A stretch of 64,000 nucleotides of DNA from Paenibacillus sp. G2S3 (GTDB taxonomy: Bacteria > Bacillota > Bacilli > Paenibacillales > Paenibacillaceae): NCBI RefSeq assembly GCF_030123105.1, contig NZ_CP126095.1, positions 4,526,001-4,590,000 of the forward strand, read 5' to 3'. How positions within the stretch are numbered: the first letter of the stretch is position 1; every line of letters begins with the position of its first letter. Below, piece after piece: positions 1 through 64,000 of this stretch. A program made the position numbers and the translations under genes. The notes beneath the pieces were generated by a model, which worked only from the letters and a program-made list of their open reading frames with translations, was not told the DNA's origin and made no database searches.

Positions 1-38
1 CCTTTAAGACTTTTTGTGCTCAGGCAAAAATAAGGTCA

Positions 39-58
39 AATTGTATTATTATACAATT
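39..58. repeat. AT-rich inverted repeat downstream of the peptide transporter operon
   Basis: An 8-bp perfect inverted repeat, AATTGTAT and ATACAATT around a TATT loop, lies about 55 nt beyond the stop of the last transporter gene. It is too AT-rich and lacks a clear U-run to be called a terminator; it may be a weak transcript end or an operator of a gene outside the window. The rest of 1-113 shows nothing else. Confidence 0.25.
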
Positions 59-113
59 CAACATTAATTATTCAAGACTTAGGAGCGAATCGTCATTATA
101 TCTTTGACAGCTA

Positions 114-1079
114 TTAGACTAAATGACAAGCTACAAAATGGTTATTTCCGGCATCACGGAATACCGGGATTTCAGACCTGCAAACCTCTTGTGCATAGGG
201 GCAGCGGGTATGAAATTTACAACCGGAAGGCGGGTTCACCGGACTTGGGATATCCCCCTTAAGGACAATTCTTTCCCTTTTCAGCTTTGGAATAGGTATT
301 GGAACAGCTGATAACAATGCCTTGGTATACGGATGGAGCGGATTCTTAAATAATTCATCTCTAGAAGCCGTCTCCATCATAGATCCCAGATACATAACGC
401 CAATTCTTGAACATAAATGCTCAACCACACTCAAATCATGGGAGATGAACAAATAGGTTAGACCACGGCTCTGCTGCAGCTTACTGAATAAATTAATAAT
501 CTGTGCTTGGATGGACACATCCAAGGCCGAGACTGGCTCGTCTGCAATGATTAGCTCAGGATTCAGCACAAGCGCTCGCGCGATTCCGATCCGTTGCCGC
601 TGTCCTCCTGAGAATTCATGCGGGAAGCGATCAATATGATAAGAGGATAGACCACATGCCTCAAGCGCCTCGAGCACCCGATCACGAACCTCTGATTTTG
701 AGCATAACCCATGATCCAGTAAAGCTTCTCCGATAGCATCACCTATGCGAACCCTAGGGTTAAGTGAGCTATATGGGTCTTGAAAGATTAGCTGCATTTG
801 GGGTCTGATATTTCGCAATTCAGAAGGAGACAAGGAATGAATGTCTATCCCTTTGAATTTGATCTCACCTGCCGTTTTATCCGTTAGCCGTAAAATCGTC
901 CGTCCGACCGTACTCTTGCCGCTCCCGGATTCCCCTACAAGCCCAAACGTCTCCCCTGGCTGAAGTGTGATGCTAATATCGTCAACAGCTTTTACATGCC
1001 CAACCGTGCGGTTAAGCAATCCCTTAGTAACAGGGAAGTATTTTTTCAAATGATTGACCTCAAGCAATGCCTCAGGCAT
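114..1079 (-). CDS. Oligopeptide ABC transporter ATP-binding protein (OppF/DppF type)
   Basis: Cytoplasmic ATPase that, with the OppD-type partner, powers peptide uptake. Walker A GESGSGKST lies near residue 49, the signature FSGGQRQR mid-protein, and Walker B LIIADEP shortly after. The C-terminus has the oligopeptide-ATPase extension with the Cys pair of CKFHTRCP. The start is the ATG at 1079: an AGGAGG sits 9 nt before it, so the longer ATG at 1097 is rejected. The start overlaps the stop of the upstream ATPase gene by 8 nt, which implies translational coupling. It is the last gene of a five-gene operon. Opp, Dpp or App specificity cannot be told from sequence alone. Confidence 0.93.
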   Translation of the reverse strand: MPEALLEVNHLKKYFPVTKGLLNRTVGHVKAVDDISITLQPGETFGLVGESGSGKSTVGRTILRLTDKTAGEIKFKGIDIHSLSPSELRNIRPQMQLIFQDPYSSLNPRVRIGDAIGEALLDHGLCSKSEVRDRVLEALEACGLSSYHIDRFPHEFSGGQRQRIGIARALVLNPELIIADEPVSALDVSIQAQIINLFSKLQQSRGLTYLFISHDLSVVEHLCSRIGVMYLGSMMETASRDELFKNPLHPYTKALLSAVPIPIPKLKRERIVLKGDIPSPVNPPSGCKFHTRCPYAQEVCRSEIPVFRDAGNNHFVACHLV

Positions 1080-2055
1080 GAACAACCGCCTCCTCATACA
1101 ACCAGCAAGCTACCTTTTGTCTGCTGGCTACTTCTTTAAGCTGGGGCTGCTGGCTGACACATACAGGCATGCAATGCTCACAGCGGTCATGAAAATAACA
1201 AGAGGGTACCAGCTCTAGCGGATTTGGCACTTGGCCAGGTATGGAATACAGCTCATCCTGTCGCTGATTAATAACTGGCTTCGATTTGAGCAGCCCTTTC
1301 GTATAAGGGTGTTTGGGATTGTTGAACAATTCAACAACCTCCCCCTCCTCCACAATCTTTCCGGAGTACATAACAATCACGTAATCGGCCATCTCCGCGA
1401 CTACACCCAGATCATGGGTGATTAATAAAATAGACATGCCGGAGCTGTCTTTAATTTCACGAAGCATATCCAGAATCTGTGCTTGAATCGTTACATCCAG
1501 CGCTGTTGTCGGCTCATCTGCAATCAATAACTTTGGACTGCAGGCGATAGCAATAGCGATCATAATCCGCTGCAGCATCCCTCCACTTAATTCATGTGGA
1601 TAACTATCAGCAATTTGCTCAGGTCGTGATATGCCTACCTGTTTTATTAGTTCAATCGCCCGGATACGCGCCTGCTTCTTATTCATCTTCAAATGCACGA
1701 TCAACGGCTCCATAATTTGTTCACCGATCTTAATTACAGGATTAAGGGAGGACATGGGCTCCTGGAAGATCATCGCGATCTCGTTACCACGGATGGCTCG
1801 CAGTGTATTTTTGTCCATTTGCAACAAATCTTCACCCTGAAAATCAATTTTGCCATGGGTTACCTTGCCCCCTGGCTCTTCAACAAGACCCATGATGGAC
1901 ATCGCGGTCACGCTTTTGCCGCAGCCCGATTCTCCGACGATACAGACCGTCTCTCCTTCACGAACACGGAAGCTTACATCATCAACGGCTTTCACTTTTC
2001 CTTCTTCCGTGAAGAAGTATGTACTTAGACCGTCTATATTCATTAAATCACTCAT
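1072..2055 (-). CDS. Oligopeptide ABC transporter ATP-binding protein (OppD/DppD type)
   Basis: First ATPase of the peptide importer, 327 aa as expected for the family. Walker A GESGCGKS is near residue 40, the signature is LSGGMLQR, and Walker B LLIADEP is followed by TTALD. The C-terminal peptide-transporter extension CYFHDRCEHC carries clustered cysteines, which in relatives can bind an Fe-S cluster. An AGGT/GGTGA-type ribosome site precedes the ATG; a second in-frame ATG four codons on is possible. It lies 11 nt after the permease gene and overlaps the next ATPase gene. Confidence 0.93.
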   Translation of the reverse strand: MSDLMNIDGLSTYFFTEEGKVKAVDDVSFRVREGETVCIVGESGCGKSVTAMSIMGLVEEPGGKVTHGKIDFQGEDLLQMDKNTLRAIRGNEIAMIFQEPMSSLNPVIKIGEQIMEPLIVHLKMNKKQARIRAIELIKQVGISRPEQIADSYPHELSGGMLQRIMIAIAIACSPKLLIADEPTTALDVTIQAQILDMLREIKDSSGMSILLITHDLGVVAEMADYVIVMYSGKIVEEGEVVELFNNPKHPYTKGLLKSKPVINQRQDELYSIPGQVPNPLELVPSCYFHDRCEHCMPVCVSQQPQLKEVASRQKVACWLYEEAVVHA

Positions 2056-2066
2056 GTGAGGGTCAC

Positions 2067-2990
2067 CTACCTCTTCTGTTTAGGATCAAGTACGTCCCGG
2101 AGTCCGTCACCAAAGATATTGATCGCGATTACTGTCGCGAAGATGGACAGCCCTGGCGGAATCCACAGCCACGGACGATCCTTAAAATCGATCATATTAT
2201 TCGCTGCATCAATCATATTGCCCCAGGTTGGCGTTGGCGGCATAACACCTAGTCCAAAGAAGCTAAGAACCGATTCACTCAATATAGCGCCACCGATGTT
2301 GAGCGTTGCCATAACGATCAGCAGCGGGACAATGTTCGGCAGCAAATGGTTGAACAATTTACGCCGATCGCGAAGGCCTAATACTACAGCTGCTTGCATA
2401 AACTCACGTTCTCGCAGACTAAGCATTTGCCCTCGTACCATACGTGCCATACCCGGCCAGCTCACAATACTGAGCATAAGCATAACGATATACATCCGGT
2501 AATCCGTTGGAATCTTCCACTCCGATAATAACGCTCCAAAAATAAAGAGCAGCGGCAGACTCGGAACGGTCAATAAAAGATCCGCAACTCGCATGATGAT
2601 TTGATCGGCGATTCCGCGGTAATAGCCAGCTATGGCTCCCAAAAGAGCCCCGATAAACACCGAAAGAACCATTGATGCTAGTCCTACTGTTAGTGAAATT
2701 CGTCCTGCCTGCATCACCCGGGTCAAAATATCTCTGCCCAGCGCGTCAGTGCCAAGCCAATGCTTCATATTAGGTGCCTTGTTCATCAGTGCCATATTAA
2801 TTTTGTTATCCGTATAGGGTGAGAACAGCGGGCCTATAAAACAAAGCGCAAACATAAAGATCACTACCACAAATCCGGATACCGCCAGTTTGTTCTTTAA
2901 CAATCTCCGTAGGGATTGCCGGAATAAAGAGGATTTTCCTTTGGTGGTCTGGGGCTTGGAGATTCCCGCTACATTACTTTGAACTGCCAC
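2067..2990 (-). CDS. Oligopeptide ABC transporter permease (OppC/DppC type)
   Basis: Inner permease subunit of the peptide importer. After a short cytoplasmic N-terminus there is the OppC_N segment (RRLLKNKLAVSGFVVV), then the binding-protein-dependent permease domain with about six membrane segments and an EAA-like loop (REREFMQAAVVLG..DRRKLFNHLLPN) that contacts the ATPases. The start is the GTG at 2990, because GAGGAGG lies 8 nt before it. The longer ATG at 3047 would overlap oppB by 41 nt and lacks a ribosome site. The ribosome site sits in the last codons of the upstream gene. Confidence 0.92.
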   Translation of the reverse strand: MAVQSNVAGISKPQTTKGKSSLFRQSLRRLLKNKLAVSGFVVVIFMFALCFIGPLFSPYTDNKINMALMNKAPNMKHWLGTDALGRDILTRVMQAGRISLTVGLASMVLSVFIGALLGAIAGYYRGIADQIIMRVADLLLTVPSLPLLFIFGALLSEWKIPTDYRMYIVMLMLSIVSWPGMARMVRGQMLSLREREFMQAAVVLGLRDRRKLFNHLLPNIVPLLIVMATLNIGGAILSESVLSFFGLGVMPPTPTWGNMIDAANNMIDFKDRPWLWIPPGLSIFATVIAINIFGDGLRDVLDPKQKR

Positions 2991-3006
2991 GTCAGCTTCC
3001 TCCTCT

Positions 3007-3960
3007 CTATAGCCGAACTCTAGGATCGGCAATCCGGTACAAAACATCCGAAAGCAACGTTCCTATGACGGTAAGTATGGCAATAAACATCGTAAAGCCC
3101 ATCAGCAAGGGATAATCCCTAAGTCCGAAGGACTGCATATACAGCTGGCCAATCCCAGGCCAATTGAATATTTTCTCAATAATAAGTGATCCGCCAAATA
3201 GTGCTGGAAGCTCGAAGCCAACCAGGGTAATCGCAGGCAATAAGGCATTTCGCAGGGCATGTGTAAAGAGTACCTTACGCTCCCTTAGGCCTTTGGCACG
3301 GGCGGTGCGGATATAATCCTGCTTTAAGACATCGATCATATTGCTACGGAAATAACGGGTGAGCGAGCCTAATCCAAGGAGGGTCATAACCACAACCGGA
3401 AGGGTCATATGCATTACGATCTCCTTAAAGTACGCGAGACCCGTAGCATTACTACCTGTAGTGATTATTCCACCCGGGGGCAGCCACTTGAGATCGACGG
3501 CCAGGATTTTGATCAGGAATAAGCCTATAAAAAATGACGGCAGCGACATTGCTGCGAATATAGCGATCATCACGAGTGTATCGAACCATGAATATTGCTT
3601 ATAGGCTGAAATCACACCAATAATAACTGCAATCACCCACGTCAGAAACGTGGAAACGGCAGCCAGCAAAAAGGAATTCCAAATATAATCATTAAAAAGC
3701 TGCAGCACAGGCTTCTGTTGGGCTAAGGAGTAACCGAAATCGCCATGCAGCGCATTCTTCATCCAGATTCCATACCGCTCAAGCATCGGCTTGTTTAAGC
3801 CGTAGATCTCACGCAGCTCCGCTTTGCGTTCAGCGGTCAATTTGATATTTCCGGTTATGAAGTCCCCGGGGGTTGATGCATATAGACAGAAGATCAATAA
3901 TGATGCCGCAAATAAGATAATGACCATGTACAACAGTCTTTTCGATAAATAAGCACTCAT
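3007..3960 (-). CDS. Oligopeptide ABC transporter permease (OppB/DppB type)
   Basis: First permease subunit, 317 aa. Membrane segments begin at residue ~9 (YMVIILFAASLLIFCLY). The EAA loop near residue 215 reads YIRTARAKGLRERKVLFTHALRN, typical of OppB/DppB. An AAGGAG ribosome site precedes the ATG. It follows the binding-protein gene by 55 nt and is followed by the second permease, matching the family order A-B-C-D-F. Confidence 0.93.
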   Translation of the reverse strand: MSAYLSKRLLYMVIILFAASLLIFCLYASTPGDFITGNIKLTAERKAELREIYGLNKPMLERYGIWMKNALHGDFGYSLAQQKPVLQLFNDYIWNSFLLAAVSTFLTWVIAVIIGVISAYKQYSWFDTLVMIAIFAAMSLPSFFIGLFLIKILAVDLKWLPPGGIITTGSNATGLAYFKEIVMHMTLPVVVMTLLGLGSLTRYFRSNMIDVLKQDYIRTARAKGLRERKVLFTHALRNALLPAITLVGFELPALFGGSLIIEKIFNWPGIGQLYMQSFGLRDYPLLMGFTMFIAILTVIGTLLSDVLYRIADPRVRL

Positions 3961-4015
3961 GACAGACTCCTTATGATTTGTCCCCTGCCCATCTGAGCAG
4001 GGGACACTGGATTAT

Positions 4016-5764
4016 TTATTTCAGGCTCCAAGTTGGCAGACTGCCAGCAAGCCCAATGAACGGGCTAACCGATAGATTCTCAATACGTCCGTTATAGGCG
4101 TATACAGTCTTTTTGTAACTTGTGAAAATAATAGGCAGTTCATCATTGAAGAGCTGGTACAGCTCTTTGTATACCGCTTTGCGGGCTTCAATATCAGTAG
4201 TAGCTAAGGCTTTATTGTATAGCTCCAGGAATTTCGGATTGTCATAATCAGTGATTTCTCCATCGAAGAACTGCATGAACCCATCAGCCGGATCAGTCAA
4301 CATACTAGTGGAGAAGGATACGAGGTCGTAGTCCCCACCTTCTACCTTAGATACCAGAGAGTTAAAGTCTGCGAATACCTCCGGCTGGAAATCGATACCC
4401 AGTGCTTCAAAATTCTCTTTAGCTACAGCGATGAAAATATCGGTGTTTTTGCTCTTAGAGCCGAGGTAATGAATGCTAAGCGGTTTGCCATCTTTTTCAC
4501 GGATACCACCAGCGCCTACCGTCCAGCCTGCTTCATCGAGCAATTGTTTAGCTTTTTCCGGATCATATTTGTAAGGATTAATGCCCTCCTCTGTGTAAGA
4601 CCAAGAGATAGGGGATGCCGGGATGTTGGCAATGGAGCCTGCACCTTGTGCTGCGTCTACATAAATACTCTGACGATCCAGACCGTACACAATGGCTTGA
4701 CGTACAAGCTTATCCTTGAGCTGCTCATGCTTCAGATTGACTTGCAGATAACCGTAGGTGCTTGGAGTGTAAGGAATAATATTCACAAAACCGAGCGCTT
4801 TCAGCTTCTCGATATTCTCTTCTGTCGCACTAAAGGAAGCGTAGTCCACCTCACCCGTTTCTACGAACTGCCATACATCGCCTTCCGTAGTTTTATAAAT
4901 GAAATGCTCCGTCTTTGGTTTACCTTTGAAATAATTCTCATTCGCTACAAAACGCACTTCTTGCCCCGGAATAAATTTCTCCAGCTTGTAAGGTCCATCC
5001 CCGAGTGGCTTCTCATGAAGCTTTTTAATATATTCAAGATCTCCGAATTTATAGTCCTTGCCATAGTAAGCTTTCGACAATACATTCGAGCCGAGCTGTA
5101 CCAGCGCTGTTGCGTTTGGTTGCTCAAGCGTCACTGAAATCGTCTGTGGATCAATCACTTTAATCCCTTCTATCGCTGTAGAAGTACCTTCTTTATAGGC
5201 TTTGCCGCCTTTAACATTTAGTGATGGAAGCTGGGAGCTACCGTCATACGATTTGTCATATTGGATCGTCCAAGTAAAGGCTACGTCATCCGCTGTCAAG
5301 GGTGAGCCGTCGCTGAATTTCAGATCTTTTCTCAAGTGGAATGTGTATGTAAGCTGATCATCCGAAACATCCCAGCTCTCTGCAAGCTCCGGTGTCGGAA
5401 CGCCTTTATCGTCTACTGTTACTAGTGAAGCATATAGCAGTGAAGATACATTGCCATCATAACCACTTTGCTGAAAATATGGAGTAAAAGCTCCACTCGG
5501 GTCCGTTAACCCTACGATAATGGTGTCTGTACGTTTCTGTGCAACTGCTGGAAGTTTGGACAAATCGGTTGCGGTAAAAGGCTCGCTTAGCGCACCCGCA
5601 GGAACAGTCTCTGGTGTAGTTGTTGCTTCCACATTGGTTGAATTGGACCCCGCAGCCGCATTGTTCGCGGACGAGGATTCGTTATTACTGTTGTTAGCGC
5701 AAGCAGAAAGTAACAGTGAACCCGTAAGCAGTAATGAAGTGATTACAATCGCATTTTTTCTCAT
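4016..5764 (-). CDS. Peptide ABC transporter substrate-binding lipoprotein (family 5, OppA-like)
   Basis: Extracellular solute-binding lipoprotein of 582 aa. The N-terminus MRKNAIVITSLLLTGSLLLSAC ends in a lipobox (LSAC), then a Ser/Asn/Thr-rich linker to residue ~60. The SBP_bac_5 fold follows, with landmarks such as the LTYTFHLRKDLKFSDG stretch and the terminal PIIFTSYKKTVYAY. A GGGAG ribosome site lies before the ATG. It is first in the operon and likely the most highly expressed member. Its promoter region carries an interrupted palindrome (5863-5905) that may be an operator. Ligand unknown. Confidence 0.93.
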   Translation of the reverse strand: MRKNAIVITSLLLTGSLLLSACANNSNNESSSANNAAAGSNSTNVEATTTPETVPAGALSEPFTATDLSKLPAVAQKRTDTIIVGLTDPSGAFTPYFQQSGYDGNVSSLLYASLVTVDDKGVPTPELAESWDVSDDQLTYTFHLRKDLKFSDGSPLTADDVAFTWTIQYDKSYDGSSQLPSLNVKGGKAYKEGTSTAIEGIKVIDPQTISVTLEQPNATALVQLGSNVLSKAYYGKDYKFGDLEYIKKLHEKPLGDGPYKLEKFIPGQEVRFVANENYFKGKPKTEHFIYKTTEGDVWQFVETGEVDYASFSATEENIEKLKALGFVNIIPYTPSTYGYLQVNLKHEQLKDKLVRQAIVYGLDRQSIYVDAAQGAGSIANIPASPISWSYTEEGINPYKYDPEKAKQLLDEAGWTVGAGGIREKDGKPLSIHYLGSKSKNTDIFIAVAKENFEALGIDFQPEVFADFNSLVSKVEGGDYDLVSFSTSMLTDPADGFMQFFDGEITDYDNPKFLELYNKALATTDIEARKAVYKELYQLFNDELPIIFTSYKKTVYAYNGRIENLSVSPFIGLAGSLPTWSLK

Positions 5765-5862
5765 GTACCTATCTCCCTTTTCTCTCTAATAGAATAATAA
5801 CTATAATTCCTACCTGTTAAGTATGAATAACTTCTGATGTTCATTATAGAAAGGTTTTTGAG

Positions 5863-5905
5863 TTCTGTAAAGAGAGAACTTCAAAAAAATTCTCTACAAA
5901 CAGAA
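5863..5905. promoter_or_regulatory. Interrupted palindrome upstream of the peptide-binding protein gene
   Basis: Two 16-nt arms, TTCTGTAAAGAGAGAA (5863-5878) and TTCTCTACAAACAGAA (5890-5905), form a near-perfect inverted repeat around an 11-nt AT-rich spacer. It sits 100-140 nt before the transporter's first gene. The same TTCTC/GAGAA halves recur in the promoter region of the upstream ArsR-like gene (6939-6945 and 6967-6973), so an operator for that regulator is a reasonable guess. Confidence 0.35.
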
Positions 5906-5924
5906 TTATGCAAATATTAAAACA

Positions 5925-5969
5925 AATAAAAAAAGCCAAAACCCTCTCTGCATAAGAGAATTCTGACTT
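5925..5969 (-). terminator. Terminator of the ArsR-like regulator gene
   Basis: Read on the minus strand, a 15-bp stem (AAGTCAGAATTCTCT with AGAGGGTTTTGGCTT, several G-U pairs) around TATGCAG is followed by a T-rich run. It lies 30-70 nt after the regulator's stop and separates it from the transporter operon. Confidence 0.6.
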
Positions 5970-5996
5970 TCAGACCGTAATATTTTTTCGAAATCT

Positions 5997-6899
5997 TTAT
6001 TTTAAATACTCAAATAGCTGCTCGTTCATCCGATGAATGCCTTCCAGACGCAGACTATATCCAGTGACATTCTCCCCTTCAATATAGGCATGAAGCAAAC
6101 CTGCACAACGAAGATTAAAAATATGATCATGAACGATCCCCTTCGAGATTCCCGCATGCTTTACGATTTCGGTAAACGTTTTGCGGCCACTGCTAAGGGC
6201 TTGGAGGATTTTCAGGCGGCTTTTTTCACTCAGACTGCGAATGGCTCTATACATAAAAGGTGAAATTTCCTCGTTCTCTATCGAAATCCAAGCCGCATAA
6301 TGACAGATCGTTAATTCACCGTAGCAATAAATGATATTAGCAGGCTGAAAATGATACTGCGGAATCAGAACGAGCTTCTTGAGCCCATCCGTGGGAATGA
6401 AGTAAAATCCGTTGGTCGTCTTGTTCACAAAATCAGCCGTTTCCAGTTCATTAAGCTCCATGTTCTTTAAATCTACATGCTGCTGTAATTTGCTCAGAAT
6501 GGCAGGGTTGCATTGACTAAAGTACTGGCGGTTCCATTCGGAGAGTAAAAATACTACGCGATTACGGTAATCCTCCATATGGCTTGGAAATACCTTTACA
6601 TATTTTGATAAGGTCTCATATAACTCGCCAACAGATAACCCTTCAATCCAGTTTAGCACACTGTCTACATCATCCTTGAATGGACAACAGTAAATGAGCA
6701 GATTCAACATTTTCCACTCATTGTTTAGTTCGGTTTCCTTCAGACGAGATAGCAGCTCTTCACTAAGGGTGCTTTCGATTTCGTTAACCCACGCTCCCCC
6801 TAGATCAATCTTCTTATAGGATTTTTTGCAGAGATAAGTATGTAAGCTGTTCAATAATTCATAAATCGATCCAAATTCAACCTCAACCTTGTATTCCAC
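5997..6899 (-). CDS. ArsR-like winged-helix transcriptional regulator
   Basis: A 300-aa protein whose last ~80 residues form a winged helix of the ArsR type: SLSEKSRLKILQALSSG, then TFTEIVKHAGISKGIVHDHI as the recognition-helix region, then a wing ending YSLR. The first ~210 residues are an uncharacterised domain found in longer ArsR-like regulators of Paenibacillus and relatives; no metal-binding cysteine motif is apparent. It is transcribed towards the peptide transporter but is separated from it by a terminator, so it may control that operon in trans. The effector is unknown. Confidence 0.75.
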   Translation of the reverse strand: MEYKVEVEFGSIYELLNSLHTYLCKKSYKKIDLGGAWVNEIESTLSEELLSRLKETELNNEWKMLNLLIYCCPFKDDVDSVLNWIEGLSVGELYETLSKYVKVFPSHMEDYRNRVVFLLSEWNRQYFSQCNPAILSKLQQHVDLKNMELNELETADFVNKTTNGFYFIPTDGLKKLVLIPQYHFQPANIIYCYGELTICHYAAWISIENEEISPFMYRAIRSLSEKSRLKILQALSSGRKTFTEIVKHAGISKGIVHDHIFNLRCAGLLHAYIEGENVTGYSLRLEGIHRMNEQLFEYLK

Positions 6900-7130
6900 A
6901 ACGATTCCTCCTGCTAGCGGTTCTTTTCAGTAGTGAGATATTCTCTTAATCTTATTGTATTATCCTGAGAATACGCAAGCTACTCTATAAATGGGAGTGC
7001 ATAAAAATTCATTAGTTGCTGTATGACTGCTGTTTGACTTCAGAATTTATTTGCATCTCACGTTGATTTTATTTTGTTTGTGAGTGTCTGAGCAACAGGA
7101 TCGCTGCTCTTATAATAATGCTGTAGGACA
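6900..7130. other. Intergenic region before the repeats
   Basis: This carries the leader of the ArsR-like gene, with an inverted pair TATTCTC (6939-6945) and GAGAATA (6967-6973). No credible ORF was seen. The region then passes into repeat-bearing DNA that runs to about 7917. Confidence 0.4.
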
Positions 7131-7282
7131 AATTCAGTGCGATGTCTATGGTGAACACATCCGCGGACGGACCCTACAGCAATATACATTCCAGTGCAGT
7201 TCCATGGCTGAAATATAGCCGCACGATTCCACCACCTCACACATTCCAGTGCGGTTCCATCAGTGAACACATACGCGTACGA
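7131..7282. repeat. Two diverged copies of a ~40 bp intergenic repeat plus a partial copy
   Basis: Copies at 7131-7170 and 7243-7282 share the layout CAGTGCGrT...GTGAACACAT followed by CGCG-containing sequence. A partial copy with ACATTCCAGTGCAGTTCCAT lies at 7186-7205 and matches 7241-7260 at 19 of 20 positions. The copies abut the larger tandem array. Confidence 0.6.
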
Positions 7283-7283
7283 A

Positions 7284-7917
7284 GCTGCTATCGGACACAA
7301 TGGACCTTATAAGCAGCATTTCTCCCAATTTAGGGTTCTATCGGACCCCATGGGCGCTATTGACGTAAAAAGTGACTAATCTTAGCCTTTTCCTAAGGAA
7401 TAGTTGCACTGGTGTCCGAAACTTTGCTCAAAAGGTAAAAAATTTGCAAATAACGTCATCTGAGTCCAATTACTCTAGCAGGCAATTATTTTTCGACGTT
7501 GTCGGACTCAGTGGACCCTATACGCAGTATTATCCCACTTTTAGTACGCTATCGGACTCTAGGGGCGCTAATGACGTAAAAAGTAACTAATTTTAGCATT
7601 TTGCCAAGAGATAGCTGCACTGGTGTCCGAAACTTTACTCAAAAAGCAAAATATGTGCTAATAACGTCATCTGGGTCCGATGGCTTCAGCGGGTGATTTG
7701 ATTCGACGCTATCGGACACAGTGGACCCTATACGCAGTATTATCCCACTTTTAGTGCGCTATCGGACTCCATGGGCGCTAATGAAGTAAAAGTAACTATT
7801 TTTAGCCTTTTCCAAAGGAATAGTTGCACTGGAGTCCGAAACTTTACTCAAAAGGTAAAAAAATGTGCTAATAACGTCTACTGAGTCCGAAAGCTCCAGC
7901 GGGTGATAATGATTTCG
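7284..7917. repeat. Three tandem ~210 bp repeats with alternating TCGGAC / GTCCGA sites
   Basis: The landmark TCGGACaCA/TCGGACTCA starts at 7291, 7502 and 7712, and the landmark TCCGAAACTTT at about 7415, 7626 and 7835, giving periods of 209-211 bp. Each unit holds GTGGACC-type sites, an inverted pair such as TCGGACTCCA with TGGAGTCCGA about 80 bp apart, and ACGTCA or TGACGT motifs. Nothing in the array looks coding. The organisation suggests an amplified palindromic intergenic repeat. Confidence 0.8.
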
Positions 7918-8367
7918 GGAGTATTGAGCATGCAGAGGAATTAGCGCACTTTTAAGCTTCAAAGCTTTGAAGCCTCCGAAAATACCAAGTGCCGGGCTGT
8001 CGCAAATTTCCTCCGGCATGCCCGAGCGCCAGTAAAGTCCAGTTCGGCCTGTATATCCAGCACACCAGCTTGTCCAGAAATTCCAGCCCCCCACCTTCTC
8101 GGATCGCCTAAGGTCACACGATCACGTCTGCCTCCTGTCCCCATTCGCAAAACCAGTTTACTCCCATACCAAACAATACAAAGCAAAGCAGCTGCCCTTA
8201 GTAACAGGAGAGCATTGTTTACACCAGTAATCCTAACTTCCTCGATAAATCACCTGTAGAACGTTATCAAACGTCCAGAGCGAGCATTGGATCTGCTACA
8301 TTCCTCGCTTTTTGCAAATCGTGGTAGTAAAATATAGGCAATAACAATTTAGGAGTGAAGCCATAAG
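7918..8367. other. Gene-free stretch after the tandem repeats
   Basis: Short ORFs here have no ribosome sites and atypical composition, and none is supported. The last ~30 nt carry the AGGAG ribosome site of the GNAT gene at 8368. Confidence 0.4.
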
Positions 8368-8661
8368 ATGCAAATTCAAAATGGAACAGGACGTTTTTTT
8401 GTTGCGAATGACGGTAAGGACCTTGCCGAGATCACATACAGTTTGGATAAAGAGGCTGGGGAATTGGTCATTGACCACACTCGTGTCTCTGAGGAACTGC
8501 GCGGTCAAGGTACCGGTGAAGAACTTGTACGGGCTGTTGTAGATAAAGCTCGAAGTGAAAATTTGAAAATTGTTCCTGTGTGCTCCTATGCAGCTCATCA
8601 ATTCGAGAAGCATCCGGAGTATAAGGACGTGCTGAGCGGGAACACAGGCGAGCGAGACTGA
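8368..8661 (+). CDS. Small GNAT-like N-acetyltransferase (YjdJ/NATD1 type)
   Basis: A 97-aa minimal acetyltransferase. The beta strands AEITYSL and GELVIDHTRV lead to the acetyl-CoA loop ELRGQGTGEELVRAVVDKAR, then LKIVPVCSYAAHQFEKHPEYKDVL, the hallmark end of this mini-GNAT family. Substrate unknown. AGGAG lies 12 nt before the ATG. The next acetyltransferase gene follows after 83 nt and may be cotranscribed. Confidence 0.88.
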   Translation: MQIQNGTGRFFVANDGKDLAEITYSLDKEAGELVIDHTRVSEELRGQGTGEELVRAVVDKARSENLKIVPVCSYAAHQFEKHPEYKDVLSGNTGERD

Positions 8662-8744
8662 TCTCCGTTCCCGTTTCCGTAAAGCTTTATTAACCTATAC
8701 GAACTAATACACTTAGTTCAAATACACTTTAGGAGGAAACGGGT

Positions 8745-9590
8745 TTGACTACTACTGATACTTTGAAAAACATAGAAGAATTACAAGAACGCTGTGAGCA
8801 ATATGACGGAATCTCACTGAAATTGAATTGGGAAATGCTTCGCCAGCCATCAAGCGTAGGGGATACGGAATGGCTCGTGACCTATGAAGATGATTTACTC
8901 GTCGGCTTCTTAGGACTTTATGGATTCGGAAGCGATATGGAAGTTTGTGGTATGGTTCGACCAGGTTACCGTCGACGGGGGATCTTCACCTCTCTGTGGA
9001 ACCGAGCTCAGACTATTATCAAACGTAACAATGTTACTACCCTACTGCTAAATGCTCCCGCAGCCTCATCATCTGGAGCTGCATTCCTGCAAACACTACC
9101 TCTACAGTTTAATCATGCGGAATACCAAATGAAATGGGGCGGAAATACAGTTGCTTCTTCTGAAGCAAGCTCAGCGACAGGGACTGTGATCTTACGACCT
9201 GCTCGTGAAGACGAAGCTCCTATTCTTGTCGAGCTGGATTGTGGCGGCTTTGACATAAAGACAGAAGATGCCGCCGAACTCTATGACCTGCAGAAACAGG
9301 AAGGCCTGCAAGAACATATTATGATCGAAATGGACGGACAACCTGTGGGTAAAATGCGGCTGTGGACCGAAGATAATGAAACCTGGATTTATGGATTTAC
9401 CGTCAGCAAGAAGCTACGGGGGCTTGGTATTGGTCGAAGTGCACTTCTTCAAACGATCGAACGAGAACGTAAAAACTATAATGGAGTTAATCTCGAGGTT
9501 GCTCTAGATAATCCGAATGCGCTTAAGCTATATGAAAGCTGTGGCTTTGTCATTCAGAATAAACAGGATTATTACCGTTATATCGGCTAA
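8745..9590 (+). CDS. Tandem GNAT N-acetyltransferase
   Basis: A 281-aa protein with two GNAT domains. The first has VCGMVRPGYRRRGIFTSLWNRA near residue 70; the second has FTVSKKLRGLGIGRSALLQTIERER followed by LEVALDNPNALKLYESCGF. It starts at TTG (8745), with AGGAGG 8 nt before it. Acetyl-CoA binding is expected at the R/Q-x-x-G-x-G/A loops; the acceptor is unknown. A strong terminator follows at once. Confidence 0.88.
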   Translation: MTTTDTLKNIEELQERCEQYDGISLKLNWEMLRQPSSVGDTEWLVTYEDDLLVGFLGLYGFGSDMEVCGMVRPGYRRRGIFTSLWNRAQTIIKRNNVTTLLLNAPAASSSGAAFLQTLPLQFNHAEYQMKWGGNTVASSEASSATGTVILRPAREDEAPILVELDCGGFDIKTEDAAELYDLQKQEGLQEHIMIEMDGQPVGKMRLWTEDNETWIYGFTVSKKLRGLGIGRSALLQTIERERKNYNGVNLEVALDNPNALKLYESCGFVIQNKQDYYRYIG

Positions 9591-9604
9591 TCCATAGAAA
9601 TAAA

Positions 9605-9655
9605 GCCTCCTGTCTAATGGGCGATTTTCGCCAGTAGAGCAGGAGGCCTTTTTTT
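9605..9655 (+). terminator. Rho-independent terminator, probably bidirectional
   Basis: GCCTCCTG pairs with CAGGAGGC, with an inner GGCGA/TCGCC stem, followed on the plus strand by a run of seven to eight T. On the minus strand the stem is followed by TTTATTT, so it may also end the flavodoxin operon converging from the right. Confidence 0.85.
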
Positions 9656-9668
9656 ATGATTAGAGTAA

Positions 9669-10448
9669 TCACATGAGCCCAAAGCCTCCAACATTAGCTT
9701 CGCCTCTATCATTTCTACGGTCACTGCAGCTTAATGAGGCATCAGCGTGCACTTCCTGATCCAGAAATACAGATAACAATCGAACATAATCCAAAGACTC
9801 CTTATACGGGACAGCATTTCCCTTGTAAGAGTATTTACGACCCTCTAGTAGGGAGTATATTTCGACGGTCTCCGCAGGTTCACCGTAAGCTGCATAACAA
9901 AAGACGTTAGTCATATGCAAAAAGCCCGCAATAGTATCCTCATTGCCATTCACCATAAATTTCTGAATGTTCAGGCTTCGACCCTTCTGAGTAGAATTCC
10001 AAGCTAATTGAGTAATCATCGAAAGCTCCAAATTCAGCTCCGGGACAGGCACATACCACTGCTCGTATAGCATTACCGGAATTTCCTCTAGATGTTTGGT
10101 CGAAACGATACGCATTAATTCATCCGCTATACTCGTCTTGATATCCCAATATTGCAGCAATGAAGGAAAAGCATCCCCCCTAGGAGGCCACCGACGCTCT
10201 AATAGAAATTGTATCGGCGTCTCCCTACGAACTTCAGGCAGCAAACTATAAAAGTCGTTAAGTGTATGCCCTACAGCATATTGAACCTGCTGGCGCCAGC
10301 GTGGGAGCCCGGTCGCTTGAGCGCCGCTTGATAAATTCTCGGCCCCACCAAGCATAATGTGCTCCACTCGATAATCATGCAGTCGTTTATACGGAGGCGT
10401 ATGTAAATTCATTGGTTTCTTCATCAAACTTCCCGCTGGCCCGCCCAT
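9669..10448 (-). CDS. Unrecognised protein translationally coupled to a flavodoxin
   Basis: A protein of about 259 aa that I do not recognise. There is no signal peptide or membrane segment. It is mixed alpha/beta, with the notable stretches PRWRQQVQYAVGHTLNDFY and ETVEIYSLLEGRKYSY and a cysteine only near the C-terminus (SLSCSD) and in VFCYA. The chosen start is the ATG at 10448, one base after the flavodoxin TAG. The longer ATG at 10535 would overlap flavodoxin by 86 nt; an internal ATG at 10424 is also possible. Position under the same Fur box implies expression in iron starvation. Confidence 0.7.
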   Translation of the reverse strand: MGGPAGSLMKKPMNLHTPPYKRLHDYRVEHIMLGGAENLSSGAQATGLPRWRQQVQYAVGHTLNDFYSLLPEVRRETPIQFLLERRWPPRGDAFPSLLQYWDIKTSIADELMRIVSTKHLEEIPVMLYEQWYVPVPELNLELSMITQLAWNSTQKGRSLNIQKFMVNGNEDTIAGFLHMTNVFCYAAYGEPAETVEIYSLLEGRKYSYKGNAVPYKESLDYVRLLSVFLDQEVHADASLSCSDRRNDRGEANVGGFGLM

Positions 10449-10449
10449 C

Positions 10450-10902
10450 CTATGATGCCACCATACAAGCTTCGATAAATTGACGACCAAATTGACGGCA
10501 AGCTTCTTTTTCAGCAGCGTTCGGTCCATATTCAATCTTTAGGCTATCCTGTAATATTACAGCACCACGTTCCTTTAACTTCTCCACGATTAAGTCCACG
10601 GCTCCACAATAAATCGCGTAACCTGTGTCTCCACTACCAAAAACTGCTGACTTCATAGCGGTCAAATCAAGCTCATCCATCTCGTCATAGAAATCTAGAG
10701 CTTCATCTGGAAGCTCTCCATCTCCCCAAGTGTATGCTCCTAGCAGAACGCCTTCATATGAATTTATCTCAACCGCATTGCATTCAGTGACCGATTTCAA
10801 AACGGCTTCACCTCCTGCTTGGCGTATTCCCTCTACAATCAATTCAGCCATTTCCTCAGTGTTTCCAGTTAAACTTGCATATGCCACTAGCACTTTAGTC
10901 AT
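10450..10902 (-). CDS. Flavodoxin
   Basis: A 150-aa short-chain electron carrier. The phosphate-binding loop of FMN is VAYASLTGNTEEMAELI at residues ~5-21. The isoalloxazine loops are GAYTWGDGELPDE (~55) and FGSGDTGYAIYCGAVD (~88), both classic. The start is the ATG at 10902, with GGGAGGAA before it; the ATG at 10929 is too far upstream. A perfect 7-1-7 Fur box lies 65 nt before the start, fitting flavodoxin's known role as a ferredoxin substitute in low iron. The next gene starts one base after its stop. Confidence 0.93.
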   Translation of the reverse strand: MTKVLVAYASLTGNTEEMAELIVEGIRQAGGEAVLKSVTECNAVEINSYEGVLLGAYTWGDGELPDEALDFYDEMDELDLTAMKSAVFGSGDTGYAIYCGAVDLIVEKLKERGAVILQDSLKIEYGPNAAEKEACRQFGRQFIEACMVAS

Positions 10903-10966
10903 CTTTCTGTTCCTCCCATTACTAAACATAAAATTTAAATGATGTGTGCTTCACCCTCATTCTATT

Positions 10967-10981
10967 TGATAATGATTATCA
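10967..10981 (-). promoter_or_regulatory. Fur box upstream of the flavodoxin operon
   Basis: TGATAATGATTATCA is an exact 7-1-7 Fur/Per-type inverted repeat, extended on each side to TTTGA...TCAAA. It sits where it would cover the promoter of the minus-strand flavodoxin gene. Of the regulators that use this motif (Fur, PerR, Zur), Fur best suits a flavodoxin target. Confidence 0.85.
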
Positions 10982-11000
10982 TTGTCAAATGAATAAAATA

Positions 11001-11047
11001 AATAAAAAACGCAAACACCCGGTTATTCACACGGTTACGTTTGCGTT
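11001..11047 (-). terminator. Terminator of the VOC-family gene
   Basis: On the minus strand AACGCAAAC pairs with GTTTGCGTT, with an inner GTAACCG/CGGTTAT-like stem, followed by TTTTTTATTTATT. It lies about 30 nt after the stop of the VOC gene. Confidence 0.85.
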
Positions 11048-11074
11048 CGATCCTTATTTTTGCGCAATATTGAA

Positions 11075-11440
11075 TTAGTATGCTCCTTCGAGCAAGGTAA
11101 TGTGGTTACCCTCAGGATCGCGGAAGTTCATTTCTTTCCCGCCATATGCCATCGTAACCGGTGGCTGGCAATCCAGCCCCTTAGCCTTTAACTGCTCATA
11201 CGTCTCATCGAGATTATCGCAGCCGAATACTAAATTAACAAAGCCAGTCGTGAGCTTTTCCCATTTCGTCGCATCCCAAATGATGATTCCAGGCTGTTTT
11301 TTGTCGAATCCAATCTTTGCCCCATCAAAATTGCCATAGCCTTCAAACGGGATTGGAATACCTAGCACCTCCGAATAAAATGCAGCCAACGCTGCAGTAT
11401 CCTTAGTGTAGATGTTTGTACCTTCAAAAGACGAAATCAT
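11075..11440 (-). CDS. VOC (glyoxalase/bleomycin-resistance fold) family protein
   Basis: A 121-aa single-module VOC protein. FEGTNIYTKDTAALAAFYSEVLGIP begins the first beta-alpha-beta unit; LVFGCDNLDETYEQLKAKG and MNFRDPEGNHITLLEG form the second, ending in the conserved Glu metal ligand. It could be a lyase, dioxygenase or binding protein, and the sequence does not decide. AAAGGGG lies before the ATG. It is flanked by the AraC-type gene on the same strand, about 100 nt away. Confidence 0.85.
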   Translation of the reverse strand: MISSFEGTNIYTKDTAALAAFYSEVLGIPIPFEGYGNFDGAKIGFDKKQPGIIIWDATKWEKLTTGFVNLVFGCDNLDETYEQLKAKGLDCQPPVTMAYGGKEMNFRDPEGNHITLLEGAY

Positions 11441-11537
11441 AATTTATCCCCTTTCATTCTCATCATCATAGTGTCAATTTCTTACTTAGGTCTAGTTTAA
11501 CAAGGGTAGCACCCTTTGTATTGCAAAATTGCGACAT

Positions 11538-12398
11538 TTATCTGCCAGCATAGACCAAAGCGTCAAGGGGTGTTCTTCCTGCATATTTCTTGAAACTATT
11601 AATAAAATGAGGCTGGTGACTGAATCCATACGCAAAAATAAGATCCTGCATATTCTTCGTCTGCGCAGGCAGTTGATACATTTCTCGCCATACATTCTGA
11701 AATCGCACAAGGTCAGCTGTTTTTTTAGGTGATACACCTATGTATTCTTGAAACAGTCTTTCTAGTTGACGTCTACTTAGATTAGAGCTGGCTTCCAAAT
11801 CCTCAGCTGTTACTACACCCTTTTGCTTAATTAGGGTATAAACTGCATTCATCATCCGATCATTAGAACGTCCACCACGCTCAAGACGCTGAATTAGATA
11901 AGCCTCAGCCGCCGCTATCCTTTCCATCATAGAATTTTCTTGTTCCAGCAGTAATCCTAACTCTCTCTTAAAAGTACCAAAGTATTGGTCCACATCCACA
12001 AATGCATTCAAGACATCCCGGAGATGGTCATCCGTAAAAAAATGAACGGCCCAGAAATGAAATCGGATACCGAATCGCGAAATCATACCTTCCCCTCTGT
12101 CTGAAGGCACTTCAAATGGAGCATCATTGATGCCAGAAAAAACAGATGTTGCTATCCCGGTTGATTTATCTAAATCCCAAATAATGTCCATGCATGTATC
12201 TGGAATAATTGTTTCCATTCGAGGTTCGTAACCAGATGTCTTGTCCACTACGTGAACGGATGCCTCTGTGCGAATAGGAGGTGTAACAGAGCCCCAGAAA
12301 CAGCGAATATATGGCCGCAAAGCTTGACTGGGTAGAAATTCACTAGTTTGTGCTGGATTTGCAGTTATCGGGAAATATAGAGGTGCGAGATTGAACAT
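11538..12398 (-). CDS. AraC-family transcriptional regulator
   Basis: A 286-aa regulator. The N-terminal ~170 residues contain LRPYIRCFWGS and IIPDTCMDIIWDL, typical of the DUF6597-like sensor half. The C-terminal ~100 residues hold the double helix-turn-helix: VTAEDLEASSNLSRRQLERLFQEYIGVSPKK then MQDLIFAYGFSHQPHFINSFKKYAGRTP. GGAG precedes the ATG. The inducer is unknown. It may control the VOC gene just downstream. Confidence 0.88.
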   Translation of the reverse strand: MFNLAPLYFPITANPAQTSEFLPSQALRPYIRCFWGSVTPPIRTEASVHVVDKTSGYEPRMETIIPDTCMDIIWDLDKSTGIATSVFSGINDAPFEVPSDRGEGMISRFGIRFHFWAVHFFTDDHLRDVLNAFVDVDQYFGTFKRELGLLLEQENSMMERIAAAEAYLIQRLERGGRSNDRMMNAVYTLIKQKGVVTAEDLEASSNLSRRQLERLFQEYIGVSPKKTADLVRFQNVWREMYQLPAQTKNMQDLIFAYGFSHQPHFINSFKKYAGRTPLDALVYAGR

Positions 12399-12626
12399 AA
12401 GCTGCTGTTCTCCGATCGTAAATATTGTAAGGACTATGACATTTGATCATACACAATAGTTGCTTGTTATGCCAGAATAATAGCTGTGAGTATGGAAATA
12501 TTATACACATAATCTTCATTGGATAAAATAAGTAGAGTGTTGGGCTTGTGCGTATTTTGTTTGTAGCTATATGGTGAAATGATGTACAATAAAGGCTAAA
12601 TGAATTTTTGAAGGATGGATTAAAAA

Positions 12627-13490
12627 ATGTATATAGCTAGCGACTGGAAAGACTATGAAGTAATTGACACTGGCGGTGGAGAGAAGCTTGAACGTTGGGG
12701 TGACATTATCCTGCGCCGTCCTGATCCACAAATTATTTGGCCGCTCTCCAATGAGACAGCGAAATGGCGTGATGTACACGGTCATTATCATCGTTCCTCA
12801 GCTGGTGGTGGACAATGGGAAATGAAAAAAACGATTCCGGATGACTGGAAGATTAGTTACGGTAAATTAAAATTCCACCTGCGTCCTACGAATTTTAAGC
12901 ATACAGGGTTATTTCCTGAACAAGCGGCTAACTGGAGCTGGATGATGGACAAGATTGCAGCTGCTAACCGGCCAATCTCAGTGCTAAATCTATTTGCTTA
13001 CACTGGTGGAGCTACTGTAGCCGCAGCAAGTGCTGGCGCTTCTGTAGTTCACGTGGATGCAGCTAAAGGTATGGTGCAATGGGCGAAGGAAAATGTACAG
13101 CTGTCCGGCCTGGGCGAGCGTCCAGTTCGCTACATCACGGATGACGTATTCAAATTCGTACAACGTGAACAACGTCGTGGTAGTAAGTATGATGCGATTA
13201 TTATGGACCCGCCTTCCTATGGAAGAGGACCTGGCGGAGAAATGTGGAAGCTGGAATCCAGCTTATATCCATTCCTTGAGAGCTGTATGCAAATTATGAG
13301 CGATAAGCCTTTGTTTATGCTAATCAATTCTTACACTACCGGAATCTCTCCAACCGTACTACGTAATATGTTGTCTATGACTATGGGCAAACGTTATGGT
13401 GGAAAGCTCACCTCTGGTGAAATCGGTCTTCCGATTACTTCCTCCGGTATGAATCTGCCATGCGGTATTCTGGGACGCTGGGAGGCGTAA
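12627..13490 (+). CDS. Class I SAM-dependent methyltransferase (RlmI-like, Methyltrans_SAM family)
   Basis: A 287-aa methyltransferase related to 23S rRNA cytosine-C5 enzymes but without a PUA domain. The SAM-binding motif I is NLFAYTGGATVAAASAGA near residue 120, followed by the acidic VVHVDAAKG. Motif IV is DPPSYGRGPGG at ~190, the family's catalytic region. No Cys pair of the classic m5C type is obvious, so the exact target is open. The pseudouridine synthase gene follows 3 nt later, suggesting a small RNA-modification operon. Confidence 0.85.
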   Translation: MYIASDWKDYEVIDTGGGEKLERWGDIILRRPDPQIIWPLSNETAKWRDVHGHYHRSSAGGGQWEMKKTIPDDWKISYGKLKFHLRPTNFKHTGLFPEQAANWSWMMDKIAAANRPISVLNLFAYTGGATVAAASAGASVVHVDAAKGMVQWAKENVQLSGLGERPVRYITDDVFKFVQREQRRGSKYDAIIMDPPSYGRGPGGEMWKLESSLYPFLESCMQIMSDKPLFMLINSYTTGISPTVLRNMLSMTMGKRYGGKLTSGEIGLPITSSGMNLPCGILGRWEA

Positions 13491-13493
13491 GCC

Positions 13494-14240
13494 ATGACAC
13501 AGCATTTATCTGGCAGCAATGAGCCGCTGGACGGAGGATCACAGCGATTTGAAATATTGTACGAAGATAACCATCTTCTCGGTATTGTGAAGCCTGTGAA
13601 TATTCCTGTTCAGGAGGATGCTACTGGGGATCCTGATCTGCTGAACCTGCTCAAAGAAGATGTGAAGGAACGTTTCAATAAGCCCGGCAACGTCTATATG
13701 GGTCTGGTCCACCGTTTGGATCGACCGGTTGGGGGTGCAATGATCTTCGCCAAGACTTCTAAAGCAGCCTCAAGACTATCCGAGTGTGTCAGAACTCACA
13801 GCTTTCATAAGGTGTACTTAACGGTCGTGCACGGAAAACCACCAGCATCTCATGGCCGTCTTACCGATACACTGCTTAAAGACGCCAAGAGCAATACCGT
13901 CACTGTAGTCCGGAAAGGAACACCCGGCGGTAAGGAGGCTATTCTGGATTACACGGTGCTTGGCAGTGCAGAGGGCTATAGCCTGCTCAAGATCGATTTG
14001 CTTACCGGTCGTTCACACCAAATTCGAGTGCAGCTTAGCTCCATTGGCTGCCCGTTATACGGTGATCAGAAGTATGGGGCTTCAGTGAACAGACCTGGAC
14101 AGCAAATTGCACTGTGGTCTGCACTTGTAGGCTTTCCCCACCCTGTAACTAAAGAAGAAGTAGAACTTATTTCCCTGCCCCCGCAAACCCATCCTTGGGA
14201 TTTATGGTCCAAGGAATTACAAAAGAAGGCTATCCATTAA
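13494..14240 (+). CDS. RluA-family pseudouridine synthase
   Basis: A 248-aa enzyme that isomerises uridine in rRNA or tRNA. The catalytic motif HRLDRPVGGAMIFAKT is near residue 82, with the Asp as nucleophile. GRSHQIRVQLSSIGCPLYGDQKYG is the second conserved motif. There is no N-terminal S4 domain, so it belongs to the short RluA group; substrate not assignable. GGGAGG lies 8 nt before the ATG, inside the end of the methyltransferase gene. Confidence 0.9.
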   Translation: MTQHLSGSNEPLDGGSQRFEILYEDNHLLGIVKPVNIPVQEDATGDPDLLNLLKEDVKERFNKPGNVYMGLVHRLDRPVGGAMIFAKTSKAASRLSECVRTHSFHKVYLTVVHGKPPASHGRLTDTLLKDAKSNTVTVVRKGTPGGKEAILDYTVLGSAEGYSLLKIDLLTGRSHQIRVQLSSIGCPLYGDQKYGASVNRPGQQIALWSALVGFPHPVTKEEVELISLPPQTHPWDLWSKELQKKAIH

Positions 14241-14260
14241 TGGATGGCCTTCTTTTTTTG
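14222..14260 (+). terminator. Terminator after the pseudouridine synthase gene
   Basis: AAGAAGGCTATCCATTA pairs with TAATGGATGGCCTTCTT (one wobble) and is followed by seven T. The arm overlaps the last codons of the gene. A short T run on the other strand could also serve the converging MarR gene. Confidence 0.85.
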
Positions 14261-14348
14261 AAATTAAGCGTTGTTGTACTTTATTAATGGCTTGTCATCG
14301 CAAGCTTGTACCTCAATCTATCTCTCCGGCCCTTGTCACCCTGATTAT

Positions 14349-14780
14349 TCATGGTGTAGAACCCTCCGGTGTAGTTGTAACAACCATTTTGCCCATTAAA
14401 TAGAGTAGTAGCTGTTGGTTATGAGAGGAAATCGGATCAAGCGCTTCTGCAAAAAAATCACTTCGGATCTTCAAACCACGTGCAGTCTCCTGCGTTCCAA
14501 TTTCCGTTATACTCACCCATACAATACGGCGATCCGCAGCATCTCTCTCCCGAATGATAAGCCCATTTTTCTCCATCCGATCAAGTAACATAGTAACCGC
14601 TGCAGGACTGGTCGCCAGATGTGGAGCCAGATCAGAAGGCTTCATGGCATCACGTTCCTGAAGCAGTTCAAGTACTGTGAGTTGGGCATCCGTTAGCGAT
14701 GGGGCAAGATTACTATCCATATGTAGTTTGTAATCTTTTAAAATTTTATGCCAAATTTTACTGAATTCAGAAGCGTGCAC
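14349..14780 (-). CDS. MarR-family transcriptional regulator
   Basis: A 143-aa winged-helix repressor. LTDAQLTVLELLQERDAMKPSDLAPHLATSPAAVTMLLDRMEKNGLIIRERDAADRR is the canonical MarR DNA-binding region, with the wing arginine in DRR. The start is a GTG at 14780 preceded by GGAAGGA. It has no same-strand partner nearby, so its regulon is unknown. Confidence 0.9.
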   Translation of the reverse strand: MHASEFSKIWHKILKDYKLHMDSNLAPSLTDAQLTVLELLQERDAMKPSDLAPHLATSPAAVTMLLDRMEKNGLIIRERDAADRRIVWVSITEIGTQETARGLKIRSDFFAEALDPISSHNQQLLLYLMGKMVVTTTPEGSTP

Positions 14781-14890
14781 ACTGATTCCTTCCTTTCCTT
14801 GCGGTTCTATCCGGTATAACTACATTTTCGCGAAACAAATTCCATTTCCTGCAAAAGAAGAAAAATAAATCTTCTAAACTGATCAGCGAG

Positions 14891-14943
14891 AAAATTAAAA
14901 AAGGTGCCTAGTCATTTCTCAAGAAGAATTGACTAAGCACCTT
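14891..14943 (-). terminator. Terminator of parC
   Basis: On the minus strand AAGGTGCTTAGTCA pairs with TGACTAGGCACCTT (one mismatch) around an AT-rich loop, followed by TTTTTTAATTTT. It lies ~45 nt past the parC stop. Confidence 0.85.
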
Positions 14944-14985
14944 GATAAGATATTTTAACAAATCTGTTTATTACTAGTTTTTGTT

Positions 14986-17436
14986 TTACTTAACTGCTGG
15001 GAAAAGATTAACAATCTCATCCTTTTTCTCCACGGGAACAATCTGTTTGCCTGTAGAACGACGTTCTCCAAGTGGTGCAGATTCAGAAGAGAACGTATGA
15101 TGTGCATTCTCCCGTGTAATTGCATTCAGTTCCAGCGGCTCTCTGCAATAGTAGGCCCCCGCCAATCTGCTGCCATTTGGTCGTACTCGCTTGCCTTCCT
15201 TAAATTCAAAGGTTGGCATCCCTTTGCCACCACGACTTTGAGATGGATAATCCACTAGCAGTGAACGCTTCGCATATCCGATATCGGAGATGGAAAGGAT
15301 CTCACCTTCATCTTCACTAACCCAGAAGGAAGAAATCACCTCATCGCCCTCACGAAGCTGAATGCCTCTTACACCGGATGCAACACGCCCCATAGGATTA
15401 ACTTCATTCTCATGGAACCTAATACTCATTCCCTCACGAGTCACGAGTACAATGTCCTTGTCATTCGTACTAGTAGCCACTGTAATGATCTCATCCCCAT
15501 CAGCTACCTTACAGGCTGCTACGGCTCCAGAACGGCTTGTAGAGTATTCCTTGAGCTCTGTACGCTTAACCTGACCTCTGCGGGTGATAAACACTAGACT
15601 TTGCTGCGGATCATCAAGATTATTGACCGGAATCACGCTAATGATGCCATCCCCTTTAGACAATCCGATAACGTTAACAATCGCTGTACCAGGTTCTTTC
15701 CATTTAAACTCTGGAATCTGATGAACAGGAAGCAAGAAGTACTGTCCCTTGCGCGTAAATACCAATAAACTATCACGGGTATTTACATCAAGCAGCTTGA
15801 CGATATGATCGCCCTCTTTAACCCCTGAAGTTTGACGTTCACCACCAGAACGGGTAAAGGAAAGCATACTAGTTCGCTTAATATAACCATCAGCTGAAAG
15901 TGCAACTAACACTTCCTCCGCGTTCACCAGCGTTTCAAGGCTAACCTTAAGCTCCTCTACTTCGCCTTGGATCAGCGAACGGCGATCGATCCCGTATTTG
16001 TCGCGGATCTCCAGTAATTCCTTGCGGATAACAGCTACGAGCTTCTTGTCACTTTCCAATATGCCACGCAGATGTGTAATCTTTGCCATCATTTCATCCA
16101 ATTCTTTTTGGAGAGAGGTAATCTCCAAATTGGTCAGACGATACAACTGCAAGGTAAGGATGGAATCCGCTTGACGTTCACTGAAGCCGAACATCCACAC
16201 GAGATTGTTCTGAGCATCCTGCCGGTTCTTCGATGCTTTGATGGCAGCGATGATCTCATCTAGAATATTCAGCGCTTTAACCAAGCCTTCTAAGACATGA
16301 GCACGGTCTTCTGCGCGCTCCAGATCAAATTGGGTGCGATGAGTCACTACTTCACGCTGATGCGCGATATAGGCCTCCAGGATGGCTTTAAGACCAAGCT
16401 GTTGCGGAGCTTTGTTGACGATCGCCACCATATTGAAGTTATAGGTGATTTGAAGATCGGTTTTTTTGAGCAGATATGCCAAAACGCCTTGGGCATCCGC
16501 TTCTTTCTTAAGTTCAACTACAATCCGAAGTCCTTCTCGTCCACTCTCATCACGCACTTCAGCAATGCCATCGATCTTCTTCTCTAACCGAATATTCTCC
16601 ATGGAGGTAACCAGTCGTGATTTTACAATCTGGAATGGAACTTCTGTAATCACGATTTGTTGCTTGCCGCCACGCATATTCTCGATCTCAGTCTTGGAGC
16701 GTAAATAAATACGGCCTTTTCCTGTGCGGTAAGCATCCATAATGCCGTCTCCGCCCATAATAGTGCCGCCTGTAGGGAAATCCGGACCTTTCATAAAGGT
16801 CATGATATCTTCAAGCTCAATATCCGGTTTCTGCATCACTGCGATACAAGCATCAATAACCTCACGTAGGTTATGTGGCGGAATCTCAGTGGCAAAACCT
16901 GCGGAAATCCCACTCGTGCCATTTACAAGTAGATTCGGATAACGAGAAGGTACAACAACAGGCTCTTTGGCTGTATTGTCAAAGTTGTCCTTAAACAGTA
17001 CCGTCCGCTTCTCGATATCTCGCATCATCTCCATTGCAATCGGAGATAGCCGCGCTTCTGTATAACGCATTGCCGCAGCTGGGTCATCGTCCATCGAGCC
17101 CCAGTTGCCGTGACCGTCAACAAGTACATGCCCCATCTTCCATGGCTGTGCCATACGAACCATACCATCGTAAATCGAGGAGTCACCATGTGGATGGTAA
17201 TTACCCATTACATCCCCGACGGTTTTGGCTGACTTGCGGTATGGCTTGTCAGGCGTATTGCCAGAATCGTACATCGCATAAAGAATCCGGCGCTGTACAG
17301 GCTTAAGTCCATCGCGTACATCGGGAATCGCCCGGTCCTGAATAATATATTTGGAATACCGACCAAAGCGGTCACCGACGACCTCTTCCAGAAAAGCCGG
17401 CAAAAATTGTTCTGATAAACTACTCACTTTGCTCAC
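14986..17436 (-). CDS. parC: DNA topoisomerase IV subunit A
   Basis: Breakage-reunion subunit of topoisomerase IV, 816 aa, which decatenates daughter chromosomes. The winged-helix CAP region contains [12 protein letters not shown] with the catalytic Tyr at ~125. The quinolone-resistance region is [10 protein letters not shown] (Ser 86, Asp 90). The C-terminal beta-propeller repeats include [13 protein letters not shown] and [13 protein letters not shown]. The GyrA-box QRRGGKG is absent, which favours ParC over GyrA. The start is a GTG; a second GTG three codons on is possible. parE precedes it by 245 nt, an unusually wide gap that holds a hairpin repeat. Confidence 0.95.
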
Positions 17437-17512
17437 CTTCTGTTCCTCAAACTGCCCGTTTTAAAATAGTGTGATGATTCTCATGAACACTCCAGGGATT
17501 TTTGGACTTCCG

Positions 17513-17630
17513 GTCACTGTTGTTTCCAGATTTTTTGATTATAACCGCTAATTGCGGATAAAATCCGGAAACAAAGGCGAACGCTATCGCTCCTACAGTT
17601 CCAAAATTCCCCTACGTTCCAAGAATCACC
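17513..17630. repeat. Dispersed hairpin repeat, copy A (parE-parC gap)
   Basis: GTTTCCAGATTTT (17522-17534) pairs with AAAATCCGGAAAC (17560-17572), followed by AAAGGCGA... and CTACAGTTCCAAAATT.CCCT. The same arrangement, in opposite orientation, occurs at about 27035-27140 with a different but still complementary stem. A stem kept by paired changes argues for selection on structure, or for a mobile palindromic element. Confidence 0.75.
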
Positions 17631-17681
17631 AAGCTTTTTGAAAATCGGGATTATCGTCACTTGCAGCACTACACACTGCAA

Positions 17682-19664
17682 CTACTCTACAATTTCAGTG
17701 AAATCGACATTTTCAACAATCCAACGTTTACGAGGATCGACTTTATCACCCATCAGTGTAGAAACACGACGCTCGGCCTTAGCAGCATCCTCAATCTGCA
17801 CCTGAAGCAGCGTACGCGACTCTGGATTCATCGTCGTTTCCCATAGCTGATCGGGGTTCATTTCGCCCAATCCTTTATAACGCTGAAGCTCGAAGTTTTT
17901 GCCGAATTCCTTTAAATAATTTTGCAGTTCTTCATCACTCCATGCATACCTTACAGTTTCGAGCTTGCCCGTCTTGCGGGTCAGCTTATAAAGCGGTGGC
18001 TGGGCGATAAAGACCTTTCCAGCATCTATTAACGGCTTCATATAACGATAGAAAAATGTCAGCAGCAGCACCTGAATATGCGCCCCATCTGTATCCGCAT
18101 CGGTCATAATGATAATTTTGGAATAATTGCTGTCTTCGACAGTAAAGTCTGGACCAATTCCTGCACCAATCGTGGAAATGATCGCTTTATATTCATCGTT
18201 CTTCAGGATATCCAGCAGCTTGGCTTTTTCCGGATTCATCGGTTTTCCTTTTAGCGGCAAGATAGCCTGGATCTTTGAATCACGACCTTGCTTCGCTGAT
18301 CCACCGGCCGAATCTCCTTCTACGATGAACAGCTCAGTACGTGTAACGTCCTTGGACTGCGCAGGTGACAATTTCCCACCAAGATTCGAGCTCTCGCTAC
18401 GTTTCTTACCTGTACGGATCTCATCGCGGGCTTTGCGAGCCGCTTCCCGAGCCTTCGAAGCCTGAATCGATTTTTTCAAAAGACTCTGTGCAACCTGTGG
18501 GTTTTCTTCCAGGAAACGAGCCATATTCTCAGATACGATGTAGTCTACTGCACTACGAGCAGAAGCACTACCGAGCTGATCCTTCGTCTGTCCAACAAAT
18601 TCAACCTCGGACATCTTGACACTAATAACAGCCATCATACCTTCGCGCAAATCATTTCCTTCTAAATTCTTATCCTTTTCTTTAAGCAACTGTGTACGGC
18701 GGGCATAGTCATTTAACACACGAGTATACGCAGTCTTAAAGCCCGTCTCATGAGTACCCCCGCTACGAGTAGGAATGGAGTTAACGAAAGAAGCCAAGGT
18801 TTCCGTATAGCCTCCATTGTACTGAAGAGCCACTTCCACTTCGATATCGTCCTTTTCTGCGCTGAAGTGAATAACATCATGCAGAACATCCTTGCCCTCA
18901 TTCAGGAATTGTACAAATTGGCTTGCTCCACCCTCGTAAAAGAACTCGTCCTGACGATTGCTCCGCTCATCATGCAGCGTAATACGCAGACCGGAATTCA
19001 GAAAGGCAATCTCCTGTACCCGCTCTGCCAGCGTGTCATAATTCAGGGCAATTCCATTTGGAAAGACGCGAATATCCGGTTTAAAAGTAATTTTCGAACC
19101 GGTTTTGTTGGTGTTGCCTAGAATTTCAAGGCCCGTTACTGGTTCGCCAACATGCTCTTTCCCCTTCTTGTCCACCCAATATTCAAAACGTTGACGATGG
19201 ATTTTGCCCTCACGATAAATCTCTACTTCGAGCCATTCAGACAAAGCGTTCGTTACTGAAGCCCCTACGCCATGCAAACCGCCTGATTTCTTGTAACCAG
19301 ATCCACCGAATTTACCGCCTGCATGTAAAATTGTAAATACAACTTGCGGCGTTGGCACTCCTGTCTTATGCATTCCAGTTGGAATTCCACGGCCGTTGTC
19401 AGTCACTGTTACTGAGCCATCTTTGCGAAGTAGTAAGTCAATCTTCGTACAATACTTGGCTAGATGCTCATCCACAGCATTATCTACAATTTCCCATACT
19501 AGATGATGTAGTCCCGAAGAACTTGTACTGCCGATATACATGCCAGGTCGTTTGCGTACTGCAACCAGACCTTCGAGCACTTGAATGTCGTCAGCATCGT
19601 ATCCAGTACGGCCATTCTCGCCGTTATTAGAAACTTCAGCAAACATATCGATCTGTTCGAGCAT
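17682..19664 (-). CDS. parE: DNA topoisomerase IV subunit B
   Basis: ATPase subunit, 660 aa. The GHKL ATP site shows EIVDNAVDEHLA near residue 48 and VTDNGRGIPTG near 80. The transducer domain follows. The TOPRIM domain has LFIVEGDSAGGSAKQGRD (Glu ligand) and MTDADTDGAHIQ (Asp ligands) for Mg2+. The C-terminus LQRYKGLGEMNPDQLWETTMNP is diagnostic of the GyrB/ParE family. AAGGAGG lies 7 nt before the ATG. The length without insertions and pairing with parC support ParE over GyrB. Confidence 0.95.
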   Translation of the reverse strand: MLEQIDMFAEVSNNGENGRTGYDADDIQVLEGLVAVRKRPGMYIGSTSSSGLHHLVWEIVDNAVDEHLAKYCTKIDLLLRKDGSVTVTDNGRGIPTGMHKTGVPTPQVVFTILHAGGKFGGSGYKKSGGLHGVGASVTNALSEWLEVEIYREGKIHRQRFEYWVDKKGKEHVGEPVTGLEILGNTNKTGSKITFKPDIRVFPNGIALNYDTLAERVQEIAFLNSGLRITLHDERSNRQDEFFYEGGASQFVQFLNEGKDVLHDVIHFSAEKDDIEVEVALQYNGGYTETLASFVNSIPTRSGGTHETGFKTAYTRVLNDYARRTQLLKEKDKNLEGNDLREGMMAVISVKMSEVEFVGQTKDQLGSASARSAVDYIVSENMARFLEENPQVAQSLLKKSIQASKAREAARKARDEIRTGKKRSESSNLGGKLSPAQSKDVTRTELFIVEGDSAGGSAKQGRDSKIQAILPLKGKPMNPEKAKLLDILKNDEYKAIISTIGAGIGPDFTVEDSNYSKIIIMTDADTDGAHIQVLLLTFFYRYMKPLIDAGKVFIAQPPLYKLTRKTGKLETVRYAWSDEELQNYLKEFGKNFELQRYKGLGEMNPDQLWETTMNPESRTLLQVQIEDAAKAERRVSTLMGDKVDPRKRWIVENVDFTEIVE

Positions 19665-19691
19665 TCATGCTCCTCCTTCTTTTCTCTATAC

Positions 19692-19800
19692 TAAAGCATT
19701 AGCGCCTTCGGCGTCCTCATAAGGACGGTAAGCCTTTTAGCGAGAAACATAAGATATAAAGTATAGGTGCAAAACTTATACGTTCTTATATTTCTAAAAA
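19692..19800. repeat. Dispersed intergenic element, member X (upstream of parE)
   Basis: CTTCGGCGTCCTCATAAGGAC and the following GGTAAGCCTTTTAGCGAGAAACATAAG match, with few changes, the minus strand of about 41950-42035. The 3' half is framed by GAGAAACATAAGA and TCTTATATTTCTA, an inverted pair shared with elements at 31.1 and 43.3 kb. It sits between the ABC permease gene and parE, and no coding potential is seen. Confidence 0.65.
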
Positions 19801-19832
19801 TGCAAACAAACGTTTTCGTCACTTTGTACATT

Positions 19833-20822
19833 CTAATTCAAAATATCCCTTTTCGTAAAGACGGCGAATGAAATGATCACCGAAACAGCCCCCCATACTG
19901 CCAGCACAGCCATAGAAAATGACAAGGACATCCCCTCTATGGGTGCGGGAGTTCCTGACAAATAGCCGGTCAGTCCAAGATTTACCATAAATAAATATTT
20001 CGCTGTTGTCCAGGCTGAAGCCATATTGGTCAAAATATTCCCAGCTATCAGCGCTGCCATCATGACCACTATACTAGCAGCAGTGCTCCTTACAAGTACA
20101 GAGATCATAAAAGCAAGCAGGGCAACTACGACGCTTACGAACCAGACCAATCCACCTTGCATAAGCATGTATTTCCACTGTGGTACTGCATGTACAGTAG
20201 ACATATCCACCGAGTCTCCACTGATCTTAAAGCCTGTAAAGACAGGGATATTAAAGCCCTTATATCCAAAAGCCAGACCAGAGATCAGGTAGCTGATCAC
20301 AAATGTGGAGAGTACGATGAGTGAGACAAACATAAGCAATGCCGCCAATTTGCTAAACAAGATTTTCCAGCGCTTAACCGGCCTTGTCAGCAGCATTTTG
20401 ATTGTCCCTGTAGTTCGCTCTGCAGAGACTAAGTCCGAGGCTACCGCCATTATAAGCAGCGGAATAAATAAAGTAACCGAATTATCCATAAACTCACGGG
20501 TAAAGGTAACGCCGCTCGGCTCATTCGGATTCACATCATGGTGAAGGTAATATTGAAGCTGCTGTACAAATATTCGCCGATAAGTCTTCCATTCCTCTGG
20601 AATTCGGTCACTGCCTAATGAATTTTGATTATCAATGATCTGCTGCTGGATCTCCAAGCGCCAATCGGAGTTGAATTTATCTCGGCTACGCTCAGCTGAG
20701 CGCATTTGAGCGTAGGTGAACATAGGCACCAGAACAATCAGAATCAGCAGTATAACATAAAACCGTTTCTTTTTAATGATTTTTAAACATTCATTACGGA
20801 TTAGCGGAAGCATATTATTCAA
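19833..20822 (-). CDS. ABC-2 type transporter permease
   Basis: Membrane half of an ABC exporter, ~329 aa. A first membrane segment near residue 18 (FYVILLILIVLVPMFTYA) is followed by a ~80-residue extracytoplasmic loop, then about five more segments starting at VTLFIPLLIMAVASDLVSAERTTGTIKMLLTRPV, the ABC2 signature. The preferred start is the TTG at 20822, 9 nt after GGAGG; the GTG at 20831 directly touches the GGAGG. It overlaps the end of the ATPase gene. Likely exports a lipid, antibiotic or peptide. Confidence 0.87.
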   Translation of the reverse strand: MNNMLPLIRNECLKIIKKKRFYVILLILIVLVPMFTYAQMRSAERSRDKFNSDWRLEIQQQIIDNQNSLGSDRIPEEWKTYRRIFVQQLQYYLHHDVNPNEPSGVTFTREFMDNSVTLFIPLLIMAVASDLVSAERTTGTIKMLLTRPVKRWKILFSKLAALLMFVSLIVLSTFVISYLISGLAFGYKGFNIPVFTGFKISGDSVDMSTVHAVPQWKYMLMQGGLVWFVSVVVALLAFMISVLVRSTAASIVVMMAALIAGNILTNMASAWTTAKYLFMVNLGLTGYLSGTPAPIEGMSLSFSMAVLAVWGAVSVIISFAVFTKRDILN

Positions 20823-21795
20823 CGTTCTCACCCTCCGTTAGTTTCAAGAATAGCTGTTCCAGTGTCGGATTGATTTTATGCACAGCCCTAACTTCGATTT
20901 CAGCAGTCACCATGACTGCCACAATCTCGGGGATCAAATCCTGATCCATAATCGTGATTAAAGAACTCGGTCCCATACCAGCAATAATAGAATCATCCAA
21001 GGTAACGTCTTCCAGATTCTGAATCTGAATATCTGTGCGCTCAGCCAGTATTCCCCGAGCTTCAGCAAAAGGCTCCAGCTCCCAAAGAACATACGGCGAA
21101 TTTCGAGCGATCAGCTCATCTACCGCACCTACCGCCAATACACGCCCTTTACTAATAATCGCTACACGGTCACAGAGAAGCTGAATTTCGCTAAGTAAAT
21201 GGCTCGATACAAATACCGCCAAACCCTCATCAGCCAGCTTACGTATAAACTCTCTTAACTCCTTAATGCCTTTAGGATCAAGGCCATTTGTAGGCTCGTC
21301 CAAAATAAGCAGACGCGGACGTCCGAGAAGCGCTTGCGCTATACCAAGACGTTGTCTCATCCCAAGTGAATATGTACTTACCTTATCATGGATTCGTTGA
21401 TCTAAACGAACGATATCTACAACTTCGCTAATACGTGCATTATCTATACCAGGCTGCATGCGGGCAAAATGCTGTAAATTCTCCCATCCCGTCAAATAAG
21501 TATATACCTCAGGGTTCTCAACGATAGAGCCAACAAATTGCAATGCCTTTTCCGGATTTCGGTTCACATTGTAACCACATACCGTAATCTTGCCCTCGCT
21601 GGGACGAATCAAATCGACAAGCATTCGAATCGTAGTTGTTTTCCCAGCTCCATTGGGCCCGAGGAAGCCAAAAATCTCTCCTTCTCTCACATCAAACGTT
21701 ACATCATCTATAATCCACTTTCGCCCTATTTTTTTCCGAACCCCGTCAACAGACAAGACGACCGGGCTCGATTCTCCACTGTTCGCTTTTGTCAT
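20815..21795 (-). CDS. ABC transporter ATP-binding protein (BcrA/CcmA type)
   Basis: A 326-aa ATPase. Walker A GPNGAGKTT is near residue 44, the signature SLGMRQRLGIAQALLGRP near 144, and Walker B LLILDEPTNGLDP next. The ~100-residue C-terminal extension ending LEQLFLKLTEGENVE is typical of two-gene exporters such as BcrA or GldA-like systems. AAGGAG precedes the ATG. It overlaps its permease gene by 8 nt, so the two proteins are surely partners. Confidence 0.92.
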   Translation of the reverse strand: MTKANSGESSPVVLSVDGVRKKIGRKWIIDDVTFDVREGEIFGFLGPNGAGKTTTIRMLVDLIRPSEGKITVCGYNVNRNPEKALQFVGSIVENPEVYTYLTGWENLQHFARMQPGIDNARISEVVDIVRLDQRIHDKVSTYSLGMRQRLGIAQALLGRPRLLILDEPTNGLDPKGIKELREFIRKLADEGLAVFVSSHLLSEIQLLCDRVAIISKGRVLAVGAVDELIARNSPYVLWELEPFAEARGILAERTDIQIQNLEDVTLDDSIIAGMGPSSLITIMDQDLIPEIVAVMVTAEIEVRAVHKINPTLEQLFLKLTEGENVE

Positions 21796-21903
21796 ATTCT
21801 GCTTAGCTCCTTGTTACTGTCATTTCCTCGGCTAGTACTTGCTCAAAGGATATTCTATCTAACACACATCATCTTCCTTAGAAAACTGGCTCTCACCTGT
21901 CTT

Positions 21904-22734
21904 CTAATGTATAGCCTGAATGAATCGCTCTCCGATTCGCTGATATCCATCCCCATTCGGATGAAAATGATCGGTTGATAAGTATTTGTCCAAATGCTTG
22001 TTAAACAAGTCGAAGGTAGGAACCAGGGTCATGTTGCTGTGTTTATTAATAATATCCATTGCCGCATTATTCCACTTCGCTACCGCCTGATTACCTGGTA
22101 GAAGTAGATCTGGTATATCTCCAAAGGGGTTATATAGCCCCATATAATAAATTTGAGCATTCGGATTGATCTCATTGATCTTCTCCAGAATCTTACCTAA
22201 TCTGCCTGCTGCTTCTGGAAGGGCTGCTAACAACGACTCTGGAGTCAGCTCTTGATCGGTCGTGGATTCACTCTGAAGTGCTCCACTATTCTGCAAAATA
22301 TTCGAGTCCTTGAATAAATCATTCCCTCCGATCGAGAGCAGAATGACATTCGCCAAGTGCAGCGCGTAATCCACACCATCTTCATCCAGCTTGCTTTGCA
22401 GTCCTGTAGTGGTTAAACCATTGATCCCCATATTTCCTAATAACTCAACTTCGATACCTTTAGCGGATAAACCACTAACCATACGCTTAACAAATCCATC
22501 TCCGCTGTTATCACCAGTTCCCTTGGCTAGCGAATCTCCAAGAGCAACAACTTTGAGCTTCTTAACCGTCTCCGTCGCTGGAGCGGCTGTTTGCTGCGGT
22601 AAGTTGGTCCCTGACGCTTCTCCAACCGGATAGATAATGTCTCTGACCGCATAAACTAAACCTACAATTAGAATTATTGTTGTTACTATGGAAATCAGGC
22701 TGACCGTGCGCCATGTCCACTTTGAATCATTCAA
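21904..22734 (-). CDS. GDSL/SGNH-family lipase or esterase, membrane-anchored
   Basis: A ~276-aa SGNH hydrolase. The N-terminal hydrophobic segment VSLISIVTTIILIVGLVYAV anchors or secretes it. Block I is VVALGDSLAKGTGD with the nucleophile Ser; block III is GGNDLF; block V is TDHFHPNGDGY with the Asp-His pair. The start is taken as the TTG at 22734, 6 nt after GGAGGG. The ATG at 22740 abuts the ribosome site, and the longer reading to 22902 lacks family similarity. Substrate unknown; a cell-wall or lipid ester is likely. Confidence 0.88.
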   Translation of the reverse strand: MNDSKWTWRTVSLISIVTTIILIVGLVYAVRDIIYPVGEASGTNLPQQTAAPATETVKKLKVVALGDSLAKGTGDNSGDGFVKRMVSGLSAKGIEVELLGNMGINGLTTTGLQSKLDEDGVDYALHLANVILLSIGGNDLFKDSNILQNSGALQSESTTDQELTPESLLAALPEAAGRLGKILEKINEINPNAQIYYMGLYNPFGDIPDLLLPGNQAVAKWNNAAMDIINKHSNMTLVPTFDLFNKHLDKYLSTDHFHPNGDGYQRIGERFIQAIH

Positions 22735-22930
22735 AGCCATCCCTCCGTGTGCCGTTCTATTATGTATTGTTCCACATTTTACAAAGATCTTAACTATGTA
22801 CATAAACATAAATCTTCCATACCGGTTTTGCAAATGTCTAAAATAGAAATAAATCCTGCTACTCCGCTTATTTAAGCCAAAAATGGATACGAAAATTCTC
22901 AAAAAAATTTAGCTATTAAAGTTCCAGTAC

Positions 22931-22963
22931 AAAAAAACGTTCCCCGATTTTCATCGAAGAACG
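22931..22963 (-). terminator. Terminator of the CAP-domain gene
   Basis: On the minus strand an 11-bp stem, CGTTCTTCGAT with ATCGGGGAACG (two G-U), closes a GAAA tetraloop and is followed by seven T. It lies about 27 nt past the stop. Confidence 0.9.
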
Positions 22964-22989
22964 CTTGATTGCAGTAATAGTTATTCCAC

Positions 22990-23772
22990 TTATTTACCAA
23001 TAAATTCTTGAACCCAATAGTTATTGTCATACCCTACACCGATATAATTGAAGTTAGCATTCAAAATATTAGCTTTGTGACCAGGACTATTCATCCAGGC
23101 TTTCATTACTTCTTCTGGTGTTTTTTGACCCATAGCGATGTTCTCGCCTGCAGCGTTATAAGTGATTCCAAAGGATTTCATCATGTCAAATGGTGAACCA
23201 TACGTAGGTGAAGTATGTGAGAAATAGTTATTAGTGCGCATATCCGTAGCTTTTGTAGCAGCTACTTTGTGAAGGCTGTCCAAACCAGAAACGGGCTTCA
23301 GACCAGCTGCTGCACGTTCTTTATTTACCAGCGTTACGATTTGTTGAACATAAGTTCCTTTGTTACTCACAGCACCTGTATTAGGTGTAGTCTCTGTAGG
23401 TTTAGTTACTGGCTTCGTTACAATAGTCGTATCCGAAGGCTTCGTTACAGTAGTCGTATCCGAAGGCTTAGTTACTGGCTTCGTTACAGTAGTCGTGTCC
23501 GAAGGCTTTGTAACAGGAGCTCCGGTGGATGTATCTTTATTTGGAACCGTTCCTGTTTGAGGCTTGGACACCACGATTGTGCTATTAAAAATAGGGAACC
23601 CCTGTAGGTTAGCTTGTTTTAAATATTGTAAAACTTGCTCATAGCTTGTACCTGATTTAATTACTGTTACTTGAGTGGAGGCTGCATTCGCTTCGAGTGG
23701 AAGAGAAATACTAAGTGCCATAACAGCTGCTACACTACCACCAATAATTGCTCTTAATCTCTTGTTCTTCAT
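22990..23772 (-). CDS. Secreted CAP-domain protein (YkwD-like)
   Basis: A 260-aa secreted protein. The signal peptide runs to about residue 31 (LSISLPLEANAAS). A short conserved segment (VIKSGTSYEQVLQYLKQAN) is followed by a Thr/Lys/Pro-rich linker of SDTTTVTKPVTKP repeats at ~90-140. The CAP/SCP domain follows: LVNKERAAAGLKPV, NNYFSHTSPTYGSPFDMM, GENIAMG and WMNSPGHKANILN, with the paired His and Glu of the fold. Relatives are spore or vegetative surface proteins; activity not established. Confidence 0.9.
   Translation of the reverse strand: MKNKRLRAIIGGSVAAVMALSISLPLEANAASTQVTVIKSGTSYEQVLQYLKQANLQGFPIFNSTIVVSKPQTGTVPNKDTSTGAPVTKPSDTTTVTKPVTKPSDTTTVTKPSDTTIVTKPVTKPTETTPNTGAVSNKGTYVQQIVTLVNKERAAAGLKPVSGLDSLHKVAATKATDMRTNNYFSHTSPTYGSPFDMMKSFGITYNAAGENIAMGQKTPEEVMKAWMNSPGHKANILNANFNYIGVGYDNNYWVQEFIGK
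23395..23520. repeat. In-gene tandem repeats coding a TKP-SDTT linker
   Basis: Direct repeats of about 24 bp, and of the 48-bp double unit, encode alternating TVTKP and SDTT blocks in the CAP protein. The near-identity of the units suggests slippage, so the linker length may vary between strains. Confidence 0.8.
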
Positions 23773-23971
23773 TCTGCCATCTCCTCTTTCTTGTGTGTAA
23801 TATACGTTTCTGCATAGAGTGACCAGCTACAAATGTTACAAAGTTGTAATTTGTTCCTCAGTCATTGTAGCATAAATCTATCAGCTGTGCTCTTCTAATT
23901 TTTAACATTTAATAGTCTTGATTGTAAGTTTTCTGAATCTGAATGCCTTCGCTTTTCGCGGTAAAAAGCAC

Positions 23972-24003
23972 AAAAAAGTCGCCATTCCCGGGAGAACAGC
24001 AAC
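23972..24003 (-). terminator. Terminator of the WG-repeat gene
   Basis: On the minus strand an 11-bp stem, GTTGCTGTTCT with GGAATGGCGAC (several G-U), is followed by six T. It lies ~28 nt past the stop. Confidence 0.75.
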
Positions 24004-24030
24004 TTCTGTATGCTTATGGATATCGGACGA

Positions 24031-25995
24031 TTAGTGAAATGACTGCCAAAATTCTCCCTCAGTAGAGATAAGTCCCATAATTTCTGCATAAGGAATACGG
24101 AAAGTAGGAAAACCCGCAACATAAGGAGCAATCTCATAAGGTGCAAAATAAAGATACAACGCTTCATTATCTACAAAGAAAGGCTGATCCGATGTAATTC
24201 CTTTATACGTGTCCGGAAAAACATAGGAGTATTGGGGGTCATTCTCGATCTGCTTGCCTACGATTTTACTTAGCTTCTCCACGTATCTACTTCCTGGCTT
24301 AAACAGATCACCTAGCTTATAGAACCTTCCGTTACGTAGATTAGTATGTGTATAGATTTTGGTAGGCATGCCGTGGGCTGCTCCAAAAGGATAACGGTAA
24401 CCTGTTAACTCCAGCACAAGCAGGTTTTTACGGAAGAAGGACACTGAAAAATCACCATTATAACTGAAATCCTGTGTTGCTCCGCCACTACCAGCATCTT
24501 CAGCGAGTGACAGCTTGCGCAGTTTATCATTTACCTCTCTCGAAACTTCCGCACTGGCAATTCCCTCAACAACCGGATAATAAACTAGGTAATCTCGGTT
24601 CGGTTTGTACTTCTTCTCCACTACGGAATACGGAGGTCTCAGTGGAATGACTCCATTTTGCCTCCAAATTTGCTTTCCTTGACGGTCATAATAAGCTGTA
24701 CGTTGATCTATATCTGCTCTAATTAAACGCCCGCTGAGAGTAAGTGTGCCGGTCCCTTGAATAACTGGAGGCTGTGCTGCTCTTTTTCCAGTTCGATCTA
24801 TAAAATAGGTCTCCTTAGCATCATACACAGACGCCAGTCCGTCCTGATAATTATTCACACCAAGCAGGGTATGATTGCTCAAAATCGCTCCTGTCTCTGC
24901 ATCAGCGATAATGTAGCGTGAGCCGCGATAAGGCTGATTAGGGAACACTGGCGTTCCTATGGCCACTCTACCTTCACCAAGTTGGAGCACTTCATAATAT
25001 TTTGCAGGGATAATCATTTTTCCTTGTTTATCAATCAGCCCGTAGGCGTTACCATAATTCTCAGCGGTATTCACCACCGCACGACCTTCCGAAAAAGGTA
25101 AAGCAGAAGTGAATTGTGGCTGAATAGCTACCGTCCCATCCGTATTTAAATAGCCGTACTTACCGTTCTCAGTCGCTTGATAAGAGAGCAGCCCATCACC
25201 CGGACTCCCTACGAAAGGATGATTGTACGTATGCAGGATATTCCCCTCAGGGTCAATGAGCGCATACTCCCCCTCCTTTATCTTGACCAAAGCCATACCA
25301 TTCATAAAATCATTGGCATCTACATAAATTGCAGGCAAAACCTCTTTGCCTTGCGCATCTACATACCCATATAGCGATTGACCACCCGTTGTATTTTGTT
25401 TTGAAAATAATGCAAGTCCCTCATGCAAGGAGTTCAGATAATCATAACGGGCTGGAGTCACCTCTTTACCTTTTTCATCGATAAATGTGTACCCCTTCGC
25501 ATCAGATACTACTGCGCGTCCTTCCGAAAAAGGGCCAATGAACGAGTAAATGGGCTTCACGCGCTCCCGTCCAGAGCTGTCGATCAGTCCGCTAATGTTT
25601 TTTCGCTGTACAACTGCTAGCCCATTCTTCTGAAAATCCTCAGCATATTCGTATCTAGGTTCAATCTGAGCACGACCTTCGTCGTTAATATATCCCCAGA
25701 GCGTACCCTCTTTGAGATTAAAAGGTGCCGGATGAAGCCCAGTATTCCTTAATTCGTCGTCAACCCACTCCGGTAATAGATACGGCGTCTCATAAGGCTT
25801 ATTGGAGTAATCTACACGATATAATCCCGCCTCTGCTGGAATCGTAACGAATAGCTCCTCTTCTGTGCGTATGAAATCTTCTTCTTGCTGCGTAATATAT
25901 TCGTTCCAGCCAATCCCGTCCCATCTCCATACATCCGCTTGTAGCGGCCCGTTGTCATTCCCTTTCCCCAGCTCATTCAACCTAATCCTTAACAT
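24031..25995 (-). CDS. WG-repeat protein with a C-terminal DUF3298/RsiV-like domain
   Basis: A ~654-aa protein. From about residue 80 to 430 it has at least seven WG-type repeats, such as EGTLWGYINDEGRAQIEPRY, SGLIDSSGRERVKPIYSF and YGYLNTDGTVAIQPQF. The C-terminal ~200 residues (YYPVVEGIASAEVSREVNDKL to FRIPYAEIMGLI) match the DUF3298 fold found in RsiV and PdaC. The start is the ATG at 25995, with GGGGAG 7 nt before it; the ATG at 26022 is rejected. No signal peptide is visible, odd for a DUF3298 protein, so its location is uncertain. Confidence 0.85.
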   Translation of the reverse strand: MLRIRLNELGKGNDNGPLQADVWRWDGIGWNEYITQQEEDFIRTEEELFVTIPAEAGLYRVDYSNKPYETPYLLPEWVDDELRNTGLHPAPFNLKEGTLWGYINDEGRAQIEPRYEYAEDFQKNGLAVVQRKNISGLIDSSGRERVKPIYSFIGPFSEGRAVVSDAKGYTFIDEKGKEVTPARYDYLNSLHEGLALFSKQNTTGGQSLYGYVDAQGKEVLPAIYVDANDFMNGMALVKIKEGEYALIDPEGNILHTYNHPFVGSPGDGLLSYQATENGKYGYLNTDGTVAIQPQFTSALPFSEGRAVVNTAENYGNAYGLIDKQGKMIIPAKYYEVLQLGEGRVAIGTPVFPNQPYRGSRYIIADAETGAILSNHTLLGVNNYQDGLASVYDAKETYFIDRTGKRAAQPPVIQGTGTLTLSGRLIRADIDQRTAYYDRQGKQIWRQNGVIPLRPPYSVVEKKYKPNRDYLVYYPVVEGIASAEVSREVNDKLRKLSLAEDAGSGGATQDFSYNGDFSVSFFRKNLLVLELTGYRYPFGAAHGMPTKIYTHTNLRNGRFYKLGDLFKPGSRYVEKLSKIVGKQIENDPQYSYVFPDTYKGITSDQPFFVDNEALYLYFAPYEIAPYVAGFPTFRIPYAEIMGLISTEGEFWQSFH

Positions 25996-26454
25996 CCAGT
26001 CGCTCCCCTTTAACAAAGGCATTTGCCTATAGAATATGGGAGAATGTTGGTTTATGTGATTTTGATCTTTTAGATGTGGGAGGAAGGTGAAAACGCATCA
26101 AGCGAGTTAGGTGTGTCGATACTGGTTGCACGGTGGGGTTAGGTGGGGGCAAAGACTGGTGGCATGGCAGGTGAAGGGGATGTGATGCTGCGGGGATTCG
26201 TGTGACTCCTGGGATTTGTGGGATGCGTGTGAGTATGGTAGGGCTGCGAGGAAGTTTTGGGGTACAAGGGAAAATTTCGGTTCGTGGGGTGCGGAGGTTA
26301 TGACAAGGCGAGGCGGGGAGATTTGCGGGGGCTATTGTCGAAGCGTACTTGGATCGGGGTGTGGAGTAACATAGGAGCCGTTGAGTTAATAAGGGAGTGT
26401 GATTGAGGATGGCGGTTTGTGCTGAGCGTTGGCTCAGCGAACGAAACGTTGCTC

Positions 26455-26535
26455 CTATCGCTGTTGTCTCCAAATTTATTGATTTGTACCACACACGCGT
26501 TAAAGTATGAAGAGAAGAACGAACGCTACCACTTG
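26455..26535. repeat. Dispersed hairpin repeat, degenerate copy C
   Basis: TATCGCTGTTGTCTCCAAAT, then TTATTGATTTGTACC and GAACGAACGCTACC, follow the order of copy A (17513-17630) at the same spacing. The stem is poorly kept here, so this reads as a decayed copy. Confidence 0.45.
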
Positions 26536-26970
26536 CACGCAATCATGCCGTTCTCTCAGCTGCTATTAACGTTTTTCGTCAACTCAGACTCACCACGATT
26601 TCAAGGCTGTGATACCTCTTAATCCTTCACGTTGCTCCTATCGGTTAATTCTAGAGCATTTATGCCCTTCTTTCTTCATGCTTCCGCTTCAAATAGCTCA
26701 ATTCAGCTGATTCTACGGGATCTATACCGTTCATTTACCACCTACTTCAAATCATGACATGTGCAAATGTCTGCATTCAATTTAGGTTGGTCTTAGCCGT
26801 GGCTAAGTCGGTGTAGGACTATCGGCGGTAGTAGGGGATAATGTAGGGGCGATGTTGTTGTAACAGTGTTGGTTGTGACGGTGTTAGTTGTGCAGAGTTG
26901 TTGTAGCAGTGTTAGTGGTTAGTTTTTACCCGTCACTTTTTCGGAGCGAAGCAATCGAAACAGACATGCC

Positions 26971-27006
26971 AAAAAAAACGTTTGCGATAACTAGCAAACG
27001 CTTTTT
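26971..27006. terminator. Bidirectional terminator hairpin
   Basis: CGTTTGC and GCAAACG form a 7-bp stem with an 8-nt loop, with eight A on the left and a T run on the right. It can act on either strand and is the likely end of the mgl operon, ~190 nt past mglC. Confidence 0.7.
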
Positions 27007-27034
27007 CTGCCCTACCCCAGCGAGGTGACAAGGA

Positions 27035-27140
27035 TAACGGAGGGAAATTTTGGAGCTGTAGAAACGAAGTGGTCGCCTTTGTTCTCAGATTCCAACCGCT
27101 ACCGCGGTATCAATCAAGGAATCTGAGAACAACAGCGATC
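27035..27140. repeat. Dispersed hairpin repeat, copy B (downstream of mglC)
   Basis: TTGTTCTCAGATTCC (27079-27093) and GGAATCTGAGAACAA (27118-27132) form a perfect 15-bp inverted repeat. On the minus strand it is followed by AGGCGACC and CTACAGCTCCAAAATTTCCCT, matching copy A in the parE-parC gap. Confidence 0.8.
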
Positions 27141-27192
27141 GTAAGCCCAATATTCCCCGGAGTTAGCCCTTAATCACCACGCGACCACGCTA

Positions 27193-28200
27193 CTACTTCT
27201 TCGAAGAGTACTTCCGCATATCAAATGCAACCGCGGCTATAATAATCAAACCTTTGATAATCAACTGATAGTACGGGCTAATGCCGATAAAGGTCAGACC
27301 GTAGTTAATGAGAGTAAAGATAATAACCCCCACCAGAACACCCGGCACAGTACCGATACCCCCGGTTGTAGATACGCCACCAACTACACAAGCTGCAATG
27401 GCATCAAGCTCATACATATTACCGTAGTTATTAGTTGCTCCACCTGTTCTAGCAGCTTCCAGAACGCCTGCCAGACCATAAAGCGCACCAGCAATAGCAT
27501 AGATATAAATCAGGTTCTTTGAAACATCGATACCGGATACTTTAGCCGCCTGCATATTTCCGCCAATCGCATACATGTTCTTACCCAGCTTGGTTTTATT
27601 GAATACCACCCACACAATGGCGGCGACCGCCAGGGCTATGAGAACAATGTATGGCACTGAATATTGGCCGCTCCCGATAAATCCGGAGCCGATCTTGGTG
27701 AAATCAGGACGCAGACCGCCGATTGGCTGGGACTGGTTCGGGTCCATATCGAAGTACAGGGAGTTCAGCCCGTACACGATGAGCATTGTACCCAGGGTAG
27801 CGATAAATGGCGGAACGTGAAGCTTGGAAACGACAATACCATTTATAAGTCCACAGAGAAGACCAGCAACGATAGCAATAAGGATTGGAAGCCATACTTC
27901 CACTTGTGGAAGATCCGGAAAAAACCGACGGGAATAGTCTGGAATTTGCAGCATCGAAGCGGAGATAACCGCCGTAAAACCAACCACTCGTCCAGCGGAC
28001 AAGTCAGTACCTGCCGTAATAAGGATAAAGGCAACCCCAAGCGCGATGATAACGCGTGTAGACGACTGAATCAGTACGTCACGCAGGGTGTTGATGGACA
28101 TAAAGTTTGGATCATATATGATGATTCCCATAATCAGCAGTACCAGCACGATGTAAATTGCGTTTTGAGTCACAAAGGATTGAGCTTTTTTAACGTTCAT
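27193..28200 (-). CDS. mglC: Galactose/methylgalactoside ABC transporter permease
   Basis: Permease of a sugar importer, 335 aa (family ~336). Membrane segments start at ~13. The MglC signature SSTRVIIALGVAFILITAGTDLSAGRVVGF is at ~45-75, and the permease motif VFNKTKLGKNMYAIGGNMQAAKVSGI at ~200. It has the single long permease chain of the CUT2 class, used as a homodimer. It is last in mglB-A-C; GGGGGA precedes the ATG. Confidence 0.93.
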   Translation of the reverse strand: MNVKKAQSFVTQNAIYIVLVLLIMGIIIYDPNFMSINTLRDVLIQSSTRVIIALGVAFILITAGTDLSAGRVVGFTAVISASMLQIPDYSRRFFPDLPQVEVWLPILIAIVAGLLCGLINGIVVSKLHVPPFIATLGTMLIVYGLNSLYFDMDPNQSQPIGGLRPDFTKIGSGFIGSGQYSVPYIVLIALAVAAIVWVVFNKTKLGKNMYAIGGNMQAAKVSGIDVSKNLIYIYAIAGALYGLAGVLEAARTGGATNNYGNMYELDAIAACVVGGVSTTGGIGTVPGVLVGVIIFTLINYGLTFIGISPYYQLIIKGLIIIAAVAFDMRKYSSKK

Positions 28201-28252
28201 TAGTAGTGATCCCCCTTAAAATTACGCAAGCATATTCTCCTATCCGCACTCC

Positions 28253-29764
28253 TTAATGCTGTGCAGCGAGACGCATAACTTCGGTTTCCGTAGCTTGCTC
28301 GCCTTCTAATATTCCTGTAAGTCGTCCTTCCGACATGACCATTACACGGTCAGACATTCCGAGCAGCTCCGGCATTTCAGAGGAGATCATAATGATACTT
28401 TTCCCTTGCTGGGCCAAGTCGGCAATTATGGAGTAAATCTCGAATTTAGCCCCTACGTCGATACCACGGGTCGGCTCGTCCAGAAGCAGGATTTCGGGCT
28501 CAGTAAGCAGCCATCTAGCGAGTAGCACCTTTTGCTGATTACCACCAGAAAGATTCATGATCAGCGTTTTGGTTGTAGGTGTTTTAGTTCGTAATTTTTC
28601 AATCATTTTATCTACTTCAACTTTTTTCTTCTTGCTATTCAGCAGGAGGTACGGTTTTTGGTAACGATGGAGATTAGCAATCGCACCATTCTCATGGACA
28701 GATAAAACTGGGAAGATACCGGTTACACGACGCTCTTCGGTAAGCAAAGCCATTCCGTGTTTCTTAGCATCTTTCGGAGAATTGATAGTAACCACTTTGC
28801 CTTTAATAGAGATCGTTCCGGATTTCAAGGCTCGCAAACCGAACAACGCCTCAATTACTTCAGTTCTCTGGGCACCTACCAGCCCCCCAACACCAAGGAC
28901 CTCTCCACGTCTTAATTCGAAAGACACATCTTTAAAAGATCTTTCCTCAGGCGAGGTTAACCCTTCCACCTTCATGTATACTTCGCCAGGTACGTTGAAG
29001 CGTTCAGGGAACCGGCTGGTCAAATCGCGGCCCACCATTTTGGAAATGATAATATCTGTAGTTAATTCCTCCGCTGGCCAGGTTCCGATTTTTTTACCGT
29101 CACGCATAATAGTAACTTCGTCAGAGATTGCAAGTATCTCTTCCATTTTGTGAGATATATAGATAATAGCTACGCCTCTACTTCTAAGATCCCGTATGAT
29201 CCGGAATAAATGTTCCACCTCCACACTGGTTAGAGAAGAAGTGGGTTCATCCATTACAATAACTCGGGAGTGAAAAGAGACAGCCTTCGCAATTTCAATG
29301 GATTGGATTTTGGATACGGAAAGCTTACCCACTAAAGTCTCAGGATTCAGATCGATATCCAGATCTTTGAACAAATTTTCCGTGTCAGTGAACATTTTCT
29401 TATGGTCAATAAACTGAATCGGTCCGATTCCCTTCGTTGGAAAACGTCCTAGCCAGATATTCTCCATAACACTTCGGAACGGCACGGGATGCAGCTCCTG
29501 GTGAATCATTGAGATACCGCTTTTTAACGCATCATTAGAACTGCTGATAGAAGCCTTCTCGCCATCCAAAAAGATCTCACCGGCGTCCGGTGAATAAATA
29601 CCAAAGAGACATTTCATGAGTGTAGACTTACCGGCACCATTCTCACCCATAAGTGCATGCACCGAACCCGGTCTTACTTTTAAACTAACATCGTCCAGCG
29701 CTTTAACGCCGGGAAATTCTTTTGTAATGTTGTTCATTTCCAGCAAAAACTCAGCTTTTTCCAT
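28253..29764 (-). CDS. mglA: Galactose/methylgalactoside ABC transporter, double ATPase subunit
   Basis: A 503-aa CUT2 ATPase with two nucleotide-binding halves. The first has Walker A GENGAGKST near 40 and signature LSVSKIQSIEIAKA. The second has a degenerate Walker A (GGLVGAQRTEVIEALFG) and an intact signature LSGGNQQKVLLARWL with Walker B LLLDEPTRGIDVGAK. The asymmetric halves are normal for MglA, RbsA and AraG. It follows mglB by 144 nt, a gap that holds a hairpin. Confidence 0.93.
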   Translation of the reverse strand: MEKAEFLLEMNNITKEFPGVKALDDVSLKVRPGSVHALMGENGAGKSTLMKCLFGIYSPDAGEIFLDGEKASISSSNDALKSGISMIHQELHPVPFRSVMENIWLGRFPTKGIGPIQFIDHKKMFTDTENLFKDLDIDLNPETLVGKLSVSKIQSIEIAKAVSFHSRVIVMDEPTSSLTSVEVEHLFRIIRDLRSRGVAIIYISHKMEEILAISDEVTIMRDGKKIGTWPAEELTTDIIISKMVGRDLTSRFPERFNVPGEVYMKVEGLTSPEERSFKDVSFELRRGEVLGVGGLVGAQRTEVIEALFGLRALKSGTISIKGKVVTINSPKDAKKHGMALLTEERRVTGIFPVLSVHENGAIANLHRYQKPYLLLNSKKKKVEVDKMIEKLRTKTPTTKTLIMNLSGGNQQKVLLARWLLTEPEILLLDEPTRGIDVGAKFEIYSIIADLAQQGKSIIMISSEMPELLGMSDRVMVMSEGRLTGILEGEQATETEVMRLAAQH

Positions 29765-29844
29765 GTTGTTACGCCCCCTACGCTTTTTTTCTTTTTTATG
29801 AGAGGCACAGCGGTTTCATCCTGTTCCCTGCCTAAAAGAAATAC

Positions 29845-29868
29845 CGAGGAGCGGTTATCCGCTCCCCG
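29845..29868 (-). terminator. mglB-mglA intergenic hairpin (attenuator or mRNA stabiliser)
   Basis: CGGGGAGCGG and CCGCTCCTCG form a stable stem with a short loop on the minus strand, 40 nt past mglB. The following TATTTCTTTT is only weakly U-rich. Partial termination, or protection of the mglB 3' end, would favour binding-protein excess, as is known for such operons. Confidence 0.6.
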
Positions 29869-29908
29869 ATGTGTCAAATGATCATGAATAACTCTATAGC
29901 CGAAGTAA

Positions 29909-30985
29909 TTACTTAGCGTCAGCTATGTTGTCTTTCGTAATCTTTTTGTAGGAAATCCATACGTATTGGTTGTCAGTAATATCAAAACCTACATTGTCTT
30001 TCGAAGGCGTTTCGCCTTTAGCAAGCAGAGCAGCAACTGTGATAGCCGCTTTACCTTGGTTATTCGCATCATTCAGCACTGTACCGAGCATTGTTCCATC
30101 TTCCAGCGCTTGAATCGCAGGAGCCGTTGCATCCACACCTACTACCGGCATGAATTTGTCACCCGTAAAGTAGCCAGAAGCTTTCAGAGCTTCAATTGCA
30201 CCGAGGGCCATATCATCGTTGTTAGCAAGAACCGCTTCAATTTTGTCGCCGTGGGAGCCAAGGAATGCAGCCATTTTTTCTTGTCCTTTTACGCGATCCC
30301 ACATTGCTGTATCTTCAGCCAGCTTCTCTACCTTGATTCCTGCATCTTCGATAGCTTGAATAGAGTAAGTAGTACGAAGCTCAGCATCTTGGTGTCCTGG
30401 TTCACCTTTCAGCATTACATATTGGAGAACCCCGTCGCCGTTCTTATCCGCTTCAGGATGTGCTTTCCAGTAGTCAACAATCAGTTGACCGGACATTGTA
30501 CCGGACTCTTCTGCTTTCGCACCTACATAATAAACTTTATCCCATTTCTTCATATCTTCAGGAAGCGGTTCACGGTTAAGGAATACCACTGGAATGTTTG
30601 CTGTTTTTGCTTTTTCGATAATGACGCCAGCAGCTGTACGGTCAACTGGGTTAATCAGCATCCCGTTATATTTTTTAGTGATGAATAAGTCAACCTTGTC
30701 ATTTTGTGTTGGTTGTGAATTTTGGCTATCTACGATATCTACTGTAGCGATGCCTTTAGCGGCACTATCGATTGCGTTACGAACACCTGTCATAAAGGTA
30801 TCGTCAAATTTGTAAATGGCGACCCCAACTTTAGGCGTTTCTGTTGTAGTGCCCGAGTTCTCAGTCTTTGGAGCGTTAGTTGCCTTGTCTGCAGCATTAT
30901 CTGTAGTTTTGTTGTTGCCACCACAGCCTGTCAGAGCAGCACCCAGCAAAGCACTAGCTAATAGAACGGAAGTGATTTTTTTCAT
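29909..30985 (-). CDS. mglB: Galactose/glucose-binding lipoprotein
   Basis: A 358-aa periplasmic-binding-type I lipoprotein. The lipobox is GAALTGC at ~21 and a Thr/Asn/Lys linker follows to ~50. The sugar-binding fold runs from PKVGVAIYKFDDTFMTGVRNAI to the end, with LINPVDRTAAGVIIEKAK, NNDDMALGAIEALKASG and VVGVDATAPAIQALEDG, all MglB-like. The Asn-Asp-Asp in the hinge area is characteristic. AGGAGG precedes the ATG. A cre site overlaps its promoter, so glucose repression is expected. Confidence 0.93.
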   Translation of the reverse strand: MKKITSVLLASALLGAALTGCGGNNKTTDNAADKATNAPKTENSGTTTETPKVGVAIYKFDDTFMTGVRNAIDSAAKGIATVDIVDSQNSQPTQNDKVDLFITKKYNGMLINPVDRTAAGVIIEKAKTANIPVVFLNREPLPEDMKKWDKVYYVGAKAEESGTMSGQLIVDYWKAHPEADKNGDGVLQYVMLKGEPGHQDAELRTTYSIQAIEDAGIKVEKLAEDTAMWDRVKGQEKMAAFLGSHGDKIEAVLANNDDMALGAIEALKASGYFTGDKFMPVVGVDATAPAIQALEDGTMLGTVLNDANNQGKAAITVAALLAKGETPSKDNVGFDITDNQYVWISYKKITKDNIADAK

Positions 30986-31050
30986 TATTCATTGACCTCC
31001 TATTTATACTTCTTTTTTTGTTTGCCCCTGATCGTCTCGGGTACATCCAT

Positions 31051-31079
31051 ATTATGCCTCACCTGAAAACGCTTGCGAA
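31051..31079 (-). promoter_or_regulatory. Candidate mglB promoter with overlapping cre site
   Basis: On the minus strand CATAAT (31051-31056) is 17 nt from TTCGCA (31074-31079). The intervening bases contain TGAAAACGCTTGCGA (31064-31078 on the plus strand), a close match to the Bacillus CcpA cre consensus. A repressor bound here would cover the -35 and spacer. Confidence 0.7.
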
Positions 31080-31121
31080 TATAAAATCCTACTCATTACT
31101 ATAAAAATTCTAATGAACACA

Positions 31122-31172
31122 TAAAGAAATATAAGGATGATTTTCATTAAAAATTTATACTTTCTTATACTC
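31122..31172. repeat. Dispersed intergenic element, member Z1 (upstream of mglB)
   Basis: AAAGAAATATAAGGATGATT and TTTATACTTTCTTATACTCT form the same framed inverted arrangement as elements at 19.7 and 43.3 kb. It directly abuts the terminator of the sugar-binding sensor gene. Confidence 0.5.
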
Positions 31173-31173
31173 T

Positions 31174-31213
31174 AAAAAAACGAATACCGCTCCATTCAAG
31201 GATGGTATCCGTT
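31174..31213 (-). terminator. Terminator of the sugar-sensing operon
   Basis: On the minus strand AACGGATACC pairs with GGTATTCGTT (one wobble, with an inner TCC/GGA), followed by seven T. It lies 30 nt past the stop of the binding-protein gene and separates it from mglB. Confidence 0.85.
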
Positions 31214-31242
31214 TCACGAAACATAAACGCACAAAATAGCTC

Positions 31243-32265
31243 CTATCTAACAAACGGAAATAACAGCTTTTGATTCTCAGGCCACAGCATATTGTCCAAA
31301 TCAATTAGTTTTGTTCCTGTGTCGACGCGTTCTGGTACATCGATACCTTCAATCACTTCAACGGCATGTTTTACAGCCAAATACCCGTTGCTAAAAGGAT
31401 TTTGGATCACTGTTGCTTGAACAGTACCGTCCTGCAGCAATTCCATCATGGAGGGGGAGCTATCAAAGGCTACCATTTTTATATTTTGCAGCCCCCGACT
31501 TTGGATAGCCATTGCCGCCCCCTGTGAAGCAGTCTCATTCAGGCTCGCGATTCCTCGAAGATTCGGATGCTTCAGCAGCATCAGTTGCGTAAGATCTTCT
31601 GCATCCTTAATACTGGAAGTCGTGTATGAAATCTCAACCACCTGTATATTCGGATAACGGGCAGTGTAATTTAAAAATCCCTTCTCCCGCTCCTCCGCGT
31701 CTCTTGCACCGTATTCAATACCGTTAGAAGACTCCAGCTTCTCGCTCTGTGTTGAATTGGTGAAGTTAATAATGCCCACCTCGCCGTATCCTTTTAACAG
31801 CTTGATCAATCGTTCTGCAGATTTTTGACCCGCCTCATAGCCGTTCGAGCCAATATATGTCCTTACTCTTGCTGAACCTACTTCCGCATCTACGGATATC
31901 ACAGGGATTTTGGAATAAGCTGCCTGATCTACAACCTGCGCAAGCCCCATGTAACTACTTGCAGCTAAAATAATCACGTCTGCTTTTTCTTTTATGGAGT
32001 CCTGCACCATTTTTACCTGTTCTGCGATGTCACTCTCGGAGTCCGGAGCTTTGAAGGTTAATTTGACGTTGAATTCCTGTGCCGCAGCCTCTGCTCCCAA
32101 TTTAACCGTATTCCAGTAATCGCCCCTGTTCATTTTCACAATGAGGTGAATATTACGGGTCTTATTTGTATTGATGTAATTGGGCGCTGAATTAAAACAA
32201 GAGGTAACGGTAGTCCATAACACCGCACACATTAACAAGGTTAGCCAAAAACGAAAGGTTTTCAT
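31243..32265 (-). CDS. Sugar-binding lipoprotein of a two-component sensing operon
   Basis: A 340-aa type I periplasmic-binding protein. The N-terminus has a hydrophobic segment ending TTVTSC, a likely lipobox. The fold shows NIHLIVKMNRGDYWNTVKLGAEAAAQEF, VIILAASSYMGLAQVV, VISVDAEVGSARVRTYIGSNGYEAG and MVAFDSSPSMMELLQDG. It overlaps the kinase stop by 4 nt (ATGA). Being in the kinase operon rather than with the transporter, it is probably a sensory co-receptor that presents sugar to the kinase's extracellular domain, as known for similar Clostridium and Paenibacillus triads. Confidence 0.85.
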   Translation of the reverse strand: MKTFRFWLTLLMCAVLWTTVTSCFNSAPNYINTNKTRNIHLIVKMNRGDYWNTVKLGAEAAAQEFNVKLTFKAPDSESDIAEQVKMVQDSIKEKADVIILAASSYMGLAQVVDQAAYSKIPVISVDAEVGSARVRTYIGSNGYEAGQKSAERLIKLLKGYGEVGIINFTNSTQSEKLESSNGIEYGARDAEEREKGFLNYTARYPNIQVVEISYTTSSIKDAEDLTQLMLLKHPNLRGIASLNETASQGAAMAIQSRGLQNIKMVAFDSSPSMMELLQDGTVQATVIQNPFSNGYLAVKHAVEVIEGIDVPERVDTGTKLIDLDNMLWPENQKLLFPFVR

Positions 32266-34091
32266 GACGATGTCTCATCCTCCTTAAGCCCTTCATTGCC
32301 TTCGCCTTTTGCAAGTGCCGGGAAGATAAGGGTAACCGTAGTGCCTTCTTCAATTTCACTTTCAAAAGACAGACCATATTCACGCCCATAGTACAATTCA
32401 ATACGCTCGTTCACATTTCTTACGCCTACCCCTGAACCACTCATACTCTTACTGCCACCTGTCAAAATAACCTTCATAGTCTCCTTGGACATTCCTAGTC
32501 CATTATCACTAATCCGTATGAGGACAAGGTTCTCCTTCAGTTCTGCTTGGATAGAGATAAAGCCTTCATCAGGCATCATTTCTATTCCGTGATACAAGGC
32601 ATTCTCTACAATTGGCTGCAAAATCAGCTTAATCGTCTGACACTGCAGCACTTCATCCTGTGCAATGATCTCGTAGCGGAATTTATTTTTGAAACGAAAG
32701 CTCTGAATGACGAGATAATGACGAATATGATCTAGCTCTTCCTGCACGGTAATCATATTATTCCCTTTGCTTAGACTAATCCGGAAAAACTTAGATAAAG
32801 ACTGAATCATTGTAACGACCTCCTCCGTCTTACCACGTTCAGCAAGCCGGATCACAGAGTTCAAGGTATTGTACAAGAAGTGTGGATTGATCTGGGATTG
32901 CAGAACTTCAAGCTCACCCTTACGTTTCGTCTCTTGTTCATAAATAATTTGATCCATCAATTGACGAATACGCTGCAGCATGAGGTTAAACCGTTTGGAC
33001 AACTGCTCTACTTCATACGCGCCACTCACATCGATTCGAGTATTAAGATCCCCTTCACCTACCTGCTGAAGTGTCCGTTCCAGCTTACGGATGGGACGGG
33101 CAATTCGCGCAGACAAGAAGACAGATACGATAATTACACATAAAATAACTACCGCTAAGAACCAGGATAAAAAGGTGTTCAGATCACGCTTGGTAGTCAC
33201 GATCTCATCATAATAAGCAACACCTACTATTTTCCACCCGGTCTGTTTTAGCGTACGTACTGTAATAAATCGTTTTTCACCTGTAGACTCATCCAAATAG
33301 CTACGATAAGCATATTCCAATACCGGCTCCACATTCTCATACTTTAAACCAGCATAAATAAGCTGCTGCTGCGGATGATACACGATGTTGCCTAATTGAT
33401 CGAGAATGTAAGCGTATCCTCTTTTACCAAGCTTAACCTGCTTGCTCAGCTCATCTATGGTGCGAAAGTTAAAATCCATCAGGAGGATACCCGTTTTTAG
33501 TACTCCATTTTCCTGATATTGAATGAGTTTACTGATCGACACGACCCAAATGTATTGACCTTTAAACAAGTTCTGAATATGGGGCGCTGAATAGGAGATC
33601 TCCGATGTTCTTTTGGCCGTAGTAAACCAACTCTGAGTTTCTAACTGTGTGTTGCTGCGCAGCTTCTGTCCTGCTGTACCCACGACGTATTTCCCCTGAG
33701 GAGTAAAAACCGCTGCAGAAACCAGATCCTCTCTACTTCCCATTAACATCGCCATTCTTTCCATCAGTAAAGCGGAGTCCACGGAGGGACTATTCGTGAT
33801 TTGATCTTCTGCGGTTTCAAAAATATTTCGCATACCTTTAACATAAAGCTCCAAATTATAGTTCACTTGCTCAATAATCTGCTGCATATTCATATTGGCA
33901 TTTTCTTCTGCTGTCTTCGCAAACTTGTTATACAGCATAAGACTAACAACGACGGCTACTAGAACGGCAACGGATGTAAAAGTGAGCGTAATTGTCACTT
34001 GAATGCTCCGCAGCTTGGAGGACAATCGACGTTTCCCCCCTTTGGGATGCTGCGGCCGCAGTCGAAAAGAATAGGACTTTTCTTGCCGCAT
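32262..34091 (-). CDS. Membrane sensor histidine kinase (YesM/LytS-type)
   Basis: A 609-aa kinase. It has a Lys/Arg-rich N-terminus, membrane segment ~34-54, an extracellular cache-type sensor ~55-305, a second membrane segment ~306-328, and HAMP to ~380. The His_kinase region LQSQINPHFLYNTLNSVIRLAERG carries the phospho-His near 406. The HATPase domain shows ISDNGLGMS and GSGVGVRNVNERIELYYG. GGAGGG lies before the ATG, 2 nt after the regulator gene. It should phosphorylate the partner response regulator in answer to sugar. Confidence 0.92.
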   Translation of the reverse strand: MRQEKSYSFRLRPQHPKGGKRRLSSKLRSIQVTITLTFTSVAVLVAVVVSLMLYNKFAKTAEENANMNMQQIIEQVNYNLELYVKGMRNIFETAEDQITNSPSVDSALLMERMAMLMGSREDLVSAAVFTPQGKYVVGTAGQKLRSNTQLETQSWFTTAKRTSEISYSAPHIQNLFKGQYIWVVSISKLIQYQENGVLKTGILLMDFNFRTIDELSKQVKLGKRGYAYILDQLGNIVYHPQQQLIYAGLKYENVEPVLEYAYRSYLDESTGEKRFITVRTLKQTGWKIVGVAYYDEIVTTKRDLNTFLSWFLAVVILCVIIVSVFLSARIARPIRKLERTLQQVGEGDLNTRIDVSGAYEVEQLSKRFNLMLQRIRQLMDQIIYEQETKRKGELEVLQSQINPHFLYNTLNSVIRLAERGKTEEVVTMIQSLSKFFRISLSKGNNMITVQEELDHIRHYLVIQSFRFKNKFRYEIIAQDEVLQCQTIKLILQPIVENALYHGIEMMPDEGFISIQAELKENLVLIRISDNGLGMSKETMKVILTGGSKSMSGSGVGVRNVNERIELYYGREYGLSFESEIEEGTTVTLIFPALAKGEGNEGLKEDETSS

Positions 34092-34093
34092 GA

Positions 34094-35746
34094 CTACCCT
34101 CCTCTGGAGCTATTTTTATACTCTTTGGGAGACTGACCATATTTTTTACGGAAGCAAAAGCTGAAATAGTTAGGATCAGCAAAGCCAATTTTCTCAGCGA
34201 TTTCAAAAGCCTTCAGTTCCGTGGACCGTAAAAGCTCTTTTGCTGCCTCTAATCGGATTTGCAAGAGATAACTAACGAATGTCATCTTCATTTCCTTCTT
34301 AAAAATACTGCTAAAATAACCCGTACTAATATGTAAATGCTGGCAAACCTTTCCGATAGAAATATCTGATTCCTCATAGTGGCTACGGATATAATCTTTA
34401 GCTTCATCAATAAGCAGTTTATAGCTGGATTGGCGTTCTAAAGCAATGGAGTCCATTAGTCGGCTGCAGATCGTAATAATCCACTGCTTGGCTTCACTCA
34501 TACTATTGAATTTATTCATATCGGTTAATGAGGAAATGCCAGATCCTACGAATTTAGCAGCATCACTACCGGATTCTTTGGCTACACGCAGGATGGATGT
34601 AATAATCTCCAGCAAAAAAATCTGATAATCCTGAGTAGATACCTGCTCAGCATCTAATCCGCCAAATAACTCCTCAACGACTTCCTTAAGCTCCTGTACG
34701 GTTCCCATCTTAATGGTTCGGATTAAGGACTGCTGGGTCAGTTCATCATAGGTCAAGAATGTATTCGAACGTGACTCCACATCCTCGATCCAAATGACTC
34801 GGTTATTGCCGAGAATGAGCCGATAATCTAACGCTTGCATGGCATCTCCAAAGGAGTTAAATAGCATAGCCGGCGAGTGACACACCGTTCCAGAACCAGC
34901 GGTTACCGTTAGCTTTAGAAAGCGCTGCACATTGTGCCGGATTTCTTCTAGAATCTCAAAGGTCTTCCCCGTAATTTCAGCTTCTTCACCTGCATCACAA
35001 ATGGAAAGGAGCACTACCTCATCACGATGGATAAACACCCTGCCAAAACTATGCTTAGTACATAGTTCTTCTGCAATATTCAGCACAGCGAATAGCTGTA
35101 AATTCCTCTCTCCTGTATCACGTAAAGAAATTTGCTTACCTGAGATATGTCCAACCGTTTCCCGCTCTGGACGAATATAATCCACACTAATTACCGAGGC
35201 TTGGAACCATTTTCCATGTAGATCTATTCCGTATTCCGAGCTTTTCTCGTCTATTTCATTCATTCGTAGCTTGCGTGAAACTAGTGAAGATAAGAACTGT
35301 TCACGCAGTACAGGCAGACTTTTTCGATAATGCTCGCTGAGTACAAAAACATTTTCTTTCTCTGCGATTTCAGCCTCTATGGTGGCTCTGACCTTAACAA
35401 GAACATCAATCAATTCCTGAGAAGAAAACGGTTTCAAAATATACTCATCAATTTGTAGTTTAATCGCCTTCTGTGCATATTCAAATTCATCATACCCCGT
35501 CAGAATAATGATCTTGGTATTAGGATGCCGATCGCGAATCCATTCCGCCAGCTGCAGCCCGTTCATAAAAGGCATTTGAATATCAGTCACCACTACATCC
35601 GGGAGCAAACGATCTATCGCATCCGCTGCCTCTCGTCCATTCTCCGCCTGTTCTACAATTTCGAAACCATAGTGCTCCCAATCAATCTGCCCGATGACCC
35701 CTTCTCTAACATCTTCTTCATCTTCAGCAAGAATTAACTTGTACAT
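34094..35746 (-). CDS. Response regulator with AraC-type DNA-binding domain (YesN-type)
   Basis: A 550-aa regulator. The receiver domain occupies residues 1-120, with acidic pocket EDEED at 8-12, phospho-acceptor Asp55 in VVVTDIQMP, and Lys in YILKPFS near 104. A long middle domain follows. The C-terminal AraC helix-turn-helix pair is at ~450-548: ISIGKVCQHLHISTGYFSSIFKKEMKMTF then AFEIAEKIGFADPNYFSFCFRKKYGQSPKEY. First gene of the three-gene sensing operon; mglBAC downstream is its most likely target. Confidence 0.93.
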   Translation of the reverse strand: MYKLILAEDEEDVREGVIGQIDWEHYGFEIVEQAENGREAADAIDRLLPDVVVTDIQMPFMNGLQLAEWIRDRHPNTKIIILTGYDEFEYAQKAIKLQIDEYILKPFSSQELIDVLVKVRATIEAEIAEKENVFVLSEHYRKSLPVLREQFLSSLVSRKLRMNEIDEKSSEYGIDLHGKWFQASVISVDYIRPERETVGHISGKQISLRDTGERNLQLFAVLNIAEELCTKHSFGRVFIHRDEVVLLSICDAGEEAEITGKTFEILEEIRHNVQRFLKLTVTAGSGTVCHSPAMLFNSFGDAMQALDYRLILGNNRVIWIEDVESRSNTFLTYDELTQQSLIRTIKMGTVQELKEVVEELFGGLDAEQVSTQDYQIFLLEIITSILRVAKESGSDAAKFVGSGISSLTDMNKFNSMSEAKQWIITICSRLMDSIALERQSSYKLLIDEAKDYIRSHYEESDISIGKVCQHLHISTGYFSSIFKKEMKMTFVSYLLQIRLEAAKELLRSTELKAFEIAEKIGFADPNYFSFCFRKKYGQSPKEYKNSSRGG

Positions 35747-36384
35747 TTCTCATCCCTCTTTGGAAAAGATTTATTTAACTGTCGTAAAATTCATTCTATA
35801 TGATTCAAACTATTCCATCTATGGTTAGTTATTTAAATCGATTTACTAAAAACTAAAAGAGTTAATCTAGTGACTGCAAAGGGCGAGTAAGAGGGATATG
35901 AAATTCGGAGTAAGAGAGATATGAAAGATAGAGTCGGAAGGATATGAAACTAGGTTAGGTGGCCTATTGAGGTATTAAAGTGGATGGAATTAACCGGGGT
36001 AGGTACTGAATTAGAGGCGTGATATGGTGGGACATGAACTCGATCAAAGAGTTAGGACAGTTGTATTACTCACAGGTTCATTAAAAAGTAATTTCCCTTC
36101 CAGTGCGTCCCTTTTCTAGATAGATTGGACTTCTAACCTTTAGCTAGTGTTTATAGGGAGGTTTTCCCTCTATTCATGCGCCGACCCCTATATCAGACAG
36201 ATTTATACGGAGAATTTCCCTATAAAACTTACTATCGGAAGCGAATATATCATAAAACGATCTACTTTAAAGTAATATCCTACAAAAACTCTAACGAGTC
36301 CTCGGCTCACATCCCGAAGAAAAAAGTATGGCTCTTATTCATCCTTTTATTCTTGATTGCTCCTTACATTTACATAAAAAAAAA
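35747..36384. other. Intergenic region with three 23-bp tandem repeats
   Basis: 35887-35955 holds three in-phase 23-bp units: GTAAGAGGGATATGAA..., GTAAGAGAGATATGAA... and GTCGGAAGGATATGAA.... The rest is AT-rich, with GT-rich stretches like those at 26 kb. A 93-codon plus-strand ORF at 36176 runs through the convergent terminator and is not accepted as a gene. Confidence 0.55.
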
Positions 36385-36407
36385 CCATCCCGCCGTAGCT
36401 GGGATGG
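36376..36407 (-). terminator. Terminator of the purT-GNAT operon
   Basis: On the minus strand CCATCCCAGC pairs with GCGGGATGG (CCATCCC with GGGATGG) and is followed by nine T. It lies 22 nt past the GNAT stop. Confidence 0.9.
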
Positions 36408-36429
36408 GGATGATCGGAACCTATAAGTA

Positions 36430-36894
36430 TTATAGCAACGCTTTGTTAAAGCGATAGCCTGCTGTCTTTTCGAAACCTAGATGACGATAAAAAGCATGTG
36501 CCGGTGCGCGCTCTACGCGGTTACCACTTCTCAAGAAGAGCTGACAGCAACCTTGCTCACGTGCCCATTCTTCTGCTGCGGCCACAAGTCTTTTACCGAG
36601 TCCGTTTCCTCTGAGTTCTTCTGATACGATAAGTGCAGTAATCTCAGTGATACAATCTGTCTGTTTGTAATACGAGATTACCTGTCTAAGACCGATCATT
36701 CCCACAACTTCATTGTTTAGTTCTGCAACAAGCGTGCATTGGAGATGGTTATTCTCCATGCTTTCGAGTCTCTCTTTCATCACGCTAAGCGTTGTTGGAT
36801 AGCCGAATTCCCGCAGAAGCGCTGTAACTCTCTCCAGATCATTCAAGCCGCATTTGCGAATTTCCAGTACAGGGGCCATGGTACTACTGTTCAT
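36430..36894 (-). CDS. GNAT-family N-acetyltransferase
   Basis: A ~154-aa single-domain acetyltransferase. [24 protein letters not shown] begins the fold. The acetyl-CoA loop is [24 protein letters not shown] near 97-120. The end, [26 protein letters not shown], is typical. The start is set at the ATG at 36894, 9 nt after GGAGG; the ATG at 36900 is only 3 nt from it. It overlaps the end of purT and is cotranscribed. Substrate unknown. Confidence 0.87.
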
Positions 36895-38074
36895 CCTCAT
36901 ATACCTCCACTTTTAGCTTAGACGCTGCCTCTTTGGCTACCGTCCGCGCGATTTCCACATTTTCCGCCGCACTTAACGCTACTGCCATCCGTCGCCCTGG
37001 ACGGACTTCTGGTTTACCAAATACCCGAATCTGAGTCCTTGGTAGCTCCAAAGCTTCACCGATTCCGGTCACAACAAAAGCTCGTCCTTCTCCTTCAGCC
37101 TTCAGCGTAGCTGAGGCACCTGGTGTCAGTAATTGTACTGACTGGACTGGAAAACCAAGAATAGCTCTGACATGCACTGCAAATTGAGATAAATCCTGCG
37201 TCGCCATTGTCACCATTCCCGTATCATGCGGTCTAGGTGACACTTCACTAAACAATACACCTCGATCTGTCAAGAAAAGCTCCACTCCAAAAATACCGAA
37301 ACCTCCGAGCTGATCCGTAACTGCTTTGGCAATAGATTGAGCTTCATCCAGAAGTTCCGGCTTCATAAAGTGAGGCTGCCAAGATTCGACATAATCGCCA
37401 TCCTTCTGAATATGCCCAATAGGTGGACAAAATATCGTGCCAGACACGGAACGCACCGTCAAGAGTGTAATCTCACTTTCAAAGGTAACGAAAGCCTCCA
37501 CGATAACACGAGTCCCTTTGGCTCTCGCTCCATCCAAAGCAGTGTTCCAGCATTCTTCTGCATCCTCCGGTCTTTTGCAAACGCTCTGACCTTTGCCAGA
37601 AGAACTCATAATCGGCTTGATGACACAAGGAGTGCCTAGTTCTGCTACGGCTTGACGCAGTTCTTCCAGACTATCAGCAAAACGATAATCCGCTGTTGGC
37701 AATCCAAGTTCTTCAGCAGCAAGTCGGCGAATGCCTTCTCTGTCCATGGTCAGACGGGCCGCTCGCGCGGTCGGAACAACGAAGAAACCTTCCTCTTCAA
37801 GCTCTTGAAGAGCATGAGTGGCAATTGCTTCAATCTCCGGAACAATAACATCCGGTTTTTCTGAGCGAATAAGCGTTTTAAGCGCCTCTGCATCCAGCAT
37901 ATCAATAACATGTGAACGATGAGCTACACCCATCGCTGGTGCATCGCTATAACGGTCTACAGCTACGGTCTCTACGCCAAGACGTTGAGCTTCGATTATG
38001 ACTTCCTTACCCAGTTCCCCGCTGCCCAGCAGCAGCAGCTTGCGGCTTTGAGCTGAAAAAGGAGCTCCCCACAT
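36884..38074 (-). CDS. purT: Formate-dependent phosphoribosylglycinamide formyltransferase
   Basis: ATP-grasp enzyme that makes formyl-GAR from formate, ATP and GAR in purine synthesis, folate-free. [49 protein letters not shown] near the N-terminus is diagnostic. The ATP-grasp core has [17 protein letters not shown] and [28 protein letters not shown]. Length ~396 aa fits. The ATG at 38074 is preferred over the TTG at 38086, which touches the ribosome site. The purine operon is not nearby, so this is a stand-alone locus. Confidence 0.93.
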
Positions 38075-38116
38075 TGTCGATTTCAACCTCTTTCGGCAAA
38101 TTGACTATCTCATTTC

Positions 38117-38159
38117 CAAAAATTTCTGAAAACGAAACAGTTTCATTGTATATTTTCAG
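38117..38159 (-). terminator. Probable terminator of the dynamin gene
   Basis: On the minus strand CTGAAAA pairs with TTTTCAG, with an inner GAAAC/GTTTC stem, followed by AAATTTTTGG. It lies 65 nt past the stop. The stem is AT-rich, so efficiency is uncertain. Confidence 0.5.
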
Positions 38160-38223
38160 GCTTCTTTATTTTCATCCATCATACGCCAGATTGCAAGTGT
38201 TCTTCGACAATTTCCTACAAATT

Positions 38224-41200
38224 TCAAAGATTTTTGTCTAATCTATCAACGAAAGATTGTTCCAAGAGAGATAATTGGTGACCTAACTGGCCCCAATGAT
38301 CTGCGGATTCACCCCCTTTAAGGAGATCTAACATTGCTTTCTCTTGCTCCGCTAGCCCTTCTTGCAGTCGTTCTGCAGCAGTCTTTAATTCGCTGGCGAT
38401 GCATTCGACATAATGTGCGAGCAATTTTTTCTTCTGCTCAGCCGCGGCAACATTAACAGCTTCTTTCACGAGAGGCTCCGCTGCACCTTTAACTTGTTCC
38501 CGTCCAGCTCCTTCAAAAAAATAACGAGGAGATTTGAAATGTCCCCATAAGGTTGACCATTCTACGGACTGAAGCTGGCATTCCAGTTCACTAGGAGAAG
38601 GCCATGCCGCTTCCTCATTCTCCATCAGATGAAACTCCTGAGTAGAGAAGCTCAGCTCAGTAGCAGCCGCTTCAGCCGCTTCATGAACAAGTCTGCGCCC
38701 GGTACTCTCAAGTCGCAGCGTTGTCGCCCATAGCTCTTGTTCCAATTCACGCTGAGTAGTGCGCATCAGCTCTGCACCACACGCAGCGAAGATCGCTTTT
38801 AAATTTCCTGCGTCCTCACGCAGTAATGAGGGGTGGAAGGATTCCTGGAAATTCCTGGTGAAGGAGAAGCTGATCCGCTGACAGACATGATAGATCAGCT
38901 CCTCACCTTCATGAACAAGATCTCTGCTTGGACGTTCTTCGGTCTCCAATAGGGAAAGCCTCTTCATGGCTAATTTACGTCGTTCTTGCATTTCTTTTAA
39001 CCCGGCTTCACGCTCGTTTGCTGCCATGGAAGCGAGATTCTGCCACTCTTCCGCCCTGCGGCGAACAGATGCGATACTCTCTGCAGCTGCGTTAAGTGAA
39101 AGCTGGGGCAGCTCATCTCCCGCAAAGCTGGATAAAGCTTGCTCAAAATGATGGAAACGGGAAGCCTCATAGCGTTCATAATTATGCTGAGTTTTACCTT
39201 CCAGAGCCAGCAAGCTAGAGAGCGCATAAATTCTCGGCGAACGCAAGCCACCTGCACGTAAATTTTGAGCGACATGTTCTCGTACCTCTTCCAATTCATC
39301 TTCTCCTGAAGCAAGATCGGAAGCATTGATAATAAAGAACATTTTATCAAGTGCAAAGCTATCTTTAATTCGGCCCAGCTGTGCAAGCAGACCTCGATCT
39401 GCTTTCGAAAAGGCGTGGTTGTAATAGGTCACAAAACATATCGCGTCTGCATTTTTCATGTAATTAAAGGTTACGCCGGTATGACGAGCATGCAATGAAT
39501 CGGCTCCTGGTGTATCCACGAGTACAATCCCGCTTTCGGTCAATGGACAGGCATAATACAAATCAATCCCCTGTACAAAGCAGGCCCGGGTCTCCTCCGC
39601 TACAAGACTTCGATATTCTTCTAGATCAACGGTTCGCACCGTTCCCAGCAAGGGCTCAGCTTCTGCCCAGCCAGCCGCTGCTGCCCTTAGAAATCCAGCA
39701 TGCGGCAATGCAGAGGGATGAATTCCCCTTGCAGGCAAGCTTGCTAGAACTGTTGTCCATGAGCTCTGCTGTGGTTCGCCAAGCTGTAGCACACTGAAGG
39801 AATGGCAGATGTCATCCCAGAAGTCTGCCATGGTCTTCATCGTTACAACCGCGCTGGCATGGCGGAAGTCTCCTTCCGGCGCCAATATGCGGTTGACCGC
39901 AGCCGTGGCAGGATGTGGAGACACGGGCAGCACTTCTTCGCCGAGCAAAGCGTTGGCGAAGGAGGACTTACCCGCGCTGAACGCACCGAACAGCGCAAGG
40001 GTAAAGCGGCCGCCGGCGAGATCCTCCGCCCGTGCAGCCAGACTCCGAGCCGCCGATGCCATCGCTGGCTCGCGGCGCAGCAGCTCTGCCGCAGCCGCGA
40101 GCGCGTCAGCGGCTGCGGATAGCCGGCGGCGTCCGCCCGCCGGCGAAGCCGTACCCGCCGCCCAGCTTGCGGCAGCGGCACTTCCAGCCGCAGTGCTTTG
40201 CAGCGGCTGGGTCTCCTGCGGCGCGGCGCTCTGCGCGGCCGCACGCGGGGTTACCCTCACCTCCGGCAGGATGCCGGGGGTGAGGGGCCGGCGCGGCGGC
40301 AGCAGCGCCGCGAGCTCGTGCGCGCGGGCGTCTGCCGCGCGGTCCAGCGCGGCTAGCGCGTCAACGGCGCGCGCCTGCCGCGCAAGAGCCTGTTCGCGGC
40401 GCTGGAGTTCCGCGCGCCGCTCATCCATAAGCGATGGCAGCTTCGCCAGTAGCTCATCGCTCACCGCTAACGCGGCACGGCGGAACTGGCTCTTAATATC
40501 AGCCGCAAGTGTGCGGCAGAAATTGAGCAGCGCCTCGCCGCTATAACCCATTCCCGGCTTAACAGCAGCCGCCAGCCACTCCTGGCTCACCGCCGGGAAG
40601 CCTTGCTTCAGAGTCGTCTCCGCCTCCTCCTCCCACAGCCCGAGATTCTCCGCCCAATCCCGTACCAGCTGAATCAAATGCCATTCCAGCTGGGCGGAAA
40701 CCTCTCGGGTCAACATTCCTTGCCAGACTGCCAGTCGTTTACTTTGTTCCTTCTCCCGCCGTGCAGCCGTAGAGAACAACCCTAACCGAAACGTAGGGCT
40801 GGCACTCTCCATATAGCTCCCCGACGCCTCTCTTACATCCGCAGGCATTAGATTTGCATTTTTAAGTAAGGTGTCAAGGCCAGTTCGCAAGCTCGCTCGT
40901 GAATGCTGAGGCAACGCCTCAAGTCGTTCCTTCTCTTCTTCGAGTGACTTCAGTTCATTCGTCACTGTCTCTGCATTCGTACCTTCTAGTTCTACAAGGA
41001 GAGCTGCTCTTTCCTCCTGCTGATCTTCACGGAATGCAGTTAGAGAGGAATCCGCTGTATGATGGATGGAACGTGACAGGCTATATTGAAGTAGCTGCTC
41101 CTTTTGTTCCAACAGTTCGGTTATAAGGCTGAGTAGATGATCCCAATGATTAAGTGGATGCTCTTTCTTTTTGAGAGAGGTAAACAGAATTCCCGCACAA

Positions 41201-41910
41201 TGAATCCCCCATTGTTCAAAAGCATTTTCAAGTTGACGTTTATATTCCTCAATGGAAATTTCTTGTTCCCTGTGCTTGTCGATCTGATTAACAATCAGAT
41301 ACAATGGTTTACCCCAGTCACTAAGATTTTTGGCAAAGGCCAAATTATTCTCTGACTGAACATGGTTATAATCCATTACGTAAAATACGACATCCGCCAA
41401 ATGCAGCGCGGAGCGGGTCGCCGCCTGATGGCCATCATCCGTCGAATCTACCCCAGGTGTATCCAATAGAACGCCATCCTTGCCTAGCAGTGGTATCTCA
41501 TTCCATACTTCAATCGCGGAATATTCACCACCATTTCGACAGTATTCCTGTAATCTTTCTGGAGTTGTCTCTATAGGAGCAGGATCATTTTTACTTCCTT
41601 CAACTCTAGGATAAATAAGCACTCGTGGAACTCCACTGCGAATAGAGACAATATTGGCACTCGTCGGCACAGGTCCAGAAGGCAGCACTGAACTGCCGCA
41701 AAGAAGATTAATCATACTGGATTTCCCTGCCGAAAAATGTCCGCAAAAAGCAAGGGTAAGTTCATTCCCACCCTCTTTATGTTGTAAATCTTCAAATATA
41801 CGTTCAGATCCCTCATCACCCCAGCGGTGCATTAATCCACGCAACTGGAAAAGCAGCGATGCTGTTTCATTTGATGTCTCTTTCTGGATTCTAACCTGTT
41901 CCGCTCTCAC
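38224..41910 (-). CDS. dynA: Dynamin-family GTPase with two GTPase modules (DynA-like)
   Basis: A 1228-aa double dynamin, close to Bacillus subtilis DynA (YpbR, ~1190 aa), a membrane-remodelling GTPase that helps resist membrane damage. Module 1 has P-loop GHFSAGKSS (57-65), LLDTPGVDSTDDG and NQIDKH. Module 2 has P-loop GAFSAGKSS near 640, LVDTPGADSLHARHTG and INASD. Long helical stalk segments follow each. The GTG start has GGAGGTG 9 nt before it. The inter-module linker (~480-640) is Ala/Arg-rich and encoded by very GC-rich DNA (40010-40420), unlike the rest of the gene. Confidence 0.93.
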   Translation of the reverse strand: MRAEQVRIQKETSNETASLLFQLRGLMHRWGDEGSERIFEDLQHKEGGNELTLAFCGHFSAGKSSMINLLCGSSVLPSGPVPTSANIVSIRSGVPRVLIYPRVEGSKNDPAPIETTPERLQEYCRNGGEYSAIEVWNEIPLLGKDGVLLDTPGVDSTDDGHQAATRSALHLADVVFYVMDYNHVQSENNLAFAKNLSDWGKPLYLIVNQIDKHREQEISIEEYKRQLENAFEQWGIHCAGILFTSLKKKEHPLNHWDHLLSLITELLEQKEQLLQYSLSRSIHHTADSSLTAFREDQQEERAALLVELEGTNAETVTNELKSLEEEKERLEALPQHSRASLRTGLDTLLKNANLMPADVREASGSYMESASPTFRLGLFSTAARREKEQSKRLAVWQGMLTREVSAQLEWHLIQLVRDWAENLGLWEEEAETTLKQGFPAVSQEWLAAAVKPGMGYSGEALLNFCRTLAADIKSQFRRAALAVSDELLAKLPSLMDERRAELQRREQALARQARAVDALAALDRAADARAHELAALLPPRRPLTPGILPEVRVTPRAAAQSAAPQETQPLQSTAAGSAAAASWAAGTASPAGGRRRLSAAADALAAAAELLRREPAMASAARSLAARAEDLAGGRFTLALFGAFSAGKSSFANALLGEEVLPVSPHPATAAVNRILAPEGDFRHASAVVTMKTMADFWDDICHSFSVLQLGEPQQSSWTTVLASLPARGIHPSALPHAGFLRAAAAGWAEAEPLLGTVRTVDLEEYRSLVAEETRACFVQGIDLYYACPLTESGIVLVDTPGADSLHARHTGVTFNYMKNADAICFVTYYNHAFSKADRGLLAQLGRIKDSFALDKMFFIINASDLASGEDELEEVREHVAQNLRAGGLRSPRIYALSSLLALEGKTQHNYERYEASRFHHFEQALSSFAGDELPQLSLNAAAESIASVRRRAEEWQNLASMAANEREAGLKEMQERRKLAMKRLSLLETEERPSRDLVHEGEELIYHVCQRISFSFTRNFQESFHPSLLREDAGNLKAIFAACGAELMRTTQRELEQELWATTLRLESTGRRLVHEAAEAAATELSFSTQEFHLMENEEAAWPSPSELECQLQSVEWSTLWGHFKSPRYFFEGAGREQVKGAAEPLVKEAVNVAAAEQKKKLLAHYVECIASELKTAAERLQEGLAEQEKAMLDLLKGGESADHWGQLGHQLSLLEQSFVDRLDKNL

Positions 41911-42222
41911 TGACTCTCCACCTCCACTGTTACCATCTAATCATGCTTTGAATAAAGTTTCACTTTATACATTATCCTTATATTTCTCACTTAAAGCCTT
42001 ACAGTCCTTATAAGGACGCCGAAGACGATTATGCTTATGCAATGTTTATACAGGTATAATTTCTGTGATGTCACGCAGAACCTTTTTTATAAATAATAAT
42101 TACAGTTTATCACCAGTTTGACACAAATTAAATACACACTACTTACAAAATAACCTATCATCTCTTACGAAATGAGGTTATTTAAACATCTTTCTGCTAT
42201 TATCGCTAGAAAAGTAAGAAGC
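41911..42222. other. Intergenic region upstream of the dynamin gene
   Basis: It holds member Y of the dispersed element (41950-42035) and a 9-bp inverted repeat, AAATAACCT (42148-42156) with AGGTTATTT (42175-42183), around an 18-nt loop. The inverted repeat has only a TTTT run on the minus strand, so it is not a firm terminator. No ORF supported. Confidence 0.5.
41950..42035. repeat. Dispersed intergenic element, member Y (upstream of dynA)
   Basis: On the minus strand CTTCGGCGTCCTTATAAGGAC, then TGTAAGGCTTTAAG, GAGAAATATAAGGAT and ATAAAGTGAAACTTTAT, parallels member X at 19692-19780. GTCCTTATAAGGAC is a perfect 14-bp palindrome. Confidence 0.65.
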
Positions 42223-42256
42223 AAAAAAGGAGCCAGCCCTAGGGCCGACTCCTTTT
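42223..42256 (-). terminator. Terminator of the nth operon
   Basis: A 32-nt near-perfect palindrome on the minus strand (AAAAGGAGTCGGCCCT with AGGGCTGGCTCCTTTT, three G-U) followed by more T. It lies 14 nt past the small gene's stop. Confidence 0.9.
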
Positions 42257-42269
42257 ATCAATTCTAAAT

Positions 42270-42536
42270 TTATGCAGTTTCCGAAACAGGCAATAGAATT
42301 TCGAATACTTTTCCGTGCTGTAGAATAGTCAAACCACGAGATTTATCTCTCATTACAACAACCTCAGGTTTCACTGACATACGCTCAAAATAGTGTTCAG
42401 GAACGTCACCGGAATGACTGATCGTGATACCTTCTACTTCTTGCTCTTCGTTCTCTTCGAGTGGGCTTTCCACTACGCGATCAAAAATATCCGAGAACAC
42501 TTCAAAATTATCTGTGTATACAGAAATGCATTTCAT
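42270..42536 (-). CDS. Small conserved-looking protein downstream of nth, function unknown
   Basis: An acidic protein of about 88 aa that I do not recognise. No membrane segment or signal; likely a small cytoplasmic alpha/beta protein ending SRGLTILQHGKVFEILLPV. The start is uncertain. The ATG at 42536 has an AGAGG-type site upstream and avoids overlapping nth; a TTG at 42599 (109 aa) has no ribosome site. A strong terminator right after it supports a real gene at the end of the nth operon. Confidence 0.65.
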   Translation of the reverse strand: MKCISVYTDNFEVFSDIFDRVVESPLEENEEQEVEGITISHSGDVPEHYFERMSVKPEVVVMRDKSRGLTILQHGKVFEILLPVSETA

Positions 42537-42561
42537 CTCTATCCCATCCTCTTCTTCAACT

Positions 42562-43242
42562 CTAACTTTTTGACGTATGATCTTTAGCTTTCCTGACAAC
42601 AGCTGTTTTCATACGTTTTTTGCCCTCTCGACATACATCAAGGAGCGGGCAAACTTGACATTTTGGGTTCTGTGCCTTGCAGTGATATCGTCCGAAAAAG
42701 ATAAGCCGGTGATGAGTAATCGTCCATTCGTCACGTGGCACAGCCTTCATTAGCTTCTTTTCCACTTCCAGCACAGAATCTTTCCAGCCTGCTAATGCAA
42801 GTCGTTTAGCAACCCTCTCCACATGCGTGTCCACTGCAATGGCAGGAACTCCAAAAGCATTAGATACTACTACGTTTGCGGTTTTACGACCTACACCGGG
42901 CAACGTTACAAGCAAGTCATGAGCCTCAGGCACCTCGCCACCATACTGTTCTATGAGTATAGAGCATAGGCTTTGGATATGCTTAGCTTTGTTACGATAT
43001 AAGCCGATGCGCCGGATATCCCCCTCCAATTCCTCCAGCGGTACAGAAATATAATCGATGGGGGCTTTGTACTTTTGGAACAGGTCCTCGGTCACTTTGT
43101 TCACCGTTGCATCCGTACATTGGGCTGACAACAGCACCGCTATCGTTAATTCAAAAGCGTTACTGTGATTTAGCTCGCAATGTGCATCAGGGAACAAGTC
43201 TCCAATCGTATCCAAAATGTGGCGGACCTCTGCAACTTTCAT
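42562..43242 (-). CDS. nth: Endonuclease III
   Basis: DNA glycosylase/AP lyase for oxidised pyrimidines, 226 aa. The helix-hairpin-helix LLVTLPGVGRKTANVVVSNAFG is at ~110-130 with the catalytic Lys of GRKTAN. The catalytic Asp is in AVDTHVERVAKRL. The 4Fe-4S ligands form C-x6-C-x2-C-x5-C in CKAQNPKCQVCPLLDVC. Its own consensus promoter lies upstream. In B. subtilis nth adjoins dnaD; here dnaD is ~19 kb away. Confidence 0.95.
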   Translation of the reverse strand: MKVAEVRHILDTIGDLFPDAHCELNHSNAFELTIAVLLSAQCTDATVNKVTEDLFQKYKAPIDYISVPLEELEGDIRRIGLYRNKAKHIQSLCSILIEQYGGEVPEAHDLLVTLPGVGRKTANVVVSNAFGVPAIAVDTHVERVAKRLALAGWKDSVLEVEKKLMKAVPRDEWTITHHRLIFFGRYHCKAQNPKCQVCPLLDVCREGKKRMKTAVVRKAKDHTSKS

Positions 43243-43301
43243 AGTGTCCCCTCCACGGAGCGATTACGCTCAGTAAAACTTACACGAGCGTGTCCTCTCT
43301 A

Positions 43302-43397
43302 ATGTAAAGAAATATAAGCAAAGTCTGTATTATAACGTATGGTTTCATACATTTCAAGAAAATACAACTCTTATACTTTCTTATATTTCAAAAAAAA
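43302..43397. repeat. Dispersed intergenic element, member Z2 (frames the nth promoter)
   Basis: GAAATATAAG and CTTATATTTC are perfect 10-bp inverted arms about 70 bp apart. Between them lies the complete nth promoter. TTATACTTTCTTATA matches the equivalent arm of members X and Z1. Confidence 0.6.
43329..43357 (-). promoter_or_regulatory. SigA-type promoter of nth
   Basis: On the minus strand TTGAAA (43352-43357) and TATAAT (43329-43334) are separated by exactly 17 nt. GTATG...CATAC inside the spacer forms a small palindrome. The distance to the nth start is ~85 nt. Confidence 0.75.
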
Positions 43398-43432
43398 CGT
43401 CTTGACGCAGGCAAAGCTCCTGTGTCAAGACG
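43390..43432 (-). terminator. Terminator of the SLH-protein gene
   Basis: On the minus strand CGTCTTGACACAGG pairs with CCTGCGTCAAGACG, followed by eight T. It lies 30 nt past the stop. Confidence 0.93.
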
Positions 43433-43461
43433 GTGATTCACTCGGAAATCCACCATTGCTA

Positions 43462-46197
43462 CTATTGTTTCACAATTTCAACCACGATATCATTATTGAA
43501 ATACATTATAATATTATCATTTTCTTTCAGAGATTGCACGGACAATGTCGTATCTCCTTGATGAACATATACATTTGAAGCAAGAGTGAACTGATACTTA
43601 TCGTTCAGATTAGCTCTCTTAGTAACCAATGAGTTCGTCGTACTGTCATAGCGAGAGAATGAACGAGTTAACTGTGGTAACACACGAATGACTGTCGCTC
43701 CATCCGTGTCTTTACGAATCTCCACTCTGTCCGCTGTTGTTAAGTTACTAAGAGCAGTTGTTGTGGCGCCATCACGTATGATTCTAACCCCACCACTTAC
43801 CGTAAAGTTTTGTGCTGCTCCAGCATACTCCTTCACAATTAAGCTATTCGTTGCAGCTCCTACTGAACTAATCTGACCCGTTGTAAGCTTAACTGCCTGA
43901 ATAGCGAGCGGTGTGCTTCCATCAAAAGTCACATTCAGATAATCTCCGGATTTCAAAGCGGTTAGCTTAATGCTCTCACCGGCTTCATTTGTTATTGGGA
44001 GCGCCGCAGTATTAATCTCACTGGTCCCCCCATTCCATTTAATACCTATACGGTTGGTTCCAGAATTAACGGTTGCTGCTTCAACCTGAAGAACGGTCTT
44101 TACTTTCAATACTGCAATTAGATCCTGACTAGTTGTCAGTGAGGCTGTCACATTACTACCGACAGTAGCATCACTTAAGGTTGGATTAGTCTTCCCAAAA
44201 ATATCAACTAATTGTGGATAAGGCATTGTTATAGTTTGCCCACTGTCCTTAAGCTTCAATACAATTGTTTTAAAAGAAGAATTAACAGCAGACAGGGTTC
44301 CTTCGTACTTTGTGACAATTTCCAAAGACAGAGCCCGTTGACCTATTGCCGTTAAATTCACTTTACGGTTCTCAACAAGTTTCGTACCTATATTACTTAA
44401 GTTAGGAAGTACGCCTTCAATCAACAATTTTGTTTTTTCATCCAACTGAACGACATGTGCCTTTTTTTCAGTATCCATAACTGTCAACAGTTGTGTTTTA
44501 GTATTATAGTCAATAACCGTCGCTCCACTATACTGCTCAATTTGACGGCTTAACACTTCAATCTTTATGACTTGATCACTGCTGTTCAGCGTAAGCTGAA
44601 TTTTGTCCCCACCTACTGTATCAGCTATAAGATCATCAACCACAGCGCTATTCATATTCGGAATAACAATCACCGGCTTCGTGCCTAACAGTTTAACCTC
44701 ACGTGTTCCGTCCGTTTTTTTATACACAACGGTTGAATTGCTCAGTTCGTTAAGTACACCTTGAACTGTCCGTTCAACACCTTCTGTCACTTCTACAGTA
44801 CGTATCACATTTTCCTTAATCGTATATTTGACAGCAGCACCTGTCTTTAAATCTGCTGGCTGCAGCACTGATGATTGCGAGCTGAATAATGAAGTTCCAT
44901 CTTCCCATTTAAAGGTTTCCACCGTACCAGCAGCATTTTTAAACGTAATGCTTTTCCCAGTAAGATCTATACTTTGAACGGTACCTGTTGTCGTTTTGTT
45001 AACAACGCCTGAAGTCACTTGAACATTGACCACTCTGTGTGATCCACTGTAAGTCTCACGTTGCAAAGTAACTACACTGTCTGCTACCAGCGAAGCAGGT
45101 TCAATTGGGGTCCCACTCGCATCTACAAAAGTAGTCGTTTCATCATAGTAATATTCTGTGAACCCAGTAGCTGATTTTAGCCATAGTTTATTACCAGGTG
45201 CTACCATTGCGAAGTTTCCAGAAAGGCTCTCAACTTGTTGCGTAGGATCGGTCACTTCTACATAAGCTGCATTATATGTAGCTCCAATTACAGTAACCTT
45301 AGTGTAAGGTTGGATATCACTTAGATTTATTCTGCTTTCAGAAGCGCTTGTGTAATAAGCGGTGCTCGCTCCCAGGGTATATGTAGAATTCTTTCCATTG
45401 TTATAAACGGATAGTTTCCCATCTGTTAATTGACTGATTGTACCTGATACCGTGTTGTCATATTCAACCGTATTGTGAGCTTCCGCACGGCTGAAAAAGG
45501 TCGCCAATTGAGCACGGGTCACAGCCCCTTGTGGATCAAAGCGATTACCGTCAAGACCATTTGCTAGTTTCAGATCAACAGCAACATTGATGTACCCTCT
45601 TTTGTTTGCAGACACTTTAGCATCATCCGCAAAGCCTGTCGGCTCACTAGCTGCTACTGCTGCATCTGCACTTTTTCCTAGTGCACGAATTAAGAGTTCA
45701 GAAATCCATTCGCGGGAGGCTTTACGCTCTCCCCAAGATGTCTTCAGATTATCTGGAGCCATTTCGGTCGCCTTATCAAGTAGGCCTTGTTGAAAGGCCA
45801 ACACTACATAATCCTTGTAATAATTCGTAACCTTAAAATCATTAGGTAAGGTAACTGTTGAAGAAGTATCGACTTTATCCTGTAGCTTCATAAAACGTAA
45901 TGCCATAAGCACAGCTTCCTGCTGAGTTACAGAATCCCCAGGTCGGAACAAACCATTATTACCAACCACAATTCCTTGTGATGCTAGTTTATAAATATGC
46001 TTTTCAGCCCAAAATCCTGTCTTCACATCGCTAAAAATGCCTACAGATTGTGGAGTGGTTGTTGCTGCTGTCGTAGCAGCTGTATCTGCAAACACAGCGC
46101 TTGCGCCACTAAAAATCATGGCTCCAGCCATAACAGCCGATACTGCTTTCGTAGAATAAGCCTTCAATGGACGTTTTGACCTTTTTTGCGCGGACAA
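43462..46197 (-). CDS. Large S-layer-homology (SLH) domain surface protein
   Basis: A ~911-aa secreted protein. The signal peptide is at ~8-38 (AVSAVMAGAMIFSGASAVFA). Three SLH domains lie within ~50-235, opening with IFSDVKTGFWAEKHIYKLASQGIV and closing with YINVAVDLKLANGL..VTRAQLATFFSRA; these bind pyruvylated wall polymer. The remaining ~670 residues are Thr/Val-rich beta repeats of unknown role. The start is a TTG at 46197, 9 nt after GAGGGG; the TTG at 46224 has no ribosome site. It heads a cell-wall cluster. Confidence 0.9.
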   Translation of the reverse strand: MSAQKRSKRPLKAYSTKAVSAVMAGAMIFSGASAVFADTAATTAATTTPQSVGIFSDVKTGFWAEKHIYKLASQGIVVGNNGLFRPGDSVTQQEAVLMALRFMKLQDKVDTSSTVTLPNDFKVTNYYKDYVVLAFQQGLLDKATEMAPDNLKTSWGERKASREWISELLIRALGKSADAAVAASEPTGFADDAKVSANKRGYINVAVDLKLANGLDGNRFDPQGAVTRAQLATFFSRAEAHNTVEYDNTVSGTISQLTDGKLSVYNNGKNSTYTLGASTAYYTSASESRINLSDIQPYTKVTVIGATYNAAYVEVTDPTQQVESLSGNFAMVAPGNKLWLKSATGFTEYYYDETTTFVDASGTPIEPASLVADSVVTLQRETYSGSHRVVNVQVTSGVVNKTTTGTVQSIDLTGKSITFKNAAGTVETFKWEDGTSLFSSQSSVLQPADLKTGAAVKYTIKENVIRTVEVTEGVERTVQGVLNELSNSTVVYKKTDGTREVKLLGTKPVIVIPNMNSAVVDDLIADTVGGDKIQLTLNSSDQVIKIEVLSRQIEQYSGATVIDYNTKTQLLTVMDTEKKAHVVQLDEKTKLLIEGVLPNLSNIGTKLVENRKVNLTAIGQRALSLEIVTKYEGTLSAVNSSFKTIVLKLKDSGQTITMPYPQLVDIFGKTNPTLSDATVGSNVTASLTTSQDLIAVLKVKTVLQVEAATVNSGTNRIGIKWNGGTSEINTAALPITNEAGESIKLTALKSGDYLNVTFDGSTPLAIQAVKLTTGQISSVGAATNSLIVKEYAGAAQNFTVSGGVRIIRDGATTTALSNLTTADRVEIRKDTDGATVIRVLPQLTRSFSRYDSTTNSLVTKRANLNDKYQFTLASNVYVHQGDTTLSVQSLKENDNIIMYFNNDIVVEIVKQ

Positions 46198-46284
46198 TAG
46201 ATTATTCCCCTCTCTATGACTCAAATAAATAGTATAAGTTATAGTTCGTCAGTCAGATGCTTTTTTCCTTTGTTATAATAACAA

Positions 46285-46944
46285 TTAGCTATTATCTCTA
46301 GTCATTGGATGCATTAGATCAACATGACCCATCAAGCTCTCAACCTTTTCACCATCCACCAAAACTTCGATACTTTTCACTTCTTCAAATTGAAAATAGG
46401 TCTTGGCAAGTGATGAAATCGCTAGCGACTCCCCACCAGCACCCAGCTGTGCTTCCTCCGGTTTATGAATATCCATAACAATTTGGCCATCTACAAACTT
46501 TAACGATTTCAGTTTAATCTTACCCCATAACGATACAAGCTCAGTATTCTCGTTGCTTTGCAATGCTTTGAACGTCTCTGTATATTTCTGGGCATCGTCA
46601 GAGAAGCTAATGCTAGTCTTAGCAGGAATCAGATCCATAACTTGTGAATCCGTATAATATGCATCGATACTCTGGCTCTGTTTTTGCTTCTCATCTGCTA
46701 CTGGCTTTGCAGTTGCCTGAGCTTCTGTGTTGCTATTATCTGCTGTCGGTTGCGGAGTGCTAGCCACTTCGTTTCCTGGTTCATCGCTTGGAGCCGGTGT
46801 ACTTTCTCCCGCACCACTTACAACATTTGAAGTATCTTGCTCCACACCATTTGCTGGAGCCGCAGTAGGCTTGTCTCCACAGCCAGCAATCACTAGCAGA
46901 AGTAGTGTAGCGATCCCAATTGTACTCCATTTTTGTTTGATCAT
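46285..46944 (-). CDS. Lipoprotein with GerMN-like domain
   Basis: A 219-aa lipoprotein. The lipobox is LVIAGC at ~22. A low-complexity Ala/Thr/Pro/Glu linker runs to ~90. The C-terminal ~120 residues (DAYYTDSQVMDLIP, GKIKLKSLKFVDGQIVMDIHK, SSLAKTYFQFEEVKSIEVLVDGEKVESLMGH) follow the GerMN pattern found in GerM and LpqB. Role probably in wall or spore assembly. GAGGAGG precedes the ATG. It sits between an SLH protein and an amidase, all on one strand. Confidence 0.85.
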   Translation of the reverse strand: MIKQKWSTIGIATLLLLVIAGCGDKPTAAPANGVEQDTSNVVSGAGESTPAPSDEPGNEVASTPQPTADNSNTEAQATAKPVADEKQKQSQSIDAYYTDSQVMDLIPAKTSISFSDDAQKYTETFKALQSNENTELVSLWGKIKLKSLKFVDGQIVMDIHKPEEAQLGAGGESLAISSLAKTYFQFEEVKSIEVLVDGEKVESLMGHVDLMHPMTRDNS

Positions 46945-47010
46945 TAATAAACGCCTCCTCTAGATGAATACGGGCAGACAGGTACCGCAAAACCACTTCT
47001 TGCCTTTTAA

Positions 47011-47048
47011 AATAAAAGCAGAAAGCTGACTTTGCGGCGCTCGTCTGC
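47011..47048 (-). terminator. Probable terminator of the first amidase gene
   Basis: On the minus strand GCAGA...AGC pairs with GCT...TCTGC (with mismatches) and is followed by TTTTATTTTAAAA. It begins 10 nt past the stop. Confidence 0.55.
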
Positions 47049-47058
47049 CACTGGTCTG

Positions 47059-48498
47059 TTATTTTATACCCAAATATTCCTTAATCCCACTCACTATTGA
47101 AGCCGCAACTTTGTTTTGAAGTGCATCTGTAAAGAGCAATGCCTCATCTTTTTTGTTGCTAAGGTATCCCACTTCAAGTAATACTGCAGGCATTTTCGTT
47201 TCACGGATAACATGGAAATTCCCATAACGTACACCGCGATCGCTAAGCCCTGTAGCTTGAACAAGATATTTATGCATTACGTTCGCCAATGCTTTACTGG
47301 CTTCCCGTTGATAATACGTTTCTGTTCCACTAGCTGAAGAGGAACCTGAGCTATTGGCATGTACAGATATGAAGATATCAGCTTTTAAATTATTTGCCAT
47401 AGCCGCTCTTTCTTTAAGCTCCAAGAAAGTATCATTACTTCGTGTTAATACGACGTCAATATTACTTTCTTTTTTCAGCAATTCAGCTGTCTTAAGTACG
47501 ATGGCCAAATTAAAATTCTTCTCGTATTTACCTGTAACACCCACTGCTCCAGAATCTTTAGCTCCATGTCCTGCATCTAATACTACTAGCTTTCTGCCGT
47601 TATTTCCTGGTTGTGTTGTAGTATCATCAGTACTTTCCGCATTTAGATCGATTACAACCAGCTTAGAATCGTCTCCAGTTACGCTAACGTTGTAATTCTT
47701 AGCATAGTTCAAATCAATTACAAAACGTACTGTATAAGGATTCGTGCTATAAAGGGAGTAACGTACTCCTGATACATCGGGATAATCCTTCACTTCCAAG
47801 CTACCGTTAAGGTCAGGATCAAGGATCTGTCCTGTGCCAAATAGGTCTGAGAAGGTGGCATTAGGTAAATCAACAACTAACCGATCCGGCCCAGTCATCA
47901 CTGTCACTTTCGGTACTGAATTACCCTCCATGGCAATACTCAAACGATTTTCACTAAAGCTCACACCATTTACCATCGTTAAATTCTTAGAAGGATCTAC
48001 CGGCGGTACAACCTCAGATCCACCATTTTCAGTATTTCCACCTGAACTACCGTTATCATTTGAGGATCCTGGGGTAATAAGATACACACTCTTCTTCACG
48101 TTGTCCCACGAGACATTTAATCCAAACTGTTCACTAATGAACCGAATCGGTACAAGTGTCGTATTACTACGAAGGATTGGTGCCGTGGTAAGTGTTACTG
48201 TCTTGTCATCAACTGAGGCTATCTTTTGATTCACAACCAGTTTGATGACCTTTCCTTGCTGTTCAATCGTTACCGTCTTGCTCTTCTGATCCCAACCCAC
48301 GTTATATCCAAGGCTTTCAGAGATCAACCTTAACGGCACCATGATTGTATCATTCACATTCTCAACCGGGACATTTTGCCCTGCGGTCAGCTCCTTGCCG
48401 TCCAGATAAATCTTGCTATTCCCGGCAGCAGCATGTCCGTTCTCAGGCAAAACAAATACTAAGAGCAACAAAAACAACATCAAACTGAATTTCTTCAT
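47059..48498 (-). CDS. N-acetylmuramoyl-L-alanine amidase (copper-amine-oxidase N-like, AMIN, Amidase_3)
   Basis: A 479-aa secreted wall hydrolase. The signal peptide ends near residue 24 (ENGHAAA). The CuAO_N1-type domain is at ~28-140, with duplicated VPLRLISESLGYNVGWD and VPIRFISEQFGLNVSWD. An AMIN domain spans ~170-285 and targets it to the wall. Amidase_3 is at ~300-478, with zinc ligands in VLDAGHGAKDSG, the Glu of KYEKNFNLAI and SVHANSSG. AGAGGTGA precedes the ATG. A close paralogue lies just upstream. Confidence 0.93.
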   Translation of the reverse strand: MKKFSLMLFLLLLVFVLPENGHAAAGNSKIYLDGKELTAGQNVPVENVNDTIMVPLRLISESLGYNVGWDQKSKTVTIEQQGKVIKLVVNQKIASVDDKTVTLTTAPILRSNTTLVPIRFISEQFGLNVSWDNVKKSVYLITPGSSNDNGSSGGNTENGGSEVVPPVDPSKNLTMVNGVSFSENRLSIAMEGNSVPKVTVMTGPDRLVVDLPNATFSDLFGTGQILDPDLNGSLEVKDYPDVSGVRYSLYSTNPYTVRFVIDLNYAKNYNVSVTGDDSKLVVIDLNAESTDDTTTQPGNNGRKLVVLDAGHGAKDSGAVGVTGKYEKNFNLAIVLKTAELLKKESNIDVVLTRSNDTFLELKERAAMANNLKADIFISVHANSSGSSSASGTETYYQREASKALANVMHKYLVQATGLSDRGVRYGNFHVIRETKMPAVLLEVGYLSNKKDEALLFTDALQNKVAASIVSGIKEYLGIK

Positions 48499-48645
48499 TC
48501 TTCACCTCTAAATCTAGTATTCGCCTGTGAATGGCGATCGTGATGGCCTGTCTACGTCAACCTCAGACCTCTATTAGACGCTATTAATCTATAAAGGTTG
48601 CGAATATATTCCATAAAAATTGAGAAATCTCACCAACATCAAGTA

Positions 48646-50214
48646 TTAAAGTCCTAGATATTCCTTAATACCGGCTACAATTTCCCTCGCTAATTTGTCT
48701 TGAAGCTGCTCACTATACATCCCTGATTCATTTCCTGAATTGGTAAGATACCCCACTTCTAGAAGTACTGCCGGCATACTGGTTTCTCTTGTAACATGCA
48801 GACTTTTCGTTCTTACTCCGTTGTCCTTGAATCCAGTACCAGCTATCAGATGTTTGTGCATGATCTGAGCAAACGGCAGACTCCCACTACGCGAATAGTA
48901 CGTTTCACTGCCATTTATTTTGTCTCTATTCGGATAACCTAGCTCCAGTGAATTCCCATGCACTGAAATAAATAGATTAGCCTTTGCCGCTTCTGCGATA
49001 TTTACTCGATCCTGAAGACCCAACGTAATATCTTCAGTCCTAGTAAATACGACATCAACCAAAGCTTCCTGCATAAGTAGTGTTTGTACTTTACGTATAA
49101 CCGCTAGATTGAAGTCTTTTTCCAGCTTACCCGTGAGACTGACAGCTCCAGATTGTGTCCCTCCATGACCCGCGTCGAGAACTACAACTGGCTTACCAGT
49201 CATTCCACTACCACCTGAGGTGTTCCCTTCACTGCCTGTAACATTCAAATCTAGTGTCACCAGTCCAGTACTTTCATCCGTACTTAATTGATAAGGCTGG
49301 CTACCGATCGTTTGAATCACAAACCTAACAGTAGAAGGACTTACACTGAACAACGCATACCGGATCTCAGAAACTAAAGGGTAACCAGTAACATCTAGCT
49401 TCCCTTGCGGACTTCCGTTTGTGGTAATACTCGGTAGACCTCCTACGAAATCAGGAGCAAAAGCTGCACCAGGAAAATCTACGACGATTCGATCTGGACT
49501 GCTCATTTTTGTGATGCTAGGTTTAGGAGCCCCAGAAACAGCGATGATTAATCGATTCTCAGTGAAGGCTGCCCCATTTACAAGCGGACCTGCTGCATTC
49601 ACACCAGTGCTTCCTGGTACTGAGGATGATTGTGGTGTCGGTGAGGGCAAAACACTTCCAGAGCTTGTGCCATTATCCATGCCGGGTGTAGTAATCTGAG
49701 TTGGAGAAGGAGTACTTGTTGCTGTTGGACTAGTAACGGTTCCCTCAGGTGTAGCCACCGAAGCTTGCCCACCCGTCAAATAGACCGTTTTATCACTATT
49801 ATCCCAGCCAACCTTTAGACCGAACTGCTCACTTACGAAGCGAATCGGAACGAGAACTGTACCACCACTTTGCTTGGGTGCTGCGTTTAAATCAAACGTT
49901 ACCCCATCCGCAGCAGCTGTTTTTTTTCCTACAGCCAGCTCAATGCTTTTTCCATCTTGGTGAACCGTTACTTTGCGGGCCTGCTGTTCCCATAACACCT
50001 CAAATCCAAGATTCTCCACTACCACTCTGACGGGAATCATAACGCTACCATTGACGTTCTCAAGTTTAATTCCTTTTGGTAATGCAAGCTCTTGATTGTC
50101 CATAATAATTCTGCCTGAGCTACTACCAGCTGCGGCAGCTTCACGTCCAGTGAATGATAGTAATAATAACGGCAGCAACAATAACAGCAACGTTCGATAC
50201 CCAACTCTTCTCAT
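48646..50214 (-). CDS. N-acetylmuramoyl-L-alanine amidase, paralogue
   Basis: A ~522-aa secreted amidase with the same domains as its neighbour: signal peptide (LLLLLLPLLLLSFTGREAAAA), CuAO_N1 repeats VPVRVVVENLGFEVLWE and VPIRFVSEQFGLKVGWD, a Ser/Thr/Pro linker (~155-205), AMIN, and Amidase_3 with VLDAGHGGTQSG, LEKDFNLAV and SVHGNSLE. The start is the ATG at 50214, 7 nt after AAGGAG; the GTG/ATG at 50295 lacks a site. It most likely arose by local duplication, with a longer linker here. Confidence 0.93.
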   Translation of the reverse strand: MRRVGYRTLLLLLLPLLLLSFTGREAAAAGSSSGRIIMDNQELALPKGIKLENVNGSVMIPVRVVVENLGFEVLWEQQARKVTVHQDGKSIELAVGKKTAAADGVTFDLNAAPKQSGGTVLVPIRFVSEQFGLKVGWDNSDKTVYLTGGQASVATPEGTVTSPTATSTPSPTQITTPGMDNGTSSGSVLPSPTPQSSSVPGSTGVNAAGPLVNGAAFTENRLIIAVSGAPKPSITKMSSPDRIVVDFPGAAFAPDFVGGLPSITTNGSPQGKLDVTGYPLVSEIRYALFSVSPSTVRFVIQTIGSQPYQLSTDESTGLVTLDLNVTGSEGNTSGGSGMTGKPVVVLDAGHGGTQSGAVSLTGKLEKDFNLAVIRKVQTLLMQEALVDVVFTRTEDITLGLQDRVNIAEAAKANLFISVHGNSLELGYPNRDKINGSETYYSRSGSLPFAQIMHKHLIAGTGFKDNGVRTKSLHVTRETSMPAVLLEVGYLTNSGNESGMYSEQLQDKLAREIVAGIKEYLGL

Positions 50215-50315
50215 TTTCCCGCTCCTTCTGCAAGTGATAGATTCTAGATAAGTAATTAGACGACAGAAATCACCAAATGTTTCCTTTATCACCAATGAAT
50301 ATTTCGATTATAGCA

Positions 50316-50355
50316 AAAAAACTTCTATTTCCGACACCCGGAAATAGAAGTTTTA
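50316..50355 (-). terminator. Terminator of leuCD
   Basis: On the minus strand AAAACTTCTATTTCC pairs perfectly with GGAAATAGAAGTTTT around a 7-nt loop, followed by further T. It lies ~47 nt past leuD. Confidence 0.9.
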
Positions 50356-50401
50356 CGTAATTTTTGTAAAAGTTAAGAATGAAACCAGTTATATCCTAAA
50401 A

Positions 50402-51004
50402 TTATGAAAATAACTTAGCCGCATGACGCTCTTCGTACGCAGCAATTTCATCCGCATGCTGAAGAGTTAATCCGATATCATCCAGACCTTGTAGCAAGAA
50501 CTGACGACGGTGCTCATCCAGATCAAAGCTGATGCTCAGTCCAAATTCATCGTGAAGTGTATTGCTCTCAAGATCGACTGTCAATTGGTAGCCATCATGC
50601 TCGGCTGTGCGATTAAACAGCTCATCCACTTGCTCTTCCGAAAGCTTGATCGGCAAAATGCCGTTCTTAAAGCAGTTGTTGTAGAAGATATCTGCATAAG
50701 AAGGTGCAATGACAACTCTGAACCCATAATCCATAATCGCCCAAGGTGCATGCTCCCGTGAGGAACCACAGCCAAAGTTAGCACGTGAGATTAAGACAGA
50801 AGCACCTTTATAGCGTGGTTTATTCATTTCAAAAGCAGGGTTATCGTTACCAGCTTCATCAAAACGCCATTCGTAGAACAAAAATTGTCCAAATCCTGTC
50901 CGTTCAATCCGTTTCAAGAACTGTTTTGGGATAATCGCATCCGTATCTACATTCACCCGATCTACTGGTGCAACAATTCCTGTTAATTTTTTAAAAGCAT
51001 CCAT
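50402..51004 (-). CDS. leuD: 3-isopropylmalate dehydratase small subunit
   Basis: A 200-aa swivel subunit of isopropylmalate isomerase in leucine synthesis. [21 protein letters not shown] opens the fold, and [36 protein letters not shown] is the substrate-binding block. It follows leuC by 29 nt. leuA and leuB are not in the window, so the leu genes are split here. Confidence 0.95.
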
Positions 51005-51033
51005 AGTTTTATCCTCCCGTGTTCTCTCTAGTT

Positions 51034-52458
51034 CTATGAGCTGACGGCTTCCGTCTTATAGTTCCAATCACGCACATCAGTGAAGCGACCTTTTATTGCA
51101 GCTGCAGCAGCCATTGCTGGGGATACCAGATGCGTGCGTCCACCGCGACCTTGACGTCCTTCAAAGTTACGGTTCGAGGTAGATGCGCAGCGTTGCCCAG
51201 GTTGCAATACATCAGGGTTCATCGCGAGGCACATACTGCATCCCGCTTCACGCCATTCAAAGCCCGCGTCGGTAAAGACTTTATCAAGCCCTTCCTTCTC
51301 AGCCTGCATTTTAACACGACCAGATCCAGGAACAACAATTGCAGTAACGTTGTCAGAGACTTTATGGCCTTTTGCTACCACAGCTGCGGCTCTTAAATCT
51401 TCGATCCGTCCGTTAGTACAAGAACCGATAAATACATAATCAATTGGAATTTCAGAAATAGGCGTTCCAGGTGTCAAATCCATATATTCAAGCGCTTTTT
51501 CAGCAGCTTTGCGTTCGTTTTCTGTGGTGAAGTCAGCTGGATTCGGTACGCTGGAGCTGATGTCCGTTCCCATACCCGGGCTAGTTCCCCAGGTTACTTG
51601 AGGAATCAAAGTTTCCACATCGAAATCAACAACCGTATCGTACTGAGCACCTTCGTCACTAACAAGACTCTTCCATCCTTCAACAGCAGCGTCATAAGCT
51701 TCACCTTGCGGCACATATTGACGTCCACGCAGATAGTTAAAAGTAGTTTCGTCAGGAGCGATCAAGCCTGCTCTTGCTCCGCCTTCGATCGACATGTTGC
51801 AGACGGTCATACGTTCTTCCATCGACAGCTCACGAATAGCTTCACCTGTGTACTCAATTACATAACCTGTTGCAAAATCAGTACCATACTTAGCAATAAC
51901 ACCAAGGATCATATCCTTTGCTGTTACACCAGGATTGCGTTTACCTGTGAAACGAACTTCCATAGTTTTAGCTTTGGATTGCTGCAAACATTGGGTAGCC
52001 ATTACATGTTCAACTTCACTTGTTCCGATACCAAAGGCCAGTGCACCGAATGCTCCATGTGTAGAGGTATGGCTATCGCCACACACGATAGTTTTGCCAG
52101 GATGAGTCAAGCCAATCTCAGGTCCCATTACGTGAACAACACCTTGATCGATATCATTCAGGTCGAACAATCTCACACCAAAATCAGCACAGTTCTTAGA
52201 AAGTGTATCAATTTGTTGTTTGGAAATTGGATCTTTAATGTTAAAACGATCCTTGGTAGGAACGTTGTGATCCATGGTAGCGAAAGTCAGCTCAGGACGG
52301 CGAACCTTACGGTTACTAAGGCGAAGTCCTTCGAAAGCTTGTGGGGAAGTTACTTCATGAACCAAATGCAGATCAATATAAATAATGCTAGGCTTACCTT
52401 CCTCTTGATGAATAACATGATTATCCCAAATCTTCTCAAACATTGTCTTGTTGCTCAT
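51034..52458 (-). CDS. leuC: 3-isopropylmalate dehydratase large subunit
   Basis: A 474-aa aconitase-family 4Fe-4S enzyme. [32 protein letters not shown] is family-diagnostic. The cluster cysteines lie in GSCTNGR and [22 protein letters not shown] precedes the ATG. No T-box or leucine attenuator is visible upstream. Instead a 15-bp palindrome (52574-52588) lies ~120 nt before the start, fitting control by a LysR-type protein. Confidence 0.95.
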
Positions 52459-52551
52459 AATTTCACCTCATTAATAGAATCGTTCATTGGAAGAGAGCGT
52501 GGAGTCTCTCTTGAATGATCTAAATATAACATCACCGTCTTTATAATTCCA

Positions 52552-52588
52552 AGATATGATATCTATAGAAGTGATAGGTTGAACCTAT
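52552..52588. promoter_or_regulatory. Palindromes in the leuC / FAD-oxidase intergenic region
   Basis: ATAGGTTGAACCTAT (52574-52588) is a perfect 7-1-7 palindrome, and AGATATGATATCT (52552-52564) another. The first uses the same ATAGGTT/AACCTAT halves found upstream of the LysR gene at 54255-54284. The gap between leuC and the oxidase (52459-52785) shows no other feature. Confidence 0.6.
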
Positions 52589-52785
52589 AAGATAGACTGA
52601 AGTATATTATGCTACTTGTTTATTTATATGGACCCTCTTTATTGTTCAATAAAGGCATATGAATATGATCCTTCTCTCCTACAATTGACCTCTAGGAAAA
52701 AATCTCACTCCGCTTCAGCCCATTCCATAGACCAATGCCCTTCATACTATATTACGTGTTAGTAGCTCAGAAGGAGTTGGAACAA

Positions 52786-54135
52786 TTGAAGTCAAGAACG
52801 AGACTTACCGGGCGAGTTATTTTCAAAGGTGATCAAGGGTATGAAACGGCACGTAAGAATTGGGATCCGCATACTGACAAATTCCCGAAAGTGTTTGTTT
52901 TCGCACAAAAAACACAAGATGTTGCAAACGCCATAAAATGGGCTAACGAGAATAAAGTCCCCATCCGTGCAAGAAGCGGTAGACATTCTCTGGAGGTTAA
53001 TCTTTCACAGGTCACCGGAGGTATTGTCATCGATGTAAGTGAAATGAAGAAAATCAAACTAAATAAAAAATCAGGAACTGTTGTTGTGGGTACCGGAAAT
53101 ACAGTGGGGAGAATTGCACACACGCTAGCTGGGCAAGGATATATGGCTCCATTCGGCGATAGCCCTACGGTTGGAATCGGAGGCATCACCCTAGGCGGGG
53201 GTATCGGGCCGCTCCAGCGAACCGTGGGCCTTGTTAGTGATAATCTAATCGAACTCGAAATGGTTGATGCCAAAGGGAAAATTATTCGTGCCAATAAGAA
53301 TAGTAACTCTGATCTCCTCTGGGCTTCCCGCGGAGGTGGCGGGGGGAATTTCGGAGTTTACACCAGTTACAAATTCAAAGTACGTCCTGCTCCAGCTTCG
53401 GCTACCGTTTTTCGAATCACCTGGCCTTGGGATCAGTTCGAGAAGGTATTCAAAGCTTGGCAACTCTGGGCTCCTTGCGTTAATACCAAACTGGGCAGTG
53501 AATTATCCATTGGTCCGAAAAAAGGCGGTAATGTCACTATGACGGGGCTGTTCCTCGGATCAAAGGCAGAGGCTTCCCGCCTCTTAAAGCCCGTTACGAG
53601 CGTTGGAACGCCTACGAATCAAATCATCCGCTCTTTGCCCTATACAAAAGTAGTGAGTTTTATGTTAGCACCTGATCCAGTGCTAACTCAAAGAGTCAGC
53701 AACCAGTTCTCCAGCGGTTTCGTAAGAAAACCCTTCCCGGACAAGGCAATTAAGTCCATGCGTGAATTCTTAGAGAAAGTGGAGGGAGAATTCGCAGGTT
53801 TCTTTTTCCTCAACTGGGGCGGAGCTGTGAGCCGTAAGTCACCCAAATCTACAGCCTTTTACTGGCGTAAAGCGAAATTCTATGTTGAGTGGAATAGCTC
53901 ATGGATCAAGAAATCGGAAGCTGCCAGAAATATATTCGTAGTAAGAAATACACGTCGGAAGCTGCAGCCATTTATCGTGGGGAGCTACATCAACGTTCCA
54001 GACCAGGGAATTAAAAATTCCGGACCAGTATATTATGGAGCGAACTATCCTAGATTACGGAGAGTCAAAGCTAAATATGACCCGGGAAATATATTTAACA
54101 ACCCTCAAAGCATCTCTCCAGCCCGCAAAGTATAG
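52786..54135 (+). CDS. FAD-linked oxidase (berberine-bridge-enzyme-like)
   Basis: A ~449-aa oxidoreductase with a PP-loop FAD-binding domain and C-terminal BBE domain. PIRARSGRHSLEV contains the His expected to bind FAD covalently. PTVGIGGITLGGGIGPLQRTVGLVSDNL is the FAD loop, with Gly where bicovalent enzymes have Cys. The BBE end YYGANYPRLRRVKAKYDPGNIFNNPQSI is textbook. The start is the TTG at 52786, 9 nt after AAGGAG; the ATG at 52735 lacks a site. Relatives oxidise sugars or alkaloids; substrate unknown. No signal peptide. Divergent from leuC. Confidence 0.88.
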   Translation: MKSRTRLTGRVIFKGDQGYETARKNWDPHTDKFPKVFVFAQKTQDVANAIKWANENKVPIRARSGRHSLEVNLSQVTGGIVIDVSEMKKIKLNKKSGTVVVGTGNTVGRIAHTLAGQGYMAPFGDSPTVGIGGITLGGGIGPLQRTVGLVSDNLIELEMVDAKGKIIRANKNSNSDLLWASRGGGGGNFGVYTSYKFKVRPAPASATVFRITWPWDQFEKVFKAWQLWAPCVNTKLGSELSIGPKKGGNVTMTGLFLGSKAEASRLLKPVTSVGTPTNQIIRSLPYTKVVSFMLAPDPVLTQRVSNQFSSGFVRKPFPDKAIKSMREFLEKVEGEFAGFFFLNWGGAVSRKSPKSTAFYWRKAKFYVEWNSSWIKKSEAARNIFVVRNTRRKLQPFIVGSYINVPDQGIKNSGPVYYGANYPRLRRVKAKYDPGNIFNNPQSISPARKV

Positions 54136-54164
54136 TAAGACGTAATAGCGTAGCATCGAAATTA

Positions 54165-54226
54165 GACCGGCAAACATAAAGGACTCCAGCGAATACTGGT
54201 AAACCACACCTTCCTATTTGCCGGTC
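54165..54226. repeat. Long-armed hairpin after the FAD-oxidase gene
   Basis: GACCGGCAAA (54165-54174) and TTTGCCGGTC (54217-54226) pair perfectly. The 42-nt loop holds a second small stem, CCAG-CGAATA-CTGG. No T run follows on either strand, so it is not a standard terminator. It separates the oxidase from the LysR gene. Confidence 0.5.
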
Positions 54227-54254
54227 AGTGCGTTCGTGCACGAGCTTACATGCG

Positions 54255-54284
54255 AACCTATATAAAACATCAGTTTCATAGGTT
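54255..54284 (+). promoter_or_regulatory. Candidate LysR autoregulatory operator
   Basis: AACCTAT (54255-54261) and ATAGGTT (54278-54284) form an inverted pair 16 nt apart, 40-70 nt before the LysR start. ACTTATAAGT, a second palindrome, follows at 54288-54297. The half-sites match the palindrome upstream of leuC. Confidence 0.5.
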
Positions 54285-54324
54285 ATACTTATAAGTAAAA
54301 ACAATCTCCCAAAGGAGTTTATAC

Positions 54325-55236
54325 ATGGAACTGAGACAACTACAATATGTACTGCAAATCGCAGCCGAAAAAAACTTCTCCCGTGCAGCGGACAAGCTGC
54401 ACATTGCCCAACCATCACTCAGTCAGCAGCTTTCCAAGCTGGAAAAAGAGCTCGGTGTAATGCTGTTCCAGCGAAATACCAGCTCTGTTGAACTGACCTA
54501 TGCTGGATCTAAATTCGTAGAGCAAGCCCAAATCATCATTGATGGCGTAGAACTGCTGCGACAAGAAATGTCTGATATTTCTGAACTACGTACCGGGCGC
54601 GTCGTTGTAGGCAGTATGCCGATCACTGGTGCACATTTACTACCGCATGTACTTCCGGTTTTTAAACAAAATTACCCGGAAGTAGAAATCACTCTGCTCG
54701 AAGACTCCTCCATGAACCTAGAGAAGCTCACTGCGAGTGGTCAGACTGATTTAAGCCTGCTCTCATTGCCGCTCGAAATTCCGGCTCTTGCTTACGAAGA
54801 ACTGGGTGAGGAAAGGATCGATCTTGCAGTCCCACCCGAACACCCGCTAGCTAAACGTAGCTTAGATGGAACTAAGACCTCTTTGGAAGAACTAAAGGAC
54901 GAGCCATTTATCGTACTTAAAGAAGGCCAAGGCTTCCGTAAAATGACTATGGATCTGTGCCGAAACGCTGGCTTCGAACCAAAAATTGTTTTTGAGAGCA
55001 ATAACATGGAAACAGTTCAGTCACTGGTCGCCACTGGAATGGGTGTAACTCTTGTGCCTCATTTTATTGCCCGTGCACCGCGGAGTGAATTCGTCCCTGT
55101 CTACTTACCGCTCACTGATCCTGCCCCTAGCCGAACACTTGTCGTAGCCTATCGACGCGGACGTTATTTATCTAAAGCCGCTAAGGCTTTTGTAGAAACA
55201 TTTAAATCTACGGTATCTGAATTAACCGAAGAATAG
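54325..55236 (+). CDS. LysR-family transcriptional regulator
   Basis: A 303-aa LTTR. The N-terminal helix-turn-helix is MELRQLQYVLQIAAEKNFSRAADKLHIAQPSLSQQLSKLEKELGVMLFQR. The effector domain spans ~90-295, with VVVGSMPITGAHLLPHVLPVFKQNYPEVEI. AAAGGAG precedes the ATG. The upstream inverted AACCTAT/ATAGGTT pair suggests autoregulation, and the shared motif before leuC suggests leuCD or the divergent oxidase as targets. The co-inducer cannot be read from sequence. Confidence 0.92.
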   Translation: MELRQLQYVLQIAAEKNFSRAADKLHIAQPSLSQQLSKLEKELGVMLFQRNTSSVELTYAGSKFVEQAQIIIDGVELLRQEMSDISELRTGRVVVGSMPITGAHLLPHVLPVFKQNYPEVEITLLEDSSMNLEKLTASGQTDLSLLSLPLEIPALAYEELGEERIDLAVPPEHPLAKRSLDGTKTSLEELKDEPFIVLKEGQGFRKMTMDLCRNAGFEPKIVFESNNMETVQSLVATGMGVTLVPHFIARAPRSEFVPVYLPLTDPAPSRTLVVAYRRGRYLSKAAKAFVETFKSTVSELTEE

Positions 55237-55414
55237 ACCCTTGGAGGGCTGCTCTGATCATCTGACACCGAGCCGCACTTTCATTAACTGGCCCATTATC
55301 GTTAGGTGTCCCTGTATGATTTTCCACAAATTCACGAGTTACACTATTCTGGAACTCTGCTTTTTCGTTTAGATCTTGATTCTGCGCCTGCTCAGGATTG
55401 TTGTCTTTAGTCAA
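55208..55414 (-). CDS. Small hydrophilic protein, function unknown
   Basis: A 68-aa Asn/Gln/Glu-rich ORF that I do not recognise (begins with a TTG-encoded Met, then TKDNNPEQAQNQDLNEK). Support comes from an excellent GAGGTG ribosome site 7 nt before the TTG and an acidic, soluble composition. It overlaps the LysR 3' end by 29 nt tail to tail, and no terminator separates the two. Confidence 0.5.
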   Translation of the reverse strand: MTKDNNPEQAQNQDLNEKAEFQNSVTREFVENHTGTPNDNGPVNESAARCQMIRAALQGSILRLIQIP

Positions 55415-55523
55415 TTTAGTCCACCTCTTGGTAACAGATTATAAGTATTCCACCCCCGTACTTAGAGGTTAAACAGAATAATCAAAGCTTTCTAATGCGA
55501 GAAATAGTTCCTTCGTTTTTCCT

Positions 55524-55552
55524 TTGCAAAGCAACCATCTCCATGGTATTCT
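55524..55552 (+). promoter_or_regulatory. SigA-type promoter of the proBAC operon
   Basis: TTGCAA (55524-55529) and TATTCT (55547-55552) are spaced by exactly 17 nt and sit just before the T-box leader. Confidence 0.75.
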
Positions 55553-55558
55553 ATTGAA

Positions 55559-55806
55559 AATAAGTGAAACGTGCAGACGGGACCAGTAAGAATGAGTCTA
55601 ACCGCGCCTAGAGAGTAAATTCCGACAGGCTGAAAGAATTTACCGCGGTTTTCGTTCCGAATCCTACCCCCGAGCGGCCTGTGCTAAGCAGGACGGATCC
55701 TCCCGTTACGAGAATGAAGTCGGATGATCCCTCATCAATGAAGGTGGTACCGCGGAAGTTTACAAGCTTTCGTCCTTTGCTAAGTCTAAGGATGGGGGCT
55801 TTTTGT
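55559..55806 (+). ncRNA. T-box leader, proline-specific
   Basis: A tRNA-sensing leader of ~248 nt. The T-box core AAGGTGGTACCGCGG is at 55741-55755. An AGTAA specifier-loop motif sits near the 5' end (~55584). The likely specifier codon is CCT (Pro) at 55663-55665, followed by A as usual. Uncharged tRNA-Pro should pair with this codon and the T-box bulge to form the antiterminator. The genes downstream make proline, which agrees with the codon. Confidence 0.9.
55765..55804 (+). terminator. T-box-controlled terminator
   Basis: AGCTTTCGTCCTT pairs with AAGGATGGGGGCT (G-U pairs included), followed by five T. It competes with the antiterminator built on the T-box core just upstream. Confidence 0.88.
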
Positions 55807-55847
55807 CGTTTTCAGCATCTATAAAAATACTGAGGAAGTGAACAGAT

Positions 55848-56951
55848 ATGACGACACGAATCGTAGTCAAAATAGGCAGCAGCTCACTGACTGGAACAGA
55901 AGGCGGATTGAATCGCGAAGCCGTGTCCTTCTTCGCTTCAGAGATTGCCGAATTGAAGAGAAACGGCTGCGAGGTGTTATTAGTAACCTCCGGTGCTGTA
56001 GCCGCAGGCTTTCGCAGTATCGGTTATCCTACACGTCCGAAGCTGCTACATGAGAAGCAAGCAGCTGCAGCTGTAGGCCAAGTACTGCTCATGCAGGCAT
56101 ATCAGGAAGCTTTTGCCGAGCATGGAATAACCACAGCACAGATCCTACTAACCCGTACCGACTTTTGCAGTCGCAGAGCTATGAACAACGCTATGATGAC
56201 GGTAGAAGAGCTGCTTCGCCTAGGAGCGGTACCCGTATTTAACGAGAATGACACCGTCTCCGTTGATGAGTTAAAATTCGGTGATAACGATACTTTGTCC
56301 GCGCTGGTAGCTAACCTGCTGAAAGCCACCAGATTGCTCGTCTTAACTGACATGGATGGCTTATATAGTGGAGATCCTCGGAAACATCCCGACGCTATTC
56401 GCTATCAGTTCGTTGATGATATTACGCCGGAGATTTATGCTATTGCTGGTGGAGCTGGCTCTAGTGTGGGGACAGGTGGCATGCGTTCAAAAATCGATGC
56501 TGCCAAGATCGCTACACGAGGCGGTGTGCCCGTCTTTGTTGGGAGAGCTACCGAACCAGGGGATTTACAACTCGCAGCGACAGGCTCGGGCCGAGGTACT
56601 TATTTTGCAACCAAGTTATCTTCTTTACCTGTTAAAAAGCAATGGCTTGGCTTTATGTCCACCCCACTCGGCTCCCTGTACGTTGACGAAGGCGCCGTTG
56701 AAGCGCTGCTTCATGGCGGTCATAGTCTGCTGCCTGTCGGCGTCAAGCAGATCGAAGGTAACTTTCACGCTGGGGATGTTGTAGAAGTCCTTGGACCAGA
56801 CTCCAAATTGCTGGGACGCGGGATTGTGAATTACGATGACACTCAGCTGCGCAGTATTCAAGGTTTACCCAGCCGTCAGATTGTACCGAAGCTGGGAGAA
56901 GTACACCGGCTGGAGGTCATTCACCGTGACGAATGGATTACATTGAGGTAA
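55848..56951 (+). CDS. proB: Glutamate 5-kinase
   Basis: First enzyme of proline synthesis, 367 aa. The amino-acid-kinase domain opens with RIVVKIGSSSLTG. FNENDTVSVDELKFGDNDTLSALVA and GTGGMRSKIDAAKIATRGGVPVFVG are the substrate and nucleotide blocks. A PUA domain occupies ~280-360. AGGAAGTGA precedes the ATG. It is the first gene after the proline T-box, with proA 35 nt on. In B. subtilis proline-repressed ProB is feedback-controlled; that holds for the family. Confidence 0.95.
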   Translation: MTTRIVVKIGSSSLTGTEGGLNREAVSFFASEIAELKRNGCEVLLVTSGAVAAGFRSIGYPTRPKLLHEKQAAAAVGQVLLMQAYQEAFAEHGITTAQILLTRTDFCSRRAMNNAMMTVEELLRLGAVPVFNENDTVSVDELKFGDNDTLSALVANLLKATRLLVLTDMDGLYSGDPRKHPDAIRYQFVDDITPEIYAIAGGAGSSVGTGGMRSKIDAAKIATRGGVPVFVGRATEPGDLQLAATGSGRGTYFATKLSSLPVKKQWLGFMSTPLGSLYVDEGAVEALLHGGHSLLPVGVKQIEGNFHAGDVVEVLGPDSKLLGRGIVNYDDTQLRSIQGLPSRQIVPKLGEVHRLEVIHRDEWITLR

Positions 56952-56986
56952 AAATTTTGCCCATACAAATTTAAGGAGGAATCGTC

Positions 56987-58234
56987 ATGAGTGAAGTTGT
57001 CAATAAAGCAAAATTAGCCAAGGAAACCACCGGAGTATTAGCGAGTCTAACTACCGGCCAAAAAAATGAAGCACTCTTAGTTATGGCTGATGCGCTGCGC
57101 CGTGAAGCTCCAGCTATCATTGCTGCCAACCGGGAAGATCTGGAACGCGGACGCTTAAGTGGTACTCCTGAGTCCATGCTTGATCGACTAGCGTTAGATG
57201 TAGGCCGAATTAACAGTATCGCAGAAGGACTTCAACAAATCGCTGTATTACCCGATCCAATTGGTGACACGCTAGAAACTATTGAACGTCCAAATGGTCT
57301 CAACATCCAGAAACTCCGTGTTCCACTCGGTGTCATCGGCATCATCTATGAAGCACGTCCAAACGTAACTGTTGATGCCGCTGGTCTGTGTCTAAAGACT
57401 GGTAACGCTGTTGTGTTGCGTGGTGGCTCCTCCGCCCTGTCCTCCAACCGACAAATTGTCGAGGTTCTTCACAACGCTCTAGCAAATACTTCAATGCCGA
57501 AAAATGCGCTACAGCTGATCGAAGATCCCAACCGTTCCTCGGTTGATGAAATGCTTAAGCTCAACGGACTACTTGACGTGATTATCCCTCGCGGAGGAAG
57601 TTCACTTATTCAAAATGTTGTGCTTAACGCAACCGTGCCCGTCATTGAAACGGGTGCAGGCATCTGCCATACTTATCTCGACGCAAGCGCTTTGCCAGAA
57701 ATGGCTCAGAACATTAGTCTGAATGCCAAAGCACAGCGCCCTTCAGTTTGCAATTCCATGGAGACGCTACTCGTTCATAAGGATTACGCAAACGAGTATC
57801 TGCTTTCTTTGGCCAAAGCTTTCCGTGATGTTAACGTTGAATTACGTGGCTGCCAGGAAACATTATCCTTTGTCCCATGGGCATTACCTGCAACATTAGA
57901 GGACTATGCTACTGAATATAATGATTATATCTTGAATATCAAAATCGTCAGCGATTTAGACGAAGCTATGCAGCATATCGCCCAGTATGGCACGAAGCAC
58001 TCGGAATGTATCGTAACTGAAGATCCGGATAACGCTTCACGCTTCTTACAGGAGGTTGATGCTGCAGCTGTTTACCACAATGCTTCAACCCGCTTCACAG
58101 ACGGCTTTGAATTTGGATTTGGTGCAGAGATCGGCATTAGTACACAGAAACTCCATGCCCGTGGACCGATGGGTCTGCCTGCTCTTACTTCAACCAAATA
58201 TAAGATTTACGGAACAGGTCAAATTCGGGGTTAG
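56987..58234 (+). CDS. proA: Gamma-glutamyl phosphate reductase
   Basis: A 415-aa NADPH-dependent enzyme making glutamate semialdehyde. VPLGVIGIIYEARPNVTVDAAGLCLKTGNAVVLRGG is the cofactor block. The catalytic Cys lies in QRPSVCNSMETLLVH near residue 250. The end HARGPMGLPALTSTKYKIYGTGQIRG is diagnostic. AAGGAGGAA precedes the ATG. Confidence 0.95.
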   Translation: MSEVVNKAKLAKETTGVLASLTTGQKNEALLVMADALRREAPAIIAANREDLERGRLSGTPESMLDRLALDVGRINSIAEGLQQIAVLPDPIGDTLETIERPNGLNIQKLRVPLGVIGIIYEARPNVTVDAAGLCLKTGNAVVLRGGSSALSSNRQIVEVLHNALANTSMPKNALQLIEDPNRSSVDEMLKLNGLLDVIIPRGGSSLIQNVVLNATVPVIETGAGICHTYLDASALPEMAQNISLNAKAQRPSVCNSMETLLVHKDYANEYLLSLAKAFRDVNVELRGCQETLSFVPWALPATLEDYATEYNDYILNIKIVSDLDEAMQHIAQYGTKHSECIVTEDPDNASRFLQEVDAAAVYHNASTRFTDGFEFGFGAEIGISTQKLHARGPMGLPALTSTKYKIYGTGQIRG

Positions 58235-58284
58235 TGTCCATGCATCCGTTTTTAATTACACCAATTTTAGGAGGATTTTGAGCC

Positions 58285-59154
58285 ATGTGTCAGCAACCTT
58301 CCATTCCACTTATGAATCATAATATTGTATTTTATGGCGCAGGCTCTATGGCAGAAGCCATCGTTCGCGGGATGATTAGCCGTAGTATCGTGAAATCCGA
58401 TAATGTTATTATGCTTAACCGTAGCAGTAGTGAACGTCTGGCAGAACTAAGAAGTCGTTACGGTGTAATCGGTACAAATGATCCTGAACAAAAAACAGAT
58501 TACCTACGGAACTCACCAGTAATCGTGTTGGCTATGAAACCAAAAGACGCTGCAGAAGCACTTCGGGGACTCAGCCCACTTCTCTCACCTGATCAGATCA
58601 TAGTCTCTGTAATTGCTGGGCTGTCCATTCGAACGATGCAAGGTCTGCTTGGCAAAGAGCAACCCATCGTCCGTACTATGCCGAATACTTCTAGTTCCAT
58701 AGGTCTTGGTGCCACTGGCATAGCCTTTTCCAAAGAAGTAGATGAGAAAGGACGACGCCTTGCACTCAACATCTTTGAAGCTGTCGGACTAACAACAGTC
58801 ATTGATGAAGAACGCATGGAGACCTTAACGGGTATTTCCGGCAGTGGACCTGCCTACATTTATTACATGATGGAGGCAATGATCGCTGCCGGTATACGGG
58901 GCGGACTGCCGCTTGATCAAAGCACGGAGTTAACCGTTCAAACGGTTCTTGGCGCTGCTAGAATGGTACAACAGACGGGCGAGGATCCAGCTGCACTTCG
59001 TAAGAAGGTCACATCCCCGAATGGCTCTACACAAGCAGCGATAGAAGTACTCGAGCAAGGAGAATTTTTTGAAACTGTCATCGCGGCAGTAAATCGCTGT
59101 GCCGAACGTTCCCGTGAAATGGGCGCTGCGCTTGAGAAAGAGCTGCATTCGTAA
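58285..59154 (+). CDS. proC: Pyrroline-5-carboxylate reductase
   Basis: Last step of proline synthesis, 289 aa. The Rossmann motif is FYGAGSMAEAIVRGM near residue 17. VSVIAGLSIRTMQGLLG and VRTMPNTSSSIGLGATGI follow. The C-terminal signature TGISGSGPAYIYYMMEAMIAAGIRGGLP is complete. AGGAGG lies 10 nt before the ATG; an internal ATG at codon 10 is possible. It completes proB-proA-proC under one T-box. Confidence 0.95.
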   Translation: MCQQPSIPLMNHNIVFYGAGSMAEAIVRGMISRSIVKSDNVIMLNRSSSERLAELRSRYGVIGTNDPEQKTDYLRNSPVIVLAMKPKDAAEALRGLSPLLSPDQIIVSVIAGLSIRTMQGLLGKEQPIVRTMPNTSSSIGLGATGIAFSKEVDEKGRRLALNIFEAVGLTTVIDEERMETLTGISGSGPAYIYYMMEAMIAAGIRGGLPLDQSTELTVQTVLGAARMVQQTGEDPAALRKKVTSPNGSTQAAIEVLEQGEFFETVIAAVNRCAERSREMGAALEKELHS

Positions 59155-59157
59155 AAT

Positions 59158-59206
59158 AAAAAGATCGCTTCCCATACCACATTGGTCAGGAAGCGATCTT
59201 TTTTTT
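59158..59206 (+). terminator. Terminator of proBAC
   Basis: AAAGATCGCTTCC pairs with GGAAGCGATCTTT, followed by a further T run. The A run on its left makes it usable for the converging sigma operon too. Confidence 0.93.
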
Positions 59207-59221
59207 AATTTAAGGTCATGA

Positions 59222-59947
59222 TTAGCCCGTTACAACATTTCCATAAGTATCTCGAACAATCACTTTAACATTAGCCGGAGCCCCAACAGTCACGTCCAGT
59301 GTGTTCCGAGAATTATCGAATAGCAGATTTCTAGGAGTTTCCCCTAAAATGATGTATAGCGTATTCCCAACATGCTTAGTTTGAAGCAGCTGTTGCTCTT
59401 GTGCTTCTTGTAGCTTTCCTTTATTTGAAGAATAACTCCCGAATACATTCAGCTCGTTTCCACCCGTTTGATCTACTTTAATCCCATAAGGCTCTGCAGC
59501 TTGGATAATGATGGTACTAACGCCCTCTGGAACGGCTCCCTTCCAATCTGGCAATGCGTAACTTTCTTGCACAGCTGAAACGGTACGGCGAAATTCCTGT
59601 GTTAATCCTAAAGAACTAAATCCCGCAAAAACCAAACAACATACAACTATAAACCCTACGAACAGAACGCTTAGCACATCATAATACATTTTTCCTTTTC
59701 CACGAAACCATAAAGTGTATATCACAATTTCTAAGCCTAATAATATAAAAATGATCGGCCACCAAGCAAGCGTCGTCTCAAACACTTCGGCGCCCCTCCA
59801 CTGCGAGACCATGATTAGTGCTCCCAGAAATAAAAGGCTCAATCCCATCGACAACGTTCCAACACGCCAGCGTCTTGATTTATCTTCAGCAACCGGACGC
59901 TCACTTGAAACAATAACTCCTTGCTGTAATTCTGTCGGATTATTCAA
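59222..59947 (-). CDS. Membrane protein with LiaF-like layout, end of the sigma operon
   Basis: A 241-aa protein. Three membrane segments lie at ~30-48, ~58-77 and ~92-112, after a charged N-terminus with KSRRWRVGTLSMGLSLLFLGAL, as in DUF5668/LiaF-type proteins. The C-terminal ~125 residues are an outside-facing beta domain (STIIIQAAEPYGIKVDQTG to VKVIVRDTYGNVV). Its ATG overlaps the stop of the upstream gene by 4 nt. A role in envelope-stress sensing is inferred from topology and operon. Confidence 0.75.
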   Translation of the reverse strand: MNNPTELQQGVIVSSERPVAEDKSRRWRVGTLSMGLSLLFLGALIMVSQWRGAEVFETTLAWWPIIFILLGLEIVIYTLWFRGKGKMYYDVLSVLFVGFIVVCCLVFAGFSSLGLTQEFRRTVSAVQESYALPDWKGAVPEGVSTIIIQAAEPYGIKVDQTGGNELNVFGSYSSNKGKLQEAQEQQLLQTKHVGNTLYIILGETPRNLLFDNSRNTLDVTVGAPANVKVIVRDTYGNVVTG

Positions 59948-61047
59948 GAATGACCACCTGTCCCTTTTCTCCCTTTATTGTTCTTGCTTCCCGCCATCAG
60001 CTTCAAACCACCGCCAATCAACAGCACAGATACGATAAAGGTCCTGAAATATTCATTGACTATATACTCTAAACGCCATCCAGGAAATCTGATATCAAGC
60101 GCAGGAACTGCGACATTAACTACAATGTAATACAGTCCTAGACACATCAGAGCAGCTCCAAGCCATCCTTGATGATTTAAAAATCCTTCTATGACTGGCT
60201 TATCCTGTAAAGGTTCACGTCCATGTCGGCTGACAAGCTGTAAGCCATCGAACAAACTGTAAAACCAAATGACTGGGATCAGGAAGAAGAGTAACGTTAA
60301 CCGCAGTAGGTCCATGACATAAATGCTTCCTAGGAATAGTAACATGAGCTGTAATCCTCTTTTTTGCAGCCCTAGATACATTTGTCCGGCACCCGGAAAA
60401 GCAGAAAGCAGTGTAGCCAAAACTTTGCTACGGCGCCCCTCCTCACGACCAGCCTCCATCTCTTCGAATAAAGTACGATCTACCATTTCTTCTCCAGCTT
60501 GCTTGCGATGGATTAACTGAACCGCATCAAACATACAATATAACCAAATCACTGGTAATACGCCAAACAGGAGAAGGAAAACATCACTTGACGTAATCCC
60601 TGCCAGGAATAACATCACGGTCATAAAACCGAAGAAAGAAATGAGGAAAGACAATCCTCGCTGCATCAACCCCATATGAAAATGACCCAATCCTGGAATG
60701 AACGATAATAAAATTACATGTACACGCTCATTATCGTCTGTCTTAACGGGCATTGAAGAAAAATCAAAATTCGATCCATCTGGAGTCATTATCGGAGCAG
60801 GCATCTGCAGCATTTTAACCACCAGATGCACCATCGAAACCGTCCCAATAAGTAGGAACCCTATCACACCCATTAATAGAATATCCTCGGCACCTTCAGC
60901 CACAGCTATTAAGAATGACATAAATAAGATGCCAAAGCTTAACAGAAGATAAACAATTCCCTGTGGGCGTTTTCCCATATAATAATGACCTGCTCCAGGA
61001 ATCAAATTAAGAAAAAAAGCCTTTAATTTACTACGCTGCTGTTGCAT
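59944..61047 (-). CDS. Polytopic membrane protein with three PGxG-module repeats
   Basis: A 367-aa protein built from three similar units: LKAFFLNLIPGAGHYYMGKRPQG (~7), VILLSFIPGLGHFHMGLMQRG (~109) and LATLLSAFPGAGQMYLGLQKRG (~210). Each is followed by hydrophobic hairpins, then a C-terminal two-segment part ending in a basic tail. The module resembles a TM2-type unit in its Gly-x-x-x-Gly spacing. Its function is unknown. It is cotranscribed with an ECF sigma and anti-sigma, so a part in membrane-stress response is inferred. Confidence 0.75.
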   Translation of the reverse strand: MQQQRSKLKAFFLNLIPGAGHYYMGKRPQGIVYLLLSFGILFMSFLIAVAEGAEDILLMGVIGFLLIGTVSMVHLVVKMLQMPAPIMTPDGSNFDFSSMPVKTDDNERVHVILLSFIPGLGHFHMGLMQRGLSFLISFFGFMTVMLFLAGITSSDVFLLLFGVLPVIWLYCMFDAVQLIHRKQAGEEMVDRTLFEEMEAGREEGRRSKVLATLLSAFPGAGQMYLGLQKRGLQLMLLFLGSIYVMDLLRLTLLFFLIPVIWFYSLFDGLQLVSRHGREPLQDKPVIEGFLNHQGWLGAALMCLGLYYIVVNVAVPALDIRFPGWRLEYIVNEYFRTFIVSVLLIGGGLKLMAGSKNNKGRKGTGGHS

Positions 61048-61065
61048 ATTTCATTTCTCCTCTCA

Positions 61066-61551
61066 TCACTTTCTGCTGCCCATTAGCTGATCCAACCATC
61101 CGCTAGTTGCCTGTATGACTTGCTCGCTAAATGATAGGGAATTATCTTTTTTAGGGATCATAAGCTCCATTTGACCTGTGTGCAGCTTATCAAACATACC
61201 AGATGTCATTATCAACAGCGTAAGTGACGCGGCAACCGCATAATGAAAGATTGTCTTTTCATACCAGCGATATCGCCGTCCCCCTTCTTCAACCGTCACT
61301 TGTTCCAATGCTGCTGAAGATTCCGTCATTTTAGCCCAATCTGCCATAACCCTCTCTGTAAAAATAGACGAATTCTCCAATGAAGGCAGATCCTCCTGCA
61401 GCTGATCCAATATTTCCATGTATGAAGTAAAACTTTCCGTATCTTCTAGCAGCAACTGTTCCCAATCTTCTCTGGTCGCTTCGTCCATGTGACCTTCAAT
61501 ATAAGCTTTTGCTTGTTCCCGTTGGATTAGATCGTCTCCACGCTTCATCAT
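61066..61551 (-). CDS. Anti-sigma factor (membrane-anchored)
   Basis: A ~161-aa protein. The cytoplasmic N-terminal half (QREQAKAYIEGHMDEATREDWEQLLLEDTESFTSYMEILDQLQ) follows the anti-sigma pattern without a zinc-binding HxxxCxxC. One membrane segment is at ~104-122 (FHYAVAASLTLLIMTSGMF), then a short outside tail. The chosen ATG at 61551 overlaps the sigma stop (ATGA) and has AAGGAGG 10 nt before it; the ATG at 61557 is also possible. Coupling to the sigma gene fits one-to-one binding. Confidence 0.82.
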   Translation of the reverse strand: MMKRGDDLIQREQAKAYIEGHMDEATREDWEQLLLEDTESFTSYMEILDQLQEDLPSLENSSIFTERVMADWAKMTESSAALEQVTVEEGGRRYRWYEKTIFHYAVAASLTLLIMTSGMFDKLHTGQMELMIPKKDNSLSFSEQVIQATSGWLDQLMGSRK

Positions 61552-62096
61552 AGCCATTCGTCCTCCTTCCAATGATTTCGGATCCATTGTCTCGCCCTAT
61601 ACAATCTGGACTCTACCGTCTTCAGGGAAATTCCCTGCTCTGCAGCAATCTGATCATATTTTTTATGTTCCAGATAATAAGCCACCATAATTTCACGATG
61701 AGTTTCAGGCAGGCTATTGATTTCACCGAGCAGCCGATCCATCCGATCACGGCGTATAACACCTGACAACACATCCTCTTCGTTGGAAGCGGTCTGGCTC
61801 AGTACAAGCTCATAGTCAACAGGAAGTTCCCTAAGTCGATCACGTTTACGTTTCGCATCAATTGCCTTATTTAAGGCGATCCGTGTAATCCATGACTTTA
61901 AGCCTTGATAACGGTAGTCAGGGAGAGATTTGTACATTTGTAAAAAAGCTTCCTGAGCAGCATCTTCAGCCATTTTGACATCGCGTAATACAGAATAAGT
62001 AATTTTGTAAATTTGCTGACTGTATGTATTTACAAATTGACGGAATGCATCCTCGTTACCTTGGCAAATCCGCTGGATTAATACCTCTTCTTCAAT
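61548..62096 (-). CDS. ECF RNA polymerase sigma factor, apparent ATT start
   Basis: A ~182-aa ECF sigma. Region 2 has AFRQFVNTYSQQIYKITYSVLRDVKMAEDAAQEAFLQMYKSL and YQGLKSWITRIALNKAIDAKRK. Region 4 has LLGEINSLPETHREIMVAYYLEHKKYDQIAAEQGISLKTVESRLYRARQWI. The probable start is ATT at 62096, with a perfect AAGGAGG 8 nt upstream and the family-typical opening EEEVLIQRICQGNEDAF. The only canonical in-frame start (GTG at 62183) is inside the preceding gene's terminator stem and adds 29 unrelated residues. Operon: sigma, anti-sigma, two membrane proteins. Confidence 0.85.
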   Translation of the reverse strand: MEEEVLIQRICQGNEDAFRQFVNTYSQQIYKITYSVLRDVKMAEDAAQEAFLQMYKSLPDYRYQGLKSWITRIALNKAIDAKRKRDRLRELPVDYELVLSQTASNEEDVLSGVIRRDRMDRLLGEINSLPETHREIMVAYYLEHKKYDQIAAEQGISLKTVESRLYRARQWIRNHWKEDEWL

Positions 62097-62167
62097 GACT
62101 CTCCCCTCCTTCCCACAGCAATAGACGCGCCCGATTACAACTACCCCTGCACTTTTTAATAAAAATA

Positions 62168-62217
62168 TTAAAAAGAACCGCACTGACTTTAGCGATGGGC
62201 TAAAGCAGTGCGGTTCT
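62168..62217 (-). terminator. Terminator of dnaD
   Basis: On the minus strand AGAACCGCACTGCTTTAGC pairs with GCTAAAGTCAGTGCGGTTCT (one mismatch) around a 4-nt loop, followed by TTTTTAATATTTTT. The stem is 18 bp. It begins 13 nt past the dnaD stop. Confidence 0.93.
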
Positions 62218-62229
62218 CTCCTAATCTAT

Positions 62230-62982
62230 CTATCTTCCGCCATTGCGGAATTTTTGTGTATAGTTCTTAACATCCTGAGCGTTCTTGACCCGGTTGCGGG
62301 CCCATTCCAGCAATATTCGATCAATATAACGGAAATGAACCTTTCCTGCAAATACAGATTCCTTCAGCGCTAACAGAATCAGCTCCTCGGGATACCGGTC
62401 TTGATCCACCCAACTGGATATCGTCTCACACTCCATTGGAGATAGCGGACGTCCGAATTCCTTTTCGAAAATACTGAACAGATTTCGGCTTTCCTCTTCA
62501 GCCCCAAGTTGAGAAGGAGATGAGGGGGGCTTTCCGCCGAATCCACCCCCTGAAGCAGCTCGAGGTGCCGACGTTGCATAGCCACCTACGTGCTTATCTT
62601 GCTCATGCTCTTGTACAACTGTCGCTAGATAAGCACCAAGCTTTCCGTATAACCCTGAGAAATTGTAGCGTTCATAATGGATGTCTCTTAGCTCATCGTT
62701 GTCTCCATCGATGCTAATAAAACCTTCCTTCATAAGCTTCTGCAACTCTCCTGCTAGTACAGATATGCTACGGCCAGTTACAACCTGAAGCTCCTCAAGA
62801 GAAGGGAAGTCAATTCCTTCCACCTGCCTGAAAGAAAGCAGATGTATCAGCAGCATAGCTTCACTTCCGCTTAAATTCAGCTTCCGGTAATACTTCAGTA
62901 ATGCGTAAGGTATGACGGCCATTCCGTTCTCCAGACCGAAGGAGACGCCTTCGCCCCAGGTACTCCATCCTTTGCCGTCCAT
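62230..62982 (-). CDS. dnaD: DNA replication protein DnaD
   Basis: A 250-aa primosome protein that helps load the helicase. The N-terminal winged helix has YRKLNLSGSEAMLLIHLLSF and PSLEELQVVTGRSISVLAGELQKLMKEGFI. A Gly/Ser/Pro linker follows. The C-terminal DnaB_2 domain spans LFSIFEKEFGRPLSPMECETISSWVDQDRYPEELILLALKESVFAGKVHFRYIDRILLEWARNRVK. GGGGGA precedes the ATG. It lies just after asnS, as in B. subtilis. Confidence 0.93.
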   Translation of the reverse strand: MDGKGWSTWGEGVSFGLENGMAVIPYALLKYYRKLNLSGSEAMLLIHLLSFRQVEGIDFPSLEELQVVTGRSISVLAGELQKLMKEGFISIDGDNDELRDIHYERYNFSGLYGKLGAYLATVVQEHEQDKHVGGYATSAPRAASGGGFGGKPPSSPSQLGAEEESRNLFSIFEKEFGRPLSPMECETISSWVDQDRYPEELILLALKESVFAGKVHFRYIDRILLEWARNRVKNAQDVKNYTQKFRNGGR

Positions 62983-63008
62983 GAACGTCCCCCTTCAAAT
63001 ATAAGAAC

Positions 63009-64000
63009 TTATGGGTAGAGACGGTACAGTGTACGTGGGAATGGAATAGTCTCACGTACATGGTCAAGGCCACAGATCCAAGCTACAGTACGCTCAAGTC
63101 CAAGTCCAAAACCAGAGTGAGGTACAGATCCGTAAGTACGCAGATCCATGTACCATTTGTAAGAGTCCATCGAAAGATTATGCTCTTTGTAACGCTCTTC
63201 AAGCAGCGCAGGATCATCGATCCGCTGTGAACCACCAATAATCTCTCCGTAGCCTTCTGGAGCGATCATATCCGCACACAGTACGACTTCCGGACGGTTT
63301 GGATCTGGCTTCATATAGAACGCTTTGAAAGAAGCAGGATAATGAGTAATAAATACAGGTTTATCGAATGCTTCTGCGATTGCTGTTTCATGAGGTGCAC
63401 CGAAATCATCACCCCAAGCAATATCTTCAAAGCCTTTATCGTTCAAGAACTTGATCGCATCGTCATAAGTAATGCGTGGGAATGGTGCTTTGATATTCTC
63501 CAGCTTGGAAATATCGCGACCTACCGCTTCCAACTCCGCACGGCAATTCTTCAATACAGATTGCACTACGAAGCTAATAAATTCTTCCTGAACCTTCAAG
63601 CTTTCTTCGTGATCTGTAAAGGCCATTTCTGGCTCGATCATCCAGAACTCAATTAAGTGGCGACGAGTCTTAGATTTCTCTGCACGGAAAGTTGGTCCAA
63701 AGGAATATACACGGCCTAGTGCCATTGCCGCAGCTTCCATATACAACTGTCCGCTTTGTGTTAGATAGGCGTCCTCATCGAAGTACTTCGTGTGGAACAA
63801 GTTAGTAGTTCCTTCTGCTGACGTTGGCGTCAGAATCGGAGGATCCACCTTTGTAAATCCACTCTCGTTGAAGAACTGTTGGATTGCACGAATAATTTCC
63901 GCACGAATTACCAGAACAGCCCGCTGCTTCGAGGCACGCAGCCAGAGGTGACGGTGATCCATCAAGAAATCTACGCCATGCTCTTTCGGAGTAATTGGAT
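63009..64000 (-). CDS. asnS: Asparaginyl-tRNA synthetase, 5'-truncated by the window end
   Basis: C-terminal ~330 residues of a class II synthetase; the frame stays open to base 64000 ([20 protein letters not shown]). Motif 2 is [28 protein letters not shown] and motif 3 is [51 protein letters not shown] and GGSQRIDD fit AsnRS rather than AspRS. dnaD starts 27 nt after its stop and is likely cotranscribed. Confidence 0.95.

Follow-up and report, generated by a model that had tools for sequence, protein, structure and literature searches.

Where does translation of an ECF sigma factor gene begin when its reading frame offers no ATG, GTG or TTG in a usable position? The question is raised by a gene on the reverse strand of Paenibacillus sp. 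G2S3, within the 64,000-nucleotide stretch analysed here (contig NZ_CP126095.1, positions 4,526,001 to 4,590,000; hereafter the window, in whose coordinates positions are given). The preliminary description of this locus had proposed that the gene starts at an ATT. AUU is a known rare start codon of infC, where it makes translation sensitive to initiation factor 3 (IF3), a factor that discriminates against this codon. To our knowledge, few chromosomal genes carry a non-canonical start with a regulatory role.

Results

The sigma factor gene and its candidate start codon

The features of the locus, in the direction of transcription, are as follows.

62230..62982, (-): dnaD, the upstream gene, ending ahead of the terminator
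62174..62217, (-): dnaD terminator, a 12-bp perfect inverted repeat followed by a T-rich tract
62181..62183, (-): GTG, the sole canonical in-frame codon upstream, rejected as a start
62145..62150, (-): -35-like GCAGGG, 17 nt before the -10; GCAGNG in 125 of 126 family loci
62122..62127, (-): -10-like CGTCTA, part of a promoter of ECF type that is probably autoregulated; all 126 family loci have a CGTCTA-like sequence here
62105..62111, (-): Shine-Dalgarno sequence AAGGAGG, 8 nt before the ATT, its purine block conserved
62094..62096, (-): ATT, the putative start codon, from the sequence and from AUH (AUU, AUC or AUA) at each of the 176 distinct homologous loci
61548..62096, (-): ECF sigma factor coding sequence, 182 codons plus TGA, with initiation at ATT 62096-62094
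61066..61557, (-): putative membrane anti-sigma factor, judged from its location and from a run of hydrophobic residues noted by eye
59944..61047, (-): transmembrane-type protein matching DUF6677 and bearing IPGAGH-like repeats
59222..59947, (-): LiaF-like protein, scoring 18.7 bits where the Pfam cut-off is 27

The sigma factor domains (Pfam Sigma70_r2 and Sigma70_r4_2) are in frame from ATT 62096 to the TGA at 61548. The presence of regions 2 and 4, together with a score of 94.1 bits for TIGR02937 (cut-off 42.9), identifies the protein as a member of the ECF (group IV) sigma factors. It falls below the NCBIfam cut-offs for SigW (TIGR02948, 87.3 of 243.1 bits) and for the SigM family (TIGR02950, 78.2 of 147.95 bits), and among solved structures the closest in sequence is SigW, 5wuq.

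The preliminary description had placed a perfect AAGGAGG 8 nt ahead of ATT 62096, and had named a GTG at 62183, within the 3' arm of the dnaD terminator, as the only ATG, GTG or TTG upstream in the sigma frame; both statements are borne out by the sequence. The frame stays open for 43 codons 5' of the ATT, and GTG 62183 is the one canonical codon in that interval. By sequence the gene belongs to the non-canonical start class, having a codon other than ATG, GTG or TTG, a Shine-Dalgarno sequence ahead of it and no usable canonical start. From these features and the comparisons below, we consider it very likely that the sigma factor gene starts at ATT 62096.

A promoter-like sequence lies between the GTG and the ATT

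The arms of the dnaD terminator occupy 62217-62206 and 62185-62174. This hairpin was missed by a simple terminator scan, probably owing to its 20-nt loop, as the scan allows no more than 8. Between GTG 62183 and the Shine-Dalgarno sequence we found a promoter-like element, GCAGGG-17 nt-CGTCTA (62150-62122), which was absent from the preliminary description. As the GTG is located about 30 nt 5' of the -35, a transcript from this promoter would exclude it. The predicted leader comprises some 17-20 nt before the ATT, is essentially the Shine-Dalgarno sequence, and is predicted to be unstructured for each of the four candidate 5' ends folded.

Among 126 family loci the spacer between -35 and -10 is 17 nt in 92 and 16 nt in 33. 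The combined pattern GCAGNG-N16/17-CGTCTA-like, found in 125 of the 126 loci, places the operon among those with a conserved candidate autoregulatory promoter, and this ECF-type promoter is probably recognised by the gene's own sigma factor. The exact pattern occurs three times in the genome and its reversed control four times; since the count alone is not significant, the weight of the promoter comes from its conservation. Two of the three matches lie ahead of the sigma operon and of a paralogous operon described below. The third (L182) is situated inside a long open reading frame of the other strand and looks like chance.

Conservation of the AUH codon across the family and order

At E 1e-35, 243 of 394 family genomes yielded a homologue, representing 13 of 19 genera. 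The family set consisted of 135 loci, from which seven exact duplicates and the pair L022/L039, a single frameshifted gene from a metagenome-assembled genome (MAG), were removed to leave 126. In this MAG (UBA10396) the homologue is interrupted somewhere from residue 49 to residue 63, and tblastn recovers it as two pieces in different frames; the break is either an assembly error or a real frameshift. The start codons first picked in the 126 loci were ATT (109), ATC (12), ATA (4) and ATG (1). In L133, the locus with ATG, and in three of those with ATC, the codon picked sits directly before an ATT; with that ATT scored instead, the first base is A and the second T in all 126, with T, C and A at the third base in 113, 9 and 4 loci, respectively.

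We then considered an order-wide set of 194 loci, reduced to 176 distinct ones by removal of 16 duplicates and the two frameshifted MAG copies, which spans family codes f1, f4, f5, f6, f8 and f9 together with 22 named Paenibacillus records. The codons first picked were ATT 145, ATC 21, ATA 7, ATG 2 (L133 and L302) and GTG 1 (L313). Six loci (L019, L055, L058, L133, L302 and L313) were scored at the following ATT rather than at the first candidate, and the homologous codon is then ATT in 151, ATC in 18 and ATA in 7, that is, AUH in 176 of 176. These loci cover six family codes and 34 genus codes at 31-100% identity, with phylogenetically uneven sampling, and the most distant of them, with 31-38% identity (such as L337-L341), could be paralogues. 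At least 18 switches among ATT, ATC and ATA are needed on a quickly built protein tree, a number that, like the split between the three codons, could move slightly given the two nearby AUH codons in each of L311, L319, L335 and similar loci. None of the switches reaches ATG at the homologous codon, though ATG is one base away from each of the three. It appears from this pattern that a weak AUH codon as such would be required, AUU, AUC and AUA interchanging over the order and AUG being unseen at that place. A natural ATG does occur one codon before the ATT in L133 and L302, and a GTG two codons before it, inside the Shine-Dalgarno sequence, in L313; the weak start is therefore not absolutely indispensable. 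Internal isoleucine codons of the family genes are ATT 760, ATC 565 and ATA 239. Relative to these, ATT is enriched at the start position, although the common descent of the loci tempers this comparison.

Beyond the order the comparison is at protein level. P0094 (Acetivibrio clariflavus), P0099 (a Clostridia MAG), P0095 and P0106 have a database methionine at the equivalent place, and four of the eight distant proteins (P0103 and P0114-P0116) have longer or different N-termini.

The alignment also bears on two other readings of the ATT. The preliminary description had called for an alignment of relatives, and had reasoned that a canonical codon at this position elsewhere would point to a sequence error here. 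The aligned relatives gave 0 of 176 distinct loci with a canonical codon at the homologous place and three with one 1-2 codons earlier, an outcome that leaves the ATT start unrefuted. A sequencing or assembly error is virtually inconceivable and is refuted by the occurrence of ATT, ATC or ATA in every one of the 176 distinct loci, which come from many assemblies. Initiation could alternatively take place in the +1 frame, at the TTG formed by ATTG (62095-62093 in the window), and be followed by a frameshift, and an NTG is indeed available in that frame in 105 of the 176 loci. However, the remaining 71 lack one, which contradicts a general mechanism, and the +1 frame of the window stops after five codons, making this reading extremely unlikely.

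Canonical codons upstream and downstream of the ATT

At least one canonical codon is present upstream in the open frame in 74 of the 126 family loci and none in the other 52. In 24 of the 126, upstream canonical codons are absent and the nearest downstream one is at a distance of 20 or more codons. Among these 24 are L010 and L012, which share 99% and 96% identity with the window protein; here the frame opens just 20 codons before the ATT, without a canonical codon, and the first downstream one is 41 codons in. In 21 of 126 loci the interval from the -10 to the start does contain a canonical codon in frame, 6-9 codons ahead of the start and at or near the predicted 5' end; for those genomes an upstream start is excluded less firmly.

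The pattern of divergence, calculated from 253 related and non-independent pairs, changes at the ATT. Over the 60 nt before it the difference rates at codon positions 1, 2 and 3 are flat (0.152, 0.183 and 0.173), whereas over the 60 nt after it they are codon-like (0.107, 0.053 and 0.251), which implies that coding selection begins at about the ATT.

Taken with the position of the promoter, these data bear on translation from GTG 62183, which would give a 211-residue protein. The GTG is in frame, and the database cluster P0001 (211 aa, 63 member sequences) opens with the corresponding residues. Against this, it lies in the dnaD terminator and upstream of the -35, is without a Shine-Dalgarno sequence, has no canonical counterpart in the open frame of the close relatives L010 and L012, and precedes sequence whose divergence is not codon-like. 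We regard it as a most unlikely start. It is also very unlikely that the first downstream ATG, GTG or TTG is the start and that the ATT belongs to a conserved non-coding element. Some database entries do begin downstream (e.g. P0010, P0052 and P0059), but the first canonical codon lies anywhere between 4 and 65 codons in, and evolution as coding sequence is already seen over the first 20 codons past the ATT.

The ATT start is annotated now and then, and mostly not. A locus could be assigned to 22 of 119 database relatives. Two of these start at the ATT, namely P0016 (Paenibacillus agri) and, by its match to L073, from which the codon was read, P0046. Of the other 20, P0088 begins at an internal ATC and 19 at a canonical codon either upstream or downstream. 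Gene callers thus often misplace the starts of these sigma factors, as seen in 20 of 22 matched database proteins.

A paralogous ECF operon and control genes

The same genome contains a paralogous ECF gene (L002, G000:C1:1490631-1491170:+) that is 34% identical and has the same promoter type and Shine-Dalgarno sequence. By eye its operon has a similar order: the sigma factor gene is followed by genes for a CxxC protein with a hydrophobic stretch, for a transmembrane protein of the IPG type and for a LiaF-like protein. From 67 paralogue loci, nine of them duplicates, we obtained 58 distinct ones, in which the start is CTG in 41, TTG in 16, GTG in one and ATG in none; five loci with an ATA just before the CTG were scored at the CTG. 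The -10 and -35 are present in 58 of 58. Only one of the 58 (L230) passes a strict test for absence of alternative starts, hence the CTG start rests on its conserved position and on TTG or GTG at the same codon elsewhere.

A control ECF group from the same genus has a GTG start in 20 of 20 loci, including the reference L003; 21 loci were aligned, and L234, a different paralogue with ATG, was left out. For infC, 31 genomes of the genus were matched, one of them without a locus, and ATC behind GGAGG was found in 30 of 30 loci, with an alternative ATG five codons after the ATC. This is consistent with AUH initiation in these cells. A second, divergent infC paralogue (L123/L342, G000:C1:424819-425322:-) has a long Ala/Lys-rich linker, and this second IF3-like gene was matched in 100 of 100 genus genomes (E 1e-20).

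The other ECF genes of the genome were located at 32 places, of which 28 loci were taken. Fifteen of the 20 examined have a canonical codon supported by a Shine-Dalgarno sequence, sometimes far upstream, as in L109; a crude rule found none in the remaining five (L106, L111, L115, L116 and L118). A tblastn search of the 28 loci left nine without a match, and L112 gave just a meaningless 13-residue match. In L109 (G000:C1:1268343-1268855:-) we noted by eye a Shine-Dalgarno-like AAAGGGAGGG followed by an in-frame CTG in place of a canonical codon, and L109 is a possible further non-canonical start.

Downstream genes and a model for the probable weak start

The ATG of the putative anti-sigma gene (61557, or 61551) overlaps the sigma factor stop and has its own AAGGAGG at 61568-61562. 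The protein has no match in Pfam or NCBIfam. In a search of canonical codons only, this gene has a canonical start supported by a Shine-Dalgarno sequence in 154 of 154 scorable loci. The protein encoded at 59944-61047 carries three IPG(A/L)GH-like repeats, and its DUF6677 match is barely above the cut-off. Taken together, the putative anti-sigma, transmembrane-type and LiaF-like neighbours give a weak indication of an envelope-stress circuit.

Initiation at the AUU itself is strongly inferred. We propose a model in which AUU would initiate translation of the sigma factor on an mRNA with a short leader, transcribed from a promoter that is probably recognised by the sigma factor itself. The strong Shine-Dalgarno sequence would hold the ribosome at the site, and the AUU, disfavoured by IF3, would keep the yield low. 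The downstream gene, probably encoding an anti-sigma factor and having its own Shine-Dalgarno sequence and ATG, should stay in excess, so that a leaky autoactivating promoter could not run away. By analogy with known weak starts, the AUU probably acts as a translational brake, giving a low yield. From sequence and analogy we likewise think it probable that a weak, IF3-discriminated AUU start keeps the sigma factor, which probably activates its own gene, less abundant than its anti-sigma factor.

The choice between IF3-dependent regulation and a fixed low level is roughly even. The AUU start may be real and merely set a low constant level that neither IF3 nor stress ever varies, a reading to which we give somewhat less than an even chance. 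In its favour, enhanced translation of the Streptomyces sigma factor gene sigR under oxidative stress could not be demonstrated (PMC5472188). A constant level would fit the stoichiometric part of the preferred explanation, in which the AUU holds the sigma factor below the anti-sigma factor. A more speculative extension, which we hold to be doubtful, is that weak initiation would be a design rule of paired related ECF circuits, with AUH in one and CUG, UUG or GUG in the other, and that envelope stress would be read via initiation fidelity, perhaps with the second IF3 paralogue setting AUU use.

Discussion

The sigma factor described here resembles Bacillus subtilis SigW and SigM in domain make-up and probably in circuit type, but lies far below both NCBIfam cut-offs. 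As far as is known, sigma factor genes of the Bacillus subtilis SigW/SigM type have canonical starts. With infC it shares a conserved AUH start behind a strong Shine-Dalgarno sequence; unlike infC, the target is a sigma factor, and any effect of IF3 would act in trans and not as autoregulation. The AUU, AUC and AUA starts, together with CUG, UUG and GUG in the paralogue, offer a natural codon series for testing IF3 control in Gram-positives.

Conserved AUH starts with an extended Shine-Dalgarno sequence on regulator-type genes of Bacillota are also described in a Staphylococcus aureus study (PMC13009471). There S. aureus and B. subtilis share the conserved AUA start of ccpN, and cvfC1 of S. 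aureus starts with AUU; these genes encode a repressor or a small protein, whereas ours encodes a sigma factor. In the S. aureus reporters, AUU and AUA sites with extended Shine-Dalgarno sequences gave about 10% of AUG, and the ccpN site up to 30% of AUG in rich medium (PMC13009471). Reporters of rsbW in a Listeria study rank ATG > ATA > ATT.

The closest parallel is sigR of Streptomyces (PMC5472188). This ECF sigma factor gene has a GTC start that is repressed by IF3, and canonical codons yield an excess of sigma factor, a principle demonstrated through changes of start codon and of IF3 (PMC5472188). This precedent strengthens the case for a translational brake at the present locus. Both genes have an extensive Shine-Dalgarno sequence, a conserved non-canonical start that is misannotated in databases, and a cotranscribed downstream anti-sigma gene, which is putative in our case (PMC5472188). 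They differ in their codons, AUU, AUC and AUA here versus GTC in 32 of 34 species and GTT in two for sigR (PMC5472188). They also differ in distribution, order-wide here versus one genus, in the (putative) anti-sigma factor, and in that the present system is known from sequence.

Among the matches listed in a search of the open-licence PMC literature, we found no description of an AUH start on this sigma factor; those matches included the sigR paper and one on Vibrio quorum sensing. Within those same matches it is, after sigR, the second sigma factor found with a non-canonical start, with another codon set and a wider taxonomic spread. The AUH start on an ECF sigma factor, maintained across an order, is apparently independent of Streptomyces sigR, which has another codon and belongs to another phylum, and this suggests that weakened initiation recurs as a means to hold an autoactivating sigma factor below its anti-sigma factor.
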